A stretch of DNA of 64,000 nt from NCBI GenBank assembly GCA_016195985.1, contig JACPYP010000020.1, positions 310,001-374,000 on the forward strand, in the 5' to 3' direction. A program made the translations under genes and the position numbers. This document shows positions 1 to 64,000 of this stretch, in pieces. The stretch is from Acidobacteriota bacterium. Lineage in GTDB: Bacteria > Acidobacteriota > Holophagae > Holophagales > Holophagaceae. The stretch's first letter is position 1. Each line of letters begins with the position of its first letter. The notes below the pieces were generated by a model. The model did no database searches and was not told where the DNA came from. It saw only the letters and a list, made by a program, of their open reading frames with translations.

Positions 1-1
1 G

Positions 2-232
2 TTGGCGGACTACGAAGCCAAGGGCATCATCAGCGGCGGCATGCGGCCCAAGCTCACGGCGGTCAAGGCCGCCCTCGCGGCCGGCGTGCCCAGCGCTCAC
101 CTGGTGAGCGGCCTGGCGCCCGACGCCCTGCTGGCCGAGATCTTCACCAATGAGGGCAGCGGCACCATGCTCGTCCCCGGGGCGCTCGTGCCCGGGACCG
201 TTTCGGGACTCGCGTCCGGGGTCGCCGGATGA
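2..232 (+). CDS. argB: Acetylglutamate kinase, C-terminal end (partial)
   Basis: ArgB phosphorylates N-acetylglutamate, the second step of arginine synthesis, in the cytoplasm. Only the last 76 residues are present; the gene is cut by the window edge. They carry the C-terminal family motifs GGMRPKL (kinase nucleotide-side loop) and FTNEGSGTML. The TGA stop overlaps the ATG of the next gene (ATGA), so the two are translationally coupled. The leftmost codon is not a real start. Identity is secure from the motifs and the arginine context. Confidence 0.9.
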   Translation: MADYEAKGIISGGMRPKLTAVKAALAAGVPSAHLVSGLAPDALLAEIFTNEGSGTMLVPGALVPGTVSGLASGVAG

Positions 233-1308
233 GCCCCGCGGAACTCCTCACCCTGCTGGTGGGCACCCCCAGCGTCTCCGGCGAGGAAGGCCCCATCGCC
301 GACCTGCTGCAGGGTCTCCTCGCCGGCAGAGGCTTCGACGTGAAACGGCAGGGGCACAACCTCTGGTTCTCCTTCGGCGCCCCGGGCGGTTCCCGCCTGC
401 TGCTCAACTCCCACCTGGACACGGTGCCCCCCTGCGCGGGCTGGGAGGGGGATCCCTTCACGCCCGTCTGGAACGGCTCCCGCCTTCAGGGCCTGGGCTC
501 CAACGACGCCAAGGGCTGTGTGAGCGCCATGCTGCTCGCGGCCTTCGAGCTGTCCAAGCTGAAGCTGGACGGCGAGGTGGTGGTGGCCCTCAGTGCCGAA
601 GAGGAAACCGGGGGCAAGGGCATCGCCACCATCCTCGACCAGCTCGGCCCCTTCGATGGCGCCGTGGTAGGCGAACCCACCGGCTTGCGCATCTGCGCGG
701 CCCAGCGCGGCATGCTCCTGCTGAAGTGCACCGCCCGCGGCACCAGCGGGCATGTGGCCAACGCCCAGATGCTGGGGGCCGAGAACGCCATCCACAAGGC
801 CGCCCGGGACATTTCCAAAATCGCGGCGCTGGAGTTCCCCGCGCACCCCCTCCTGGGTTCCCAGAAGGCCCAGGTGACCCAGATCCAGGGCGGCCTGCGG
901 CGGAACCAGGTGCCCGATGCCTGCGAGTTCTTCATCGACCTGCGCACCAGCCCCGACCAGGACCACGACGACCTCGCCGCCTCCTTCCAGCGGCAGCTGG
1001 AAAGCGAAGTGGCCATCCACTCCAAGCGCTACCTGCCCAAGGGGACCGATCCCAGCCATCCCATCGTCCGCGCCGCGCTCCAAGCCGCGGGCAAGGCCGG
1101 CCCCGTGGGCTCCGGCACCACCTCCGACTGGGCCTTCCTGGGCGGCATCCCGGCGGTCAAGGCCGGGCCCGGCGACACCTTCCGCAGCCACAGCCCCAAC
1201 GAGTACCTGACCCTGCCCGAGCTCGAAGCCGGCGCCGCCTTCTACGCGAACCTGGCCACCACCTTCTTCAAGCTGCAGGTGCCCAAGCAAGAGGCAGGTG
1301 CCCGATGA
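229..1308 (+). CDS. M20 deacetylase of the arginine operon (N-acetylornithine or N-acetylcitrulline deacetylase)
   Basis: A 359-residue zinc hydrolase of the M20 ArgE/DapE family that should remove the acyl group from an arginine intermediate. Metal and catalytic residues are visible: H62 and D64 in SHLDTVPP, D93 in GSNDAKG, E124/E125 in SAEEETGG, E149 in GEPTG and H321 in SHSPNEY. It overlaps argB and argH by 4 nt each. In Bacteroidetes and Xanthomonas, M20 enzymes in this position deacylate acylated citrulline rather than ornithine. The argH and argG subtypes here fit that scheme, but the diagnostic carbamoyltransferase would lie outside the window. Enzyme class is firm; the exact substrate is inferred. 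Confidence 0.85.
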   Translation: MSPAELLTLLVGTPSVSGEEGPIADLLQGLLAGRGFDVKRQGHNLWFSFGAPGGSRLLLNSHLDTVPPCAGWEGDPFTPVWNGSRLQGLGSNDAKGCVSAMLLAAFELSKLKLDGEVVVALSAEEETGGKGIATILDQLGPFDGAVVGEPTGLRICAAQRGMLLLKCTARGTSGHVANAQMLGAENAIHKAARDISKIAALEFPAHPLLGSQKAQVTQIQGGLRRNQVPDACEFFIDLRTSPDQDHDDLAASFQRQLESEVAIHSKRYLPKGTDPSHPIVRAALQAAGKAGPVGSGTTSDWAFLGGIPAVKAGPGDTFRSHSPNEYLTLPELEAGAAFYANLATTFFKLQVPKQEAGAR

Positions 1309-2663
1309 AGCCAGACGGAACGACCCTCTGGGCCAAAGACCTGCCGCTGGATGTGGCCATCCACCGTTTCACGGTGGGCGATGATCCGGACACGGACCTG
1401 GCCCTGCTTCCCTGGGATGCCCTGGGCAGCGCCGCCCACGCAAAGATGTTGGCCGCCACGGGGCTGCTGGAAGCCTCAGACGCCGCAGCCCTGGTGCGGG
1501 GCCTCAAGCGCATCGCCAACCTTGCCCGGCAGAACGCCTTCCCCATTCCGCCCCACCTGGAGGACGGCCACACCGCCATCGAGGCGGATCTCACCCGCAG
1601 CCTCGGCCCCGTGGGTCAGCGCATCCACCTGGCCCGCTCGCGCAACGACCAGGTGATCCTCGCCTTCCGCCTCTACCTGCGGGATGCTTTGCTGCGGCTC
1701 GGCCTGCGGGTATCCGACCTGGCGGCGGCCTTCCTCGCCTTCGCCAAGGCGCACCAGCACGTGGCCCTTCCCGGCTACACCCACCTGCGGCGGGCCATGC
1801 CCAGCACCTTCGGCATGTGGGCGGCGGCCTTCGCCGAAGGCCTGCTGGAGGAACTGGAAGCCCTGCAGTCCGTGTACCAGCGCCTGGACCGCTGCCCGCT
1901 GGGCTCTGCCGCCGGTTTCGGCGTGCCCCTGCCCATCGACCGGGAACTCACGGCGAGGCTGCTGGGCTTCTCCAGGGTGCAGCGCAGCCCCATCGACGTT
2001 CAGAACAGCCGGGGCCGCCATGAGACCGCCCTGCTGCAGTGGGCCGCCTCCACCGGCGGCGTGCTGGAGAAGTTCCTGTGGGACGTGTCTTTCTACAGCA
2101 CCGAGGAATTCGGTTTCCTCAAGCTGCCGGACGCCTTCACCACAGGATCCAGCATCATGCCGCAGAAGAAGAACCCCGACGTGGTCGAGCTGGCCCGGGG
2201 CCGCTGCCGCGAACTGCGGGGCACCGCGGGCCTGGTGGACCAGATCGGCTCGGGCCTGCCCTCCAGCTACCACCGGGACCTCCAGCTGCTGAAGCGCCCC
2301 GTGATCACCGGTCTCCGCCAGGCGGACGAACTCTTCGGCGTGCTGGTGCGGCTCATCCCCGCCCTGAAAGTGAACGCGGAAACCACCGCCGCCGCCAGCA
2401 CGGACGAACTCTATGCCGCCCACCAGGCCTACGTCTACGTGCAGGGCGGCCTCCCCTTCCGCGAGGCCTACCGCAAAGTGGCGCACCAGATCCAGGAGGG
2501 CACCTTCGCCCCCGACCGCGCCGCCCTCACGGCCACGCACCTGGGCGGCGCCGGGAACCTGGGCCTGGACGACCTGGCGGCGGATCTCACGCAGGCCCGC
2601 ACCTGGATCGAAGGCAAGCGCGAAATCCACGCCGACGCTGAATCCGCCCTCTGGACCGTCTGA
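1305..2663 (+). CDS. argH: Argininosuccinate lyase
   Basis: A 452-residue lyase that splits argininosuccinate into arginine and fumarate, the last step of arginine synthesis. The fumarase/aspartase-superfamily signature GSSIMPQKKNP is at residues 281-291, and the substrate-binding stretch HLARSRNDQV lies in the N-terminal third. The ATG at 1305 was chosen because it overlaps the previous stop (ATGA) and gives the family's normal length; the frame stays open further upstream without homology. The N-terminus (TVGDDPDTDLALLPWDALGS) resembles Bacteroidetes ArgH more than the E. coli form. Next gene: argG after 9 nt. Confidence 0.96.
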   Translation: MKPDGTTLWAKDLPLDVAIHRFTVGDDPDTDLALLPWDALGSAAHAKMLAATGLLEASDAAALVRGLKRIANLARQNAFPIPPHLEDGHTAIEADLTRSLGPVGQRIHLARSRNDQVILAFRLYLRDALLRLGLRVSDLAAAFLAFAKAHQHVALPGYTHLRRAMPSTFGMWAAAFAEGLLEELEALQSVYQRLDRCPLGSAAGFGVPLPIDRELTARLLGFSRVQRSPIDVQNSRGRHETALLQWAASTGGVLEKFLWDVSFYSTEEFGFLKLPDAFTTGSSIMPQKKNPDVVELARGRCRELRGTAGLVDQIGSGLPSSYHRDLQLLKRPVITGLRQADELFGVLVRLIPALKVNAETTAAASTDELYAAHQAYVYVQGGLPFREAYRKVAHQIQEGTFAPDRAALTATHLGGAGNLGLDDLAADLTQARTWIEGKREIHADAESALWTV

Positions 2664-2672
2664 AAGGAACCC

Positions 2673-3860
2673 ATGAACAAGCTCGCCGTCCTCGCCTTCT
2701 CCGGCGGTCTCGATACCTCCTTCTGTGTGCTCTACCTCAAGGAGCAGGGCTACGATGTGGCCACGGTCACGGTCAACACCGGCGGTTTCTCGCCCGAGGA
2801 ACTGGCCCGCATCGAGGCCGCCTCGCCCAAGCTCGGGGCCATCAGCCACACCACGGTGGATGCCCGGGCGGGGCTCTTCGACGGCTACCTCCGCTACCTG
2901 ATCTACGGCAACGTGCTGCGCGGCCAGATGTACCCGCTGTCCGTATCCGCCGAGCGCGTCTGCCAGGCCCGGGCCGTGGCCGAGCTGGCCAAGGAGATGA
3001 AGGCCGCCGCCATCGCCCACGGTTCCACCGGCGCGGGCAATGATCAGATCCGCTTCGACGTGGCCTTCCGCGCCCTGGCCCCGGAGTTGGAGATCCTCAC
3101 GCCCATCCGCGACCTGGGCCTCTCCCGGGCCGAGGAAATGGCCTACTGCGCCGAGCGCGGCCATGCCTTCCCCGAGAAGACCAAGGACTACTCCATCAAC
3201 GAGGGCATGTGGGGCACCAGCGTGGGCGGCCGCGAAACCCTGGACGCCTGGACCACCCTGCCCGAGGGCGCCTTTCCGGGCGGGGCCATCCCCTCTCTGG
3301 CACCCAAGACGCTGATCATCAGCTATGACGAGGGCGTGCCCGTGGCCCTGGACGGCATGGCCATGAATCCAGTCACGCTCATCGCCCAGCTCAATGCCGT
3401 GGGCAAGGTCTACGGCATCGGCCGCGGCGTGCACCTGGGCGACACCATCCTGGGCATCAAGGGCCGGGTGGGTTTCGAGGCCCCTGCCGCGCATCTGCTC
3501 ATCGGCGCCCACCGGGAGCTGGAGAAACTGGTGCTCAGCGGCAAGCAGCTCTTCTGGAAGGAATCCCTGGGCAACCTCTACGGGTCGCTCCTGCACGAGG
3601 GGCACTTCTTCGATCCCCTGGTCCGCGACCTGGAGGCCTTCCTGCATTCCAGCCAGGACCGCGTGTGCGGCGAAACGCGCCTCACCCTGCATCCCCGCGC
3701 CTTCGTGGTGGAGGGTGTGCAGTCGCCCTACTCGCTGATGGATCCGCGCATCGCCACCTACGGCGAAGCCAACAAGCTCTGGACCGGCGCCGAAGCCGCG
3801 GGCTTCGCCAAGGTCTTTGGCGTGCAGCAGACTCTGACTCTCAAAGCAAAAAGCAACTGA
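2673..3860 (+). CDS. argG: Argininosuccinate synthase
   Basis: A 395-residue ATP-dependent ligase joining citrulline and aspartate. The PP-loop AFSGGLDTS is at residues 8-16, and the HGSTGAGNDQIRFD block is at 116-129. The ATG at 2673 has an AAAGGAA ribosome binding site. The motifs VNTGGFSPEEL, LIYGNVLRGQMYPLSVSAER and the HGSTGAGNDQ block match the Bacteroidetes-type ArgG, which usually travels with an acyl-citrulline pathway. It lies 9 nt after argH and 15 nt before the P-loop gene, so it is in the same operon. Confidence 0.96.
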   Translation: MNKLAVLAFSGGLDTSFCVLYLKEQGYDVATVTVNTGGFSPEELARIEAASPKLGAISHTTVDARAGLFDGYLRYLIYGNVLRGQMYPLSVSAERVCQARAVAELAKEMKAAAIAHGSTGAGNDQIRFDVAFRALAPELEILTPIRDLGLSRAEEMAYCAERGHAFPEKTKDYSINEGMWGTSVGGRETLDAWTTLPEGAFPGGAIPSLAPKTLIISYDEGVPVALDGMAMNPVTLIAQLNAVGKVYGIGRGVHLGDTILGIKGRVGFEAPAAHLLIGAHRELEKLVLSGKQLFWKESLGNLYGSLLHEGHFFDPLVRDLEAFLHSSQDRVCGETRLTLHPRAFVVEGVQSPYSLMDPRIATYGEANKLWTGAEAAGFAKVFGVQQTLTLKAKSN

Positions 3861-3875
3861 CCGCCTGAGGCCCCC

Positions 3876-4928
3876 ATGAGAATTCACGTCGACAAGCTCG
3901 CCTCCGTCACCCGCAACCTGCGGCTGGGCCGCACGCTCACTCTCGGCAGCGAGATCCTGCTTGAAGAGGGCTCCGTCATCGCCTGCAAGGTGCGGGGCGA
4001 AAAGACCACGTACAACCAGCTGGAGGATCCCCACGGGCGCATGAGCACCCTGCACGACGGCGACATCCTCGTGGGCGCCCTGGGCCACCGCAACGCCCTG
4101 CAGGGCTACGAGGGCGTCATGCCCACGTCGTTGAAACCCGGCGATACCGTGAACCTGCTGAACATGGGCGGCGTCATCGGACAGTGCCTGTCGCACAACC
4201 CCGATGTGGGCAAGCCCTTCGAGCTGGAGGTGCTGGGCCAGGTGCTGGTGTTTCCCGAATTCCAGTCCCGCGCCGGCCAACCCGCCCACATCCGCATGGG
4301 CGCCCTCAAGGGCACGAGCCTTTCGGCCCACTGCCCCGTGGTTTACGTGGCGGGCACCTGCATGAACGCAGGCAAGACCGCCGCCGCTTGCGCGACCATC
4401 CGCCAGCTGAGCCGGGCCGGCTATCGCGTGGGCGCCTGCAAGCTCACGGGCGTCTCCCTCATGCGCGACGCTCTCGCCATGCGGGATTACGGCGCCGAAG
4501 TGGCCCTGGATTTCACGGATGCGGGCATCACCTGCACCGATGCCCGAACCGCGGCGGGCGTGTCGCGCATCATCTTTTCAGAACTGGCCTCCCATGGCGT
4601 GGATGTCATCGTGGCCGAAACCGGCGACGGCATCATGGGCGAGTATGGCGTGCAGGCCATCCTGCAGGACGCCGAACTCATGGCCCTGAGCGGCGCCTTC
4701 GTCGTGTGCGCCAACGATCCCGTGGGGGCCGCCGGCGCCGTCCACAACCTGAGCGCCGCCTACGGCATCAAGACGGACCTGGTGGCGGGGCCCGCCACGG
4801 ACAACCGCGTGGGAGAGCGCTTCGTGGCCACCCTGGGCCTGCCCGCCCGCAACGCTCGCGCCGATGCCGAGGCCCTCGGCACGTTCTTGCTCAACCTCCT
4901 CGAACCAAGGCTCGCCGCCAAGGCCTAA
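3876..4928 (+). CDS. Uncharacterised P-loop NTPase in the arginine operon
   Basis: A 350-residue protein I cannot assign to a known function. Residues 1-150 look beta-rich with no recognised motif. Residues 155-300 form a P-loop domain with Walker A GTCMNAGKT (160-168), a following helix, a conserved-looking CKLTGVSLMRD stretch and a Walker B-like VIVAETGDG (E248, D251). The layout recalls the DUF1611 and dethiobiotin-synthetase type of P-loop enzymes, which activate a carboxylate or amine with ATP, but the N-terminal half does not look like the DUF1611 Rossmann domain. It sits 15 nt after argG and ahead of argC, so a role in or next to arginine synthesis is a reasonable inference only. Confidence 0.75.
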   Translation: MRIHVDKLASVTRNLRLGRTLTLGSEILLEEGSVIACKVRGEKTTYNQLEDPHGRMSTLHDGDILVGALGHRNALQGYEGVMPTSLKPGDTVNLLNMGGVIGQCLSHNPDVGKPFELEVLGQVLVFPEFQSRAGQPAHIRMGALKGTSLSAHCPVVYVAGTCMNAGKTAAACATIRQLSRAGYRVGACKLTGVSLMRDALAMRDYGAEVALDFTDAGITCTDARTAAGVSRIIFSELASHGVDVIVAETGDGIMGEYGVQAILQDAELMALSGAFVVCANDPVGAAGAVHNLSAAYGIKTDLVAGPATDNRVGERFVATLGLPARNARADAEALGTFLLNLLEPRLAAKA

Positions 4929-4939
4929 AAGATCTTGGT

Positions 4940-5018
4940 CCACAGATTCCACGGATGTCACAGATTCAAAAGCTTGGTTTCCGTTTTCAATCTCTGTGTG
5001 GATCTGTGAAATCTGTGG
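4940..5018. repeat. Imperfect inverted repeat of the 'ATCTGTGG' intergenic type
   Basis: The 115-nt gap before argC holds a left arm rich in CCACAGATT and CACAGATT units (from 4940) and a right arm with TCTGTG, ATCTGTGAA and ATCTGTGG units (to 5018), so the two arms can pair imperfectly. The 12-mer TGAAATCTGTGG at 5007-5018 recurs at 5045-5056 across the argC start. Short 'ACAGAT...ATCTGTGG' repeats of this kind occur between genes in several bacterial phyla; their role is unknown. Confidence 0.6.
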
Positions 5019-5043
5019 TCAAGCATTTCTTCTGTGAGTTCCT

Positions 5044-6042
5044 ATGAAATCTGTGGATGTCTTGATTCTCGGCGCGTCGGGCTACGGCGGGGGGGAGCTT
5101 CTGCGGTGGCTTTCCAGCCACCCGGCGGTGAACTCCATCCGCGGCACGGCCCGCAGCCACGCGGGAAAGCCCTTCCACGCCCAGCACCCGAACCTGCGCG
5201 GCCTGGTCGAGGGCGTTTTCGAGGCAGCCCCGGACTGGGGGGCCCTGGGCCGGAGCGAAGCCCCCGTCGTTTTTTCCGCGCTGCCCCACGGCGAGCTGGG
5301 CAAGCTCTGGCCCGAATTCGAGGCGGCCTGGAAGGCTCACGGCCTGGCGGAGAAGCTCACGATCATCGATCTGTCGGCGGACTTCCGGCTGGATCCCGCC
5401 TGGGTGTACGGCTTGGTGGACTGGAAGCCCGAGCGCATGAGGGGCGCCCGGCGCATTGCCAATCCCGGCTGCTTCGCCACGGCGCTGCAACTGGCGCTGC
5501 TGCCCCTGGCGGAATGGAAGCCCGCCTTCCTGGCCGTCACCGCGGCCACGGGCTCCTCAGGCTCCGGCGCAGCCCCTTCGGACACCACCCACCACCCCGC
5601 CCGGGCCAACGATTTCCGCGCCTACAAGATGCTCAGCCACCAGCATGAGGCCGAAGTGCTGCGCACCCTCGCCGCCGCCGGCTGGGAAGCGCCGCTCAGC
5701 TTCGTGCCGCAGAGCGCGCCCATGGTGCGGGGCATCTTCGCCACACTCCAATTCCCGATTCCAGCAGGAATTGGAGCAGAGGCTCTGCAAGCCCATTTTG
5801 AAGCCTTCTACCGTGATCGTTTCTTCGTGCGCATCGTCGAAGGTTCGCCCCGGGTGGCGGCCACCAGCGGCAGCGCCTTCGCCGACATCTCCGTGGCCGC
5901 CAAAGGTTCCCACGGCGCGGTCATGGTGGCTCTGGACAACCTGGGCAAGGGCATGGCGGCCCAGGCCGTGCAGAACCTGAACCTGGCCCTGGGCCTGCCC
6001 GAATGGACGGGCCTGAAGACCGCCGGAGGATACCCCGCGTAA
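5044..6042 (+). CDS. argC: N-acetyl-gamma-glutamyl-phosphate reductase
   Basis: A 332-residue NADPH-dependent reductase for the third step of arginine synthesis. The nucleotide-binding motif GASGYGG is at residues 10-16 and the catalytic cysteine is C143 in NPGCFATA. The pattern HQHEAEV in the middle is also typical. The ATG at 5044 gives a normal N-terminus but has no clear Shine-Dalgarno sequence. Its first codons copy a unit of the repeat just upstream. The 115-nt gap is the largest in the arg cluster, so argC may have its own expression control. Confidence 0.95.
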   Translation: MKSVDVLILGASGYGGGELLRWLSSHPAVNSIRGTARSHAGKPFHAQHPNLRGLVEGVFEAAPDWGALGRSEAPVVFSALPHGELGKLWPEFEAAWKAHGLAEKLTIIDLSADFRLDPAWVYGLVDWKPERMRGARRIANPGCFATALQLALLPLAEWKPAFLAVTAATGSSGSGAAPSDTTHHPARANDFRAYKMLSHQHEAEVLRTLAAAGWEAPLSFVPQSAPMVRGIFATLQFPIPAGIGAEALQAHFEAFYRDRFFVRIVEGSPRVAATSGSAFADISVAAKGSHGAVMVALDNLGKGMAAQAVQNLNLALGLPEWTGLKTAGGYPA

Positions 6043-6121
6043 CTTCATCAGTGACCTGTCCGTCTGTTAATGGACAACCCTCCGGCCTGTGGGATGATGA
6101 TTACCCCTTCCCGGAGCATCT

Positions 6122-7498
6122 ATGAATCCTTCCCTTCTCACCCGTGAGGCCCTGGGCCAGTTCGCCGCAGAGAGCCGCGCGGCCTTCGAGGCGGAACTGA
6201 AAACCCTGGTGGAGATTCCCTCCATCAGCGCGGACCCGGCCCGGCAGGGCGATGTGCGGCGCTGCGCCGAAGCGGCCCGCGCGCTGTTCGAGCGGCACGG
6301 CGGCAAGGCCGAGATTCTGGAAACCAGCGGCAACCCCCTGGTGCACGGCTGGTTCGGGGAGGACCCCAGCCTGCCCACCATCACGGTCTACAACCACATG
6401 GACGTGCAGCCCGCCAATGAGCCCGAATGGACGGCGGATCCCTTCGCGTTCGTGGTGGACGGTGACACCTACCGCGGCCGCGGCAGCACGGACGACAAGG
6501 GCCCGGCCGTGACGGCCTTCTTCGGCGCCCTCGCGGCCCGCCGCGCCGGCGTGCCCCTGAACATCGCTTTCCTCTGGGAACTGGAAGAAGAGATCGGCAG
6601 CCCCAGCTTCGAAGGCGGCCTCGCCCGGCACAAGGACCGCCTCAGGACTGATGCCATCGTGGTGAGCGATACGGTGTGGATCACCCGCGGCAAGCCCAGC
6701 ACGCCCGCGGGCCTGCGGGGCCTCAAGGGCTTCCGCCTCACGCTGGAGACCGCCGACCACGACCTGCACAGCGGCGTGGTGGGGGGCGCGGCGCGCAATC
6801 CCCTCGCCGAGCTCATCAAGGTGGTGGCCACCATGATGGACGGCGAAACCGGCAAGGTGAAGATCCCCGGCTTCTACGACGACGTGGTGAAACCTTCCAA
6901 GAAGGAACTGGAGGAGTGGGCCAATGCGGGCTTCAGCGTGGAGACCTTCAAGAAGGACCACATGATCACCGGCATGCGCACGGAGGATCCCGTCAAGGTC
7001 ATGAAGCGCGTATGGGGGCGGCCCACCATGGAGGTGCATGGCGTGGTCGGCGGCTACACGGGCCCCGGCATCAAGAGCGCCGTGCCGCCCCGGGCCGAAG
7101 TGAAGATGAGCTGCCGCCTGGTGCCGGACATGGACGAGCACAAGACCATCCAGCTCATCCGCGACTTCGTCCAGGAGAACTTCCCCGACGTGCAGTTCCA
7201 CGAGGAGCACGGCCTCGCCCCCTTCAAGGGCCACGTCACCGGTCCCTATGCCGAAGCCGTCAAGGACGCCTACAAGTTCGCGTTCGATGCGCCCTGCTCC
7301 TTCACCCGCGAAGGCGGCAGCATCGGCGCCGTGAAGACTATGGAAGATGTGCTCGGCTGCGAGGTCTTCTTCCTGGGCCTCAGCCTGCCCAGCCACGGCT
7401 ACCACGCTCCCAACGAGAACTACGACTGGGAGCAGGCCTCCGGCGGCATCGCCGCCTTCGCCCACTACTTCCAGACCGTGAGCGGCATCAGGAACTGA
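6122..7498 (+). CDS. M20 family dipeptidase (CNDP-like)
   Basis: A 458-residue zinc peptidase of the M20 carnosinase/CNDP2-type branch, probably a cytoplasmic dipeptidase. Metal ligands are recognisable: H92 and D94 in YNHMDVQP, D125 in GRGSTDDKGP, the E155-E157 cluster in ELEEEIG, and H at the C-terminal SHGYHAPNE. There is no signal peptide. The ribosome binding site CGGAG precedes the ATG by a few bases. It follows argC by 79 nt and may be read through from it, but it is not an arginine-pathway enzyme by its sequence. The substrate cannot be told from sequence. Confidence 0.85.
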   Translation: MNPSLLTREALGQFAAESRAAFEAELKTLVEIPSISADPARQGDVRRCAEAARALFERHGGKAEILETSGNPLVHGWFGEDPSLPTITVYNHMDVQPANEPEWTADPFAFVVDGDTYRGRGSTDDKGPAVTAFFGALAARRAGVPLNIAFLWELEEEIGSPSFEGGLARHKDRLRTDAIVVSDTVWITRGKPSTPAGLRGLKGFRLTLETADHDLHSGVVGGAARNPLAELIKVVATMMDGETGKVKIPGFYDDVVKPSKKELEEWANAGFSVETFKKDHMITGMRTEDPVKVMKRVWGRPTMEVHGVVGGYTGPGIKSAVPPRAEVKMSCRLVPDMDEHKTIQLIRDFVQENFPDVQFHEEHGLAPFKGHVTGPYAEAVKDAYKFAFDAPCSFTREGGSIGAVKTMEDVLGCEVFFLGLSLPSHGYHAPNENYDWEQASGGIAAFAHYFQTVSGIRN

Positions 7499-7510
7499 GG
7501 CCGGTCCCTG

Positions 7511-7546
7511 CGCAGAAACGCCGGCCCCAGGGCCGGCGTTTCTGCG
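7511..7546. terminator. Bidirectional terminator hairpin
   Basis: A perfect 17-bp inverted repeat (7511-7527 with 7530-7546) rich in G+C, with a 2-nt centre, lies between two convergent genes. It is not followed by a long T-run on either strand. The position and strength fit a shared terminator for the dipeptidase gene and the surface-protein gene. Confidence 0.7.
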
Positions 7547-7562
7547 TGAAAGGGCAAGGGTG

Positions 7563-10100
7563 TTACTTCTTCAACAGGGCCCTGATCTCGGCCAGGTCCC
7601 GCTTCAGGGCGACGTTCTCCTCCTGCAGCGCCTTCAGCTGCCGGGCCAGTTCCTGGGTCGCGCTGATGTTCAGCGTGCCCAGCGCCTCGTAGTCCACCAC
7701 CCGGAAATCCTTCACCTGGGTGCCGTAGACGAAGACCTTTTCCTCGGCGCCGGGGTAGTTGGCCACCACGAAATGGGTGGCGTCCAGAATCTCGACCACT
7801 GGAAGGTCCTGGGACCCCTTCGCCCCGATCAAACGGAGGGTTTCACCTCCCTGCAGTCCGTGGGGCTCCGCCAGGCCCACCGTCAGCCGCCCGTTGGCGT
7901 AGCCAACCGAGACACTCAACCGGTAGATGTTCGGCAGGAAATCCACCGTCTGCCTGACGGCGATGGGATAGACCGCCTCCACCTCCTGGGCGATGACCTT
8001 CTTGTGAACGGCATCTCCGTGCTGGATCCGGTCCTTGTAGCGATAGTCCGTGATCTGAAGCTGCCGCAACTTCTCCAGATCGGCGGCCCCATCTGAGCGG
8101 CCCACCACTTCTTTCACGCGAGCATCGGAGGTAGCCATGAACACCAGGGCACGGATGTTCTGGCTGGCCGACACGGAGAACGGGTCAGTGCCACTCGTGT
8201 TCGAGGCCCCGACGGCGTCATACCCAAATCCCGTCCAAGCGGCGTTCACTCCCCCCGTTCCAGTGATGGTCAAACTGCCGCTGGTGGTGTTGGGACCCGA
8301 GGTGTTCCACCCGCCCCCTCCCGCCGAAGCCCAGCTGACGGTGCCGCTCCCATCGGTGGTGAGGAACAGGCCGCCGTTGCCACCCTGGCTGGGCAGCAAC
8401 GCGTTCAGCGCGGTGCTGGCGCTGGTTGCGCCCGTACCGCCATTTCCCACCGCCAAGGCCGTGCCGGACCAGTTGCCGTTGTTGACGGCGTTGAGCGTGG
8501 CCAGGCTGCCCAGGCCGCTCACCCGGGCCACCGGTACCGTTCCGGCCGAGATCGTGCCCAGGGTCGTGAGGTTGGCGGAACCCGCCCAGGTGGACAGGGC
8601 CGTGTTCTCCACGTTGCCCAGGCCCACCTGGGATTTGGTCAGTCCCGTGAGGCCCGAGCCGTTGCCGGTTGGGGCCAAGAAGTCCGTGCCCGCCACGGGA
8701 ATGCCCGTCAGGCTGGCATAGGTCCCGGTGGTGGCCACGCTGGCCAGGCCGCTCACCCGGGCCGCCGGCACCGTTCCCGCCGAGATGGTGCCCAAGGTCG
8801 TGAGGTTGGTGGAGCCCGCCCAGGTGGAGAGGGCCGTGTTTTCCACGTTGCCCAGGCCCAGGTTGGTGCGGGCATTGGCGGCCGTGGCGGCGCCGGTGCC
8901 TCCGTTGGCGAGGGCCAGCGTGCCCGTGGCCTCTGTGCCGAGGTTGACCGCCCCGCCATTGCTGGCGGCGGTCAGGCGGCCCTGCTGGTCCACCGTGAGG
9001 TTGGCCCGGGTGTAGGCCCCTGGCGTCACCGCCGTGTTGGCCAGGGAGATGGTGCCGCTGCTGGTGATGGGGCCGCCGGTGAGGCCCGTGCCCGTGCCCA
9101 CGCTGGTCACCACGGCGGATCCGGTGTTCAGGCCGAACAGGGACCAGACGCCGCCGTCGAATTGATAGAGGCCCGCGGTCCCGTCGGTCTGGTACACCAT
9201 CAGGCCGATGGCCGGCGAGGCGATGGCCGCGCGCTGGGCCGCGGTCATGCGGGGCGGCAGGAAACCCTTGGTGGTGCTGGTGAGATCCAACAGGGCGCTG
9301 GCCTGGGGTGGGTTGATGCCCACGCCCAGGGATCCCGTGGTGAAGACCGCGTTGGCGCCGTTCAGCGTGAAGGGACTCGCCCCTGCGGGACCGGTGGCCC
9401 CCGTGGCGCCTGTGGCTCCCGTGGCGCCCGTGAGCCCCGTGAGGCCCTGGGGCCCCTGAGGTCCTTGAGGTCCCGGAGGGCCCTGGGGGCCCACCGTGCC
9501 GGTGCCGGCGACGGTGCCGGCCACCCACTTCGTGCCGTTGAACATCAGCGCCTGGCCATTGGCCGGGGCGGTGGTGGTCAGATCCAGGGGGCGGCCCTGC
9601 AGGTTCGCCACCAGGGTCTGGCCCTGCGTGCCGCTCAGATCGCCGCCGAAGGCGCCGGTCACCTCCCAGGCGCTGCGGGCCTGGAAGGCGGGCACGATGT
9701 CCACGTCCGGCGCCAGGGCCTGGCTGCCCACCACCACGTGCAGCTTCAGGCCGGCCCTGCCCAGCAGCGTCAGGGGCAGGGGAGTCATGCCGGTGGTGCC
9801 CAGCACCACGGAGTAGAGGCCATCGGTCACCGTGAGGGTCTGGGGACCTGAAGTCCAGTGTTCGGCGCCGGCGCTGTCGAGCACGCTGAACGTGAAGCTG
9901 CGCACGCCGGTGACCGCCACCGCGCCTTCCAGCAGCCGTCCCTGGTAGGTAAGGGTGGGCAGGGGCGCCGGGTCCGCAGCGAGGGCCGGAGCGGGGGCCA
10001 GTACGGGGACCAGGGCGCGGGCCTGGACCCCGGGCTGGGCGGCGCAGGCGATGAGGGCGGCGAGGGTGGGCGTGAGGAGGGGACGTCGCATGGAGTTCAC
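7563..10100 (-). CDS. Secreted surface fibre protein with collagen-like repeats and C-terminal S74 chaperone domain
   Basis: An 845-residue protein. Residues 1-42 hold a likely signal peptide. Residues 204-240 are a collagen-like Gly-X-Y run (GPQGPPGPQGPQ then GATGATG). Residues 330-630 are Gly/Thr/Ser/Asn-rich, tail-fibre-like sequence with a near-duplicate unit (LGNVENTALSTWAGS). From S658 the C-terminus matches the peptidase S74 'intramolecular chaperone' domain: SDARVKE, a Leu-rich helix, YRYKDR, IAQEVEAVYP. It ends in a coiled coil (about 818-845). S74 domains trimerise fibres and often cut themselves off before the serine of the SD motif, here S658. An approximately 80-residue segment (about 720-798) interrupts the S74 fold. 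It is the last gene of a three-gene surface cluster. Confidence 0.8.
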   Translation of the reverse strand: MNSMRRPLLTPTLAALIACAAQPGVQARALVPVLAPAPALAADPAPLPTLTYQGRLLEGAVAVTGVRSFTFSVLDSAGAEHWTSGPQTLTVTDGLYSVVLGTTGMTPLPLTLLGRAGLKLHVVVGSQALAPDVDIVPAFQARSAWEVTGAFGGDLSGTQGQTLVANLQGRPLDLTTTAPANGQALMFNGTKWVAGTVAGTGTVGPQGPPGPQGPQGPQGLTGLTGATGATGATGATGPAGASPFTLNGANAVFTTGSLGVGINPPQASALLDLTSTTKGFLPPRMTAAQRAAIASPAIGLMVYQTDGTAGLYQFDGGVWSLFGLNTGSAVVTSVGTGTGLTGGPITSSGTISLANTAVTPGAYTRANLTVDQQGRLTAASNGGAVNLGTEATGTLALANGGTGAATAANARTNLGLGNVENTALSTWAGSTNLTTLGTISAGTVPAARVSGLASVATTGTYASLTGIPVAGTDFLAPTGNGSGLTGLTKSQVGLGNVENTALSTWAGSANLTTLGTISAGTVPVARVSGLGSLATLNAVNNGNWSGTALAVGNGGTGATSASTALNALLPSQGGNGGLFLTTDGSGTVSWASAGGGGWNTSGPNTTSGSLTITGTGGVNAAWTGFGYDAVGASNTSGTDPFSVSASQNIRALVFMATSDARVKEVVGRSDGAADLEKLRQLQITDYRYKDRIQHGDAVHKKVIAQEVEAVYPIAVRQTVDFLPNIYRLSVSVGYANGRLTVGLAEPHGLQGGETLRLIGAKGSQDLPVVEILDATHFVVANYPGAEEKVFVYGTQVKDFRVVDYEALGTLNISATQELARQLKALQEENVALKRDLAEIRALLKK
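8511..8625 (-). repeat. Direct repeat within the fibre gene, copy 1
   Basis: About 115 bp that are nearly identical to 8745-8859. It encodes the segment running from LGNVENTALSTWAG to ARVSGL. The tandem-like duplication suggests lengthening of the fibre by internal recombination. Confidence 0.85.
8745..8859 (-). repeat. Direct repeat within the fibre gene, copy 2
   Basis: Second copy of the 115-bp unit at 8511-8625, in the same frame, 119 bp away. Most differences are single bases and keep the protein nearly unchanged. Confidence 0.85.
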
Positions 10101-10139
10101 CTTCGAGAAATCTGGTTGGATTCAGAGATGGAGAAAGGC

Positions 10140-10661
10140 CTATTTCACGGGCGGGGTGAATCCGTGGCGCACCTGGATGGCGCCATTGGCGCTGGCGGCC
10201 GTTGTGGAAGGGACGGTCTCTCCCACCACGGCGGCATTGGCGATGCCGCCGGCCGCCGTCTGCTGCGCCCCGGAGGCCTGCGCGAGGCCGGGCGAGCTTT
10301 CCGCCGGAGCGGGGGGCGGCAGCACGTTCACCCCAGTGCTGGCGGTGTAGCGCACGTCCTTGGACCACACGGCGAAGACCGTGGCGGCGCCTGGGGTCCC
10401 GGAGGCGGTGAACAGGCCCGTCGCGGACATGGCGCCGGCCGAAGCGGGGAGCACCGACCAGGTCACCTCGCCGTCCCAGGGCACGCTGGCGCTGAACTGC
10501 ACGGTCTGCCCCGCCAAAAGGGAGGGAGCCTGCGGGAGGATGGTCATGTTCCCGTTCACGGCACCGGCCCGGTCGCTGGACTTGTTCGTGCCGAAGCAGC
10601 CCAGGCTCAGGACCGGCGCCAGGAGCGCCACAGAAACCAGAAGGGACCGGCGCCGCATCAT
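10140..10661 (-). CDS. Lipoprotein with an Ig-like (Big-2 type) domain
   Basis: A 173-residue protein with a lipoprotein signal: basic start MMRRR, hydrophobic core and lipobox LSLGC. Residues 35-105 read as one bacterial Ig-like domain (ILPQAPSLLAGQTVQFSA, then VTWSVLPASAGAMSATGLFTA). The C-terminus is Ala/Ser-rich and low in complexity. The start at 10661 was chosen over an open upstream extension because of the GGAGG site 5 nt before it and the clean signal peptide. It lies 10 nt after the outer-membrane gene and 39 nt before the fibre gene, so it is probably a periplasmic or surface partner in one transcript. Confidence 0.75.
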   Translation of the reverse strand: MMRRRSLLVSVALLAPVLSLGCFGTNKSSDRAGAVNGNMTILPQAPSLLAGQTVQFSASVPWDGEVTWSVLPASAGAMSATGLFTASGTPGAATVFAVWSKDVRYTASTGVNVLPPPAPAESSPGLAQASGAQQTAAGGIANAAVVGETVPSTTAASANGAIQVRHGFTPPVK

Positions 10662-10671
10662 GGGGCCTCCG

Positions 10672-11307
10672 CTAGAACGTCCAGACGAGGTTGAGGGAGA
10701 CCAGGTTCGTGGGCTGGTTCTCCTGGCCGTAGTGGCTGGACATGAAGCGCAGCTCCACATCCCCGTGCTTCGACCACTGGCGGCCCACCATCAGGCCCAG
10801 GCCCAGGCGGGTCCAGCGGGTGGTGGACCTGGGCTCGAACACGTCGCCCGCGGATTCCAGCCGGTTGGCGCTCTCCACGGTCCAGCGCACGGCGTAGAGC
10901 CCCGCGCCAAAGGACCAGCGGCCTTCATAGTCGAGCTGCTCCAACCCGATGCTCTCGCAGCGGACCCTGGTGGTGATCACCTGGCGCAGGCCGGGCGCGT
11001 CCACCTCCTGCCGGGCCTCCCGGAAACGGGTTGCGTCCACGCGCAGGCGCAGGGCGAAGTCCTCCCGGGATCCCCAGGCCAACATGGCGCCCAGGTTGGG
11101 GCTGGCTCCGGTGCCCGCCGTGCGTTTGAGATCCGGCGCGGCCGGAACCTGCAGGCCCGCCTGCAGGCTGACATGGAGGGCATCCTCCGCCAGCCCCGCC
11201 GGCCCCAGCAGGCAGCCCGCCGCAGCCGCGAGGAACCTCCACCGGCGGCGCCCCCTTGAGGTTCCACCCGAACCTGCTCCCCCACGGTCGCCCATGCCGA
11301 GCCCCAC
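10672..11307 (-). CDS. Probable outer-membrane beta-barrel protein
   Basis: A 211-residue protein with an N-terminal hydrophobic segment (WRFLAAAAGCLLGPAGLA) followed by alternating polar/non-polar strands and a C-terminal phenylalanine (SLNLVWTF), the usual BAM recognition end. No family name can be given. It is the first gene of the cluster with the lipoprotein and the S74 fibre, so it may help export or anchor the fibre (inference). The start could also be a few codons downstream, at the second ATG. Confidence 0.65.
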   Translation of the reverse strand: MGLGMGDRGGAGSGGTSRGRRRWRFLAAAAGCLLGPAGLAEDALHVSLQAGLQVPAAPDLKRTAGTGASPNLGAMLAWGSREDFALRLRVDATRFREARQEVDAPGLRQVITTRVRCESIGLEQLDYEGRWSFGAGLYAVRWTVESANRLESAGDVFEPRSTTRWTRLGLGLMVGRQWSKHGDVELRFMSSHYGQENQPTNLVSLNLVWTF

Positions 11308-11423
11308 CTGATCCAGCGGCGGAATGCCACCTGATGTGTTTAGGGACGATTATCGGAGCATTGGCGGCCATCTTGAAAAAAGAGTTTTCAAGATACGGCC
11401 AGGAGGTTTATGCCTATCCGTTT

Positions 11424-12212
11424 CTAGAAGGTGCCGGAGACCAGCCCGCCGTCCACCAGCAGGCTCTGGCCCGTCACGTAGGAGGCGGGCTGGCCGCACA
11501 GAAAGGCGATGACGGCCCCGGTTTCCCGGGGCTCGCCGATGCGGCCCGCAGGAATGGACGCGGCCTGGCGGGCGAAGTGTTCCTCCACCGTGATGCCTTC
11601 GGCCTTGGCCTTCACCTCGGCCAGATGATGCTGGCGGTCGGTCATGATGTGGCCCGGCAGCAGGGCGTTCACCGTAATGCCATCCTTGGCCGTCTCCAGG
11701 GCCAAGGTGCGCGTGAGACCCGAGAGGCCCGCCCGCAGGGTGGAGCTGATGGTCAGCAGGGGATAGGGCTGCTTGGCCACCAGGCTGGTGATGTGGACGA
11801 TGCGGCCCCACCGGCGGGCCCGCATGCCCGGCAGCACCAGACGGGTCATGCGCACCACGTTCAGGAGGGTGGTGTCCACCCCGGCGCTCCAGTCCCCGTC
11901 GCTGAGGCCATCGAAGGTGGCGGCCTTGGGGCCGCCGGTGTTGGTGACGAGGATATCCACCGGCCCCAGGGCGGCCACGGTGCCCTCGTGCCAGCGCAGG
12001 ATGTCCTCGGCCTTGGACACGTCCACCACCGCCGTGAAGGCCCGCGCGCCCAGGGCCTCCAGCTCGGCCTTGGCCGTGTCGAGGGCTTCGGCCCCCCGGC
12101 CACAAATGGACACGGCGCAGCCCTCCGCCGCCAGCGCCACGGCGGCCGCCCGGCCGATGCCCTTGCTGCCCGCCGCCACCATGGCCACCTTGCCGCGAAT
12201 GCCCAGATCCAT
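11424..12212 (-). CDS. Short-chain dehydrogenase/reductase with atypical active site
   Basis: A 262-residue SDR. The cofactor motif near the N-terminus reads AAGSKGIG, and the NTGG motif stands where NNAG is usual. The catalytic serine region is VHITSLVAKQPYPLL, but the normal Tyr-X3-Lys is replaced by TISSTLRAG, which has no Tyr-Lys pair. A subgroup of 'beta-ketoacyl-ACP reductase-like' SDRs has this same pattern. Start 12212 is set by GGAGG and by the usual SDR N-terminus; the frame is open for 55 more codons without homology. Function is unknown; it is a cytoplasmic oxidoreductase or an inactive relative. Confidence 0.8.
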   Translation of the reverse strand: MDLGIRGKVAMVAAGSKGIGRAAAVALAAEGCAVSICGRGAEALDTAKAELEALGARAFTAVVDVSKAEDILRWHEGTVAALGPVDILVTNTGGPKAATFDGLSDGDWSAGVDTTLLNVVRMTRLVLPGMRARRWGRIVHITSLVAKQPYPLLTISSTLRAGLSGLTRTLALETAKDGITVNALLPGHIMTDRQHHLAEVKAKAEGITVEEHFARQAASIPAGRIGEPRETGAVIAFLCGQPASYVTGQSLLVDGGLVSGTF

Positions 12213-12388
12213 GATGTCCTCCAGGCCCCCAGCATAGGCGAATCCTTGACCATGAAAGGGGGGACCGCCTGCTCCCTTCGGCCGCGATGTCCCCCCTTTG
12301 ACCCCCAACGTGATGTCCAGGCAAAGCCCGGACATCACGTCTGTGTATGTTCGGCCGCTATCCTGGAGGCCATCCACGAAGGAAACCC

Positions 12389-13006
12389 GTGACCGCGAAA
12401 CGCTTTCCCCTGGCCATGCTCCTGTTCACCGCCGCGGCCTTCCTGCTGCTGGCCTGGCATCCGAGGGCCGACCGCTTCACCTGGTTCATGGAGAACGTGC
12501 CCGTCCTCATCGGGGCGCCCGTCCTGGTGCTCACCCACCGGCGCTTCCCCCTCAGCCACCTGCTCTACGGTCTCATCGCCCTCCACTGCCTGGTGCTCAT
12601 GGTGGGCGGCTACTGGACCTACGCCGAGGTGCCCGCGGGCCACTGGGTGAAGGCCTGGCTGCACCTGGCCCGCAACCCTTATGACCGCCTGGGCCATCTC
12701 TTCCAGGGCTTCGTGCCCGTGCTGGTCTTCCGCGAGGTGATGCTCCGGAAGGGCGTCCTGCGGCCTGGTGCCTGGTCGGTGGTGGTGCTGCTGTTCATGA
12801 CCCTGGGGCTCAGCGCCTCCTATGAATTGCTGGAATGGCAGACAGCGGTGTGGACCGGCAGTTCCGCCGACGCCTTCCTGGGCTCCCAGGGCGATCCCTG
12901 GGACACCCAGTGGGACATGGCCTGCGCCCTGATCGGCGCCAGCCTGGCCCTGGGCCTGCTGTCCCGGATCCACGATCGATCCATGGAAAAGCTCTCCAAT
13001 CCTTAA
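12389..13006 (+). CDS. DUF2238/YjdF-like inner-membrane protein
   Basis: A 205-residue protein with about five or six hydrophobic segments, including LAMLLFTAAAFLLLAW, VLIGAPVLVLTHRRFPLS and WSVVVLLFMTLGLSASYE. The motif DRLGHLFQGFVP and the patterns ELLEWQTA and GDPWDTQWDM are typical of the DUF2238 (E. coli YjdF) family, whose role is not known. A GTG start at 12389 has an AAGGAAA site; an ATG further up would add 14 residues without homology. It stands alone between a divergent SDR gene and a histidine kinase gene. Confidence 0.8.
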   Translation: MTAKRFPLAMLLFTAAAFLLLAWHPRADRFTWFMENVPVLIGAPVLVLTHRRFPLSHLLYGLIALHCLVLMVGGYWTYAEVPAGHWVKAWLHLARNPYDRLGHLFQGFVPVLVFREVMLRKGVLRPGAWSVVVLLFMTLGLSASYELLEWQTAVWTGSSADAFLGSQGDPWDTQWDMACALIGASLALGLLSRIHDRSMEKLSNP

Positions 13007-13071
13007 CTGAACTCGGAAAAGACCGATACAGTCATCAGAATCCCTTCGCTCTGCGCCGGCACGGAGTTCCC

Positions 13072-14226
13072 ATGGCCCTCGAGGTGAAGCCCAGCATGGA
13101 TGGCCTGGCCACCACGCACTTCGCGCCGCCTGACCGCACGCCCGAGGATGAGCTGCGCCGGGAGGCGGAGGCCTGCCTGCAGAATCCCGTGGCCCGGTTC
13201 CTCATCCAAGCCCTGGACGGCCTGGTGCTCATCCTGGACGCAAACCGGCAGGTGCTGGCCACCAACGACCGGGTGCTGCAGATCGCCGATCCCGAGGATG
13301 GGAGCCCCCTGGGCCGCCGCCCCGGAGAACTGTTCGGCTGCGTCCATGCGCACGAGGGACCGGCGGGCTGCGGCACCAGCCATGCGTGCGCCCATTGCGG
13401 GGCCGTGCTGGCGGTGCTGGACGCCCAGCGGCAGGGGCGGCCGGTGGAATCGGAATGTCTGCTCACGCTCAGGCGCGGGGCCACCACCGAAAGCGCCGAA
13501 TTCGCCATCGTGGCCAGCCCTCTCGAGGTGTCTGGCCACCCCTTCATCGCCGTGGTGCTGCACGATCTCAGCGCCATCAAGCGGCGGGACGCGCTGGAGC
13601 GGCTCTTCTACCACGATGTGGCCAACCTCATGCAGGGCATCCGGGGCTGGGCCGACATCCTCGCCTCGGGGACCTCCTCCTCTTCCATGGAGGTGGCGCA
13701 GAAGCTGGCGAACCTCACCGATCTGCTGGACCGCGAGCTGCGCAGCCACCGGGCCATGGCCCAGGCCGAGCAGGGCGGCCTCAAGCCTCAGTTGCGGGCC
13801 ATCCTGCCTCTGGAGATCCTGCGGGACGTGGGCGACCTGCTGGCCCGCCATTCCCTGGCCGGGACCCGGGATGTGCACCTTCTCCCCGCACCCGAGGAGA
13901 TCATCCGCACGGATCCGGAGCTCTTGTCCCGGGTGGTGTTGAACATGGCGGTGAACGCCGTGGAGGCCTCCTCCCCGGGGGAAACCATCACCCTCTCCGC
14001 CCGCGCCGAGGGCCAGCACATCCGCTTTCTCGTGCACAACCCCGGGGAGATCCCCGAGGAGGCTCGCAGCCGCATCTTCCAGCGCTCCTTCAGCACCAAG
14101 GGGGCGGCCGGGCGGGGCCTGGGCACCTATGCCATGAAGCTCTTCGGCGAGAACGTGCTGAAGGGCCAGGTGGGTTTCGACACCGGTCCCGAAGGCACCA
14201 CGTTCTGGATCCGCCTCGCCCGCTAG
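13072..14226 (+). CDS. Soluble sensor histidine kinase with a four-cysteine PAS-like domain
   Basis: A 384-residue protein. Residues 40-170 form a PAS-like sensor (ALDGLVLILDANRQVLATND) with C90, C100, C106 and C109 in the pattern C-x9-C-x5-C-x2-C, which could bind a metal or sense redox state. The phosphoacceptor is H181 in FYHDVANLMQG. The ATPase domain shows the N box NMAVNAVEAS and G box GAAGRGLGTYAM. There is no membrane segment, so it is cytoplasmic. No response regulator is next to it. The ATG at 13072 matches the start of the conserved region; the frame is open upstream within the previous gene. Confidence 0.85.
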   Translation: MALEVKPSMDGLATTHFAPPDRTPEDELRREAEACLQNPVARFLIQALDGLVLILDANRQVLATNDRVLQIADPEDGSPLGRRPGELFGCVHAHEGPAGCGTSHACAHCGAVLAVLDAQRQGRPVESECLLTLRRGATTESAEFAIVASPLEVSGHPFIAVVLHDLSAIKRRDALERLFYHDVANLMQGIRGWADILASGTSSSSMEVAQKLANLTDLLDRELRSHRAMAQAEQGGLKPQLRAILPLEILRDVGDLLARHSLAGTRDVHLLPAPEEIIRTDPELLSRVVLNMAVNAVEASSPGETITLSARAEGQHIRFLVHNPGEIPEEARSRIFQRSFSTKGAAGRGLGTYAMKLFGENVLKGQVGFDTGPEGTTFWIRLAR

Positions 14227-14780
14227 GCGCCCGTGGGGCCGGCGGGCTTCGGCGCGGGGGCGGGCGCTCCCGCAGGCGTTGCCGCGGCCCCGCAGCCCTG
14301 GGCCTGGCCCAGTCCCTTGAGGTAGGCCCGGCGGACGATGCCCGCGCCGATGGCCGCGGTCACCCGCCGGGAGAACCGCTCGGCCCCGCTGAGCTTCCGC
14401 ACCCAGTTCCGGTAGGGGATCAGGCTTTCGGCAGCGCTGCGCACCGTGCCCACCGCCGCGCCCTCCGCCTCGGTCCAGCCCTTCTCGAGGAGGTTGCGGC
14501 GCTCCGGCTGGCCCGGCGCGTCCAGATCGGCGCCCAGGGCGGCATCCAGCTGTTGGATTTCCGCCTTCAGCCCCGCGCAGGTGGGATCCGCCGGGGGCCC
14601 ATAGGGGGCCTTCTGGGCCGCGAGCAGGACCGGCGGAATCTTTTCGTGCAAGAGGTTGAGATCGTCCAGAGGCATTGTGACCGCGCCCGAAATCTGCTTT
14701 GCCAGCGGAGGCGCCGCGTCGGGCTTGGAACAGGCCACCAGGGCCAGCAGGCAGATCAGGGAGGCGGCGGAGGGGTTCAT
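14223..14780 (-). CDS. Hypothetical lipoprotein
   Basis: A 185-residue protein with a signal peptide ending in the lipobox LVAC (C17). The middle is helical and charged and the C-terminus is an Ala/Pro/Gly-rich tail, APAPAPKPAG. I do not recognise a family. It converges with the histidine kinase gene, sharing 4 nt at the two stops, and is divergent from the ABC transporter gene by 56 nt. Confidence 0.65.
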   Translation of the reverse strand: MNPSAASLICLLALVACSKPDAAPPLAKQISGAVTMPLDDLNLLHEKIPPVLLAAQKAPYGPPADPTCAGLKAEIQQLDAALGADLDAPGQPERRNLLEKGWTEAEGAAVGTVRSAAESLIPYRNWVRKLSGAERFSRRVTAAIGAGIVRRAYLKGLGQAQGCGAAATPAGAPAPAPKPAGPTGA

Positions 14781-14836
14781 GGTGTCGAAGTCTACCGGAA
14801 GGCGCCCCGGATGAGGGCCGCTGCTACCCTCGGTGC

Positions 14837-15580
14837 ATGTCCGCCCTCCAACTCGATTCCCTCACCAAGCGCTTCGGCGACAAGACTGCCGTGGACGGGC
14901 TCAACCTCAGCTTGGAGCCCGGCACCTTCCTGGGCCTGCTGGGACGCAACGGAGCCGGAAAATCCACCACGCTGAAAATGGTGACGGGCCTCCTGACGCC
15001 CACCTCGGGCTCCATCCGCGTGCTGGGACTCGACCTGGCCACAGACTCCCTCGCCGTAAAACGCCAGATCGGCGCCATGCCCGAGGACATGGCCCTGCTC
15101 GACATGCTTTCCGGCCCCCAGTACCTGCGCTTCGTGGGCCGCATGTACGGCATGCCGGACGCGCTCATCGACAGCCGCCGGGAGGAGCTCTTCGACAAGC
15201 TTGACCTCTCGACGCCGCCCAAGACACTCATCGCCGACTACAGCTTCGGCATGAAGAAGAAAGTGGCTCTCTGCGCCGCCCTCATCCACGGGCCCCGCAT
15301 GGTGTTTCTCGACGAGCCCTTCGAGGGCATCGATCCCGTCACCAGCCGCACCATCAAGGACATCCTGCACAGCCTGCAGCAGAGCGGGGTCACCCTGGTG
15401 CTCACCAGCCACATCCTCGAAGTGGTGGAACGCCTCTGCCCCCTCATCGCCATCCTGGACGAGGGCCGCCTCAAGGGCTTCGGCCCGCTGGAGGAGTTGC
15501 GGCGTGGAGGCGAAAGCCTCGAGCAGCTCTTCGTGGATCTGGTGGGCGGCGCGCAGAAGGGAGCGCTGTCGTGGCTGTGA
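14837..15580 (+). CDS. ABC transporter ATP-binding protein (ABC-2 exporter type)
   Basis: A 247-residue ATPase. Walker A GRNGAGKST is at residues 36-44 and Walker B MVFLDEP at 155-161. The signature loop is degenerate, YSFGMKKKVAL instead of LSGGQ, as in many CcmA/NatA-like exporters. The ATG at 14837 starts at the conserved N-terminus. It overlaps the permease gene by 10 nt. The transported substrate is unknown. Confidence 0.92.
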   Translation: MSALQLDSLTKRFGDKTAVDGLNLSLEPGTFLGLLGRNGAGKSTTLKMVTGLLTPTSGSIRVLGLDLATDSLAVKRQIGAMPEDMALLDMLSGPQYLRFVGRMYGMPDALIDSRREELFDKLDLSTPPKTLIADYSFGMKKKVALCAALIHGPRMVFLDEPFEGIDPVTSRTIKDILHSLQQSGVTLVLTSHILEVVERLCPLIAILDEGRLKGFGPLEELRRGGESLEQLFVDLVGGAQKGALSWL

Positions 15581-17205
15581 AGGCAGGCTTGGCCGTCTTC
15601 CGGGCCCTGCTGGCCGCCCATTTCCAAACCTCCTGGAACCGCTCCGCCCGTGAGATGGGACGCCAGGGCGCCCTGGCCCTGGTCATCCTCACCGGCCTGG
15701 CGGGCCTCTTCGCCATCGGCCCTCTCTTCCTGGGGCTGGGCGGATTGGGCTGGGTAATCGGCAGCAACTTCCACAAGCCGCTGGCGCCGGTCTTCCTCGG
15801 CCTGGCCCTGGCCCTCATCAGCATCGGCGGCGGCCTTTTCGGCGGCATCATCGGCGGCGCGCGCCAACTGAACTGGGAGACCTACCGCGGGTTCCCCCTG
15901 AAGCTGCGCACGCTGTACCTGGCCGAACTGGCGGCGGGCATCGCCGATCCCCTGCCCCTCATCCTCGGCCTGGGCCTGCTGGGATTCCTCTCGGGCCTGG
16001 GTCTGGGCTCGCCTGCCTCCATCCCCTGGCTGCCCCTCCTCTTTCTGGAAACCCTGGGCGCCCTCCTGGCCCTTCAGCTGCTGGTGGGAGGATTGGCCGC
16101 CGCCCTGGTCAAGCGCCTGCGCATGGCCCTGGTGCTGCTGGCCGCAGTCGCCTGGGTGGCCACCACCCTCGCCACGGCCCGGCGTCCGCAGACATCCAGG
16201 AAGAAGGAGAACCCGGTGGTCCGAGTCTCTCCCGCCGATCGCGCGGCCCAGCGGGCCCAGCTTGATTCCCTGGTGGAACGGGGCACGCGGCTTGTTTCCC
16301 TCCTGCCCGCCCACGCCTCGGCGCAGAGTTTGGCCGACGCCAAAGCGGGCCGATGGGACCTGGCCCTGTTCCGGCACATCTACCCCTTGGGGCTCCTCGC
16401 CCTGCTCATGGTGCTGGGCGCAAAGCTGGTGGCCAGGGAAACCCGCGGCGAGGCCTCCTCCAAGCCCGTGTCCCGCGGGCCGGACAGGCTCTGGTCCTTC
16501 GGCGGCCCCGCGGAAGGCATCGGCCGCCTCCACTTCCGCACCCTCATGTCGAGCCAATTGGGCCGCTTCGCCTTCCTCATGCCCATCATGACGCTGGTGC
16601 TGATCAAGGGCCCCTTCGCCCAATTGCGCGGCCAGTCGCTGTGGGCGGTGCCCGCCGCCTTCGCCTACCTGTCCCTGGTGGGAAACAACGTCATGCTGAA
16701 TCAGTTCGGCCTGGACCGGCACGGCATCAAGGCCATGCTGCTGCTGCCCATCCCGGCGCAGGACCTGCTCAAGGGCAAGCTATTGGGGATGGCCGCGCAC
16801 CAGGGCCTGCAGGCGCTGCTGCTGATGATCCTCCTGGCGGTCTTTGAACATGCGGCTCCCGGTCCCCTCGCCGCGGGCCTGCTGATGCTGGGCTGTGTGT
16901 TCCTGGCCCAGGGTGCCGTGGGGCAGTGGACCTCCCTGTGGGCGCCCAGGCCCATGGCCCTGGACAGCCTGAAGAACAGCAACATGCCCTTCGCGGTCGG
17001 CATGCTGAGCCTGGCTACGGCCAGTCTGTGGACGGGCCTCTTCGGCGGCATCTACGCCCTGACGGCCTGGCTGTCGCCGGCCTGGCTGGTGCCGGTCATG
17101 GCCCTGGCCTTCCTGCTCGCCCTGGCCGCGCACCTGGCCCTGCTGCCCACCATGGCCAGGTACCTCGACGCGCGCCGCGAAATCCTGGTGGAGCGCCTCG
17201 GATGA
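15571..17205 (+). CDS. ABC-2 type permease subunit
   Basis: A 544-residue membrane protein with roughly a dozen hydrophobic segments in two halves, joined by a polar stretch around residues 200-265 (ARRPQTSRKKENPVV). The start GTG lies inside the last codons of the ATPase gene, and its stop overlaps the next ATG by 4 nt, so three genes form one operon. It supplies the pore for the preceding ATPase. No closer family name can be given. Confidence 0.82.
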   Translation: MAVKAGLAVFRALLAAHFQTSWNRSAREMGRQGALALVILTGLAGLFAIGPLFLGLGGLGWVIGSNFHKPLAPVFLGLALALISIGGGLFGGIIGGARQLNWETYRGFPLKLRTLYLAELAAGIADPLPLILGLGLLGFLSGLGLGSPASIPWLPLLFLETLGALLALQLLVGGLAAALVKRLRMALVLLAAVAWVATTLATARRPQTSRKKENPVVRVSPADRAAQRAQLDSLVERGTRLVSLLPAHASAQSLADAKAGRWDLALFRHIYPLGLLALLMVLGAKLVARETRGEASSKPVSRGPDRLWSFGGPAEGIGRLHFRTLMSSQLGRFAFLMPIMTLVLIKGPFAQLRGQSLWAVPAAFAYLSLVGNNVMLNQFGLDRHGIKAMLLLPIPAQDLLKGKLLGMAAHQGLQALLLMILLAVFEHAAPGPLAAGLLMLGCVFLAQGAVGQWTSLWAPRPMALDSLKNSNMPFAVGMLSLATASLWTGLFGGIYALTAWLSPAWLVPVMALAFLLALAAHLALLPTMARYLDARREILVERLG

Positions 17206-18017
17206 TGCAGCCCGCCGCCCTCCAACTGGCCGCGGAACTGGGCGGGGTTTTACTCAGCGGCGGAGATGGCGCGGGCACCCTGCTGCTGGTGGAGCGCCTC
17301 AAGGGCCACGCCCTGCCCCAGGTGGCGGTGCTGGGACGGAAAGCGGCAGATCTGCTGGAAGCCCTGGAAGCCGCAGAGCGGGTTCAGGCTGGCGGCGTGG
17401 AGATGAACCTCCTGGCCCTGCTGCCGCTGCCCGGTTGCGACCTGTCCAGGGCCCTGGAGCACCACCGCCGCCGCATCGGCGCCCTGGTGGCGGCCCTGGA
17501 CGCGGGCCTGCCCTGGCTCGAGAACAGGCCCATGCTGGTCCGGCGTCTGCCGGGCCTCATCCTCCGCGCCACGCCGGTGCCTCTGGCCAAGGCTCCCATG
17601 GGTCCCCTGGAAAAGGGCGAACTGAAAGCCTTCCTCCCGGACTGGGAGAAGGACCGCCGCAAGATGGTGTTCCGCCGGCCCGAGTGGCGGGAAGCCCCAG
17701 GCCATTCCGGGCGCGGCGGCTTCGAGACCGAATTCTGGTCTGGCGTGCCGCTGCCTGAGGGCGCCGAACTGCGCGTGCCGCCTCTGGAACTGCCCTGCGC
17801 CACGCCGATGACGGATGTCCTCCGGGCCGCCCTGCGTTCGGCCCTGGGCCAGCCTGTCCCCATCCTGCCGCTGCCCGCCGATCCATCCCCCTTGCATGCC
17901 CTGCGCCGCCTGACGCCGGAGATCGCCGCCTTCCGGGGCCCGGCGCGGGCCTGGGAATCAGCCCTGGCAGGCCTGTCCCGCCTGCCGGGTCCGCCTCATT
18001 TCTGCGCGCGGTGCTAG
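17202..18017 (+). CDS. Hypothetical protein after the ABC exporter
   Basis: A 271-residue soluble protein, Leu/Ala/Pro-rich, without a signal peptide or a motif that I recognise. Visible stretches include LSGGDGAGTLLLVERLKGHALPQ near the N-terminus and FLPDWEKDRRKMVFRRPEW in the middle. It starts in an ATGA overlap with the permease gene, so it is probably co-translated with the exporter. The same frame is open further upstream inside the permease, but without coding character. Its role is unknown. Confidence 0.65.
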   Translation: MMQPAALQLAAELGGVLLSGGDGAGTLLLVERLKGHALPQVAVLGRKAADLLEALEAAERVQAGGVEMNLLALLPLPGCDLSRALEHHRRRIGALVAALDAGLPWLENRPMLVRRLPGLILRATPVPLAKAPMGPLEKGELKAFLPDWEKDRRKMVFRRPEWREAPGHSGRGGFETEFWSGVPLPEGAELRVPPLELPCATPMTDVLRAALRSALGQPVPILPLPADPSPLHALRRLTPEIAAFRGPARAWESALAGLSRLPGPPHFCARC

Positions 18018-18045
18018 CCCCCTCCTCTGAGAAGATGGGGGCCAC

Positions 18046-19398
18046 ATGCGCACCCACATCGGGAAATTCGAGATCGTCCGACTGCTCGGCCAGGGCGCCA
18101 TGGGCGAGGTCTACCTGGGCCGCGATCCCGGTATCGGCCGGGAGGTGGCCATCAAGACCATCCGCCCGGCCCTCATCGGCGAGGACATGGGCGGGGAGCT
18201 GCGCGACCGCTTCGCCCGCGAAGCCAAGGCCGCTGGGCTTCTGCAGCACCCGAACGTGGTCACAGTCTTCGAATTCGGAACGGACGGAGACCTGCTCTAC
18301 CTGGTGATGGAATACGTCCCCGGCGAGGATCTGGCCGCCCTGCTGCAGCGCGGCGAACTGCGGCCCTCGGAGCTGCTGGAGATCCTCGCCCAGGTGTGCG
18401 AGGGACTGGCCCAGGCGCACAAGCACGGCATCATCCACCGCGACATCAAGCCCACCAACGTCATGGTGCAAAGGGAGGAGGAGGGCCTCCACGCCAAGGT
18501 CATGGATTTCGGCGTGGCGAAACTGAACGATGGCGAACTGACCCAGACCGGCCACGTGGTGGGCACCCTGGCCTACATGGCGCCGGAATACCTGAGCACG
18601 GGCAAGAGCCAGCCGGTTTCAGACCTCTTTTCCGTGGGCGTCATCCTGCATGAGGGGCTCAGCGGCGAAAGGCCTTTCGCCGCGCCCAGCAGCGGCGCCA
18701 TGGTCTACGCCATCCTCCACGACGAGCCCCAACCCCTGGAAGACACGGTCTTCGAGGGCGTGAGCCCCTCGGTGAAGGCCCTGACGAACCGCCTGCTGGC
18801 GAAGAATCCCGCCTCCCGTTTCGCCACTGCCACCGAGGCCGCCCGGGCTCTGCGGGCCGCCAGGAATCCCGCCTGGATCGCGCCGCTGGATGACGCCACC
18901 GTAGCCGTGGCCACCCCCAGCGGAGGGCACGCATCCGCCACCGGAAAGCCCAGGCCCGATTGGACCACCTGGGCCGTGGGGCTGGGCGTAATGGGCCTGG
19001 CCACCTGGGCCGGCGTGGCGAGCCTCCGCGACAAAACCCCCGATCCCGCTCCCCCGCCCGTGAACAGCCACATCAATGACGTGGTGCTGGAGGAGGCCGC
19101 CCGCCAGATGGACGCCAAGCCTGAACACGCCCTCAAGCTCGTGCAGGAAGTCATCGATGCCACGCCGGAGAGCCAGCCGGTGGACCCTGACGCCTACGCG
19201 CTCAAGATGGCCATCTATTACCGCATGGGCTTCATGGAGCTGCTGGAGGCCACCGAACGGGAGGCCCGGGACCGCAAGGTCTCCGGAATCGAGATGCTGA
19301 AGAACGCCAAGTTCAGGGCGATGCTGGAGAAGGACAGGGCCCACAGCCGGAAGTTGGCGCCGGAGCTGAGGGAACGGCTCTTGAAGGGCGAGAGCTAG
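18046..19398 (+). CDS. Membrane-anchored Ser/Thr protein kinase (PknB-like)
   Basis: A 450-residue Hanks-type kinase. The glycine loop GQGAMGEV starts at residue 15, the ATP lysine is K37, the catalytic loop HRDIKPTN starts at 131 and DFG is at 154-156. The activation segment ends in GTLAYMAPE. A single membrane helix (about 308-326) separates the kinase from a 120-residue helical C-terminal domain, which would be periplasmic and may sense a signal. All key residues are present, so activity is likely. It lies 28 nt after the exporter operon. Targets are unknown. Confidence 0.92.
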   Translation: MRTHIGKFEIVRLLGQGAMGEVYLGRDPGIGREVAIKTIRPALIGEDMGGELRDRFAREAKAAGLLQHPNVVTVFEFGTDGDLLYLVMEYVPGEDLAALLQRGELRPSELLEILAQVCEGLAQAHKHGIIHRDIKPTNVMVQREEEGLHAKVMDFGVAKLNDGELTQTGHVVGTLAYMAPEYLSTGKSQPVSDLFSVGVILHEGLSGERPFAAPSSGAMVYAILHDEPQPLEDTVFEGVSPSVKALTNRLLAKNPASRFATATEAARALRAARNPAWIAPLDDATVAVATPSGGHASATGKPRPDWTTWAVGLGVMGLATWAGVASLRDKTPDPAPPPVNSHINDVVLEEAARQMDAKPEHALKLVQEVIDATPESQPVDPDAYALKMAIYYRMGFMELLEATEREARDRKVSGIEMLKNAKFRAMLEKDRAHSRKLAPELRERLLKGES

Positions 19399-19808
19399 AA
19401 TCGCCGCCCCGGCGGCAGTTCCGCCGCCCGCAGTTCCCAGGTCAGCCCCCCGGAGGCGAACCGGACGGGAAGCACCTGATCCGGGGCGAAGCGCCAGAAG
19501 ATGGTGTGATCGGCCGTCTGGATGAGGTTGGATCCGGACGCTCCGCCGTTCCATCCCGGAGGCAGGGGATCGGCCATGGTGATGGCCCCCGGGGCCAGGC
19601 GGTTCCGGTCGCCGGAGCGGGCCAGCACTTCGGCCCGGAGCCGCCCCGCATCGCCGGATTCCGGAGCCAGGGACATGCGTCCGGGCCCCGCCTCCACGAT
19701 GCGGAAGGCCAGGGCCCGGCCAGCGGAGGTGACGTAGTAAAGCCGCCCCGCCACCGCCTGAGCCTCGAGCAGGCCCGGCAGCAGCAGAAGGAGCAGGCGG
19801 CCTCGCAT
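19395..19808 (-). CDS. Hypothetical secreted protein
   Basis: A 137-residue protein with a signal peptide (MRGRLLLLLLPGLLEAQA) and a beta-rich remainder of unknown family. The start at 19808 is one base after the lpdA stop, so it follows lpdA in the same transcript; an upstream ATG in frame lies inside lpdA. Its stop overlaps the stop of the convergent kinase gene. Confidence 0.6.
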   Translation of the reverse strand: MRGRLLLLLLPGLLEAQAVAGRLYYVTSAGRALAFRIVEAGPGRMSLAPESGDAGRLRAEVLARSGDRNRLAPGAITMADPLPPGWNGGASGSNLIQTADHTIFWRFAPDQVLPVRFASGGLTWELRAAELPPGRRF

Positions 19809-19809
19809 G

Positions 19810-21213
19810 CTACATGTTGAGGGCGCGGCCATAGACGGCCCGGGCCGCCTCGGGGAACACCTCGTTGAGGGTGGGGTGCGGGTACATGGTCTGGATGAGT
19901 TCGTCCACGGTGTACTCGCCGCCCATCAGCGCCACGCTGGAGGCCACCAGCTCCGTGGCCTTGGGCCCCAGGATGTGGATGCCCAGGATCTCGCCGTACT
20001 GCTTGTCGGCCACGATCTTGATGAAGCCGTGGGGCTCGCCCACGATGTTGGCCTTGGCCATGGGCGAGAAGGGGAAGCTGCCCACCTGCACATCATGCCC
20101 CTTGGCCTTGGCGGCCTTTTCGCTGAGACCGATGGAGCCCACCTCAGGATCACAGTAGGTGCAGGCGGGGAAGCGGTCGTAGCGGATGGGATGGGGATGC
20201 ACGTCCTTCCCCAGGCTCTGGGCGATGTGCTCGGCGGCCACGATGCCCTCGTCGCTGGCCACGTGGGCCAGCCAGGGGGTGCGCACGATGTCGCCGATGG
20301 CGTAGAGGCCTGGCTCGCCCGTCTGCATGAACTTGTCGATCACCACACAGCCGCGGTCCACCTGGGCCTTGGTCTTTTCGAGGCCGATGCCCTCGACCTG
20401 GGGCGCGCGGCCCACGGCCACCAGCAGGTGGCTGCCCAGCACCTCGCCGGGGGCCTCGCCTTCCAGGTGGCAGAGCACGCCGTCTTCCCGCTTCTCGATG
20501 CGGGTGATCTTGGTCTTGGTACGCACGTCGATCTTGTAGGACTTCTTGAAGATCTTGGCCAGTTCCTGGCCGATGTCCTCGTCCTCCAGGGGCAGGAGCG
20601 TGTCCATGAATTCCACCAGGGTCACCTTGGAGCCCAGGCGGCTGAACACGGAAGCGAACTCCACGCCGATGGCGCCGGCTCCCAGGATCACCAGGTGGCT
20701 GGGCAGTTCCGTGATGTCCAGGATGTGGTCGCTGTTGAGCACCTGCTTGCCGTCGGTCTCCAGGCCGGGAATGGGCTTGGGGGCCGAGCCCGTGGCCAGG
20801 ATGATGCGCTTGGCTTCGTGGACCTCACCGTTCACGTCCACCTTGCCGCCGCCCAGGAGCTTGCCGAAGCCCTTCAGCACGGTCACCTTGTTCTTCTTCA
20901 TGAGGAACTCGATGCCCTTGGCGTTCTTCAGGACGATGCGGCCCTTGCGCTTCACGATGGCAGCCAGGTTGGCCTTCAGGTTCTTGCCGTCCACCCCGTC
21001 GATGCCATAAGTGTCTGCATCCTGCATCTGCTCGAGCCGGTGGGCCGTCTCCAGCCAGGTCTTGGCCGGGATGCAGCCGCGGTGGAGACAGGTCCCGCCG
21101 AGGACGGCGTCCCGTTCGACGAGGGCCGTGTTCAGTCCCAGCTGGGCCGCTCGAATGGCGGCCACGTAGCCGCCGGGGCCGGAGCCGATGACGATGAGGT
21201 CGAACTGGGCCAT
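19810..21213 (-). CDS. lpdA: Dihydrolipoamide dehydrogenase
   Basis: A 467-residue FAD enzyme that reoxidises dihydrolipoamide of 2-oxoacid dehydrogenase or glycine cleavage complexes. The FAD motif GSGPGG is at residues 10-15 and the redox-active cysteines are C42 and C47 in GGTCLHRGCIP. A second nucleotide motif GAGAIGVE and the C-terminal HPHPTLNE loop with the catalytic His are also present. Length is normal for the family. No E1 or E2 gene is near; upstream, 116 nt away on the same strand, is a desaturase. Confidence 0.96.
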   Translation of the reverse strand: MAQFDLIVIGSGPGGYVAAIRAAQLGLNTALVERDAVLGGTCLHRGCIPAKTWLETAHRLEQMQDADTYGIDGVDGKNLKANLAAIVKRKGRIVLKNAKGIEFLMKKNKVTVLKGFGKLLGGGKVDVNGEVHEAKRIILATGSAPKPIPGLETDGKQVLNSDHILDITELPSHLVILGAGAIGVEFASVFSRLGSKVTLVEFMDTLLPLEDEDIGQELAKIFKKSYKIDVRTKTKITRIEKREDGVLCHLEGEAPGEVLGSHLLVAVGRAPQVEGIGLEKTKAQVDRGCVVIDKFMQTGEPGLYAIGDIVRTPWLAHVASDEGIVAAEHIAQSLGKDVHPHPIRYDRFPACTYCDPEVGSIGLSEKAAKAKGHDVQVGSFPFSPMAKANIVGEPHGFIKIVADKQYGEILGIHILGPKATELVASSVALMGGEYTVDELIQTMYPHPTLNEVFPEAARAVYGRALNM

Positions 21214-21329
21214 GAATCCTCCACGGGTCGAACCCGGTCAGTATCCCACGAGAACGCCGTCCGCGCCTGGTTCCACGGCGACGGGGGCAGACCGCTTCTC
21301 ACCGCGCGCTTGTCCCTGCTCGGGCGGAT

Positions 21330-22481
21330 TCAGGAGTAGACGAGGGCGCTTCTCACTTCCAGTCGCGCCGCCCGCCATTCGGCCCAGGCGGCGGAGAGTT
21401 CCTGACGGTGGGCGGCGAGGGAAGCCCGCCACTCGGCCTTGACCTCCCGCCAGGCCTCGGCCTTGGCGTGGCCCTTGGCCCGCCACTCGGCCTTCTTCTG
21501 GCCCCAGGCTTCGTGCCGGTCATGGAGGGCGGCCAGGGCGGCGTCGAGCTTCACCCGCGCCGCTTCGAGCCGGGCCTTCATGGGCGTGGCCGAACCAGGG
21601 CTGGCCAGGGACAGGCGCTCGCGAAGCCGCTTTTCTTCCATGTGGAGCCGGGCCCGGGTCATGGCCGCATCGGAGACGCGCCGGAAGCCGCCCACCAGCC
21701 CCATCCAGTTGAGCAGGTTCAGCAGCCACTTGGTGCTGTCCCACTGGTACCAAAGGGCGCCGTTGCGGTAGTCCCACTGCCACTGGTGATGGAAGTTGTG
21801 GTAGCCCTCGCCGTAGGTGAGGGGCGCCAGCAGCCAGTTGTCGCGGGCCGTGTTGGCGTCGGTGTAGGGGCGGCTGCCGAACAGGTGGGCAGCGCTGTTG
21901 ATGAAGAAGGTGGTGTGATGGGTGAGTACGATGCGCAGGACCACGCCGAACACCAGATGCCCCGCCAGGTTGCCGGTCGCCAGGCCCACCCAAAGAGGCA
22001 GGCTCGCCACCACGGCCCCGATGAGGAAGTGGTGGCGGTGCTGCCAGCGCACCAGCGGATCCTTCTCCAAATCGGCCACGCCCTCGACGGGGAGGGCCTT
22101 GGCCTCCATCACCCAGGTCCAATGGGCGTGCCAGAAGCCCCGCTTGATGGCGTAGGGATCCAGGTCCGTGTCCACGTGGCGGTGATGCATGCGGTGGTCG
22201 CTGGACCATTTGAGCGCGGAATTCTCGAAGGCCGCCGCTCCGAAGCAGAGGAACAGGAAGCGCACGAACCACGAGGCCTTGTAAGCCCGGTGGCTGAAGA
22301 GCCGGTGATAGCCGCCGCTGATGGCGGTGCCGATGCTGAACACCATGGCCAAACAGACCAGAACCTCGCTCCAGCGGAGGCCCGAGGTGGCCAGGCGCCA
22401 GGGGACCAGCGTCAAGGCCAACGCGAGGGTTCCGATGAGGAAGGAGGTGTTCAGGAGATTCCAGCGTTTGGCCAGGGCCAT
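21330..22481 (-). CDS. Acyl-CoA/acyl-lipid desaturase with C-terminal helical extension
   Basis: A 383-residue membrane di-iron desaturase of the delta-9 type. The three histidine boxes are HRLFSH (59-64), HRMHH (96-100) and HNFHH (228-232), with the expected hydrophobic segments between them. It would introduce a double bond in fatty acyl chains and so tune membrane fluidity. Residues 280-383 are an extra charged helical tail with Trp, Lys, Arg, Glu and Ala in a near-regular pattern (KKAEWRAKGHAKAEAW). The core has the usual length; the tail is unusual. It is divergent from the symporter gene. Confidence 0.9.
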   Translation of the reverse strand: MALAKRWNLLNTSFLIGTLALALTLVPWRLATSGLRWSEVLVCLAMVFSIGTAISGGYHRLFSHRAYKASWFVRFLFLCFGAAAFENSALKWSSDHRMHHRHVDTDLDPYAIKRGFWHAHWTWVMEAKALPVEGVADLEKDPLVRWQHRHHFLIGAVVASLPLWVGLATGNLAGHLVFGVVLRIVLTHHTTFFINSAAHLFGSRPYTDANTARDNWLLAPLTYGEGYHNFHHQWQWDYRNGALWYQWDSTKWLLNLLNWMGLVGGFRRVSDAAMTRARLHMEEKRLRERLSLASPGSATPMKARLEAARVKLDAALAALHDRHEAWGQKKAEWRAKGHAKAEAWREVKAEWRASLAAHRQELSAAWAEWRAARLEVRSALVYS

Positions 22482-22582
22482 TCATTGACTCCAAAAAGGA
22501 GCTTAATGCTACCGCGGGCCGGCTGCGGGCGTCCCATGCCAAACTTGCCCTATTCCTGTACTGCGCTGCCCATGAGGTTTCC

Positions 22583-23878
22583 GTGACCGAGACTCGCCCC
22601 TGGTACCGCTCGAGCACCTTCTGGATCTTCCTGGGTCTGGCCCTGGGCGTGGTGCTGGGGGGCTTTTTCCCGCAGGATCAGTACCCTTGGGCCTACAACG
22701 GCTTCCGCTTCCTCTCCAAGGCCTTCATCAGCCTCATCAAGGGCCTCATCGTCCCCCTGCTGCTGTCCACCATCATCGTGGGCATCGCGCAAACCGGCGA
22801 CATCCGGGCCGTGGGGCGCATGGGCGCCAAAGCCCTGCTCTACTTCGAGATCGTCACGACGCTGGCCCTCTTCATCGGCCTGGCGGTGGCCAATTGGCTG
22901 AAGCCCGGGGCCCACCTGCCCATGGACCTGGGGGCCCACACCGCGGTGGCGGCCGTGAAGGCCAAGACGGGCTGGGAGATCGCCCTCCACATGTTCCCCT
23001 CGAACCTCATCCAGCATGCGGCGGAGGGAGACATCCTGCCCGTGGTGATCTTCGCGGCCCTCTTCGGCGTCGCCCTCACCAAGGTCGGCGAGCGCGGCAA
23101 ACCCGTGCTGGCCTTCTTCGACGGGGTGGCGCAGACCATGTTCAAGTACACGGATTTCGTCATGAAGCTCACGCCCTTGGGCGTTTTCGGCGCCATGGCC
23201 TACAACGTGAGCCACATGGCGGCTGGGCATACCGTGAACGGTGCGCTGCTCAAGGGCTGGCCAGCGGTGTTCCATCTGCTCAAGCAGTACAGCCTGCTGG
23301 TGGGCAGCCTTTATCTGGCGCTCAGCCTGCTGTTCATCCTGGTCTTCGTGCCCGTGGCCTGGGTATCGGGCATCCGCATCCTAGGCTTCGTGAAGGCCAT
23401 CAAGGATCCGGCCCTCACGGCCTTCAGCACCGCCAGCAGCGAAGCCGCCCTGCCGAAACTGCTGGAGGAAGTGGTGCGCTTCGGCGTGCCCCGGCGGGTG
23501 GCCAGCTTCGTCATCCCCACTGGCTACAGCTTCAACCTGGACGGCTCCACCCTTTACCTGGTTCTGGCCAGCCTCACCATCGCCCAGGCGGCAGGCATCC
23601 ACATGAGCCTGGGCCACCAGTTGCTGATGGTCTTCACCTTCATGCTCACCAGCAAAGGGGTGGCGGGCGTGCCCCGGGCCACGCTGGTCATCATCGCGGG
23701 CACCTGCGGCAGCTTCGGCCTGCCGGGCGAGGCGGGCATCGCCATGCTGCTGGCCGTGGATGAAATCATGGACATGGCCCGCACCACTGTGAACGTCATC
23801 GGCAATGGCCTGGCCAGCGTGGTCATCGCCAAATGGGAAGGGGTGTTCGGCTCGGAAACCGAGCCGCTTCCCGAATGA
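22583..23878 (+). CDS. Dicarboxylate/amino acid:cation symporter (DAACS family)
   Basis: A 431-residue inner-membrane symporter of the GltP/DctA family, importing C4-dicarboxylates, glutamate or aspartate with H+ or Na+. The family signatures STASSEAALPKLLEE (serine-rich hairpin loop) and IPTGYSFNLDGSTLYL are present, with about eight membrane segments. The start at 22583 is GTG. The exact substrate cannot be read from the sequence. Confidence 0.9.
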   Translation: MTETRPWYRSSTFWIFLGLALGVVLGGFFPQDQYPWAYNGFRFLSKAFISLIKGLIVPLLLSTIIVGIAQTGDIRAVGRMGAKALLYFEIVTTLALFIGLAVANWLKPGAHLPMDLGAHTAVAAVKAKTGWEIALHMFPSNLIQHAAEGDILPVVIFAALFGVALTKVGERGKPVLAFFDGVAQTMFKYTDFVMKLTPLGVFGAMAYNVSHMAAGHTVNGALLKGWPAVFHLLKQYSLLVGSLYLALSLLFILVFVPVAWVSGIRILGFVKAIKDPALTAFSTASSEAALPKLLEEVVRFGVPRRVASFVIPTGYSFNLDGSTLYLVLASLTIAQAAGIHMSLGHQLLMVFTFMLTSKGVAGVPRATLVIIAGTCGSFGLPGEAGIAMLLAVDEIMDMARTTVNVIGNGLASVVIAKWEGVFGSETEPLPE

Positions 23879-23978
23879 GCCCCGAATGGGCAAAGACCGC
23901 CGGAACGCATAATCAAGTAATCCATGGAACCCCCGATTCAAAGCGGATGGGCAGGCCCATCCCTGCCGAGGAGGCCCC

Positions 23979-24419
23979 ATGCGAAACGCCATGTTCGGGA
24001 CGGCCATTTGTCTGTGCGCCATGCTCCCCTTGGGAGCCCAGACCAAGGCCGAAGCGGAGGCCATGGTCAAGAAGGCCATCGGCGCCGCCAAGGCCGAGGG
24101 GCGCGACAAGGTGCTTTCCGGGATCTCCAAGCCCAACGGGCCCTTCAGCAAGGGTTCCCTGTACGTCTTCGTCTACGACATGAACGGCAAGGTGATGGCC
24201 CACGGCCAGAACGCCAAGATGGTGGGCAAGGACATGCTGGAAGTGACCGATCCGGACGGCGTCGCCTACGTCAAAGAACGGATCGCCCTGGTGAAGGCCA
24301 AAGGGAAGGGCTGGCAGAACTACAAGTTCAGCGACCCCGTTTCCAAGAAAATCGAAAAAAAGACCGCCTACGTGGAGGGATGGGAAGGCCTCATCTTCGG
24401 CTGCGGCGTCTACCGTTGA
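23979..24419 (+). CDS. Periplasmic single-Cache-domain protein
   Basis: A 146-residue protein with a signal peptide ending near LPLGAQ. The rest matches the single Cache type 2 fold seen in sensors (GSLYVFVYDMNGKVMAHGQN, then KGKGWQNYKF and YVEGWEGLIFGCGVY). It lacks a membrane helix beyond the signal, so it is secreted to the periplasm. It lies 9 nt before a chemotaxis receptor gene and probably acts with it, for example as a ligand-binding partner (inference). Confidence 0.8.
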   Translation: MRNAMFGTAICLCAMLPLGAQTKAEAEAMVKKAIGAAKAEGRDKVLSGISKPNGPFSKGSLYVFVYDMNGKVMAHGQNAKMVGKDMLEVTDPDGVAYVKERIALVKAKGKGWQNYKFSDPVSKKIEKKTAYVEGWEGLIFGCGVYR

Positions 24420-24428
24420 ACGGTCGCC

Positions 24429-26000
24429 ATGGATAGCGTCGCCAACCGCCTGCGGCTCATCGCCCTCGTGGCCCTCGGTGTCCTGCTCGTCACGGGGGCC
24501 CTGGGCTTTCTCGGACAGCTGCGCCAGCACCGCCGCGTGGAGTCCCTGTTCAACCACGAAGTCCGCTCCTTCGGCAACAGCAAGGAACTGGAGGTTCTGC
24601 TCTTCGCCACCCACGGCGACGCCATGCGGCTGGTCAGCCAGGCCCATGCGGGCTATGCCCAGAATCAGCTGGATCAGCTGGGAAAATCCATCAGCCAACG
24701 GCTGGCCCGGGCCACGGATCTGGTCAAGCAGCTGGACGCCACCCGCAATCCTGCCGCCGTCGAAACCCTTCTCAAGCGGTTCCCTGTCTACGCGCAAAAG
24801 GTCAACGATGCCGCGGAGATCGCCCCTACGGGCCCAGCCATGGGCACCATGTTCATGGGAGCCTCAGAGCCCATTTTCCAGGAGATCCGGACGGCCCTCA
24901 CGGACCTGGCGGAAGGCGAATCGAGGGCCATGGCCGTCCAGATCGACAAGGCGGGAAGGGACGCCCAAGCCAGCCTGGCCCTCCTGGCGCTGATCACCGG
25001 GGGCAGCGGGCTGCTGGCCTTCCTCCTCAGCTGGCGGCTGGGGCTCAGCATCCAGCGCCCGCTCACCCAGTTGTCGAGTTCCATCGAGAAGGCCGTCGAG
25101 AACCGCGATTTCACGGTCCGGATGGACGTCACCCGGGAGGACGAAATCGGCCATCTGGCCCGGGATTTCAACCATCTCATTTCCGCCCTGCAGACCTTCT
25201 TCAAGAGCACCGCGGACAAATCCGCCCACCTGGCCTCCGGTGCCCATCAATTGAATACCGCCGCGGATGAGATGGCCCGCACCGCGGGCCTGCTGGCCGC
25301 CGGGGCAGATACGATCCAGGAGGCGGCAGGCTCCATGAACACCTCCACCACCACCATGGCCGAGGCTTTTTCCGAGGTGTCCGGTCACGTGGAGGAGCTC
25401 AAGGGCCAGGCCAGCCACGCCCTGGAGACCACCATCGAGGGGGCCCGGTCCGGCGCTGCGACGCTGGAGGCCATGGAAGCCATCCACCTGGCCACCCAGG
25501 CCATGGTGAAGGCCGTGACCGTCATCCAGGACATCTCGCGCCAAACGAACCTGCTGTCCCTGAACGCAGCCATCGAAGCCGCCAAAGCCGGAAGCCTGGG
25601 CAAAGGCTTCGCCGTGGTGGCCGACGAGGTGCGGAAGCTGGCCGAGCGCAGCGGCCAGGCCACCCGGGAGATCCATGCCCTGATCGAAAGCGCCGATCAG
25701 GCCGTCATCCAAGGCAGCCACATGGTCGACGTCACGGTCAAGGCCCTCAACGACATCCAGGGCCTGACCCGCCAGATGGAGGAAATGGTGCGCCGCATCG
25801 GCACGGCGGCCGCGGAACAGGCGGTCTCCAGCTCCGAGCACAAAGCCCAGGTGCAGGATCTCAGCCGGGAAGTCAGCCAGAACGCCACCGCCATCAACCA
25901 GCTCAGCACCACCATTCAGGAAGCGGCCCAGACCGTCACGGGTCTGGTGCGGCTGTCGGACGCCATGCGCGATTCCATCGAAGGCTATCGGGTCAGCTGA
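24429..26000 (+). CDS. Methyl-accepting chemotaxis protein
   Basis: A 523-residue receptor. The first membrane helix is at about residues 8-28, a helical periplasmic bundle follows (about 30-180), the second helix is at about 185-205, then a HAMP region and a long cytoplasmic coiled coil. The CheW/CheA-binding tip [20 protein letters not shown] lies at about residue 368 onward. The periplasmic part looks like a four-helix bundle and not a Cache domain; a free Cache protein is encoded just upstream. No chemotaxis kinase genes are near. Confidence 0.92.
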
Positions 26001-26057
26001 CCTGTCCAGGGGGCCCGCCCCCGCCGTCAATGCGATGATGGAAGCCAGGAGGCTTTC

Positions 26058-26708
26058 TTGAAACTCATCGCCTGGGATTTCGACGGCACCTTGGTGGACA
26101 GCCGTCCCCTCATTGAAGCGGGCATGGCCCATGCGCTGGACACCCTGGGGCAACCCCGGTCCGTCATGGCGGAGTGGCTCAAATGCGTGGGGCTGCCGGT
26201 GGAGGCGGGCATCCGCCATACCTTCGGCCCCCTGGGCCTGGATCTGGACACGGTGCTCAAGGCCTACCGCAGCTTCGGCCACGCCGAACACGAACACCTG
26301 ATGCGACCGTTCGAGGGCATCCCCGAATTGCTGGATGAACTGGGGACCCGGGGCAAGCGCATGGCCGTGGTCACCTCCAAGCGCCGCCTGCCCCTGCTTC
26401 GTCAGATGGCCCAGTGGGATTGGGAACCCCTCTTCGACCCCATCATCACTCCCGACGAAGTCACCCACGGGAAACCCCACCCGGAGTCCCTGGAGAAGGT
26501 GCAGGCCCTCACCGGCCTGGCCCCCGAAGAGATCCTTATGGTGGGCGACACCCCCTTCGACCTGGACATGGCCCGGGCCGCCGGCGTGCCCAGCCTGGCC
26601 GTGGGCCATGGATTCTACGATCAGGAGGCCCTGGCCGCCTGCGGTCCCCGGGCCTACGCCCCGGACACGGCAGCCCTGCGGGACATCCTGCTCGCCTGGT
26701 CCGAATGA
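26058..26708 (+). CDS. HAD-superfamily phosphatase (phosphoglycolate phosphatase/PpaX-like)
   Basis: A 216-residue HAD hydrolase. Motif I is DFDGTLVDS (nucleophile D7, acid D9), motif II VTSK, and motif IV VGDTPFDLDMARAAG. A helical cap lies between motifs I and II. The TTG start at 26058 is supported by an AGGAGG site 5 nt upstream, and no ATG fits better. The substrate is not certain; phosphoglycolate, pyrophosphate or a sugar phosphate are possible. Confidence 0.85.
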   Translation: MKLIAWDFDGTLVDSRPLIEAGMAHALDTLGQPRSVMAEWLKCVGLPVEAGIRHTFGPLGLDLDTVLKAYRSFGHAEHEHLMRPFEGIPELLDELGTRGKRMAVVTSKRRLPLLRQMAQWDWEPLFDPIITPDEVTHGKPHPESLEKVQALTGLAPEEILMVGDTPFDLDMARAAGVPSLAVGHGFYDQEALAACGPRAYAPDTAALRDILLAWSE

Positions 26709-26719
26709 CATGAACACCC

Positions 26720-26834
26720 ACCACGGAGACACGGAGGGCACGGAGGAAGCCGCGGAGAGGGCACGGGAGGTCTTTTCTCCTCCGTGTCCTGCTCCGTCTC
26801 TAATTACTCCGTGATCTCCGCGCCTCCGTGGTGA
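26720..26834. repeat. Inverted intergenic repeat of the 'CCACGGAG' type
   Basis: About 115 bp between the HAD gene and moaC. The left part has CACCACGGAG, ACACGGAGG and CACGGAGG units; the right part has CTCCGTG units ending in CCTCCGTGGTG, so the ends (26720-26729 and 26825-26834) pair perfectly and the inside pairs in part. Such CACGGAG repeats are scattered between genes in many bacteria. It may form a large hairpin in RNA. Confidence 0.75.
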
Positions 26835-26863
26835 ATCCGTTCTGACACGCTCGCGAGGATTCT

Positions 26864-27364
26864 ATGTCTAAGTTGACCCACCTCGATTCCGAAGGCCGTC
26901 CCGTCATGGTGGACGTGTCCGCCAAGGCCATTACCCGCCGGGTGGCGGTGGCGGCCGGCTACCTGGAGCTGGATGAACCCGCCGCCGAGGCCCTGGCCCG
27001 GGGCGGCGGCCCCAAGGGCGATCCATGGTCCGTGGCCCGCATCGGCGCCGTGGGTGGGGTGAAGCGGACGGCCGATCTGATCCCCCTGGCCCATCCCCTG
27101 GCCATCGAAGCCGTGGACGTCCGCCATCACTGGGATTCCGCCACCCGCCAAGCCTGGTTGAAGGTCCAGGTGAGCTGCGAAGGGCGCACAGGCATCGAGA
27201 TGGAGGCCCTGGCGGGAGTCACGGTGGGCTTGCTGGTGCTCTACGACATGCTGAAGGCCGTGAGCCACGGCATGGCTTTGGGCCCCGCAAGGCTGCTGCG
27301 GAAAGAGGGCGGCCGGCGGGGCACCCTTGTCATGCCCTGGGCGGGTTGTCCCTGGGAGCCCTGA
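26864..27364 (+). CDS. moaC: Cyclic pyranopterin monophosphate synthase
   Basis: A 166-residue enzyme of molybdenum cofactor synthesis that turns the MoaA product (3',8-cyclo-GTP) into cyclic pyranopterin monophosphate. Family motifs are clear: LIPLAHPLAI, and GRTGIEMEALAGVTVGLLVL followed by YDMLKAV. Length is normal. It stands alone here, with no other moa/moe gene in the window. The start ATG follows the repeat by about 30 nt. Confidence 0.95.
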   Translation: MSKLTHLDSEGRPVMVDVSAKAITRRVAVAAGYLELDEPAAEALARGGGPKGDPWSVARIGAVGGVKRTADLIPLAHPLAIEAVDVRHHWDSATRQAWLKVQVSCEGRTGIEMEALAGVTVGLLVLYDMLKAVSHGMALGPARLLRKEGGRRGTLVMPWAGCPWEP

Positions 27365-27520
27365 TCCAGGACCCTCCAGTTGGAAAACATTTGCATTTCC
27401 AGATCCCCCTCGGCCCGCTAGCATGGGGATTGGACTTTTCCACATCATCGAGCACGGGGTCATGACCCCCAATTGGAGGCCTAGCGAAGCAGGCTTTTCC
27501 GTTCCAGCCGGGAGTTCCCC

Positions 27521-28609
27521 ATGCGTCTTGCCGTTCTGACCCTTCTCCTATCGTCCCTCAGCTTTGGCCTCCAGGCCGCGCCGAAACGGTCATCCAAGAA
27601 GCCTCCCCGCCGGCCCGCCGCGCAAACGGCCACTGGAACAGTGCATGTGATCCGCAAGGGCGAGACCGCTGCTTCGGTGGCCCGGGCCAACGGGCTCAGC
27701 CTGGCCGAACTGGCCGCCCTGAACCCCGGCAAGAGCCTGTCCAAGCTATCCGTGGGCGCCCGCCTGACCATCGGCCGTTCCAAAACCCAGGCCGCTCAGG
27801 TGGCAGAGGCCGTCCCCGCCCTAGAGGCGGCCTCGGCTCCCAGGGCCGCGCTGGCCTCGGCCCCCAGGGCCGCGCTGATGGCCCTGCCCCTCGCACCCGC
27901 GGTGGTGCCCACCCCCATGCCCCACCTGGAGCGCCTCCTCCCCTACCAGGTGCGCGGACCGGTGGCCTTCAGCGCCGTCTTCGGCTCCCCCGCTCCCGAA
28001 ACCCACCAGGCGCCGGCCTCCACCTCCCAGCTGCTGGCCCGCATGCAGCAGGTGATGCCCCCCGTCACGGAAGCGGAACTCAACGCCCTCCTGCCCACCT
28101 TCGCCGCGGCGGATCCTGACCGGCTCGACCTTCTCTGGCCCGTGGAAACCCGGACCATCAGCTCGGCCTGGGGCCCCCGCATGCGCACGAAGACGGTTCG
28201 CGTGAAGAACCAGCGGAAGAAACGTGTGCGCTACAAGGGCCGCCACAAGGGCGTGGACTTGAACGCCCCCATGGGCACCGCCGTGTTCGCGGCCCTGGAC
28301 GGGCAAGTGATCGTTTCCGGAAAGCACAAGGCCTACGGCAACTACGTGGTGGTGGACCATGGCAACGGCGTGGTCACCCTGTACGGGCATCACAAGCTGA
28401 ACCTGGTCCATGAAGGCGATATCGTGCGCCGCGGCCAGAAGATCGCCGAGGTGGGCCGTACGGGCAACGCCACGGGACCCCATCTCCATTTCGAACTCCG
28501 GGTGGGCGGCGTGCAGCGCAACCCCCTGCCCGTCCTCAACGACGAGGAAGAGATCAACGCCGAGGTGGCCGCCCAGAACGCCCTCATGGGAGTCGGCCCG
28601 ATCCGCTGA
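27521..28609 (+). CDS. LysM and M23-family peptidoglycan endopeptidase
   Basis: A 362-residue secreted protein: signal peptide (residues 1-20), LysM peptidoglycan-binding domain (about 40-86, VHVIRKGETAASVARANG), an Ala/Pro linker, and a C-terminal M23 (LytM) domain. Zinc ligands are H242 and D246 in HKGVD, and H321/H323 in HLHFE. It should cut peptide crosslinks in the cell wall, or act as a cell-division activator like NlpD/EnvC if inactive; the ligands here look complete. It is expected in the periplasm. Confidence 0.9.
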   Translation: MRLAVLTLLLSSLSFGLQAAPKRSSKKPPRRPAAQTATGTVHVIRKGETAASVARANGLSLAELAALNPGKSLSKLSVGARLTIGRSKTQAAQVAEAVPALEAASAPRAALASAPRAALMALPLAPAVVPTPMPHLERLLPYQVRGPVAFSAVFGSPAPETHQAPASTSQLLARMQQVMPPVTEAELNALLPTFAAADPDRLDLLWPVETRTISSAWGPRMRTKTVRVKNQRKKRVRYKGRHKGVDLNAPMGTAVFAALDGQVIVSGKHKAYGNYVVVDHGNGVVTLYGHHKLNLVHEGDIVRRGQKIAEVGRTGNATGPHLHFELRVGGVQRNPLPVLNDEEEINAEVAAQNALMGVGPIR

Positions 28610-28718
28610 ACTTCCACCCCGTACGCCGCACAGGAAGAGAGCGCGCCTCCTGATCCCCTCGCGGGATCAGCGCGGGGGCCCGTGTTAGACTTGGTCTTTT
28701 CGCCTTTTCGAGGTGGTC

Positions 28719-30710
28719 ATGCCGCTGTACCGAGCTTTCCTCCAGACCCTGGGGGCCATGGCATTGCTGGCCCTGGCCCTGGCCTGCCATGGAAAGAACA
28801 AGGGCACGGATCCCGCCACGGTCACCACGGCCACCATCACCGGAACCGTCACCTACACGCGCGTGCCCCTGGCCGTCGACGCCAACGGCAAACCCACGGG
28901 CCTGGTGGACGCGACCGTGCCGGCCAACCTCACCAAGCTTCCCGCGCGGGGAGTCCGGGTCCGGGCCTATCAGCAGGTCGAGCAGACCCAGCCCAATGGA
29001 AGCACCACGCTGATATGGATGATGGTCGCCGAAACCAGCACCCTGTCGTCGACGACGGATCCGGGCACCTACTCCCTCAGCAGCAGCAACCTGCTCAAGA
29101 ACCGCCCCACCATGGTGGAAATCCTCAGCATCTTCCCCAGTTCCGGGACCGATGCCGTCAACGTGGTGGCCGAGCCCAGCGGCGTCAACAGCCCCACGCC
29201 CGCCCTGGAGCGGCTTCGCTACGCGCTCCGCAAGGCTGCGGACGGAACCGCGCCGGCGGGGACCAACACGCCGACCTCCGTCCTCACCGGTGACATCAAG
29301 GTGGATTTCGCCGTCGGCCTCAATGACGTCTGGTGGCTGGTCAATCCCGAATTGAAGTTGAACACCGCAGAACCCACCTATATCGACAAGGCGGTGCTGG
29401 AAACCACCCTCTCCGGCCGCATCGCCGGCCAGGGTTCAGGCAGCCGCATCCTCGCCATCGGCGACACCCTCGCCACCTTCGTGGCGAACTACGGCGCCGC
29501 CACCTCCGGTTCCACCCTGGACCTGCACTATTGGCCCGGCCGTTCGGAATCCCGGGGCACCTACATCGAATACAACCGCACTGTGTTCCCCCAGGCCTAC
29601 GATCCCACCCTGGGCAAGTACCATTTCTTCGGATCCATCCAGGCTGGGCCCACCAACGACGATGCCTGGGACGAGGGCGTCATCCTTCCGCTGTTCGCCC
29701 GCAACGCGCTCTACAGCGGCCTGGTGGGGCGGACCTACTCGGTGCCGTCCAACGTCCTGTTCCCGCCCGGCGCGGCGCTCACGGACCTGAGCCCCGAGAT
29801 GGCCCGCATCGAGGGGCTGGCCTTTTCCATGGCCGCCAACCTGCTTAAGTCCCCCTACCTGGCGGACACCCAGGGCATGGCCCTGGCCGCGCCCCTGCAT
29901 GACATCCGGGATCTGAGCGCCCTGAGCGCCAGCCAAAAGACCCCCTATTCCGCCCCGGCCATCGGCGCTCTCGGCTGGGAGATCATCCTCAAAGCCAACA
30001 GCCTGCCCTCGCCAGGCACCTCCACGAACTGGACCACCATCAACCCTTTGGCGGCGGCACGCTTCTTTATTGCCCCAAGCGCCTCTTTGGCGGGCGTCGT
30101 CGATCCCTCGGGCACCCGCGAACTGGAACCCCTCAACATCTTCAGCCAGCTGTACCGCCTGCGGGAAACGAAGTCCTCGGCCGAGCCCGTGGATCTCACG
30201 GCCATCCTGACCGACCCCATCATCACCACCCTCGCCGCGCCCTTCGGCATCACCTGGCCCCGGCCCACCTCCGGAACCTACGGGCCCTTCGCCACCAACT
30301 GGGGCACGGACCCCATCACCTCCTTCCCCTCCGTGACCCTGAGCATGGCCAAGGCCGTCAAGGTGGACATGCCCATGGTGAATGCCGGTGCCGTCAGCTA
30401 CCAGCCGGCCTTCCCGAACCTGTCTCCAGGCGAGATCGCCTACGCAGGTTTCAGCCTGACCACGGACAAGCGCTGCACTCTGACCGCCGTCATCTCTCCG
30501 GCCCTCCCATCAGATGGCCAGGTGGAAGTGGACATCCCCTCCCTGGCCCGCACCTTCAGCTTCACCAACACAGGGGGCACCACCGAAACCCTTCTGATTC
30601 CCGTGACTGGGACGGCGCCTGTCTTCCACCCCGTCCGCCTCCGCATCAAGAGCCCCAACACCCAGCAAGCGGACACCACGGTGACGCTGACCCTGACGCC
30701 CGCCCCCTGA
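28719..30710 (+). CDS. Large lipoprotein of unknown function
   Basis: A 663-residue protein with a lipoprotein signal (lipobox LALAC). The rest is beta-rich, with Thr/Ser/Pro-rich stretches and no repeat or motif that I recognise. The ATG at 28719 was chosen because of the GAGGTGG site just before it; a GTG 6 nt earlier is also possible. It ends 8 nt before the purine nucleoside phosphorylase gene, so both may share a transcript. It is likely exposed at the periplasmic side or the cell surface. Confidence 0.7.
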   Translation: MPLYRAFLQTLGAMALLALALACHGKNKGTDPATVTTATITGTVTYTRVPLAVDANGKPTGLVDATVPANLTKLPARGVRVRAYQQVEQTQPNGSTTLIWMMVAETSTLSSTTDPGTYSLSSSNLLKNRPTMVEILSIFPSSGTDAVNVVAEPSGVNSPTPALERLRYALRKAADGTAPAGTNTPTSVLTGDIKVDFAVGLNDVWWLVNPELKLNTAEPTYIDKAVLETTLSGRIAGQGSGSRILAIGDTLATFVANYGAATSGSTLDLHYWPGRSESRGTYIEYNRTVFPQAYDPTLGKYHFFGSIQAGPTNDDAWDEGVILPLFARNALYSGLVGRTYSVPSNVLFPPGAALTDLSPEMARIEGLAFSMAANLLKSPYLADTQGMALAAPLHDIRDLSALSASQKTPYSAPAIGALGWEIILKANSLPSPGTSTNWTTINPLAAARFFIAPSASLAGVVDPSGTRELEPLNIFSQLYRLRETKSSAEPVDLTAILTDPIITTLAAPFGITWPRPTSGTYGPFATNWGTDPITSFPSVTLSMAKAVKVDMPMVNAGAVSYQPAFPNLSPGEIAYAGFSLTTDKRCTLTAVISPALPSDGQVEVDIPSLARTFSFTNTGGTTETLLIPVTGTAPVFHPVRLRIKSPNTQQADTTVTLTLTPAP

Positions 30711-30718
30711 GATCCTCC

Positions 30719-31534
30719 ATGACCTTCTCTGAAGCCCTCCACACCCTGAAGGCCAAGGCCCCGTTCATCCCGGAGTTGGCCATCGTTCTCGGCTCGGGCC
30801 TGGGAGCCCTGGCCGAGGGCCCCGAAGCCAAGAAGGGAACCAGCCTGCCCTTCACCGACCTGCCGGGCTTCCCCGCCCCCACGGTGGCGGGCCACGGCGG
30901 CAAGCTGGTCTTCTGCGAATTCGAAGGCCGGAAAGTGGTCCTCCAGGCCGGACGCTTCCATTTCTACGAGGGCCATCCCATGCCCCTCGTGGTCACGCCC
31001 ATGCGCCTCTACGGCCGCCTCGGCGTGAAGGCCGTGCTGCTCACCAATGCCGCGGGCGCCCTGAATCCCGGTTTCGCCGTGGGCGACCTCATGGCCCTCA
31101 GCGATCACATCAACCTGTTCGGCACCAATCCCCTCATCGGCCCCAATGTGGAACCCGGCCCCCGCTTCCCGGACATGACCGCCATCTATGATCCGGCCTA
31201 CCGCGTCCATTTGCAGGCCTGCGCCAGGACCCTCGGCCAGACCCTGCGCGAGGGCGTGTACCTGGGCCTGACCGGTCCCAGCTACGAAACCCCCGCGGAG
31301 ATCCGCGCCTTCCGCGTCATGGGCGCCGACGCCGTGGGCATGAGCACCGTGCCCGAAGCCATCGTCGCCCGCCACGAAGGCATGCGCGTGGCCGGAATCT
31401 CCTGCCTCTGCAACATGGCCGCCGGCATCCTGCCTCAGGCTCTCACCCACCAGGAAGTGCTCGAAGCCGGCGCCGCCGCCGCCGGACGCTTCGAATCCCT
31501 GGTCCGCGCCTTCGTGCGGGACCTTCCGCTGTAG
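30719..31534 (+). CDS. Purine nucleoside phosphorylase (trimeric type)
   Basis: A 271-residue enzyme that cleaves inosine/guanosine with phosphate to base and ribose 1-phosphate. Class signatures are IVLGSGLG near residue 21, GRFHFYEGHP, TNAAGALNP and TGPSYETPAEI. Length fits the trimeric PNP family (PunA); the close relative MTA phosphorylase is less likely given the AGISCLCNMAAGI segment. It acts in the cytoplasmic purine salvage pathway. Confidence 0.92.
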   Translation: MTFSEALHTLKAKAPFIPELAIVLGSGLGALAEGPEAKKGTSLPFTDLPGFPAPTVAGHGGKLVFCEFEGRKVVLQAGRFHFYEGHPMPLVVTPMRLYGRLGVKAVLLTNAAGALNPGFAVGDLMALSDHINLFGTNPLIGPNVEPGPRFPDMTAIYDPAYRVHLQACARTLGQTLREGVYLGLTGPSYETPAEIRAFRVMGADAVGMSTVPEAIVARHEGMRVAGISCLCNMAAGILPQALTHQEVLEAGAAAAGRFESLVRAFVRDLPL

Positions 31535-31566
31535 CTGCCTGAACACCCGTCCCACCGGTATCGCAG

Positions 31567-31599
31567 AAGAAGAAGCCCGGCTCTGCCGGGCTTCTTCTT
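31567..31599. terminator. Terminator hairpin between PNP and acs
   Basis: A perfect 14-bp inverted repeat (31567-31580 with 31586-31599), loop CTCTG. Its outer part is A/T-mixed (AAGAAGAAG...CTTCTTCTT). It lies between two convergent genes and can serve both. Confidence 0.75.
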
Positions 31600-31604
31600 G
31601 GGGG

Positions 31605-31637
31605 CCCGGGGGTGTGCGCGGAGCGCGGAACCCCCGG
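31605..31637 (-). repeat. G5...C5 3'-end repeat, copy A (after acs)
   Basis: Read on the minus strand it starts 4 nt after the acs stop as GGGGGTTCCGCGCT and ends in ACCCCC, so the ends can pair. The same motif follows rplX (47063-47104) and fusA (53043-53093) at nearly the same distance. Here it is followed by the hairpin at 31567-31599. Confidence 0.8.
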
Positions 31638-31641
31638 ACGA

Positions 31642-33594
<1,953 letters not shown>

Positions 33595-33905
33595 GGGTCG
33601 GCTCCGTGCCAAGGGGTGATGGGGGTGCTCCAGGATGGAACAAAGCGGAGGCTCCGAAGGCGGCGTGCCTCGCCCGGCCGGGCGCTTCCGCATGATTTGG
33701 GAAGAAAAGGGGGGGAAGGTTGGGTGGCGACCATTCTCCGACTCGCGCAAACCCTTGTCCAGTGCTCGTTCCCCACGACCGCGCCAGCTCGACCAGCCGG
33801 TGCGGCACCAGGCCCCAGGTTTGGAAAGGCCGGACGAGGGAAGGTTCCGCTCGCCCGGCCCGTGCCTGCTCCGGCGGCTTTCGGCCGGAGCTCAGGCTCG
33901 CTGGA
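33595..33905 (-). other. Intergenic region between the MHS transporter and acs
   Basis: 311 bp without a credible gene. Near the transporter end (about 33866-33889) there is a GC-rich hairpin with arms GCTCCGGC/GCCGGAGC that could end the transporter transcript. The part next to acs should hold its promoter, but no convincing -35/-10 pair was found. Confidence 0.4.
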
Positions 33906-35567
33906 TCAGTGCTCGTAGGTGCTGATGTCCCGATCCTTCGTTTCCTTCAGGAAAAGGAAGCCGATGACCACCGTGGCCAGGGACACGATGACGGGATACC
34001 AGAGCCCATAGTAGATGTTGCCCTTGAGGGCCACGAGGGCCGTGGCGAAGAGGGGCAGCATGCCTCCGAACCAGCCGTTGCCGATGTGATAGGGCAGCGA
34101 CATGGAGGTGTAGCGGATGTTCGTGGGGAAGAGCTCCACCAGGAAGGCCGCGATGGGACCGTACACCATGGTCACGTAGATGAGGAAGACGAAGAGGATC
34201 AACAGCGTCATCGGGTAGTTGATCTTCGACTTGTCGGCCTCCTTGGGATAGCCCAGGTCATTCAGGGCCTTCTTCAGGGCAGCCTCAGAGGCGGTGCTCC
34301 AGCCCTCCACCCGCGTGGTGGTGACTTGGCCAGTGGCGGCATGCTTCCCGGTGATGGTGGCCACCACGGGCTTGCCCGCTTCAGGCGCGACCTTGTTCAC
34401 GTTGAGGCCCTGCTTGGCGAAGAAATCGTTCACCCGGTCCACTTCGCTGAACTTGGTGGTGGGCAGCACGAAGAGAACGAAATTCTCGTTCTTGGGATCC
34501 GCGGCCACGGTGATCACGGTGCTGTTCTGGAAGGCCTCCAGGGCCGGGTTCACGTAGTGGGTGAGGGCCTTGAACATGGGGAAGTAGGTGGCCGCGGCGA
34601 TGAGGCAGCCCAGCAGGATGATCTTCAGGCGGCCCACCTTGTCCGACAGCCACCCAAAGAAGATGAAGAAGGGCGTGCCCATCAACAGGGAGGTGGCGAT
34701 GAGGATGTAGGTGGTGAGGAAATCCAGCTTCAGCGTGATCTGCAAGAAGAACAGCGCGTAGAACTGGCCCGTGTACCAGACCACCCCCTGGCCCATGGTG
34801 GCGCCCAGGAGAGAGAGCAGCGCGTACTTGTTGTTGGGATAGCGGAGGAAGCTGTCCGTGAGAGGCGCCTTGGAACCCTTGCCCTCGGACTTCATCTTCT
34901 GGAAGATAGGCGATTCATGGAGCTTCAGGCGGATCCACACGGATACGCCCAGCAGGACGATGGATACCCAGAAGGGAATGCGCCAGCCCCAAGTGGCGAA
35001 GGCATCCTTGTTCATGCCGTAGCGGCATCCGCCGATGATGGCCAGGGCCAGGAAGAAGCCCACGGTGGCCGTGGTCTGGATCCAGCTGGTGTTGTAGCCG
35101 CGCCGCGTGGGGGCGGAATGCTCGGCCACGTAGGTGGCCGCGCCGCCGTACTCGCCGCCCAGAGCCAGGCCCTGGAGCAGGCGGAGAGTCACCATGATGA
35201 TGGGCGCCATCCAGCCGATGCTGGCGTAGGTGGGCAGGAGGCCCACGCCGAAGGTGGACAGGCCCATGACCATGATGGTCACCAGGAAGGTGTACTTCCG
35301 GCCGATGAGATCGCCTACGCGGCCGAAGACCAGGGCCCCGAAGGGGCGCACCAGGAAGCCCGCCGCATAGGCGGCGAAAGCCGAGAGCAGGGCCGCCGTG
35401 TCATTCCCCTTCGGGAAGAACAGAGCCGCGAAGAACGGCGCGAGCGTCGCATAGAGGTAGAAGTCGTACCACTCGAACACCGTGCCGACGGACGAGGCGA
35501 TGATCACCATCCGTTCTTCACTGGTGAGTGGGGTCTTGGCGGCGACCTGCTCAGTTGCGAGGGCCAT
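33906..35567 (-). CDS. MHS-family MFS transporter with an inserted soluble domain
   Basis: A 553-residue symporter of the metabolite:H+ branch of the major facilitator superfamily. The family signatures FGRVGDLIGRKYTF (loop 2-3) and RLLQGLALGGEYGGA (helix 4) are clear. Unusually, about 110 mostly polar residues (338-450) lie between two membrane segments in the second half, where a short loop is normal. The ATG at 35567 has an AAGGAGG site; longer upstream frames have no homology. Neighbouring acs suggests a small carboxylate such as acetate or propionate as substrate (inference). Confidence 0.85.
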   Translation of the reverse strand: MALATEQVAAKTPLTSEERMVIIASSVGTVFEWYDFYLYATLAPFFAALFFPKGNDTAALLSAFAAYAAGFLVRPFGALVFGRVGDLIGRKYTFLVTIMVMGLSTFGVGLLPTYASIGWMAPIIMVTLRLLQGLALGGEYGGAATYVAEHSAPTRRGYNTSWIQTTATVGFFLALAIIGGCRYGMNKDAFATWGWRIPFWVSIVLLGVSVWIRLKLHESPIFQKMKSEGKGSKAPLTDSFLRYPNNKYALLSLLGATMGQGVVWYTGQFYALFFLQITLKLDFLTTYILIATSLLMGTPFFIFFGWLSDKVGRLKIILLGCLIAAATYFPMFKALTHYVNPALEAFQNSTVITVAADPKNENFVLFVLPTTKFSEVDRVNDFFAKQGLNVNKVAPEAGKPVVATITGKHAATGQVTTTRVEGWSTASEAALKKALNDLGYPKEADKSKINYPMTLLILFVFLIYVTMVYGPIAAFLVELFPTNIRYTSMSLPYHIGNGWFGGMLPLFATALVALKGNIYYGLWYPVIVSLATVVIGFLFLKETKDRDISTYEH

Positions 35568-36066
35568 GGGTGAGTGCCTCCTTGGAAGTGGCTTGGATGG
35601 AGCCATGGGAACGGAAATCAGGGATAGGGTCGGGCCTGGATGCATGCCCCATGCGTCTCGACTCCCCAGGGAGCGCCGGGGGCCGAAAGGTAGATTCGCT
35701 ATGAGAACCGCGATGGTCTGACCATCCGCCGGTACGTGAAATAGTGGGGGTGACTCCCCATAGCTAACGCTCACCTTCGGGGCAGGTCAAGCAAGTTCCT
35801 CTGTAAAATTTCCTTTGCCGTCTGTCTTGGCCTGCGAAAAAGGCGGCCTCGGCAAATGATCCCCGCATCACCTTACCGACGCCTCCCTTGACCCAATCGC
35901 TGTCATGAAAAGGATGGCCCTGTGCCGATGGCATTTTTCCGGCGCCCATCCGTCTTGAGGACCGCGTCATGGTTCAGCGGGTCAGAAGATCCTCTTTGCA
36001 GGCCGAAGCCGGCGGCAACCCGTCCGCGAACTCCTATCATGGTCAGGACACCACCGCAGGATCCCC
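35568..36066. other. Divergent intergenic region with a long transporter leader
   Basis: About 500 bp between divergent genes without a convincing gene. It contains a short G/C hairpin (GGGGTGACTCCCC, about 35745-35758), a possible minus-strand promoter (35761-35790), and a T/A-rich stretch near 35810. The plus-strand phosphoesterase promoter should lie in the right half, but no clear boxes stand out. No known riboswitch fold was recognised. Confidence 0.4.
35761..35790 (-). promoter_or_regulatory. Possible sigma-70 promoter for the MHS transporter
   Basis: On the minus strand, TTGACC (35785-35790) is followed after 18 nt by TAGCTA (35761-35766). It would give a leader of about 185 nt before the transporter ATG. 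Judged by eye only. Confidence 0.3.
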
Positions 36067-36807
36067 ATGCGCCTCGCCCTTCTGGCCGATCTCCACGCGA
36101 ACCGCCGCGCGCTGGAGGCCTGCCTCGATCACGCGCGGGGGCTTGGCGCGGACCGCTTCGTCTTCCTGGGAGACTACGTGGGCTACGGGCCCGAACCCCA
36201 GGAAGTGGTCGAATGCGTCATGGCGGCGGTGGACCGCGGCGCCGTTGCCGTGGCGGGGAACCACGACTGTGCCGTGGCCGATACCCGCGAATCCATGCAC
36301 TCGGATGCTGAGACTGCCATGGCCTGGACCCGCGGCCAGCTCGACGCCAGGGCCCGCGATTTCCTCGCCACCCTGCCCATGCGCTTCGAGGACGGCACCC
36401 GCCTTTACGTCCACGCCAGCCCCCAGACCTACCCCGAGTGGATCTACGTGAGCGATCCGCCTGCCGCCAGGCGGGCCCTGGAGGCCAGCCGAGCCCAAAC
36501 CGTCTTCTGCGGCCACACCCACCTGGCGGCCCTGCACGGCATCACCGCCACTGGACAGCTGGTGTCCTTTCAACCCGTTCCGGGCGCGCCCATTCCCCTG
36601 CCGAGGCACCGCCGCTGGCTCACGGTCGTGGGTTCGGCGGGCCAGCCCCGGGACGGCGATCCCAAGGCCGCCTACGCCCTCCTCGACACGGACCGTTGCG
36701 AGATCACCCACCATCGCGTGCCCTATGACGTCGAGGCCGCGGCCCTCGCCCTCCTCCGAGCCGGCCTGCCGCCATCACTGGCGGCACGCCTCCAGAAGGG
36801 ACGCTGA
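36067..36807 (+). CDS. Calcineurin-like metallophosphoesterase
   Basis: A 246-residue dimetal phosphoesterase of the YfcE/DNA-repair-independent branch. Motifs in order: LADLHAN (D-x-H), GDYVGYGP (GD), GNHDC (GNHD), VHASP and CGHTH. All metal ligands are present. It ends 3 nt before a kinase-USP gene, so the two are co-transcribed; a Ser/Thr phosphatase or nucleotide phosphodiesterase role is possible, but not shown. Confidence 0.87.
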   Translation: MRLALLADLHANRRALEACLDHARGLGADRFVFLGDYVGYGPEPQEVVECVMAAVDRGAVAVAGNHDCAVADTRESMHSDAETAMAWTRGQLDARARDFLATLPMRFEDGTRLYVHASPQTYPEWIYVSDPPAARRALEASRAQTVFCGHTHLAALHGITATGQLVSFQPVPGAPIPLPRHRRWLTVVGSAGQPRDGDPKAAYALLDTDRCEITHHRVPYDVEAAALALLRAGLPPSLAARLQKGR

Positions 36808-36810
36808 GCC

Positions 36811-38259
36811 ATGGCCCGCCCCCGCATCCAGACGGGCGACGTCCTGGACGGCTTCCTCATCGAAGAGGGAATCCACCGCGGCGGCATGGCCTCGCTGTGG
36901 GCCGTGAGCCATCCTGACATTCCCGGGCCGCTCATGATGAAGGTGCCCAAAATGTCCGAGGGCGTGGATCCTGCAGCCATCGTCGGCTTCGAGATGGAAC
37001 AGATGATCCTGCCGCGCCTTTCGGGCCCCCACGTGCCACGCTACATCGGCCAGGGCGATTTCGGCGTCCAGCCCTATCTGGTCATGGAACGCATTCCCAG
37101 CCCCTCCCTGCTGCCCACCCTGAAACAGCTGCCTCTGCCATGGCCTTCGGTGGCAGCGCTCGGGCGCAGCATCGCCACTGCCCTCGATGACCTTCACCGC
37201 CAGCATGTGGTTCACCTGGACGTGAAGCCCTCAAACCTTCTGGTGCGCCCCACCGGCGAGATGGTGCTCATCGACTATGGCCTGTCGCACCATGACGAAC
37301 TGCCGGATCTCATGGGCGAGGAGTTCCGTCTGCCCTACGGGACCGCGCCGTACATGGCGCCGGAGCAGGTGCTGGGCCACCGCCGGGATCCCCGCAGCGA
37401 CCAGTTCGCCCTAGGCGTGCTCATGTACTTCTTCCTCACGGGCATTCGGCCTTTCGGCGATCCCCAACGGCTCTCCGGATTGAAGCGGCGCATCTGGAGG
37501 GATCCCGTTCCGCCCCGGCGTCTCCGGCCGGACTGCCCCCCCTGGCTGCAGGAGGTGATCCTGCGCTGCCTCGAAGTGCACCCCGCCTGGCGGTACCCCA
37601 CTGCGGGCCACCTGGCCATGGCCCTGCAGCACCCGGAGCAGGTCAAGCTCACGGCCCGCTCCGAGAAGCTGAAGCAGGACGCCTTCACCGCGGTACTCCG
37701 CCGACGCTTCGCCGATCACGAGTACGTGGTGCCCCAGGCCAAAGCGCCGGCCCGGCATGATGGAGACGCGCCCATCCTGGCGGTGGCCATTGATCTGTCT
37801 CCGGAGGCCGCGCCCATCGCGGAAACGCTCCGCATCATGGTGGCCCGCATGCTCACCACCCTGCCGGGAGCCCGCGTGGCCTGCGTGAACGTGCTGAAAC
37901 AGGGCCGCATCACGCTGGATCAGACCCTCGACGGCCTGGGACGGAACATCCACCACCAGCGGCTCGTGGAGTTGCGCAGCTGGGCCCTTCCTCTGGAGCT
38001 GGAAGAGGGCCGGGTCTCCTTCCACGTGCTGGAATCACCGGACCCGGCCTCGGCCATTCTGCAATACGTGAATGTGAACCATGTGGATCATCTGGTCATG
38101 GGCGCCCGGGCCAGCTCCCTGCGCCGCACCCTTCTCGGCAGCGTTTCCAGCCAGGTGGCGGCACAGGCCCCTTGCACCGTGACCGTGGCCCGCTCCCGCC
38201 GCTTCCGCAAAGCCGAGCCCGTGGAGACCGATGACGGCGGCTCCTGGACGGTGGGATAA
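36811..38259 (+). CDS. Ser/Thr protein kinase fused to a universal stress protein domain
   Basis: A 482-residue soluble protein. Residues 10-270 are a Hanks-type kinase with a loose glycine loop (EEGIHRGGMASLWAV), catalytic HLDVKPSN in place of HRD, DYG in place of DFG, and GTAPYMAPEQ. Residues 310-465 are a UspA-like domain ending in the nucleotide motif MGARASSLRRTLLGS and the strand CTVTVAR. The catalytic Asp, Lys and Asn residues are there, so activity is likely. The fusion suggests that stress or nucleotide binding controls phosphorylation (inference). It is downstream of the phosphoesterase gene in the same operon. Confidence 0.85.
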   Translation: MARPRIQTGDVLDGFLIEEGIHRGGMASLWAVSHPDIPGPLMMKVPKMSEGVDPAAIVGFEMEQMILPRLSGPHVPRYIGQGDFGVQPYLVMERIPSPSLLPTLKQLPLPWPSVAALGRSIATALDDLHRQHVVHLDVKPSNLLVRPTGEMVLIDYGLSHHDELPDLMGEEFRLPYGTAPYMAPEQVLGHRRDPRSDQFALGVLMYFFLTGIRPFGDPQRLSGLKRRIWRDPVPPRRLRPDCPPWLQEVILRCLEVHPAWRYPTAGHLAMALQHPEQVKLTARSEKLKQDAFTAVLRRRFADHEYVVPQAKAPARHDGDAPILAVAIDLSPEAAPIAETLRIMVARMLTTLPGARVACVNVLKQGRITLDQTLDGLGRNIHHQRLVELRSWALPLELEEGRVSFHVLESPDPASAILQYVNVNHVDHLVMGARASSLRRTLLGSVSSQVAAQAPCTVTVARSRRFRKAEPVETDDGGSWTVG

Positions 38260-38270
38260 CCCGAACAGCA

Positions 38271-38296
38271 AAAAGCCCCGGTCGCCCGGGGCTTTT
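38271..38296. terminator. Terminator between the kinase-USP gene and rplQ
   Basis: Perfect 11-bp stem (38271-38281 with 38286-38296, AAAAGCCCCGG), 4-nt loop, with A- and T-runs as the stem ends on both strands. It should end both the + strand kinase operon and the - strand ribosomal operon. Confidence 0.85.
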
Positions 38297-38313
38297 CAAG
38301 TTGTAGCGGAAGC

Positions 38314-38706
38314 CTACTCCGCGTCCTCGGCCTTGGGTTCGGGGAGGGTGTAGTCCACGAACTCGATGAGGGCCATGTCGGCGGCATCGCCGAGGCGGTG
38401 CCCCATCTTCAGGATGCGGGTGTAGCCGCCGGGGCGGCTTTCGAAACGCTTGCGGAACTCGTCGGCGAAAAGCTTCTGGACGATGTCCTTGTTGCCGAGG
38501 CGGGCCATCGCCAAACGGCGGTTGGCCACGCTGTCGACCTTCGCGAGGGTGATGAAGGGCTCCACATAGCTGCGGAGTTCCTTCGCCTTCACGAGGGTGG
38601 TTTCGATGCGCTCGCTCTCGAGAAGAGCGGTCGCGAGGTTCTTCATGAGGGCCTTGCGCTGGTTGGTGGTGCGGCCCAGGCGCTTGCCGGAAACGTTGTG
38701 ACGCAT
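38314..38706 (-). CDS. rplQ: Ribosomal protein L17
   Basis: 130 residues, large ribosomal subunit protein near the exit tunnel. It starts [20 protein letters not shown] as usual for L17 and has an acidic C-terminal tail (EPKAEDAE). It is the last gene of the alpha cluster, 9 nt after rpoA, and is followed by the terminator. Confidence 0.97.
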
Positions 38707-38715
38707 GGGGGCTCC

Positions 38716-39687
38716 TTACACTTCCTGCTCGAGCCGCATGCCGAGGGAGAGGCCGATACGAGCGAGCTCGTCCTTGATCTCCTGGAGCGACTTCTTGCCG
38801 AAGTTCTTGGTTTTCATCAGCTCAGCTTCGGTCCGCTGGACCAGCTCGCCGATGGTGGTGATGTTCGCATTGCGCAGGCAGTTGTTGGCCCGCACGGAGA
38901 GTTCCAGTTCCTCGACGGACTTGCCCAGCCAAGTGTTAGCGGCCTCGCTGCCGAGGGTGGCTCCGCCCATTTCCATTTCCGTGAAGTCCTCGTCCTGACG
39001 GGCGAACACCAGGAAGTGGTCGCGCAGGATGAGGGCCGCGTCGGAAACGGCTTCCTTGGGATTGACGGCGCCGTTGGTCCACACCTGGAGCGTGAGCTTT
39101 TCGTAGTCGGTGCTCTGGCCCACGCGGGCGGGCTCCACGATGTAGTTCACGCGGAGAATGGGGCTGTGGTTCGCGTCCATGGGGATGAATCCGAGGCCGA
39201 GGCTCTCGTCATGGTTGCGGTCGGCGGTGACGAAACCGCGGCCCAGGCGGACCACCATTTCGATCTCCAGTTCGCCTTCCTCGCCCAGGGTGGCGATGTG
39301 GATGTTGGGATCCACGACTTCCACGTTCTGGTTGCAGCGGATGGCGGCCGAGGTCACCGTGCCCTCGCCCTTGGCGGAGATGGTCACCGTCTGGGGCTCG
39401 CTGCTGTGCAGCTTGAAGGGCACTTCCTTGAGGTTCAGCAGGACATGGGTGATGTCCTCCCAGACGCCGGGAAGCGTGGTGAATTCGTGCATGACGCCCT
39501 TGATGCGGACGTTGGTGACGGCCGCGCCCTGGATGCTGCTGAGCAGCACCCGGCGGACGCTGTGCCCGACGGTCGTGGCGAAGCCACGCTCGAAGGGGTA
39601 GGCCACGAACTCGCCGTAGGAGTCCGTCAGAGACCCGGGGGTCACTTCTGCGAAGCGCGGCCTCTGGAAATCGCTGAGATTCAGCAT
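38716..39687 (-). CDS. rpoA: RNA polymerase alpha subunit
   Basis: 323 residues. The N-terminal domain has [18 protein letters not shown], which dimerises and nucleates polymerase assembly. The C-terminal domain (about 245-323) has [17 protein letters not shown], which binds UP elements and activators. Length is normal. It lies between rpsD and rplQ, as in most bacteria. Confidence 0.98.
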
Positions 39688-39696
39688 CCGTCCCCC

Positions 39697-40329
<633 letters not shown>

Positions 40330-40344
40330 GTCTCTCCTCCTCTC

Positions 40345-40752
40345 TTAAACCCGGCGCCGCTTGGGCGGCCGGCAGCCGTTGTGGGGGATGGGGGTGACGT
40401 CGCGGATGCTGGTCACCTGGATGCCTGCGGCGTTGAGGGCGCGGATGGCGCTCTCACGGCCGGCACCGGGGCCCTTGACGCGGACGTCGACCGAACGGAC
40501 GCCCTGCTCCTTGGCGGCTTCGGCGGCGATGCCGGCGGCCACCTGGGCTGCGAAGGGCGTGCCCTTGCGGGTGCCGCGGAAGTTCTGGTTGCCGCTGGAA
40601 GCCCAGCAAAGCATGTTCCCCATCGGATCAGAGATGGAGATGATCGTGTTGTTGAAGGACGCCTGGACGTGGGCCACGCCGTGGGGAACGTTCTTCTTCT
40701 CTTTTTTCTTGACCACCTTCTTACCGGCGGTCCGGGTCTGGGTCTTGGCCAT
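40345..40752 (-). CDS. rpsK: Ribosomal protein S11
   Basis: 135 residues. It has a basic N-terminus ([11 protein letters not shown]), the core [19 protein letters not shown], and the normal C-terminal [18 protein letters not shown]. It lies at the platform of the small subunit. Confidence 0.98.
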
Positions 40753-40764
40753 GTGCTCCTCGCC

Positions 40765-41133
40765 TTACTTCTTCTTGCCGGCTACGGTGCGTCGCTTGCC
40801 CTTGCGGGTGCGGGCGTTGGTGTGCGTGCGCTGGCCGCGGACGGGAAGACCCTTCCGGTGGCGCAGGCCGCGGTAGCAGCCGATATCCATGAGCCGCTTG
40901 ATATCCAGAGAGATGTTCTTGCGGAGGTCGCCCTCGACCGTCTCTTCGGAGGTGATCACGCGGCGGATGCGGCCCACCTCGTCCTCGGTCAGATCGCGCA
41001 CCTTGGTGCCGAAATCGACCTTGGCGCGGGTGAGGATGCTGTGCGCCTTTGCGCGCCCGATGCCGAAAATGTAGGTGAGCGCGATCTCGATGCGCTTGCC
41101 GATGGGCAGATCAATACCTGAGATGCGTGCCAT
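40765..41133 (-). CDS. rpsM: Ribosomal protein S13
   Basis: 122 residues, head of the small subunit, contacting the large subunit and P-site tRNA. Typical [20 protein letters not shown] and [20 protein letters not shown] stretches are present, with a lysine-rich end. Confidence 0.98.
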
Positions 41134-41142
41134 CGTGTCTCC

Positions 41143-41259
41143 TTAACCCTGACGCTGCTTGTGCTTGGGGTTCTTCTTGCAGATGATCCGGTTGATGCCT
41201 TCGCGCCGGACCACTTTGCAGTGCTCGCACAGCTTCTTGATGGAGGGCCGTACTTTCAT
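41143..41259 (-). CDS. rpmJ: Ribosomal protein L36
   Basis: 38 residues, read directly from the sequence: it starts [20 protein letters not shown] and ends [11 protein letters not shown]11, C14, C27 and H33 form the usual zinc site, so this is the zinc-binding (C+) form. It lies between infA and rpsM, its normal place. Confidence 0.96.
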
Positions 41260-41272
41260 GGTGTCCTCTCGT

Positions 41273-41491
41273 TTACTTGAATCGGTAAATGATGCGGCCG
41301 CGGGTGAGGTCGTAGGGGGTCACCTCTACGAGCACCCGGTCACCGGGAAGGATGCGGATGAAGTTCTTGCGCATCTTTCCGCTGATGTGCGCCAGCACCT
41401 GGTGCTTGTTCTCCAGTTCGACCCGGAAAACCGCGTTGGGCAAGGCCTCAACCACTGTGGCTTCTAGCTCAATGGCTTCTTCTTTGCTCAA
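41273..41491 (-). CDS. infA: Translation initiation factor IF-1
   Basis: 72 residues with a single S1-type OB fold ([20 protein letters not shown], then [18 protein letters not shown]). It blocks the A site during initiation. It overlaps adk by 4 nt. The methionine aminopeptidase gene (map), often found between adk and infA, is absent. Confidence 0.97.
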
Positions 41492-42147
41492 GCTTGTTCT
41501 CCGAAGACGTGACGCAGCGATTCAAACACCAGCTCCGGTGGGCGATTGCCATCCACGCTCCGGAAAGTCGGCCGATGCTTGTAGAAGCCCAGGAGGGGTT
41601 GGAAGGTCGAGTTGAACTCGCCCATCCGGCTCCGGAAAGCCTCGGAGGTGTCGTCGGAACGGTGCTTCAGGGGACTTCCGCACACATCGCAGACACCGGC
41701 TTGCTTGGAAGGCTTGGTCTCCAGGTGGTAGATGGCTCCACATGCATTGTTGCTGCACAGGCGCCTGCCCACCACGCGGGCTTCCAGCACTTCCTGGGGG
41801 ACATCGACCAATACCACATGCCCGACCTTCATGCCTTTGGAGGAGAGGAAGTCTTCCAGGGCTTGAGCTTGCTGTAGGGTGCGGGGATAGCCGTCGAACA
41901 ACACGTCAGAGGTCTCGTCCAGCAGCCGCGCGAAGACAAGGCCGTTGACGGTGTCGTCGTCCACCAGTTTTCCTTCGGCCATGATGGCTTTCGCCCTCAG
42001 ACCGATCTCCGTCCCTTTCGAGACGGCATCTCTCAGAATGTCACCGGTTGACAGGTGAGTCAAAGAGAATGTTTCCACCAGACGCTTGGCCTGGGTTCCC
42101 TTGCCGGAGCCGGGAGCCCCCAGGAGGATGTTCGCCGTCAGGGTCAT
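41488..42147 (-). CDS. adk: Adenylate kinase (zinc-LID type)
   Basis: 219 residues. P-loop [10 protein letters not shown] near the N-terminus, NMP-binding LSTGDILR, and a LID with four cysteines in two pairs (LCSNNACG and VCDVCG), the zinc-binding type seen in many non-enteric bacteria. It interconverts AMP + ATP and 2 ADP. It overlaps both secY and infA by 4 nt. Confidence 0.97.
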
Positions 42148-43499
42148 GCTTCACCCTTGCGGGTGGCTCGGCCCCGGATGCGGCCCTTTTCGAGGAACCC
42201 GTCGTAGCGCCGCATGACCAGCAGGCTCTCCAGCTGGGATGCGCTGTCCATGGCCACGCCCACCACGATCAGCAGGCTGGTGCCGCCGAAGTAGAAGTTG
42301 AGGCCAGGAATGGTCCGGCCAATGAGGATGGGGACCAGGGACACGGCGGCCAGGTAGATGGCGCCCACGAAGGTCAGCTTGGACAGGATGCTGTCCATGA
42401 AGATGCTGGTTTCCTTGCCGGGGCGGATGCCCGGGATGTAGCCCCCGGACCGCTTCATGTTCTCGGCGGTCTCATCGGGATTGAAGACGATGCTCGTGTA
42501 GAAGAACGCGAAGAAGATGACGATACCCACGAATACCGGGGTGTAGTAGCCCAGGTGCGTCTGCGGGTTGATGTAGGAAGAGGCCTTCGCCAGCCACTCC
42601 CACTTGAAATACTGGTTGATCGTGGCCGGGAAGAAGATCACCGAACTGGCGAAGATGACGGGCATGACGCCGGCGGTGTTCACTTTCAGGGGCATGTAGG
42701 AACTGCGTTGGCTGGACATCCCCGCGGAATCGGCCCGGCGCGCGTAGTGGATGGGGATGCGCCGGTAGGCGTTCTCCACCATCACCACCGCCAGCAGCAC
42801 CACGATCATCGCCGCGATGATCAGGATGAACAGGCCAGGAGGCGGCACGTTCGGCGCGTTCTTCAGGGACTGCGTGATCATCACCGTCAGGGTGGTGAGG
42901 CCCTGGGGAAGGCCTGCCACGATGCCCGCGAAGATCAGCAGCGAAATGCCGTTGCCAATGCCCCGCTCGGTGATCTGCTCGCCGATCCACATGACGAACA
43001 TCGTGCCCACGGAGAGCGTGAAGGCCGCCAGGAGGCGGAAGGACGTGGGGGAAATGGCCGTGGTGACCACCTCCAAGCCCGGCGAATTCTGGCTTTGGGC
43101 CAGGGACGCGATGCCCATGCCCTGGACGAAGGCCAGGAACACGGTCAGGTAGCGGGTCCACTGGTTGATCTTCTGACGGCCGGCCTCGCCTTCCTTCTTC
43201 TGGAGGTTCTCCAGGTAGGGCACCACAGCCCCCATCAGCTGCAGCACGATGCTGGCGGTGATGTAGGGGGCGATGCCGAGGGCGAAGACGGAGAACTTCT
43301 TGAACGCACCACCGGAGAACAGGTCAACGACGTCGAAGAGCCCACCGCCACCCTTGCGCAGGGCGGCCTGGAGGTTCTCGGCGTTCACCCCGGGCACGCT
43401 GACGTGCACTCCCAGCCTGTAGATGGCCAGGAGGAGCAGGGTGAAGAGGAGCCGCTTGCGCAGCTCCGGGATGGCGAAGAGGTTCCTGAGGCGGTTCAT
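42144..43499 (-). CDS. secY: Preprotein translocase subunit SecY
   Basis: 451 residues, ten membrane helices, the channel of the Sec translocon with SecE/SecG. Typical motifs: LYRLGVHVSVPGV at helix 1, the plug region, and GIGNGISLLIFAGIVAGLP. It is located after rplO in the spc cluster, as usual, and overlaps adk. Confidence 0.98.
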   Translation of the reverse strand: MNRLRNLFAIPELRKRLLFTLLLLAIYRLGVHVSVPGVNAENLQAALRKGGGGLFDVVDLFSGGAFKKFSVFALGIAPYITASIVLQLMGAVVPYLENLQKKEGEAGRQKINQWTRYLTVFLAFVQGMGIASLAQSQNSPGLEVVTTAISPTSFRLLAAFTLSVGTMFVMWIGEQITERGIGNGISLLIFAGIVAGLPQGLTTLTVMITQSLKNAPNVPPPGLFILIIAAMIVVLLAVVMVENAYRRIPIHYARRADSAGMSSQRSSYMPLKVNTAGVMPVIFASSVIFFPATINQYFKWEWLAKASSYINPQTHLGYYTPVFVGIVIFFAFFYTSIVFNPDETAENMKRSGGYIPGIRPGKETSIFMDSILSKLTFVGAIYLAAVSLVPILIGRTIPGLNFYFGGTSLLIVVGVAMDSASQLESLLVMRRYDGFLEKGRIRGRATRKGEA

Positions 43500-43505
43500 C
43501 GGCCG

Positions 43506-43967
43506 TTACTCGGCAGACTTCGCGGCGGGCTCCTGGATGGTGCCGCCCTTGGCCAGGATGGCTTCCCGGGCGCCCTTGGTGATGCGGTCGGCAACAACGT
43601 TCACCTTGGCGGTGAGCTCGCCGCTGGCCAACACCACGATCTTCTCAACACGGTGGCCGACCAGCTTCCGGTCCCGCAGGGACTCGAGGCTGACCGTCTC
43701 GCCATCCTGGAAGTGGATGGAGATGAGGCTGAGGGGGATTTCCTTCGTCTCAGGGGCGAAGATGTTGGTGAAGCCGCGCTTGGGCAGACGGCGCACGAGG
43801 GGCATCTGGCCGCCTTCGAAGCCGCGCTTGCCGCGATAGCCGCTGCGGGACTTCTGGCCCTTTTCGCCGCGGCCGGAGGTCTTGCCCAGGCCTGAGCCCT
43901 TGCCGCGGCCCAGGCGCTTGCGGGTCTTGGTGGCGCCCTCAGCGGGGCGGAGTTCGTTGAGCTTCAT
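43506..43967 (-). CDS. rplO: Ribosomal protein L15
   Basis: 153 residues. MKLNELRPAEGATKTRKRLG and the glycine-rich GKGSGLGKTSGRGEKGQKSR are diagnostic. Located 6 nt before secY. Confidence 0.98.
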   Translation of the reverse strand: MKLNELRPAEGATKTRKRLGRGKGSGLGKTSGRGEKGQKSRSGYRGKRGFEGGQMPLVRRLPKRGFTNIFAPETKEIPLSLISIHFQDGETVSLESLRDRKLVGHRVEKIVVLASGELTAKVNVVADRITKGAREAILAKGGTIQEPAAKSAE

Positions 43968-43970
43968 GAT

Positions 43971-44168
43971 CTACCCCTTCACCTTAACGTCGATGAGATG
44001 AGGGACGAGCTTGACCATCCCGTGGACGTTGGGGGTGTATTCGCATTCGCGGGTATCGCCGGGACGCTTCAGGCAGAGGGTCTGCATGAAGGCGCGGTGC
44101 TTGGGAGTGGTGCAGATGATGGAGCGCTTGAGGGTCAGCACCACCTGCTTGCCGAGATATTGCGACAT
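43971..44168 (-). CDS. rpmD: Ribosomal protein L30
   Basis: 65 residues, starting MSQYLGKQVVLTLKRS; the core is PKHRAFMQTLCLKRPGD, then NVHGMVKLVPHLIDV. The ATG at 44168 is used; an upstream in-frame ATG lies in the end of rpsE. It starts 1 nt after the rpsE stop. Confidence 0.93.
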   Translation of the reverse strand: MSQYLGKQVVLTLKRSIICTTPKHRAFMQTLCLKRPGDTRECEYTPNVHGMVKLVPHLIDVKVKG

Positions 44169-44169
44169 G

Positions 44170-44694
44170 TTATGCCTCCGCCTGGTCAAGGCCACGGTTG
44201 GTCAAGACCGTGTAGGGATCCATGAGTTCCTTCAGGCCCTCGAACGTGGCGCGGACCACGTTGTGGGGGTTGGAGGAGCCGAGGCTCTTGGTCATCACGT
44301 TGTGGATGCCGGCGGCTTCCATGATCGCGCGGACCGCGGCGCCGGCGATGATGCCGGTGCCCTCGGGAGCGGGCTTCAGGAGCACGCTGCCGGAGCCGAA
44401 GATGCCCGACACCGGGTGCGGCAGGCTGCCGTTCGGGGTGAGGGGAACGCGGATCATGTTGCGCTTGGCGCTCTCGATGCCCTTCTTGATGGCGCTAGGC
44501 ACTTCGAGGGCCTTGCCGAGGCCGAAGCCGACCTTGCCGTTGCCGTCGCCCACGACCACCAGCGCGGAGAAGGAGAAGTTCTTGCCCCCCTTCACCACCT
44601 TGGTGACGCGCCCGACATAGATGACCTGGTCCTTGAATTCCCCGGCTTCGGGGTTGCGGGATTCTTTGTTCTCTTTGAGCTCTGCAGTCGCCAT
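44170..44694 (-). CDS. rpsE: Ribosomal protein S5
   Basis: 174 residues. The double-stranded-RNA-binding N-domain holds [20 protein letters not shown], and the C-domain [19 protein letters not shown]. It takes part in decoding accuracy. Confidence 0.98.
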
Positions 44695-44703
44695 GGTGAT
44701 CCC

Positions 44704-45066
44704 CTAGAACTGGAGCCCGGCTTCGCGGGCGCTGTCAGCCAGCGCCTTGACGCGGCCGTGGTAAACGTAGCCGTTCCGGTCGAACACCACGGCTGTGATG
44801 CCCTTCTCCTTCAGGCGAGCGGCAATGCTGGCACCGACAGCCTTCGCGGCCTCGATGTTGGCGCCGTTCTTGAGCGAAGCGCGGAGATCCTTCTCCAGGC
44901 TGCTGGCGGACGCCAGAGTGATGCCCTTGGTGTCGTCCACCGCCTGCACATAGATGCGCTTCAGGCTCTTGTAGATGGTGAGGCGGGGCCGCTCGGGCGT
45001 GCCGCTCACGCGGCCGCGGATGCGGGCCTTGGTCTTATCGCGTCGAATTTGGATATCGTTCGCCAT
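44704..45066 (-). CDS. rplR: Ribosomal protein L18
   Basis: 120 residues, 5S rRNA-binding. [20 protein letters not shown] and the C-terminal [19 protein letters not shown] are typical. Confidence 0.98.
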
Positions 45067-45075
45067 GGGTTCCCC

Positions 45076-45612
45076 TTACTTCCCGGTCTTGCCGGCCTTG
45101 CGGCGGATGACTTCGCCGGTGTACATGACGCCCTTGCCCTTATAAGGCTCGGGCTTGCGGAATTTCCGGATGTCGGCGGCGACCTGGCCCACCAGCTGCC
45201 GGTCGATGCCGGTCACGACGATGTGGGTGGTCTTCTCAACGGCCATCTGAATGCCCGCGGGGGCCTCGTAGTTGATGGGGTGGCTGTAGCCGAGCTCAAG
45301 CTTGAGCTTGGCGCCGTCCATGGCAGCCTTGTAGCCCACGCCGACGATGTCCAGTTCCTTCTTCCAGCCTTCGGTTACGCCGGTGACGGCGTTGCCGAGG
45401 AGGGCGCGGGTCAGGCCGTGGTAGGCACGGTTCTGGGGTTCGTCATTGACACGGGAGAGGACGACGGAGTCGGCCTGCACGTCCAGGGTGATCCCGGTGG
45501 GGATCGGGCAGCTGAGCTTGCCCTTGGCGCCCTCGACGACGGCCTCGGTCCCGGTGACTGTGACCTTCACGCCCTTGGGCAGCGTCACGGGCTTCTTTCC
45601 GATTCGAGACAT
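45076..45612 (-). CDS. rplF: Ribosomal protein L6
   Basis: 178 residues with two repeated domains. MSRIGKKPVTLPKGVKVTV at the start and PEPYKGKGVMYTGEVIRRKA near the end match the family closely. Confidence 0.98.
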   Translation of the reverse strand: MSRIGKKPVTLPKGVKVTVTGTEAVVEGAKGKLSCPIPTGITLDVQADSVVLSRVNDEPQNRAYHGLTRALLGNAVTGVTEGWKKELDIVGVGYKAAMDGAKLKLELGYSHPINYEAPAGIQMAVEKTTHIVVTGIDRQLVGQVAADIRKFRKPEPYKGKGVMYTGEVIRRKAGKTGK

Positions 45613-45630
45613 GGGTGATTCCTTAGATGA

Positions 45631-45647
45631 GGGCGGAGGCTCCGCCC
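45631..45647 (-). terminator. Small hairpin between rpsH and rplF
   Basis: 7-bp G/C stem (GGGCGGA with TCCGCCC) and a 3-nt loop in the 48-nt gap between rpsH and rplF. It lacks a T-run, so it is more likely an RNA-processing or attenuation site than a full terminator. Confidence 0.4.
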
Positions 45648-45660
45648 ATTTCAGGATGGG

Positions 45661-46056
45661 TTACCAGACGTGGGCGAGGACTTCGCCGCCGACGTTCTGC
45701 TTCCGGGCGTCCTTGCCCGTCAGGAGACCCTTCGGGGTGGACAGGATGGCGATGCCGAGACCCCCGTGCACTTCGGGAATCTCCTGCGCGCCGGAGTAGA
45801 TGCGCAGACCAGGGCGGGACACCCGGCGCAGGCCATGGATCACGTTCTCCTTGTCCTTCACATACTTCAGGTTGAGGATCAGGTAGCTGCGGCTCTCGTG
45901 CTCCACCTGCTTGAAGGAGTGGATGTAGCCCTCCTGCTTCAGGATGTGGCAAAGCTGGGCCTTGATCTTCGAGGCGGGCACCACCACGGCATCGTGCCCG
46001 GCCATAATGCCGTTGCGGATGCGGGTGAGATAGTCAGCGATGGGATCGGTGTTCAT
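45661..46056 (-). CDS. rpsH: Ribosomal protein S8
   Basis: 131 residues. [20 protein letters not shown] and the C-terminal [20 protein letters not shown] are diagnostic. In E. coli, S8 represses the spc operon by binding near rplE; a matching site was not identified here. Confidence 0.98.
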
Positions 46057-46068
46057 GGTCCCCTCTCC

Positions 46069-46254
46069 TTACCAGCTGGACTTCTGGACGCCCGGCAGCT
46101 CGCCATTCAGGGCGAACTTGCGGAAGCACAGACGGCAGAGTTCAAACTTGCGCATGTAGCCCCGGGGCCGGCCGCAGCACTTGCAACGATTGCGGTGCTG
46201 GGTCGAGAACTTCGGCTTGCGCGAATCCTTGACGATTTTGGAAATCTTGGCCAT
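46069..46254 (-). CDS. rpsN: Ribosomal protein S14, zinc-binding type
   Basis: 61 residues, short form (type Z), with CKCCG and CRLCF supplying four zinc ligands. ATG at 46254; a longer open frame upstream is in rplE and has no homology. Short S14 is typical of many non-enteric phyla. Confidence 0.96.
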
Positions 46255-46271
46255 CGGTATGATCTCCTTGG

Positions 46272-46835
46272 CTATTTGCGGAAGGGCATACCGAGGTGGG
46301 CGAGAAGAGCCCGCGCTTCGGCGTCGTTGGCGGCGGTGGTCACGAACGTGATGTTCATGCCCTTCATCTTGTCCACCTTCGAGTAGTCGATTTCCTGGAA
46401 GATCAGCTGATCCTTCAGGCCCAGGGTGTAGTTGCCACGCCCATCGAAGGACTTGGTGGGCACACCGCGGAAATCGCGGACTCGGGGGAGAGACAGGGAC
46501 ACCAGGCGGTCGAAGAACTCCCACATGCGCTCGCCGCGCAGGGTGACCATGCAGGCGATGGGCATGCCGGCGCGCAGCTTGAACTGGGCGACGCTCTTCT
46601 TGGCCTTGCGCACGACGGCCTTCTGGCCGGCGATGGCGGTGAGCTCGTCAACGGCCACGTCCAGAACCTTGATGTTCTGGATGGCGTCGCCGACGCCCAT
46701 GTTGATGACGATCTTCTGCAGGCGGGGCACCTGCATGGCGGAGGAGAAGGCGAATTCCTCCGTAAGCTTCGCAACCACCTCCTGGTGGTAGCGAGCCTTG
46801 ACGCGGGGCTCCGCGTGGCCTTGCTTGGCAGTCAT
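46272..46835 (-). CDS. rplE: Ribosomal protein L5
   Basis: 187 residues, 5S rRNA binding. [38 protein letters not shown] and [19 protein letters not shown] are diagnostic. The ATG at 46835 is preferred because GGAGG lies 5 nt before it; an ATG 12 nt further up would include that site in the coding part. An unusually long gap (275 nt) separates it from rplX. Confidence 0.96.
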
Positions 46836-47037
46836 GGATTCCTCCATTTCCGTGGGACGGCTATGCCCCAGGGGTTCGGGAGAGCGGGGGGGCTTGGAAT
46901 CGGCGGTCCGGCCCGTTTCCCCCCAACCTCAATTGTCATGGCGCAGGATGCGCCGCGAAACTCCGTCCCGCGCACGGGACAGAACGAAGATCTTCCCACG
47001 GGAAAAGGCTTGAGGGAAGTAGAAATCCCCGAAAAAG

Positions 47038-47062
47038 CTCGAGAAGGCTTGCCCTTCTCGAG
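47038..47062 (-). terminator. Hairpin after the repeat in the rplX-rplE gap
   Basis: Perfect 10-bp stem (47038-47047 with 47053-47062, CTCGAGAAGG) with a 5-nt loop, directly next to the G5...C5 repeat. The minus strand then runs into A/T-rich sequence. It could end or process the upper part of the ribosomal transcript. Confidence 0.5.
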
Positions 47063-47104
47063 CGCGGGGGTCCGGAGGTATGCGCGCAGCGCGGAACCCC
47101 CGGG
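47063..47104 (-). repeat. G5...C5 3'-end repeat, copy B (after rplX)
   Basis: On the minus strand it starts 6 nt after the rplX stop with CCCGGGGGTTCCGCGCT and ends in a C-run (ACCCCCGCG). Same family as 31605-31637 and 53043-53093. It lies inside the ribosomal cluster between rplX and rplE. Confidence 0.8.
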
Positions 47105-47110
47105 GAAACA

Positions 47111-47386
47111 TTAAGCCCTCTTGCGGGTGCCTTTGCCGGTCTTGGCATCGACGAGCATCACGTTGGAGGCGTGGATCGGGGCCTCCTTCTCGATGATGCC
47201 GCCGCCTTCGCCCGTCTGGGGGTTCGGCTTGGTGGCCTTCTTGATGACGTTGAGGCCGGCGATCACCACGCGGTTGGTCGAGGGGCTGACCTTCGTGACC
47301 GTGCCGGTCTTGCCCTTTTCCTTGCCCGCGATGATGACGACCTGGTCGCCCTTCTTGAGCTTCATCTTGGTGGTGGTGGCTTCCAT
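47111..47386 (-). CDS. rplX: Ribosomal protein L24
   Basis: 91 residues with the KOW motif [20 protein letters not shown]. It initiates large-subunit assembly. The ATG shares one base with the rplN stop (TAATG). A repeat and a hairpin follow it. Confidence 0.97.
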
Positions 47387-47754
47387 TACAGCACCTCAGG
47401 GGCGAGGGAGACGATCTTCATGTACTTCCGCTCGCGCAGTTCGCGGGCCACGGGGCCGAACACGCGGGTGCCGACCGGCTCGCCATCCTTCTTGATGATG
47501 ACGGCGGCGTTCTCGTCGAAGCGGATGTAGGAACCGTCCTTGCGGCGGTAAGCCTTGCGCTGGCGGACGATGACAGCCTGGACGACAGCCTTCTTCTTGA
47601 CGGTGCCGCCGGGGATGGCTTCCTTCACGGAGGCGGTGATGACATCTCCCAGCTGGGCGATCTTGCCCACACCGCCGCCCAGGGGCAGGATGCAGCAGAT
47701 CTTCTTGGCGCCGGAATTGTCGGCGACGGTGAGCATGGTTCCCATCTGAATCAT
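47386..47754 (-). CDS. rplN: Ribosomal protein L14
   Basis: 122 residues. [19 protein letters not shown] and SLAPEVL at the end are typical. A good AAGGAG site precedes the first ATG, 5-6 nt away. Confidence 0.98.
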
Positions 47755-47763
47755 GTGAGCTCC

Positions 47764-48021
47764 TTACTCGCCGGCCTTCTGGACGATCTCGAGGACCATC
47801 CAGCGCTTGCGCTTGGAAAGGGGGCGGGTCTCAACGATCTTGACCACGTCGCCGATGGCGCAGGCGTTGGTCTCATCGTGAGCCATGAACTTGGCGGTCT
47901 GCTTGACGGTGCGGTGGTAGAGCGGGTGCTGGAACTTGCGCTCCACCTTCACCACCACGGTCTTGTCGGCCTTGTTGGAGACCACCACGCCGTTACGAGT
48001 CATCTTGTTTTCGAGGCTCAT
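47764..48021 (-). CDS. rpsQ: Ribosomal protein S17
   Basis: 85 residues, OB fold, 16S rRNA assembly. [20 protein letters not shown] and [20 protein letters not shown] match the family. AGGAG precedes the ATG. Confidence 0.98.
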
Positions 48022-48029
48022 GGGTTCTC

Positions 48030-48230
48030 CTAGGCCAGCTTGGTAGCCAGGGCGGTTTTGACACGGGCGAGCTCACGGCGAGTCTTGCGGATCTCGGCGG
48101 TGTTCTCGACCTGGCCCACGGCGTGCTGGAAGCGGAGGGTGAAGCGCTTGGCGGCCAGCTCGGCCTCCAGCTGCGCGAGTTCCTCGACGCTCTTGCCGGT
48201 CAAATCGGAAAAGGGGTTCTTCTTGGTCAT
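48030..48230 (-). CDS. rpmC: Ribosomal protein L29
   Basis: 66 residues, two-helix protein at the exit tunnel. [20 protein letters not shown] and the ARVKTAL end are typical. Confidence 0.96.
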
Positions 48231-48234
48231 GGCT

Positions 48235-48654
48235 CTACTCCTCCGGCGGCGTGCGGCTGATGAACTCGGACGCCACGGAAAGCTTCATCTGGGCCAGGCG
48301 CAGAGCCTCGCGGGCGATCTCCTCGGTGACGCCTTCCATCTCGAAGAGGATGCGGCCGGGGCGGATCACCGCCACCCATCCATCCGGAGCCCCCTTGCCG
48401 GAGCCCATGCGGGTTTCCGCAGGCTTCGAGGTGGTGGGACGGTCAGGGAAGATGCGGATCCAGATCTTGCCGCCGCGCTTGATGTGGCGGGTCATGGCGA
48501 TACGGGCGGCTTCGATCTCACGGTTGGTGAGCCAGCAGTGCTCCATCGCCTTGAGGCCGAAATCGCCGAAGGCGAGATCGTTGCCGCGGGTAGCGATGCC
48601 GCGCGTGCGGCCCTTCTGGGTTTTACGGTTCTTGACCTTCTTGGGCATCAGCAT
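48235..48654 (-). CDS. rplP: Ribosomal protein L16
   Basis: 139 residues, near the peptidyl-transferase centre. It has [20 protein letters not shown] near its start, then the core [20 protein letters not shown] and [14 protein letters not shown]. The first ATG adds two residues (ML) to the usual MPKK start. Confidence 0.97.
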
Positions 48655-48663
48655 GGATTCACC

Positions 48664-49311
48664 TCAGCGCTTCACGGTCTCGGCAACCTGGTCGCCCAGG
48701 TTCACCCAAACCTTGATGCCGATGATCCCGTAGGTCGTATGGGCCTCGGCGAAACCGTAGTCAACGCCCGCGCGAATGGTCTGCAGGGGCATCTGGCCGG
48801 AGAGGTAGTCCTCGGTCCGGGCGATCTCCGCGCCGTTCAGGCGGCCGGCGACCTTGATCTTGAAGCCCTTGGCGCCGAAGCGGATCGCAGCCTCTTCCGC
48901 CTTGCGCATGGCGCGGCGGAAGGCGATGCGGCGCTCGAGCTGCTGGGCCACGCCTTCGGCTACGAGCTGGGCATCGACTTCAGGCTTCTTGATCTCCTGG
49001 ATGTCGACGGACACGGGGCGGTTCAGGCGCTTCTGGAGGTCTTCGCGCAGCTTGTCGATCTCGGCGCCCTTGCGGCCGATGACGATGCCGGGGCGGGCAG
49101 TGAAAATGCGCACGGTGACCTTGTCCGCGGCGCGCTCGATGTCGATCTTCGAGATCATCGCGTTGAGGCTGTGCAGCTGCTTCTTCAGTTCGCGGCGGAG
49201 CTTGATGTCTTCGTGCAGCAGGGTGGCGTAGTCACGCTTGGAGAACCACTTGCTGTGCCAGTTCTTCTGATAGATGAGGCGGAACCCGTACGGGTGGACT
49301 TTCTGACCCAT
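48664..49311 (-). CDS. rpsC: Ribosomal protein S3
   Basis: 215 residues with a KH domain ([20 protein letters not shown]). [13 protein letters not shown] at the start is diagnostic. Part of the mRNA entry site and helicase. Confidence 0.98.
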
Positions 49312-49313
49312 GA

Positions 49314-49670
49314 CTACTCCTCCCCGGCCGCGGACGCGAGCTGGATGGTGATGTGGCAGGTGCGCTTCTGGACGCGGTAGGCGCGGCCCATGGGCGCAGG
49401 GCGCACACGCTTCATGCGGAAACCCTCATCCACGAACGCGGCCTTCACCAGCAGCTGGTCCGGGTTGACGGAAGGATTCTTGTCGATGGCGTTGGCCACG
49501 GCGGAATCGAGGAGCTTGCGGATGGGAGCCGCGGCGTACTTCTTGGCCTGGGTGAGCATCCACTGGGCCTCGCCGACGTACTTGCCGCGGATCAAGTCCA
49601 CCACGAGACGGGCTTTCTGGGCCGAGCCGCGCAGGTGGCGAACGGTGGCGCTGGAAACGATATCAGCCAT
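49314..49670 (-). CDS. rplV: Ribosomal protein L22
   Basis: 118 residues. The hairpin loop region [20 protein letters not shown] lines the exit tunnel; no insertion or change of the macrolide-linked type is visible by eye. Located 2 nt before rpsC. Confidence 0.98.
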
Positions 49671-49672
49671 CG

Positions 49673-49957
49673 CTACTTCCCCTTCGCCTTGGTGTCGGCC
49701 TTGCCAGCGTGACCCTTGAACGTGCGGGTCAGGGCGAATTCGCCCAGCTTGTGGCCGATCATGTTTTCGGTGACATACACAGGAATGAACTTGTTGCCGT
49801 TGTGCACGGCGAGGGTCAGTCCGATCATCTGCGGGACGACCGTCGACCGGCGGGACCAGGTCTTGATCACGCGCTTGTCGTTGGCGGCCGAGGCGACTTC
49901 CACCTTCTTCTGGAGGTGGGCGTCAATGAACGGGCCTTTTTTCAGGGATCGTGCCAT
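49673..49957 (-). CDS. rpsS: Ribosomal protein S19
   Basis: 94 residues. [19 protein letters not shown] and [19 protein letters not shown] are diagnostic; head of the small subunit. Located 2 nt before rplV. Confidence 0.98.
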
Positions 49958-49968
49958 TGTCGTGTCTC

Positions 49969-50790
<822 letters not shown>

Positions 50791-50875
50791 GGGTGTCCTC
50801 TTGCCTCAGGGTTGAAAGGGGCGGGCGATAGTGGGCAAAGCTTTTCCGTCCGCCGTTGAGAATTCGCCGGTTCGC

Positions 50876-51151
50876 CTACTCGGACGCGGTTGCGCCCTCG
50901 GCGAGTTCGACATAGGCCTTCTTGCGGGGGCTGGAAGTCCCCACGAAACGGCCCAGGCGCTTGGTCCGGCTGGGAATCCGCACGGTGCGGATGGCCTTCA
51001 CCTTGGACTGGAGCAGCAGCTCCACGGCTTCCTTGATCTGGTGCTTGGTGGCCCAGGTGGCCACTTCGAAGACCTGGATGTTCTGCTCGCGCAGGATCTG
51101 GCCCTTCTCGGTGAGCAGGGGCTTGCGGATCACTTCAAAGATCTTGGTCAT
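50876..51151 (-). CDS. rplW: Ribosomal protein L23
   Basis: 91 residues, docking site of trigger factor and SRP at the tunnel exit. VIRKPLLTEKGQILREQNIQ is typical. It overlaps rplD by 4 nt. An 85-nt gap with no clear signal precedes rplB. Confidence 0.96.
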   Translation of the reverse strand: MTKIFEVIRKPLLTEKGQILREQNIQVFEVATWATKHQIKEAVELLLQSKVKAIRTVRIPSRTKRLGRFVGTSSPRKKAYVELAEGATASE

Positions 51152-51783
51152 GGCTTCACAACCTCCTGGAGGGCCAGGACGGCTTCCTTGGAGAAGATCA
51201 CCTGGTCGTACTTGAGGAGCTCATAGACGTTGACGCCCAGGCTCTCGACGGTCTGCAGCTTGGGGTTGTTGCCGGCGGCCTTCGTGAGGTTTTCGCTGGC
51301 TTCAGTCCCGACCAGAAGGGCCGATCCGGTGACGCCGAGCTTGCCGAGGGTCTGGACCAGGGCCTTGGTCTTGTGGGACGCGACATCCCAGTTCTCGACC
51401 ACAGTGATCTGGCCGCTGGCCAGCTTGGCGGACAGGGCGTTGCGCAGGGCCGCGCGACGGGCCTTCTTGGGGAAGGCGTAGTCATAGGAACGGGGGTGCG
51501 GACCGTGGGTCGTGCCGCCGCCCTTCCAGAGCGGGCTGCGGATGGAGCCGACTCGGGCGCGGCCGGTGCCCTTCTGCTTCCAGAGCTTCTTGCCTGAGCC
51601 GCTGACTTCCCACTTGTCCTTGGTCTTGGCCGTGCCGGCGCGACGCTTGGCCAGGAAGTGGCGAACCGCTTCCCAGATCAGGTGGTTGTTCAACTCTTCG
51701 AGTTTGAAGACTTCAGGCAGCAGATCAACCGTGCCGGCGGGCTTGTTCTCGAGGTTGACGACGGGGTGTTGGAACGCTGCCAT
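51148..51783 (-). CDS. rplD: Ribosomal protein L4
   Basis: 211 residues. The tunnel loop is recognisable (GKKLWKQKGTGRARVGSIRS). ATG at 51783 lies 1 nt after the rplC stop; a longer open frame upstream belongs to rplC. In E. coli, L4 represses the S10 operon through its leader. Confidence 0.97.
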   Translation of the reverse strand: MAAFQHPVVNLENKPAGTVDLLPEVFKLEELNNHLIWEAVRHFLAKRRAGTAKTKDKWEVSGSGKKLWKQKGTGRARVGSIRSPLWKGGGTTHGPHPRSYDYAFPKKARRAALRNALSAKLASGQITVVENWDVASHKTKALVQTLGKLGVTGSALLVGTEASENLTKAAGNNPKLQTVESLGVNVYELLKYDQVIFSKEAVLALQEVVKP

Positions 51784-51784
51784 C

Positions 51785-52411
51785 TTAGGCCTCCTGCTTG
51801 ATGACGATGTACCCACCCTTGGGGCCGGGGACGGCGCCCTTGATGAGCAGCAGGTTGTTCTCGACATCCACCTTCGCGATTTCCAGGTTGCGCACGGTCA
51901 CCTGGGCGTCGCCCATGTGGCCGGGCATGCGGATACCCGGGAAGACGCGGCTGGGGTAGCTGGACTGGCCGATGGAGCCAGGCGCGCGGTGGAACATGGA
52001 GCCGTGGGTCGCGCGGCCGCCCGCGAAGTGGTGCCGCTTGATGACGCCCGCGAAGCCCTTGCCCTTGCTGATGCCGGTAACGTTGACCTTGGTTTTCGCC
52101 TCGAAGGCGCTCGCCAGGACGCTGTCGCCGGGCTTGGCCGCATCGGAGGCGTCCACCTTGATCTCTCGGAGCACGCGGAGCGGGGCGACGCCCTGCTTCT
52201 CGCAGTGCCCCTTCTCAGCCTTGGAAGCGCGTTTGCCGCCGTTGGGATCCACGAAGCCGATCTGCACGGCCTCATAGCCGTCCTTGGCGGAGGTCTTGCG
52301 CTGCACGACCACGCAGGGACCGGCCTGGATGACGGTCACAGGGACGATCTGCCCCTGTTCATTGAAGATCTGGGTCATCCCCAGCTTCTTGCCGATGATT
52401 CCTTTGGACAT
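51785..52411 (-). CDS. rplC: Ribosomal protein L3
   Basis: 208 residues. [20 protein letters not shown] and the loop [20 protein letters not shown] reaching the peptidyl-transferase centre are diagnostic. ATG at 52411; the frame stays open into rpsJ without homology. Confidence 0.98.
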
Positions 52412-52425
52412 GTTTTCTCCCCCCT

Positions 52426-52752
52426 CTACCGGTTGCCCTGACGACTGAAGACCTTGATCTCCACGTCGACGCCAGCGGGCAGGTCGAGACGCATGAGCGT
52501 GTCCACGGTGTTCTGAGTCGGATTCAGGATGTCGAGCAGCCGCTTGTGCGTGCGGATCTCGAACTGGTCCCGGCTCTTCTTGTCCACGTGGGGGGAACGG
52601 TTCACGGTGTACTTGTTCGTCCGGGTGGGGAGGGGAATCGGTCCCGCCACCTGGGCGCCCGTGCGCTTGGCGGTATCCACGATTTCGCGGGTGCTCTGAT
52701 CGAGCAGACGGTGGTCGAAGGCACGCAAACGGATGCGGATGTTGTCTTTCAT
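52426..52752 (-). CDS. rpsJ: Ribosomal protein S10
   Basis: 108 residues, also the NusG/NusB partner in antitermination. [20 protein letters not shown] and [20 protein letters not shown] are diagnostic. ATG at 52752 with GGAG before it. It is the first gene after a 345-nt gap; tuf, often found between fusA and rpsJ, is not here. Confidence 0.97.
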
Positions 52753-52762
52753 GCTCACTCCA

Positions 52763-52821
52763 TTGGGACGCTGAACGTCCATAGACGTGGGGCGCTGACC
52801 GCCCATGTAAATCCGTCCCAA
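52763..52821 (-). promoter_or_regulatory. Inverted repeat in the rpsJ leader
   Basis: TTGGGACG (52763-52770 on the + strand) and its complement CGTCCCAA (52814-52821) can pair in the leader RNA, closing a loop that includes a second set of GGACGT-type units. It ends about 10 nt before the rpsJ ATG and may shape ribosome access or serve as the S10 autoregulatory structure. This is inferred from pairing alone. Confidence 0.4.
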
Positions 52822-52841
52822 CGACAGGGACAGGGCTGATC

Positions 52842-52869
52842 AGCATAACAAAAGCCGCTGAAAACACAA
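52842..52869 (-). promoter_or_regulatory. Possible S10-operon promoter
   Basis: Minus strand: TTGTGT (52864-52869), 16 nt, TATGCT (52842-52847). It would start transcription about 80 nt before rpsJ, next to a small stem. Judged by eye. Confidence 0.4.
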
Positions 52870-53042
52870 CGGCTTTTTTGAGAAGAACGCACGACCACCC
52901 GGAGGCGGAAGCGGCTGGATCAAGAGGCCCGGCAACCTTGCGGTTCGAGGGATGGCCTCACCCCCGGAGGGGCTTGAAAAGCAAATAAAGCACTAAATGA
53001 CTGGAGTTGCTTGCGATGAGGACCGGCTTTGCCGGGCCGAAT

Positions 53043-53093
53043 CGCGGGGGTGCGGGGGTGTGCGAGCAGCGAAGCGGAGCGCGGAACCCCCGC
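53043..53093 (-). repeat. G5...C5 3'-end repeat, copy C (after fusA)
   Basis: Longest copy of the family. On the minus strand it starts 4 nt after the fusA stop, GGGGGTTCCGCGCTCC, and ends with two C-runs (ACCCCCGC twice). An extra GCTTCGCTGCTCGC segment is present compared with copies A and B. The small hairpin at 53023-53035 follows. Confidence 0.8.
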
Positions 53094-53097
53094 TACG

Positions 53098-55206
53098 CTA
53101 CTTGGCGCCCTTGACCTTGGCGACGATTTCTTCCGCCACGTTCCGGGGAGCTTCCTCGTAGTGCGAGAACTGCATGGTGTAGTTGCCGCGGCCCTGGGTC
53201 ATGCCGCGCAGGGTGGTGGAGTAGGCGAACATCTCGGCCAGGGGCACCTTGGCGGTGACCACCTTGACGCCGGCCCGGTCTTCCATGTTCTCGATGCGTC
53301 CGCGGCGGCTGTTCAGGTTGCCGATGACGTCACCCATGTAGTCCTCGGGAACCACGACCTCGACGCCCATGATGGGTTCGAGGATCACGGGGGAGGCCTT
53401 CTCACAGCCGTTCTTGAAGCCCATGGAACCAGCGATCTTGAACGCCATTTCGTTGGAGTCCACGTCGTGGTAGCTGCCATCGTAGATGGTGATCTTGATG
53501 TCGACGCAGGGGTAGCCTGCGAGGACGCCGGACTGCATGGCTTCCTGGACGCCCTGGTCGATGGGCTTGATGTATTCCTTGGGAATCACGCCGCCCTTGA
53601 TGTCGTTGATGAACTCGTAGCCCTTGCCCGCTTCGTTGGGCTCGACATACATCTTGACGTGGCCGTACTGGCCGCGGCCGCCGGACTGGCGCACGAACTT
53701 GCCTTCGGCGTCGACGCGCTTCCGGATGGTTTCGCGGTAGGCCACCATGGGCTTGCCCACGTTGGCTTCGACCTTGAACTCGCGCATCATGCGGTCGACG
53801 ATGATCTCAAGATGCAGCTCGCCCATGCCGGCGATGATGGTCTGGTTGGTCTCGGGATCCGTCTTCACCTTGAAGGTGGGATCCTCCTGGGCCAGACGGC
53901 TCAGGGCCACGCCCATCTTCTCCTGGTCGGCCTTGGTCTTGGGTTCGATGGCCACCTGGATCACAGGATCCGGGAAGTCCATGCTCTCGAGGATCACAGG
54001 GTGGTTCTCGTCGCAGATGGTCTGGCCGGTGAGGACTTCCTTCAGGCCCACGGCGGCGGCGATGTCGCCGGTGCGGACTTCTTCGATGTCCTCGCGCTTG
54101 TTGGCATGCATCTGCAGCAGGCGGCCGATGCGCTCGCGGCGGCCCTTGGCCGCGTTGTAGACGCCAGAGCCTGCAGCCAGCACGCCGGAGTAGACACGGA
54201 TGAAGGACAGCGAGCCCACGAAGGGATCAGCCATGATCTTGAAAATCAGGGCGGAGAAGGGCTCCGTGTCGTCAGCCCTGCGCTCGGTCTCCTGGCCGTC
54301 GGCATCCACGCCCTTGATGGCGGCGATGTCGAGGGGCGAGGGCATGTAGCTCACCACCGCGTCGAGCATGGGCTGAACGCCCTTGTTCTTGAAGGCCGAA
54401 CCGCACATCATCGGCGTGAAGAGGAGCTTGATGCAGCCAGCGCGGATGCCCGTGCGGATCTCGTCCTCGGTCAGCTCTTCGCCGCCCAGGTACTTGTCCA
54501 TAAGCGAGTCGTCGGTCTCGGCAACCATCTCGATCATCTTCTCGCGCCACTCTTTGGCGGTATCGACGAGCTCGGCGGGAATCTCGCCGTAGATGACCTT
54601 GAAGCCCTTGTCCCCTTCATCGAAGGTCAGAGCCTTCATCAGCACGAGGTCGACCACGCCCTTGAAATCCTCTTCCGCCCCGATGGGGATCTGGATGGGC
54701 ATGGGGCGCGCCTTCAAGCGGGTCCGCATCATTTCGACGACGCGGAAGAAGTCCGCGCCGGGGCGGTCCATCTTGTTCACGAAGGCCATGCGGGGCACGC
54801 CGTACTTGTCGGCTTGGCGCCACACGGTCTCGGACTGGGGCTCGACGCCGCCCACCGCGCAGAACACGGCGCAGGCGCCGTCCAGCACGCGCAGGGAGCG
54901 CTCCACCTCGGCCGTGAAATCCACGTGGCCGGGGGTGTCGATGATGTTGATGCGGTGCTCCACGCCCTTCAGCTGGCCCGTCTGGGCGGTCCAGGCGGCC
55001 GTGATGGCGGCGGAGGTGATGGTGATGCCCCGCTCCTGTTCCTGCACCATCCAGTCGGTGGTCGCCGCACCCTCATGCACCTCGCCGATCTTGTGGATCT
55101 TGCCGGTGTAGTAGAGGATGCGCTCCGTCGTGGTGGTCTTGCCGGCATCGATGTGCGCCATGATGCCGATGTTCCGGTAGCGCTCGAGTGGGGTCTGGCG
55201 GGCCAC
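53098..55206 (-). CDS. fusA: Elongation factor G
   Basis: 702 residues, translocation GTPase. G1 motif [16 protein letters not shown]3 DTPGHVDF and G4 NKMDRPGAD are present, followed by domains II-V of normal length. It is the third gene of the str cluster, 108 nt after rpsG. Confidence 0.98.
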
Positions 55207-55269
55207 GGCGGCCTCCTGAAAGGGTCAAAACGGAATCAGAGTCGGAAACGGATCTTCAAAGACCTGCGC

Positions 55270-55300
55270 GGAAGGAGCCGCCCGGGTGGCGGCTCCTTCC
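55270..55300 (-). terminator. Strong hairpin between rpsG and fusA
   Basis: Perfect 13-bp stem (55270-55282 with 55288-55300, GGAAGGAGCCGCC) with a 5-nt loop in the 108-nt gap. No T-run follows closely on the minus strand, so it may lower read-through or protect RNA ends instead of stopping all transcription. Confidence 0.55.
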
Positions 55301-55314
55301 GGCCGGAGGGATTG

Positions 55315-55785
55315 CTACCAGCGGAAGTGGGCGAAGGCCTTGTTGGCTTCGGCCATCTTGTGGACGTCGTCCTTCTTCTTGATGGACGCGCCACGGAAAT
55401 TCATGGCGTCGAGGATCTCGCCGGCCAGCTTGTCGCGCATGGTGCGCTCGCCGCGGGAGGCGGAGTAGATCTTCAGCCAGCGCATGGCCAGGGACTGGCG
55501 GCGGTTCTGGGGAACCTCCACGGGCACCTGGTAGGTGGCGCCGCCCACGCGGCGGGACTTGACTTCCACCGAGGGCTTGATGTTGTTGAGGGCCTTCTGG
55601 AAGGCTTCCAGAGCCTCTTCGCCGGACTTCTTGGCGACGATCTCAAGTGCTCCGTAGAGGATGCGCTCGGCGGTGGCCTTCTTGCCGCGCTCCATGAGGA
55701 TGTTCACGAACTTGGAGACGACGAGGCTGTTGTAGACGGGATCCGGGAGGATCTCACGCTTGGCAGGTGCGGAACGACGGGCCAT
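55315..55785 (-). CDS. rpsG: Ribosomal protein S7
   Basis: 156 residues, organises the head of the small subunit. [20 protein letters not shown] and [20 protein letters not shown] are diagnostic. In E. coli it represses the str operon. Confidence 0.98.
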
Positions 55786-55798
55786 GTTTTACCTCCCC

Positions 55799-56197
55799 CT
55801 ACTTCTTCTTGGCCGGCGCGGCGCCAGCCTTGGGGCGCTTGGCGCCGTACTTGGAACGGGACTGGTTGCGGCCTGCGACGCCGGTGGCGTCCAGGGTTCC
55901 GCGCACCACGTGATAGCGCACGCCCGGCAGATCCTTCACGCGGCCGCCGCGGATGAGCACGATGCTGTGCTCCTGCAGGTTGTGGCCCACGCCCGGGATG
56001 TAGGTCGTGCACTCGATGCCGTTGGTGAGGCGCACACGGGCCACCTTGCGAAGCGCGGAGTTCGGCTTCTTGGGGGTGGTGGTGAACACGCGCGTGCACA
56101 CGCCGCGCTTCTGCGGGCAGGCGTCGAGCGCAGGGCTCTTCGTCTTGTTGGTGAACGTCTTCCGCCCATGGCGGATCAGCTGATTGATGGTAGGCAC
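55799..56197 (-). CDS. rpsL: Ribosomal protein S12
   Basis: 132 residues with a GTG start at 56197, set by GGAGG 5 nt upstream and by the usual start [12 protein letters not shown]. The decoding loops [11 protein letters not shown] and [13 protein letters not shown] keep the wild-type lysines whose change gives streptomycin resistance. The C-terminus is lysine-rich. First gene of the str cluster. Confidence 0.97.
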
Positions 56198-56321
56198 ACC
56201 ATCCTCCAAGGAAGGCGCCGGGTTGTCCGGGCCTGGGCCCGAGAGGTTCCGCCGCAGAACAGGCACCGGGGAACGTCGGACAGATGAAAACCTTCGCCGA
56301 CCCACGGGGCCGGAACCATCT

Positions 56322-56349
56322 AGGCTATCGGAATGGCCTGGAAAGTCAA
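56322..56349 (-). promoter_or_regulatory. Probable str-operon promoter
   Basis: Minus strand: TTGACT (56344-56349), 16 nt, TAGCCT (56322-56327), giving a leader of about 118 nt before rpsL. The leader contains a CGGGCCCAGGCCCG hairpin. It is the best -35 match seen in the window; assigned by eye. Confidence 0.5.
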
Positions 56350-56387
56350 CGCATCAAGTATCAATTGAGGTGGACAGCCCCCGTCCC

Positions 56388-56660
56388 TCAACCCGCGAGG
56401 GGGCACCCGCAGCCGCCCGCCGAGCAACCGTGGCCGCTCTTGGGGGCTTCGGCCTTGGGAGAGGCGCTCTCGGCCGGCGCCGATGCCGCACCCTTGTACC
56501 AGCCGCCTCCCGTGAGGGCGAAGGCCGCCACAGAGACCTGCCGCCGCATGCCCTCGGGCTCTCCGCAGGCCTGGCAGGCATGGGTCTCGGGCGCCGACAG
56601 GCTTTCCAGCTTCTCTTCGGACTGACCACAAGCTTCGCAACGGTACTCGTAGAGGGGCAT
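56388..56660 (-). CDS. FmdB-like zinc ribbon protein
   Basis: 90 residues. MPLYEYRCEACGQSEEKLE and HACQACGEP form a CxxC...CxxC zinc ribbon of the FmdB family, probably a regulator or small metal-binding protein. The C-terminus has a second Cys-rich patch (GCSAGGCGCPLAG). It lies upstream of the str operon on the same strand, 190 nt away. Confidence 0.88.
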   Translation of the reverse strand: MPLYEYRCEACGQSEEKLESLSAPETHACQACGEPEGMRRQVSVAAFALTGGGWYKGAASAPAESASPKAEAPKSGHGCSAGGCGCPLAG

Positions 56661-56715
56661 GGCAGACTTCTCCTGGGAATCGTCCCCGAACCGATGATTT
56701 TATCCAGGTACTTCG

Positions 56716-57204
56716 ATGCCGTCACCGACCCCTTTCTTCCAAAGCCCCGAAGCCTTTTTGGCAGCAATCCCCCGGCCAAAGGTGCTCTGCTTCACCAACG
56801 GCTGCTTCGATCTCATCCACCCGGGCCACGTGCAATACCTCGCCGACGCCCGGGCGCTGGGCGACTTCCTGGTGGTGGGCCTGAACAGCGATGCCTCCGT
56901 AGCCCGCTTGAAGGGCGACTCCCGCCCCCTCCAGAACGAGGCCGCCCGCGCGGCCATCCTGCTGGGCCTGCGCAGCGTGGATGCGGTGGTGCGCTTCGAC
57001 CAGGACACCCCCTTGGAACTCATCCGCGCCCTCCGGCCCGACGTGCTCGTGAAGGGCGGCGACTATACCCCTGAAACCGTCGTGGGCCGCGACATCGTGG
57101 AAGCCCGGGGAGGCCGGCTGGTCCTCATCCCCTTCCTGCCCGGCCACAGCACCACCCGCATCGAGCAGCGGGTCCGCAGCGGCCGGGGCGTCACCCTCGA
57201 ATAA
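56716..57204 (+). CDS. D-glycero-beta-D-manno-heptose 1-phosphate adenylyltransferase
   Basis: 162 residues, equal to the C-terminal half of E. coli HldE (RfaE domain II) as a separate protein. The nucleotidyltransferase motifs [17 protein letters not shown] and the [12 protein letters not shown] segment are diagnostic. It makes ADP-heptose for lipopolysaccharide core, so the cell should have an LPS-type outer membrane. The matching kinase half is not in the window. Confidence 0.92.
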
Positions 57205-57319
57205 TCGATCCAAATGAATCTTGCCCAGGCTTTAGCCGGCAAGATGAACGGATATCCCTGCCGAATTCTCGAAAACGCCACCCAAATCGATAAATGCGAG
57301 CACCCGGGCCTTAACCAAG

Positions 57320-58414
57320 TTAATTGATCATCAAATTGCCATCCGGCCTGAATCTAAATCTGAAGTTCCTAAAAATGTTTAAATCCCATATCTGGTCAGG
57401 GGCATTTTGGGGCGGAGGCTCTTCAGTGATCTTCCCGGTCGCCGGATCAAGGTCCCACCAATGGATCTGAGGCCATCGAAGAAGGCTGGCCTTATCTTGT
57501 TCGAGGTTCAGCTTCTGTTGCGTCTCGTCTTCCAGGTATTTCAAGTTCTTGTTTGTTGGAAAGGCGTCCATGGCAGCAAGTACTGCAGATTCATCCCGAC
57601 TTGCGATCAACAAATGCCCATCTGGCCGAGGCTGACACCCGAGGATGGCCCACTCTAATCGATGGGGAGGCCCCAATTTTTCCTCGGTCACAGAGGGAAA
57701 CAACTTCACCGACCGCTTAACGGCGCCCGTCTGATCATCGATAAGCCAGATGTAGCCAGGGCGCCGTGCGACGAGGGCCATGCCGCCAGAGTAACGGATC
57801 AAGGGATTTAAAAAAAGCATTCCGAACAAGGCCGAATATTTGGAATTCCATTCGCCTACGGCCTGGACACTTCCATGCTGCGGAAGGGTGGATGCCACCA
57901 AAGAATCCTTCAAGCCCAGGTCTACCAAATTCTTCAGAATCAAAAAGCCCTTTTCATTGATTTCGGCAATGGCATAGGGAGAAAAAGCATTGTTGACCTG
58001 AAAAAAAGAAGGGCCCGAAATCAAGAGGTACCGTTTTCCATCCAGATGATAGATGGCATTGGCTCGCCCCTGCTCTCCCAGGTAGGTAGCGTTGACCTGC
58101 CAAGTCTTCAGGTCAACGCTGCGATAGAGATAGGTCGTTTTCAACCGATCCGATGGCCCTTGCACGGACGCCCAGGCCGCATGATCCTTGTAGTCCATGG
58201 AATAGCAGCCTTCTGGGGCTTTGAGATGGGCGACTGAAGATCCCTGGCGCTCCAGTGATTCAAAATGCAAACCCATGGATTGGCGGGAATCGATGATTGC
58301 CACTTGGGCTCCATCCCAAGTCATCCAATCCTGTTGCCTGTTTTGGATCTGCGCAGCCATAGACCATTCAGAAGCGAGTAACAAAATGGCGATTATCTTC
58401 AAATGCTTCAGCAT
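57320..58414 (-). CDS. Secreted protein of unknown function, AT-richer island
   Basis: 364 residues with a signal peptide (KIIAILLLASEWSMAAQ). The remainder is beta-rich with short W/D motifs (YIWLIDDQTGAVKRS, WWDLDPATGKI) that suggest a propeller-like fold; no family is recognised. Base composition and codon use are clearly less GC-rich than in neighbouring genes, as expected for transferred DNA. It lies 16 nt after the small cysteine-containing peptide gene and is probably co-transcribed with it. Confidence 0.75.
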   Translation of the reverse strand: MLKHLKIIAILLLASEWSMAAQIQNRQQDWMTWDGAQVAIIDSRQSMGLHFESLERQGSSVAHLKAPEGCYSMDYKDHAAWASVQGPSDRLKTTYLYRSVDLKTWQVNATYLGEQGRANAIYHLDGKRYLLISGPSFFQVNNAFSPYAIAEINEKGFLILKNLVDLGLKDSLVASTLPQHGSVQAVGEWNSKYSALFGMLFLNPLIRYSGGMALVARRPGYIWLIDDQTGAVKRSVKLFPSVTEEKLGPPHRLEWAILGCQPRPDGHLLIASRDESAVLAAMDAFPTNKNLKYLEDETQQKLNLEQDKASLLRWPQIHWWDLDPATGKITEEPPPQNAPDQIWDLNIFRNFRFRFRPDGNLMIN

Positions 58415-58430
58415 GCTTACTCCGAGTCAT

Positions 58431-58682
58431 CTAGTTTTGAATAGCTGCGCAGGCCAAACCTCCGTCAACGTCATGGACGACCTCATCTCCGTTACGATCA
58501 TAGATATTGCAAGTGGTTTCACCGTACCAGTAGGTGTGACACCAAACAGAAGAGCCGCCCATGCCCGAGCATCGCCTGGCAGCCGCTAAGGCGGTTGTCG
58601 CGCTGGAGCCCAGAACCAATACAACAAACATTGTCCAAACACAGTTCCAGCGCAAGCGGGGAAAAGCAACTTTGGTATTCAT
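58431..58682 (-). CDS. Small secreted four-cysteine peptide
   Basis: 83 residues. A signal peptide ends near TTALAA; the mature part of about 48 residues has four cysteines (RRC, VWC, TTC, LAC) with aromatic residues between them, as for a disulfide-bonded peptide. The ribosome binding site AGGAGG is 4 nt before the ATG. It is the first gene of a two-gene unit with the 364-residue secreted protein. I do not recognise a family. Confidence 0.7.
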   Translation of the reverse strand: MNTKVAFPRLRWNCVWTMFVVLVLGSSATTALAAARRCSGMGGSSVWCHTYWYGETTCNIYDRNGDEVVHDVDGGLACAAIQN

Positions 58683-59211
58683 CTGTCCTCCTGGAGGTAG
58701 ATGACATTTCTATGCCCCTACCCAAAATAATCAAGTCTGTTTCAAGCGATTGTTCAAATTTAATTACATATTCGACCTCCAATAGATCCAGATCACCTCA
58801 ATTGAGCAAAAAATCTGGACCTTTTACCCACCGATATCAGGATGTTCGGTGGATCAAATAAAGGCCCCGTCCTAGGCATAAAGATGTTCATGCGCGATTT
58901 GGCTGAATCATTTTTGATGGCATGATCCCAATTTAATTAGATTATTTGATACTTTATATAATCATGCAATCACATATTCAAAGCAGGCTGTGCGGTGAAA
59001 AATCCTCTATCATTCCAAGCATTTTCGATGCCGCACTTTCTTTCTTTGCACTCTCTCTCGGCGCCCTTCCGCCATCTCGCCCGATAGCCCGAGAGATGAC
59101 GCACCATTGCCTTTATTGGAGACCACACTAGATCCTTTGGAGGAAGCCCCGGAAAGAGAGCCCCGCTAGCCTGGGTTTGGCTCCCCCTGAGCCCGCTTTC
59201 CCGGAGGTTCC
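58683..59211. other. AT-rich intergenic region
   Basis: About 530 bp, visibly AT-rich (many A/T runs, TATATAATC near 58957), between divergent genes. Short frames exist but none has a ribosome binding site and coding character. It should hold promoters for both sides; a TATAAT at 58957-58962 without a good -35 is the only plus-strand hint. Confidence 0.5.
58707..58734 (-). promoter_or_regulatory. Possible promoter of the secreted-peptide unit
   Basis: Minus strand: TTGATT (58729-58734), 16 nt, TAGAAA (58707-58712), 25 nt before the gene start. The region is AT-rich, so chance matches are likely. Confidence 0.3.
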
Positions 59212-59799
59212 ATGCGACACACCACCCTCGCCATCCTTGCCCTCGCAGGCACGCTGCTCTCCGCCCAGGACATCACCGGAGGCCTGCACACCGGTCTCTC
59301 CCTTCCCGTGGGCGACCTCAAGGACAAGTCCGACCGGGGCACCAACCAGATGTTCGGCGCCCACGTGGGCGGCCATCTGGACTTCAACATCACCTCCCAC
59401 CACCAGGTGCGCGCCCAGATCACCTACCATGACTTCCCCGGCTCCGGCTGGGGCGGTGCCATCGACGACAAGAACAGTTTCAAGGCCCTGCAGGCCGGCG
59501 CGGACTGGGTGTACCACTTCCAGAGCCCCCGCCAGGGCTGGTACACCGTCGCCGGTGCCACCCTGAACAACATCAAGGAGGACTGGGAGGCCAACGCCGC
59601 CGGCCGGAGGGTTTCCGGAAGCGCGAGCCAGAGCGGCAGGCTCGGCGTCCGGGGGGGCGGAGGCTACACCTTCAATCAGATGGTTTCGCTGGAAGGCACG
59701 CTGAACCAGGTTTTCGTCGATCAGAACGGCAGCGACGGCTTCGGCTTCGACACCGCCACCTGGGCCCAGTTCAGCGTCGTGTTCCGCTTCGGCCGCTAA
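59212..59799 (+). CDS. Outer-membrane beta-barrel protein
   Basis: 195 residues with a signal peptide (MRHTTLAILALAGTLLSAQ). The rest has alternating amphipathic strands and a C-terminal FSVVFRFGR, typical of small eight-strand barrels. GGAGG precedes the ATG. GC content returns to the chromosomal level here. No specific role is known. Confidence 0.75.
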   Translation: MRHTTLAILALAGTLLSAQDITGGLHTGLSLPVGDLKDKSDRGTNQMFGAHVGGHLDFNITSHHQVRAQITYHDFPGSGWGGAIDDKNSFKALQAGADWVYHFQSPRQGWYTVAGATLNNIKEDWEANAAGRRVSGSASQSGRLGVRGGGGYTFNQMVSLEGTLNQVFVDQNGSDGFGFDTATWAQFSVVFRFGR

Positions 59800-59816
59800 C
59801 TCCCTGCTCCCGACAA

Positions 59817-59840
59817 AACGGGCCGCATGCGCGGCCCGTT
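59817..59840. terminator. Terminator between the barrel gene and glnN
   Basis: Perfect 10-bp stem (AACGGGCCGC with GCGGCCCGTT), 4-nt loop, followed by TCTGTTTT on the + strand and by TGTCG on the - strand. Shared by two convergent genes. Confidence 0.8.
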
Positions 59841-59846
59841 TCTGTT

Positions 59847-62006
59847 TTAGAGCAGCGGAGAAAGCAGCTGCCAATACTTGGGCAGGGGCCAGAGGTCCGC
59901 GTCGCAGGCCTCTTCCAGGCGGTCCAGCACTTCACGCAGGGCGTGCTTGGATTCGTTCACCGAACTGCCGAAGGCGGCCGTGCGGGCCTGGTTCTCCTCG
60001 ATGGCCTCCGCAGCGGCCAGCGAGTCCTTCATGGCCGCCAGGCGCTCCTGGGCCTCGCCGGCCAGCGTGGCCTGGGCCTGGAGGGCGGCCTTCAGAGTCC
60101 CGGGCACGCTGATGCCCGCCGCAGCGAGCTTCGCCAGGCTGTCGGCGCGGGCGCCCAGGTCCGCCGTGATGGAGGGAAGGATCTGGGTTTCGGCCATCTG
60201 GCGCAGCACCTGGGTTTCGATGGCGATGGCCTTCTGGTACTGCTCGTGGCGGATGTGGAGGCGGGATTCCAGCTCGCCTTCGGACAGGATGCCGGGCTTG
60301 GAGAACACGCTCCGGGAGGCGGCGCTTTCCCAGGTGTGCAGGGCCGCCACTGTGTCCTTGGCATGGGGCAGGCCCCGGCGCGCGGCTTCCTGCTTCCACT
60401 CCTCCGAGTAGCCGTTGCCCTCGAAGCGGATGGCCTTGGTTTCCACAATGGCCCTTTTGACCACCGCCATGACCGCGGCCTTGTGCTCCTTGCCGGCCTT
60501 GAGCTCGGCGGCCAGTCCGGCGTTCAACCCCTCCAGGGCCTCGGCCACGGCGGCATTGATCACCGTGAGAGGCAGGGCGATGGGCTGGCTGGAGCCCACG
60601 GCGCGAAACTCGAACTTGTTGCCCGTGAAGGCGAAGGGGCTCGTGCGGTTGCGGTCCGTGGCGTCCTTCTCGATGGCGGGCAGGTTCCCGATGCCCAGAT
60701 CGAGGATTCGCTGGGTGGAAGCGTCGGCCGCGTCGCCCTTCTCGATGGCATCCAGGATGTGGTTCAGCTGGCCGCCCAGGAAGGCAGACATGATCGCCGG
60801 TGGCGCCTCGTTGGCCCCGAGACGGTGATCATTGCCGGCGCTGGCGATGGCGGCGCGCAGGAGGCCTCCGTGCGTGTGGATGGCCTTCAGAGTGGCGCTG
60901 AGGAAGTAGAGGAACTGCAGGTTCTCTTCGGGCGTCTGGCCCGGTTCGAGAAGGTTCTGACCCTCGTCCGTGGCCAAGCTCCAGTTCACGTGCTTGCCGC
61001 TGCCGTTCACTCCGGCGAAGGGTTTTTCGTGCAGCAGAATGGCCAGTTTGTGGCGCTCGCCCACGGATTTGAGCAGCTCCATGAGCAGCTGGTTGTGGTC
61101 GCTGGCGAGGTTTGCGGCCTCATAAATGGGCGCGAGCTCGAACTGGTTGGGCGCCACTTCGTTGTGCCGGGTCTTGGCGGGAATGCCCAGCTTGAAGCAC
61201 TCCAGCTCCACCTCCTGCATGAAACCCAGCACGCGTTCCTTGATGCTGCCGAAGTAGTGGTCCTCCAGTTCCTGGCCCTTGGGCGGCTTGGCGCCCTGGA
61301 GGGTGCGGTTGGCGAACATGAGATCGGGCCGCTGCTGGGCCAGGTCCAAGTCCACCGCGAAGTATTCCTGCTCGGGGCCGCACTGGGCCACGACGGACTC
61401 TGCGTTGACGCCGAAGTGCCTGAGGGCCTCCTTGGCGCGTTCCGACAGCACGCCCATGGAGCGCAGGAGGGGCACCTTGTGATCCAGGGCTTCGCCGTGG
61501 TACCCCACGAAAGCCGTGGGGATGCAGAGTGTCTTGCCCAATGGGCCTTCCATGATGAAGGCGGGGCTGGCCGGATCCCACGCCGTGTAGCCGCGGGCCT
61601 CGAAAGTGGCCCGCAGCCCGCCACTGGGGAACGAGCTGGCGTCGGGCTCGCCCTGGCTGAGCTGGCTGCCGCTGAACCGCTCGATGACCGTGCCGGGCTC
61701 GTCCCAGGTGATGAAGGCGTCATGCTTCTCGGCCGTGGCGCCGGTCATGGGAAGGAACCAGTGGGTGAAGTGGGTGCAGCCCTGCTCCAGAGCCCACTCC
61801 TTCATAGCCAGCGCCACGCTGCGGGCCACCTCGGGCGACAGGGACTCGCCGCGCTTGAGCGCCTGGCGGTAGGCCTTGTAGACATCCTTCTGCAGCCGTT
61901 CACGCATGGTGCGCTCGCTGAACGTGTTACAGCCGAAGTACTGGCTGATCTTGATCTGATCCAGCCGTGAGATGCTGGATGCGTCTGGCCCCTGCGCCTT
62001 GACCAT
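59847..62006 (-). CDS. glnN: Glutamine synthetase type III
   Basis: 719 residues, the long GSIII form. Motifs: CGPEQEYFAVD, RHNEVAPNQFELAPIYE, NGSGKHVNWS and AIASAGNDHRLGANEAPPAI. It makes glutamine from glutamate and ammonia. The ATG at 62006 has an AGGGGGG site 4 nt upstream. GSIII is found in Bacteroidetes, cyanobacteria and some other phyla. Confidence 0.95.
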   Translation of the reverse strand: MVKAQGPDASSISRLDQIKISQYFGCNTFSERTMRERLQKDVYKAYRQALKRGESLSPEVARSVALAMKEWALEQGCTHFTHWFLPMTGATAEKHDAFITWDEPGTVIERFSGSQLSQGEPDASSFPSGGLRATFEARGYTAWDPASPAFIMEGPLGKTLCIPTAFVGYHGEALDHKVPLLRSMGVLSERAKEALRHFGVNAESVVAQCGPEQEYFAVDLDLAQQRPDLMFANRTLQGAKPPKGQELEDHYFGSIKERVLGFMQEVELECFKLGIPAKTRHNEVAPNQFELAPIYEAANLASDHNQLLMELLKSVGERHKLAILLHEKPFAGVNGSGKHVNWSLATDEGQNLLEPGQTPEENLQFLYFLSATLKAIHTHGGLLRAAIASAGNDHRLGANEAPPAIMSAFLGGQLNHILDAIEKGDAADASTQRILDLGIGNLPAIEKDATDRNRTSPFAFTGNKFEFRAVGSSQPIALPLTVINAAVAEALEGLNAGLAAELKAGKEHKAAVMAVVKRAIVETKAIRFEGNGYSEEWKQEAARRGLPHAKDTVAALHTWESAASRSVFSKPGILSEGELESRLHIRHEQYQKAIAIETQVLRQMAETQILPSITADLGARADSLAKLAAAGISVPGTLKAALQAQATLAGEAQERLAAMKDSLAAAEAIEENQARTAAFGSSVNESKHALREVLDRLEEACDADLWPLPKYWQLLSPLL

Positions 62007-62032
62007 AGGTCCCCCCTTCGAATGAGTGAGGC

Positions 62033-62317
62033 ATGAGTCCAGATAGACGATCGCCGATGTCCACCCAAAGGGGGCAGTCATCGGATTCCCACATCCACCT
62101 GGACCCTGCGATCCGCCCCCAGGATAACGAAAATCCGCTTGTGGCAACAGGAATTGATGCCTGTGCAAGGGCGCTTTCTCTTCTCGAAAACCTCCAAGGC
62201 CTGCAGCGCAGTCTGCCTCGCAAACCCGCGCTGGCCCTGGAGCGGGCCGCCTTCTGCGAAGTATTCGATCACCCAGAGCCCGCGCGGCGGATCCGCCGGT
62301 TCCTCGACAAGGGATAG
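62033..62317 (+). CDS. Possible small protein upstream of nadA
   Basis: An open frame of up to 94 residues ending 9 nt before nadA. The second half (ALALERAAFCEVFDHPEPAR) has GC-rich third positions like true genes, the first half does not, so the real start may be later, for example GTG at 62141. No good ribosome binding site and no family. The region 62007-62326 otherwise holds the glnN promoter. Confidence 0.35.
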   Translation: MSPDRRSPMSTQRGQSSDSHIHLDPAIRPQDNENPLVATGIDACARALSLLENLQGLQRSLPRKPALALERAAFCEVFDHPEPARRIRRFLDKG

Positions 62318-62326
62318 AATGGCGGG

Positions 62327-63295
62327 ATGGACCTCGCCGCCCCCTACGTCCCCGACCTGGAAACCATCCCCGCTGGCATCGACCTGGTGGCCGAGATCCG
62401 GCGCCTCAAGGCCCAGCGCAAAGCCGTGCTCCTGGCCCACTACTACCAGGAGCCGGAGATCCAGGATCTGGCCGATTTCGTGGGCGACAGCCTGCAGCTC
62501 AGCCAGCAGGCCGCCAAGGCCGATGCAGATGTCATCGCCTTCTGCGGCGTCCACTTCATGGCCGAGACTGCGAAAATCCTGAATCCCGCGAAAACCGTGG
62601 TGATTCCCGACATGGATGCCGGTTGCAGCCTGGCGGACCGCTGCCCGGCGGATTATTTCGAACAGTGGCTGAAGCAGTACCCGGATCACGATGTCGTGAG
62701 CTACATCAACTGCTCCGCGGGCGTGAAGGCGCTCAGCACCATCATCTGCACCAGCAGCAACGCCGTGCGCGTGGTGGAAAGCCTTCCGAAGGACCGCAAG
62801 ATCGTCTTCGCCCCCGACCGCCACCTGGGAAAGTGGGTGGCCAGGCAGACGGGCCGCGACATGGTGCTGTTCCCGGGCTTCTGCATCGTGCACGAGCAGT
62901 TCACCGCCAAACGGCTGGCGGCCCTCAAGGCCCAGCACCCTGAGGCCAAGCTCATCGCCCATCCGGAATGCGACGCCACCGTGAGCCAGCTGGCGGATTT
63001 CGTGGGTTCCACCGCCGCCTTGCTGAATTACGTGCAGAAGGACAGCGCCAACGCCTTCATCGTGGCCACCGAAGCCGGCATCCTCCACCAGATGCGCCAG
63101 CGGCGGCCAGGCGCCGAGTTGATCCCCGCCCCGGCGGACAGCGGCTGCAATTGCAGCCTCTGCCCCTACATGAAGCTGAACAGCCTCGAGAAGCTCTACC
63201 TCTGCTTGCGGGACCTCAAGCCCGAGATCCAGATGGAGGAAGGCCTCCGGCGCCAGGCCCTGAAGCCCCTGGAGCGGATGCTGGCCCTGGGCTGA
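62327..63295 (+). CDS. nadA: Quinolinate synthase A
   Basis: 322 residues, [4Fe-4S] enzyme that condenses iminoaspartate and dihydroxyacetone phosphate in NAD synthesis. Motifs: LLAHYYQEPEIQDLAD, FMAETAKILNPAKTVVIPD, and cluster cysteines C100 (MDAGCSLAD), C187 (GFCIVHE) and probably C280 (CSLCPYMK). nadB and nadC are not in the window. Confidence 0.95.
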   Translation: MDLAAPYVPDLETIPAGIDLVAEIRRLKAQRKAVLLAHYYQEPEIQDLADFVGDSLQLSQQAAKADADVIAFCGVHFMAETAKILNPAKTVVIPDMDAGCSLADRCPADYFEQWLKQYPDHDVVSYINCSAGVKALSTIICTSSNAVRVVESLPKDRKIVFAPDRHLGKWVARQTGRDMVLFPGFCIVHEQFTAKRLAALKAQHPEAKLIAHPECDATVSQLADFVGSTAALLNYVQKDSANAFIVATEAGILHQMRQRRPGAELIPAPADSGCNCSLCPYMKLNSLEKLYLCLRDLKPEIQMEEGLRRQALKPLERMLALG

Positions 63296-63362
63296 TCCGC
63301 CGAAGCGGAGGAACGGGCGCGAAGCTGGGCTAAGCTGGCTGAAGCCCTTTCGCCGAGCCCCC

Positions 63363-64000
63363 ATGTACCGCCACCGCACCTCCCGCTACCGGATCCTCCG
63401 CCCTGGGACCCAGGGACCGGGCCGCTGGCTTCGCCTGGAGCAGCGGGGGGCCCTCATCATGCTGGGCCTGGCGGGCCTCGTCACGGCGGCCCTGCTGGCG
63501 GTGGCTCCCACCATCTACATCCGGGAGCACATCCTGAACTCGCGCCAGGCCTTCATGGACAGCCGCTGGGGCGATTTCGAGACCGTGGAGCGGCACTGGA
63601 AGACGCTCCCCATGCTCCAGACTGTCAAGACCGGAACCGAACCGGATGTGCGGCGGTTCCTGGAAAGCCAGCCCCTGGTGGTGGCCATGCTCGACCGCTT
63701 CGAGGACCGCCGGCTTTGGCTGCGGCAGGACGACCATCTGATCCAGCCCGGCGATTCGCCGCAGGCCCAGCTCTACCTCGACTGGCTTGCCCACGCGGAA
63801 ATGGCCCAGCGCTTTGAATGGAACCCCCCCAAGGACCAGGATCCGGATTTCGGCAAGATCGCCACCGTCGCCCTGCTTTCGGACCGCTGGCTGGTGCTCA
63901 AGCGCTGGGAGCCCGGATCACCCATTGTCGAGCGGACGCTCGGCATGGCCATGGCGCCGTCCCCCAACTGCCGGATGGGGCTGCTCCGGGAAGACGACGA
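63363..64000 (+). CDS. Membrane protein, N-terminal part (cut by window edge)
   Basis: The frame is open from ATG 63363 to the window end (over 210 residues). An N-terminal basic segment is followed by one membrane helix (about 32-52, LIMLGLAGLVTAALLAVAPT), then a polar domain (RQAFMDSRWGDFETVERHWK) that would face the periplasm. This layout fits a sensor (histidine kinase or diguanylate cyclase), but the deciding part is outside the window. Confidence 0.6.
   Translation, partial: MYRHRTSRYRILRPGTQGPGRWLRLEQRGALIMLGLAGLVTAALLAVAPTIYIREHILNSRQAFMDSRWGDFETVERHWKTLPMLQTVKTGTEPDVRRFLESQPLVVAMLDRFEDRRLWLRQDDHLIQPGDSPQAQLYLDWLAHAEMAQRFEWNPPKDQDPDFGKIATVALLSDRWLVLKRWEPGSPIVERTLGMAMAPSPNCRMGLLREDD

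Follow-up and report, generated by a model that had tools for sequence, protein, structure and literature searches.

Arginine synthesis can be started by several means, and ArgA, ArgJ, the short NAGS and ArgH(A) have all been described to fill its first step (PMC1382215). In Bacteroides, the intermediates of arginine synthesis are succinylated, and BT3761, numbered beside the argininosuccinate synthase candidate BT3760, is the probable N-succinylglutamate synthase (PMC7311316). The transcarbamylases of the succinyl-type pathway (SOTCase) are distinguished from AOTCase by A/S/P/V/Q, P and V/I/E at the positions 92, 185 and 302 of the X. campestris enzyme, respectively (PMC4581275). A further enzyme acting on glutamate is encoded by dgcN, the key gene of a D-glutamate racemisation pathway (PMC12363236). 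DgcN N-acylates glutamate, which is the reaction type that we propose below for a P-loop protein of an acidobacterial arginine cluster. Its chemistry presumably uses acetyl-CoA, and BT3761 is an enzyme that we take to be small and of the GNAT type. In the succinyl-type pathway the acyl group is removed after carbamoylation, leaving no ArgJ-type recycling; therefore, a synthase that acylates glutamate de novo is required.

The P-loop gene lies in a stretch of 64,000 nucleotides (the window) from a Geothrix-type acidobacterium, where the arginine genes follow the order argD, argF', argB, argE, argH, argG, P-loop gene and argC, with argR beside the cluster on the opposite strand, upstream of argD (Table 1). 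The genes argR, argD, argF' and most of argB are located upstream of the window, and their sequence was fetched separately. The products of argH, argG, argC and argB score over the NCBIfam cut-offs and that of argF' over the N-acetylornithine carbamoyltransferase cut-off (NF003384), whereas argD and argE were assigned by best match, with scores below the equivalog cut-offs. The cluster accounts for the whole route from N-acylglutamate to arginine, and the N-acylglutamate synthase alone is unnamed. The Bacteroides pathway of BT3761 is alike in having the same missing step and a succinyl-ornithine transcarbamylase (PMC7311316). As expected of an N-acylglutamate synthase, the P-loop gene is accompanied by the genes for the remaining steps that use N-acylated intermediates. 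We consider it likely that this gene specifies the missing first enzyme, a non-GNAT N-acylglutamate synthase that would follow an acyl-CoA or an ATP route. The P-loop protein is unrelated to the GNAT-type BT3761, and no sequence relation was found between it and ArgA, ArgJ, the short NAGS or ArgH(A).

Table 1. Features of the P-loop gene and the neighbouring arginine genes, in window positions
Feature	Position	Strand	Basis
argB 3' end (N-acylglutamate kinase)	1..232	+	remainder of gene upstream of window
argE-like M20 deacylase	229..1308	+	profile match
argH, argininosuccinate lyase	1302..2663	+	TIGR00838 294.8 bits, cut-off 279.5
argG, argininosuccinate synthase	2673..3860	+	TIGR00032 303.5 bits, cut-off 268.2
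P-loop protein gene, candidate N-acyl(succinyl)glutamate synthase	3876..4928	+	ORF, arg neighbourhood of homologues
N-terminal beta-rich domain, residues 1-150	3876..4325	+	AlphaFold2 and invariant residues
C-terminal P-loop domain (DUF1611-, BioD-, CTP-synthase-like fold), residues 151-350	4326..4928	+	AlphaFold2 and fold matches
Walker A GTCMNAGKT, residues 160-168	4353..4379	+	sequence; invariant G160, M163, G166, K167, T168
Conserved ACKLTGV motif, residues 187-193	4434..4454	+	invariant K189, G192, V193
Walker-B-like ETGDGIMG motif, residues 248-255	4617..4640	+	G250, G255, Y257 specific to arg type
argC, N-acyl-gamma-glutamyl-phosphate reductase	5044..6042	+	TIGR01850 284.3 bits, cut-off 233.6

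The P-loop gene starts with ATG, encodes a protein of 350 residues and follows the argG stop codon after a gap of 15 nt, exactly as in the original prediction, and it is separated from argC by 115 nt. In this latter spacer (4929-5043), a CACAGATT-type repeat occurs in inverted orientations; elsewhere in the window it has only one short match, at 5048. Just 3' of argC is an M20 dipeptidase-like gene (6122-7498, + strand), which is probably separate from the pathway. It is followed on the opposite strand (7563-10100) by a gene for an 845-residue protein that includes a short collagen-like segment (GPQGPQG/GATGAT) and the C-terminus of which resembles by eye a tail-fibre-type chaperone (S74-like) domain.

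Both nucleotide-binding motifs predicted at the outset, an intact Walker A and a Walker-B-like motif, are present, the latter as the stretch DVIVAETGDG (residues 243-252). Among 27 divergent homologues, the residues G160, M163, G166, K167, T168, K189, G192, D198, E248, G250, D251 and G252 of the P-loop domain are invariant, so the Walker motifs are not a matter of chance. The N-terminal domain also has invariant residues in the same set, namely G32, Y46, E50, R72, G98 and G99. Homologues of the same genus, including those of Geothrix fermentans and G. campi, are 86-96% identical to the P-loop protein.

The structure of the whole protein was predicted by AlphaFold2 with a pLDDT of 92.1 and a pTM of 0.90 (38 sequences), and that of residues 1-150 alone with a pLDDT of 91.5. 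Both models support a beta-rich N-terminal domain separate from the P-loop domain, in line with what had been read from the sequence. Structural comparison showed that the P-loop domain matches DUF1611 (2g0t, Z 16.8; 2obn, Z 14.9), CTP synthase (Z 16.2), BioD (Z 15.6) and DgcN (7xrj, Z 14.1), with Z differences below 1 counting as ties. As BioD and CTP synthase score alike, these matches indicate a shared fold, not membership of DUF1611. For the N-terminal domain, Foldseek gave no match in the PDB with E < 0.4, and the best VIA match, to a LexA C-domain (Z 3.1), is unconvincing. Thus, the predicted N-terminal beta domain is without a clear PDB match, which does not by itself establish a new fold.

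Sequence profiles place the P-loop protein outside the known families, none of which matches above its cut-off; the strong match to a known enzyme family that would have counted against the original prediction was thus not observed. Against PF07755 (DUF1611 C-terminal) it scores 15.9 bits versus a cut-off of 25, over positions 4-49 of 201 in the profile, and similarly weak matches occur in 23 of the 27 homologues (best E 5.7e-4). PF17396 (DUF1611_N, Rossmann-like) has no match in the P-loop protein or the 27 homologues, compared to 76.1 bits on a true DUF1611 protein, and hhalign against DUF1611 proper gives a probability of 17.8%. Since the profile similarity is weak and the DUF1611 N-terminal domain is replaced by a different one, we did not file the P-loop protein as DUF1611. 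True DUF1611 genes coexist with the P-loop gene as separate copies in four genomes. One true DUF1611 gene (locus L198, 2121-3215) adjoins an MR_MLE/epimerase-like gene, an arrangement resembling dgcN-dgcA. Membership of MobB/CobQ/BioD was also rejected, the scores being far below the cut-offs (TIGR00347 for BioD, 13.9 versus 83.3 bits); the profile matches to BioD and MobB are short, and searches of PDB sequences returned short Walker A matches only. Compared to BioD and the synthetase domain of CTP synthase, with which it shares the fold and motif layout, the P-loop protein has an extra N-terminal beta domain, an arginine context and short, low-scoring sequence matches.

The gene itself, its conserved place, the completeness of the pathway beyond step 1, the exclusion of ArgJ and the transcarbamylase signature are observed, and the fold of the P-loop domain is predicted; what the protein catalyzes, its preference for succinyl and its acyl donor are inferred. 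In the proposed enzyme, the P-loop domain would recognise the diphosphate moiety of the acyl donor, preferably succinyl-CoA, or of ATP, and the N-terminal beta domain would contribute to the binding of glutamate and/or the acyl group. The N-acylglutamate formed would pass through ArgB, ArgC and ArgD to the succinyl-ornithine-type transcarbamylase ArgF', after which the M20 deacylase ArgE, ArgG and ArgH would complete the pathway. The donor, acyl-CoA or ATP plus free acid, is the weakest point of this explanation. Acyl-CoA is suggested, somewhat tentatively, by analogy with DgcN, but the P-loop domain is no closer to DgcN than to dethiobiotin synthetase and CTP synthase. A mechanistic variant with the same product would be an ATP-dependent N-acylglutamate synthetase, in which ATP activates succinate (or acetate) and an amide is formed, as in BioD and CTP synthase. 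The intact Walker A and the invariant residues K189, which follows the second strand, and E248, in a layout like that of nucleotide-using relatives, are consistent with such an enzyme, as are the short BioD and MobB profile matches and the Z-scores of CTP synthase and BioD close to that of 2g0t. Nevertheless, DgcN, with a similar P-loop fold and acting on glutamate, is titled N-acetyltransferase in its PDB entry (7xrj), and we regard the ATP-dependent variant as rather unlikely.

The gene keeps its place in the arginine cluster across several phyla, an observation that the original prediction would have taken to suggest a new step or regulator. In 32 of 33 Acidobacteriota arg loci (homologues of at least 30% identity in arg clusters), argC lies directly downstream, some of these argC matches having come via a LysY query of the same family, and the remaining locus is a contig end. 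A set of 80 loci taken from GTDB genomes gives the same picture: argC is next to the P-loop gene in 77, and the exceptions are two contig ends and one locus (L169) without argC downstream. Many of the argG/P-loop/argC junctions overlap or have gaps of a few nucleotides. A total of 468 relatives of the P-loop protein were found, and those of the arg type occur, among other soil and sediment bacteria, in Holophagaceae, Myxococcus, Corallococcus, Pyxidicoccus and Hyalangium, as well as in gammaproteobacterial MAGs and one armatimonadete MAG. Rather than being scattered, the outcome that the original prediction had set against itself, homologues of the arg type stay in arg clusters. Two records call for separate mention: a contig in a record titled Comamonas sp. 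KCTC 72670 (L160) carries a Myxococcus-type arg cluster and may be mislabelled or mixed, and a small contig in a genome of another family (L049, G154:C221:1-564), with a gene 86% identical to that of Geothrix, is likely contamination.

In several families the cluster is reduced to P-loop gene, argC, argD and argB, i.e., steps 2, 3 and 4 plus the P-loop gene. At the five loci with this minimal cluster the surrounding genes are unrelated, with members of the amidase and tetrapyrrole-methylase families and genes that look like gltX and pdxJ by eye. The composition of the clusters bears on whether the P-loop protein might catalyze some other cluster-linked reaction, such as acyl removal or transfer, or be part of a LysW-like carrier system. 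Such a role would accord with the gammaproteobacterial clusters of the GTDB loci survey, in which argE was undetected; however, argE is beside the P-loop gene in most clusters, and the minimal clusters pair the P-loop gene with argB, argC and argD, not with the late genes, which makes this reading very improbable. In the Geothrix cluster, no LysW-like gene was noticed.

The distribution of the gene was compared with that of the other step-1 enzymes. Among 297 Acidobacteriota genomes, the arg-type gene is present in 68, ArgJ in 111 and both in none (Fisher p 1e-16, a statistic that ignores relatedness); likewise, among 146 Myxococcota genomes, the numbers are 50, 56 and none, these tallies counting genomes and not independent events. 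Only the arg type shows this exclusion, since ArgJ is present in some genomes that have a distant homologue only (five Acidobacteriota and one Myxococcota). ArgA (TIGR01890) was not found over the cut-off in any of 22 genomes with the P-loop gene, where the strong matches are ArgB kinases. Short GNAT-type NAGS (NF005921 and NF005840) were not found over the cut-offs in any of 27 genomes, 20 with and seven without the P-loop gene. NF005840 is the more informative of the two tests, because it reached the cut-off in three control genomes and NF005921 in none. As these searches covered ArgJ, ArgA and the short NAGS, GNAT synthases of other kinds, such as the Bacteroides BT3761 type (PMC7311316), may be encoded elsewhere in the genomes with the P-loop gene, which counts against the proposed role.

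The original prediction had left a choice between a new step and a regulator. As a regulator, chaperone or scaffold, the P-loop protein might be a nucleotide-binding sensor of arginine or glutamate that tunes the pathway, N-acylglutamate being made by an unrecognised GNAT. GNAT proteins are indeed encoded in genomes with the P-loop gene, but their matches are far below the NAGS cut-offs, and the strict exclusion of ArgJ in two phyla fits a step-1 enzyme. Moreover, the new step fits the conserved position better, because argR is already beside the cluster, only step 1 is unnamed, and the gene is kept in minimal clusters together with just argC, argD and argB. The regulatory role therefore appears distinctly unlikely, although it could also accommodate six genomes of one family that have the cluster without the P-loop gene.

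These six genomes, which also count against an N-acylglutamate synthase, keep the succinyl-type argC-argD-argF'-argB, and neither ArgJ nor the P-loop gene was detected in them, whereas other members of their family have the P-loop gene. As the cluster is kept in the absence of both, another solution to step 1 must exist there. Two candidates were tried and rejected. One GNAT gene (L229) at first tracked the genomes lacking the P-loop gene, yet was found in genomes with it too, and what lies between argB and argF' in two of the six loci looks by eye like reading frames for small secreted proteins and not for a synthase. The surroundings of argG in these genomes contain argH and unrelated genes, with the exception of a RimI-like GNAT near the cluster of one genome (G242).

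The nature of the acyl group is indicated by the transcarbamylase of the cluster. Geothrix ArgF' has A/P/E at the positions 92/185/302 and thus bears the SOTCase signature. Most of the readable cluster transcarbamylases have A/P/E or P/P/E; in a small number, position 92 is T or I, or position 302 is K, and Glu at 92 is found in none. Because the cluster transcarbamylase carries the succinyl-ornithine signature, the acyl group of the pathway is probably succinyl. The synthase proposed here would differ from known ones in fold, its most likely product being N-succinyl-L-glutamate, made on a P-loop domain instead of a GNAT or ArgJ fold. In its fullest form the proposal is evenly poised: an undescribed two-domain class of P-loop N-succinyl-L-glutamate synthases, possibly ATP-driven and having an N-terminal fold that lacks a clear counterpart in the PDB, might start arginine synthesis in many Acidobacteriota and Myxococcota, replacing ArgA, ArgJ and GNAT enzymes.

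In addition, full-length relatives with 28-33% identity exist outside arg clusters, at ten loci, a point against the proposed function. Their homology extends across both domains (hhalign probability 100, E 1e-64), and their neighbours encode ABC transporters, YheC/D-like ATP-grasp proteins and M28 (TFR-dimer) or M20 peptidases. Residues common to both groups include G32, R72, A74, the P-loop, K189, G192, D198, F213, E248 and G305, whereas Y46, L75, G77, C162, V193, G250, G255 and Y257 are among those found in the arg type only; Y46, C162, G250, G255 and Y257 are lacking in the non-arg relatives.

Proteins of this P-loop type are not known to have been linked to N-acylglutamate synthesis before. 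If the proposed function is true, P-loop proteins would join the enzymes that N-acylate L-glutamate, and the arg type would offer an entry point to the function of the full-length relatives outside arg clusters. Succinylated arginine synthesis would then reach beyond Bacteroidetes, and the gap at step 1 would be filled for large parts of two phyla, cultured myxobacteria included.
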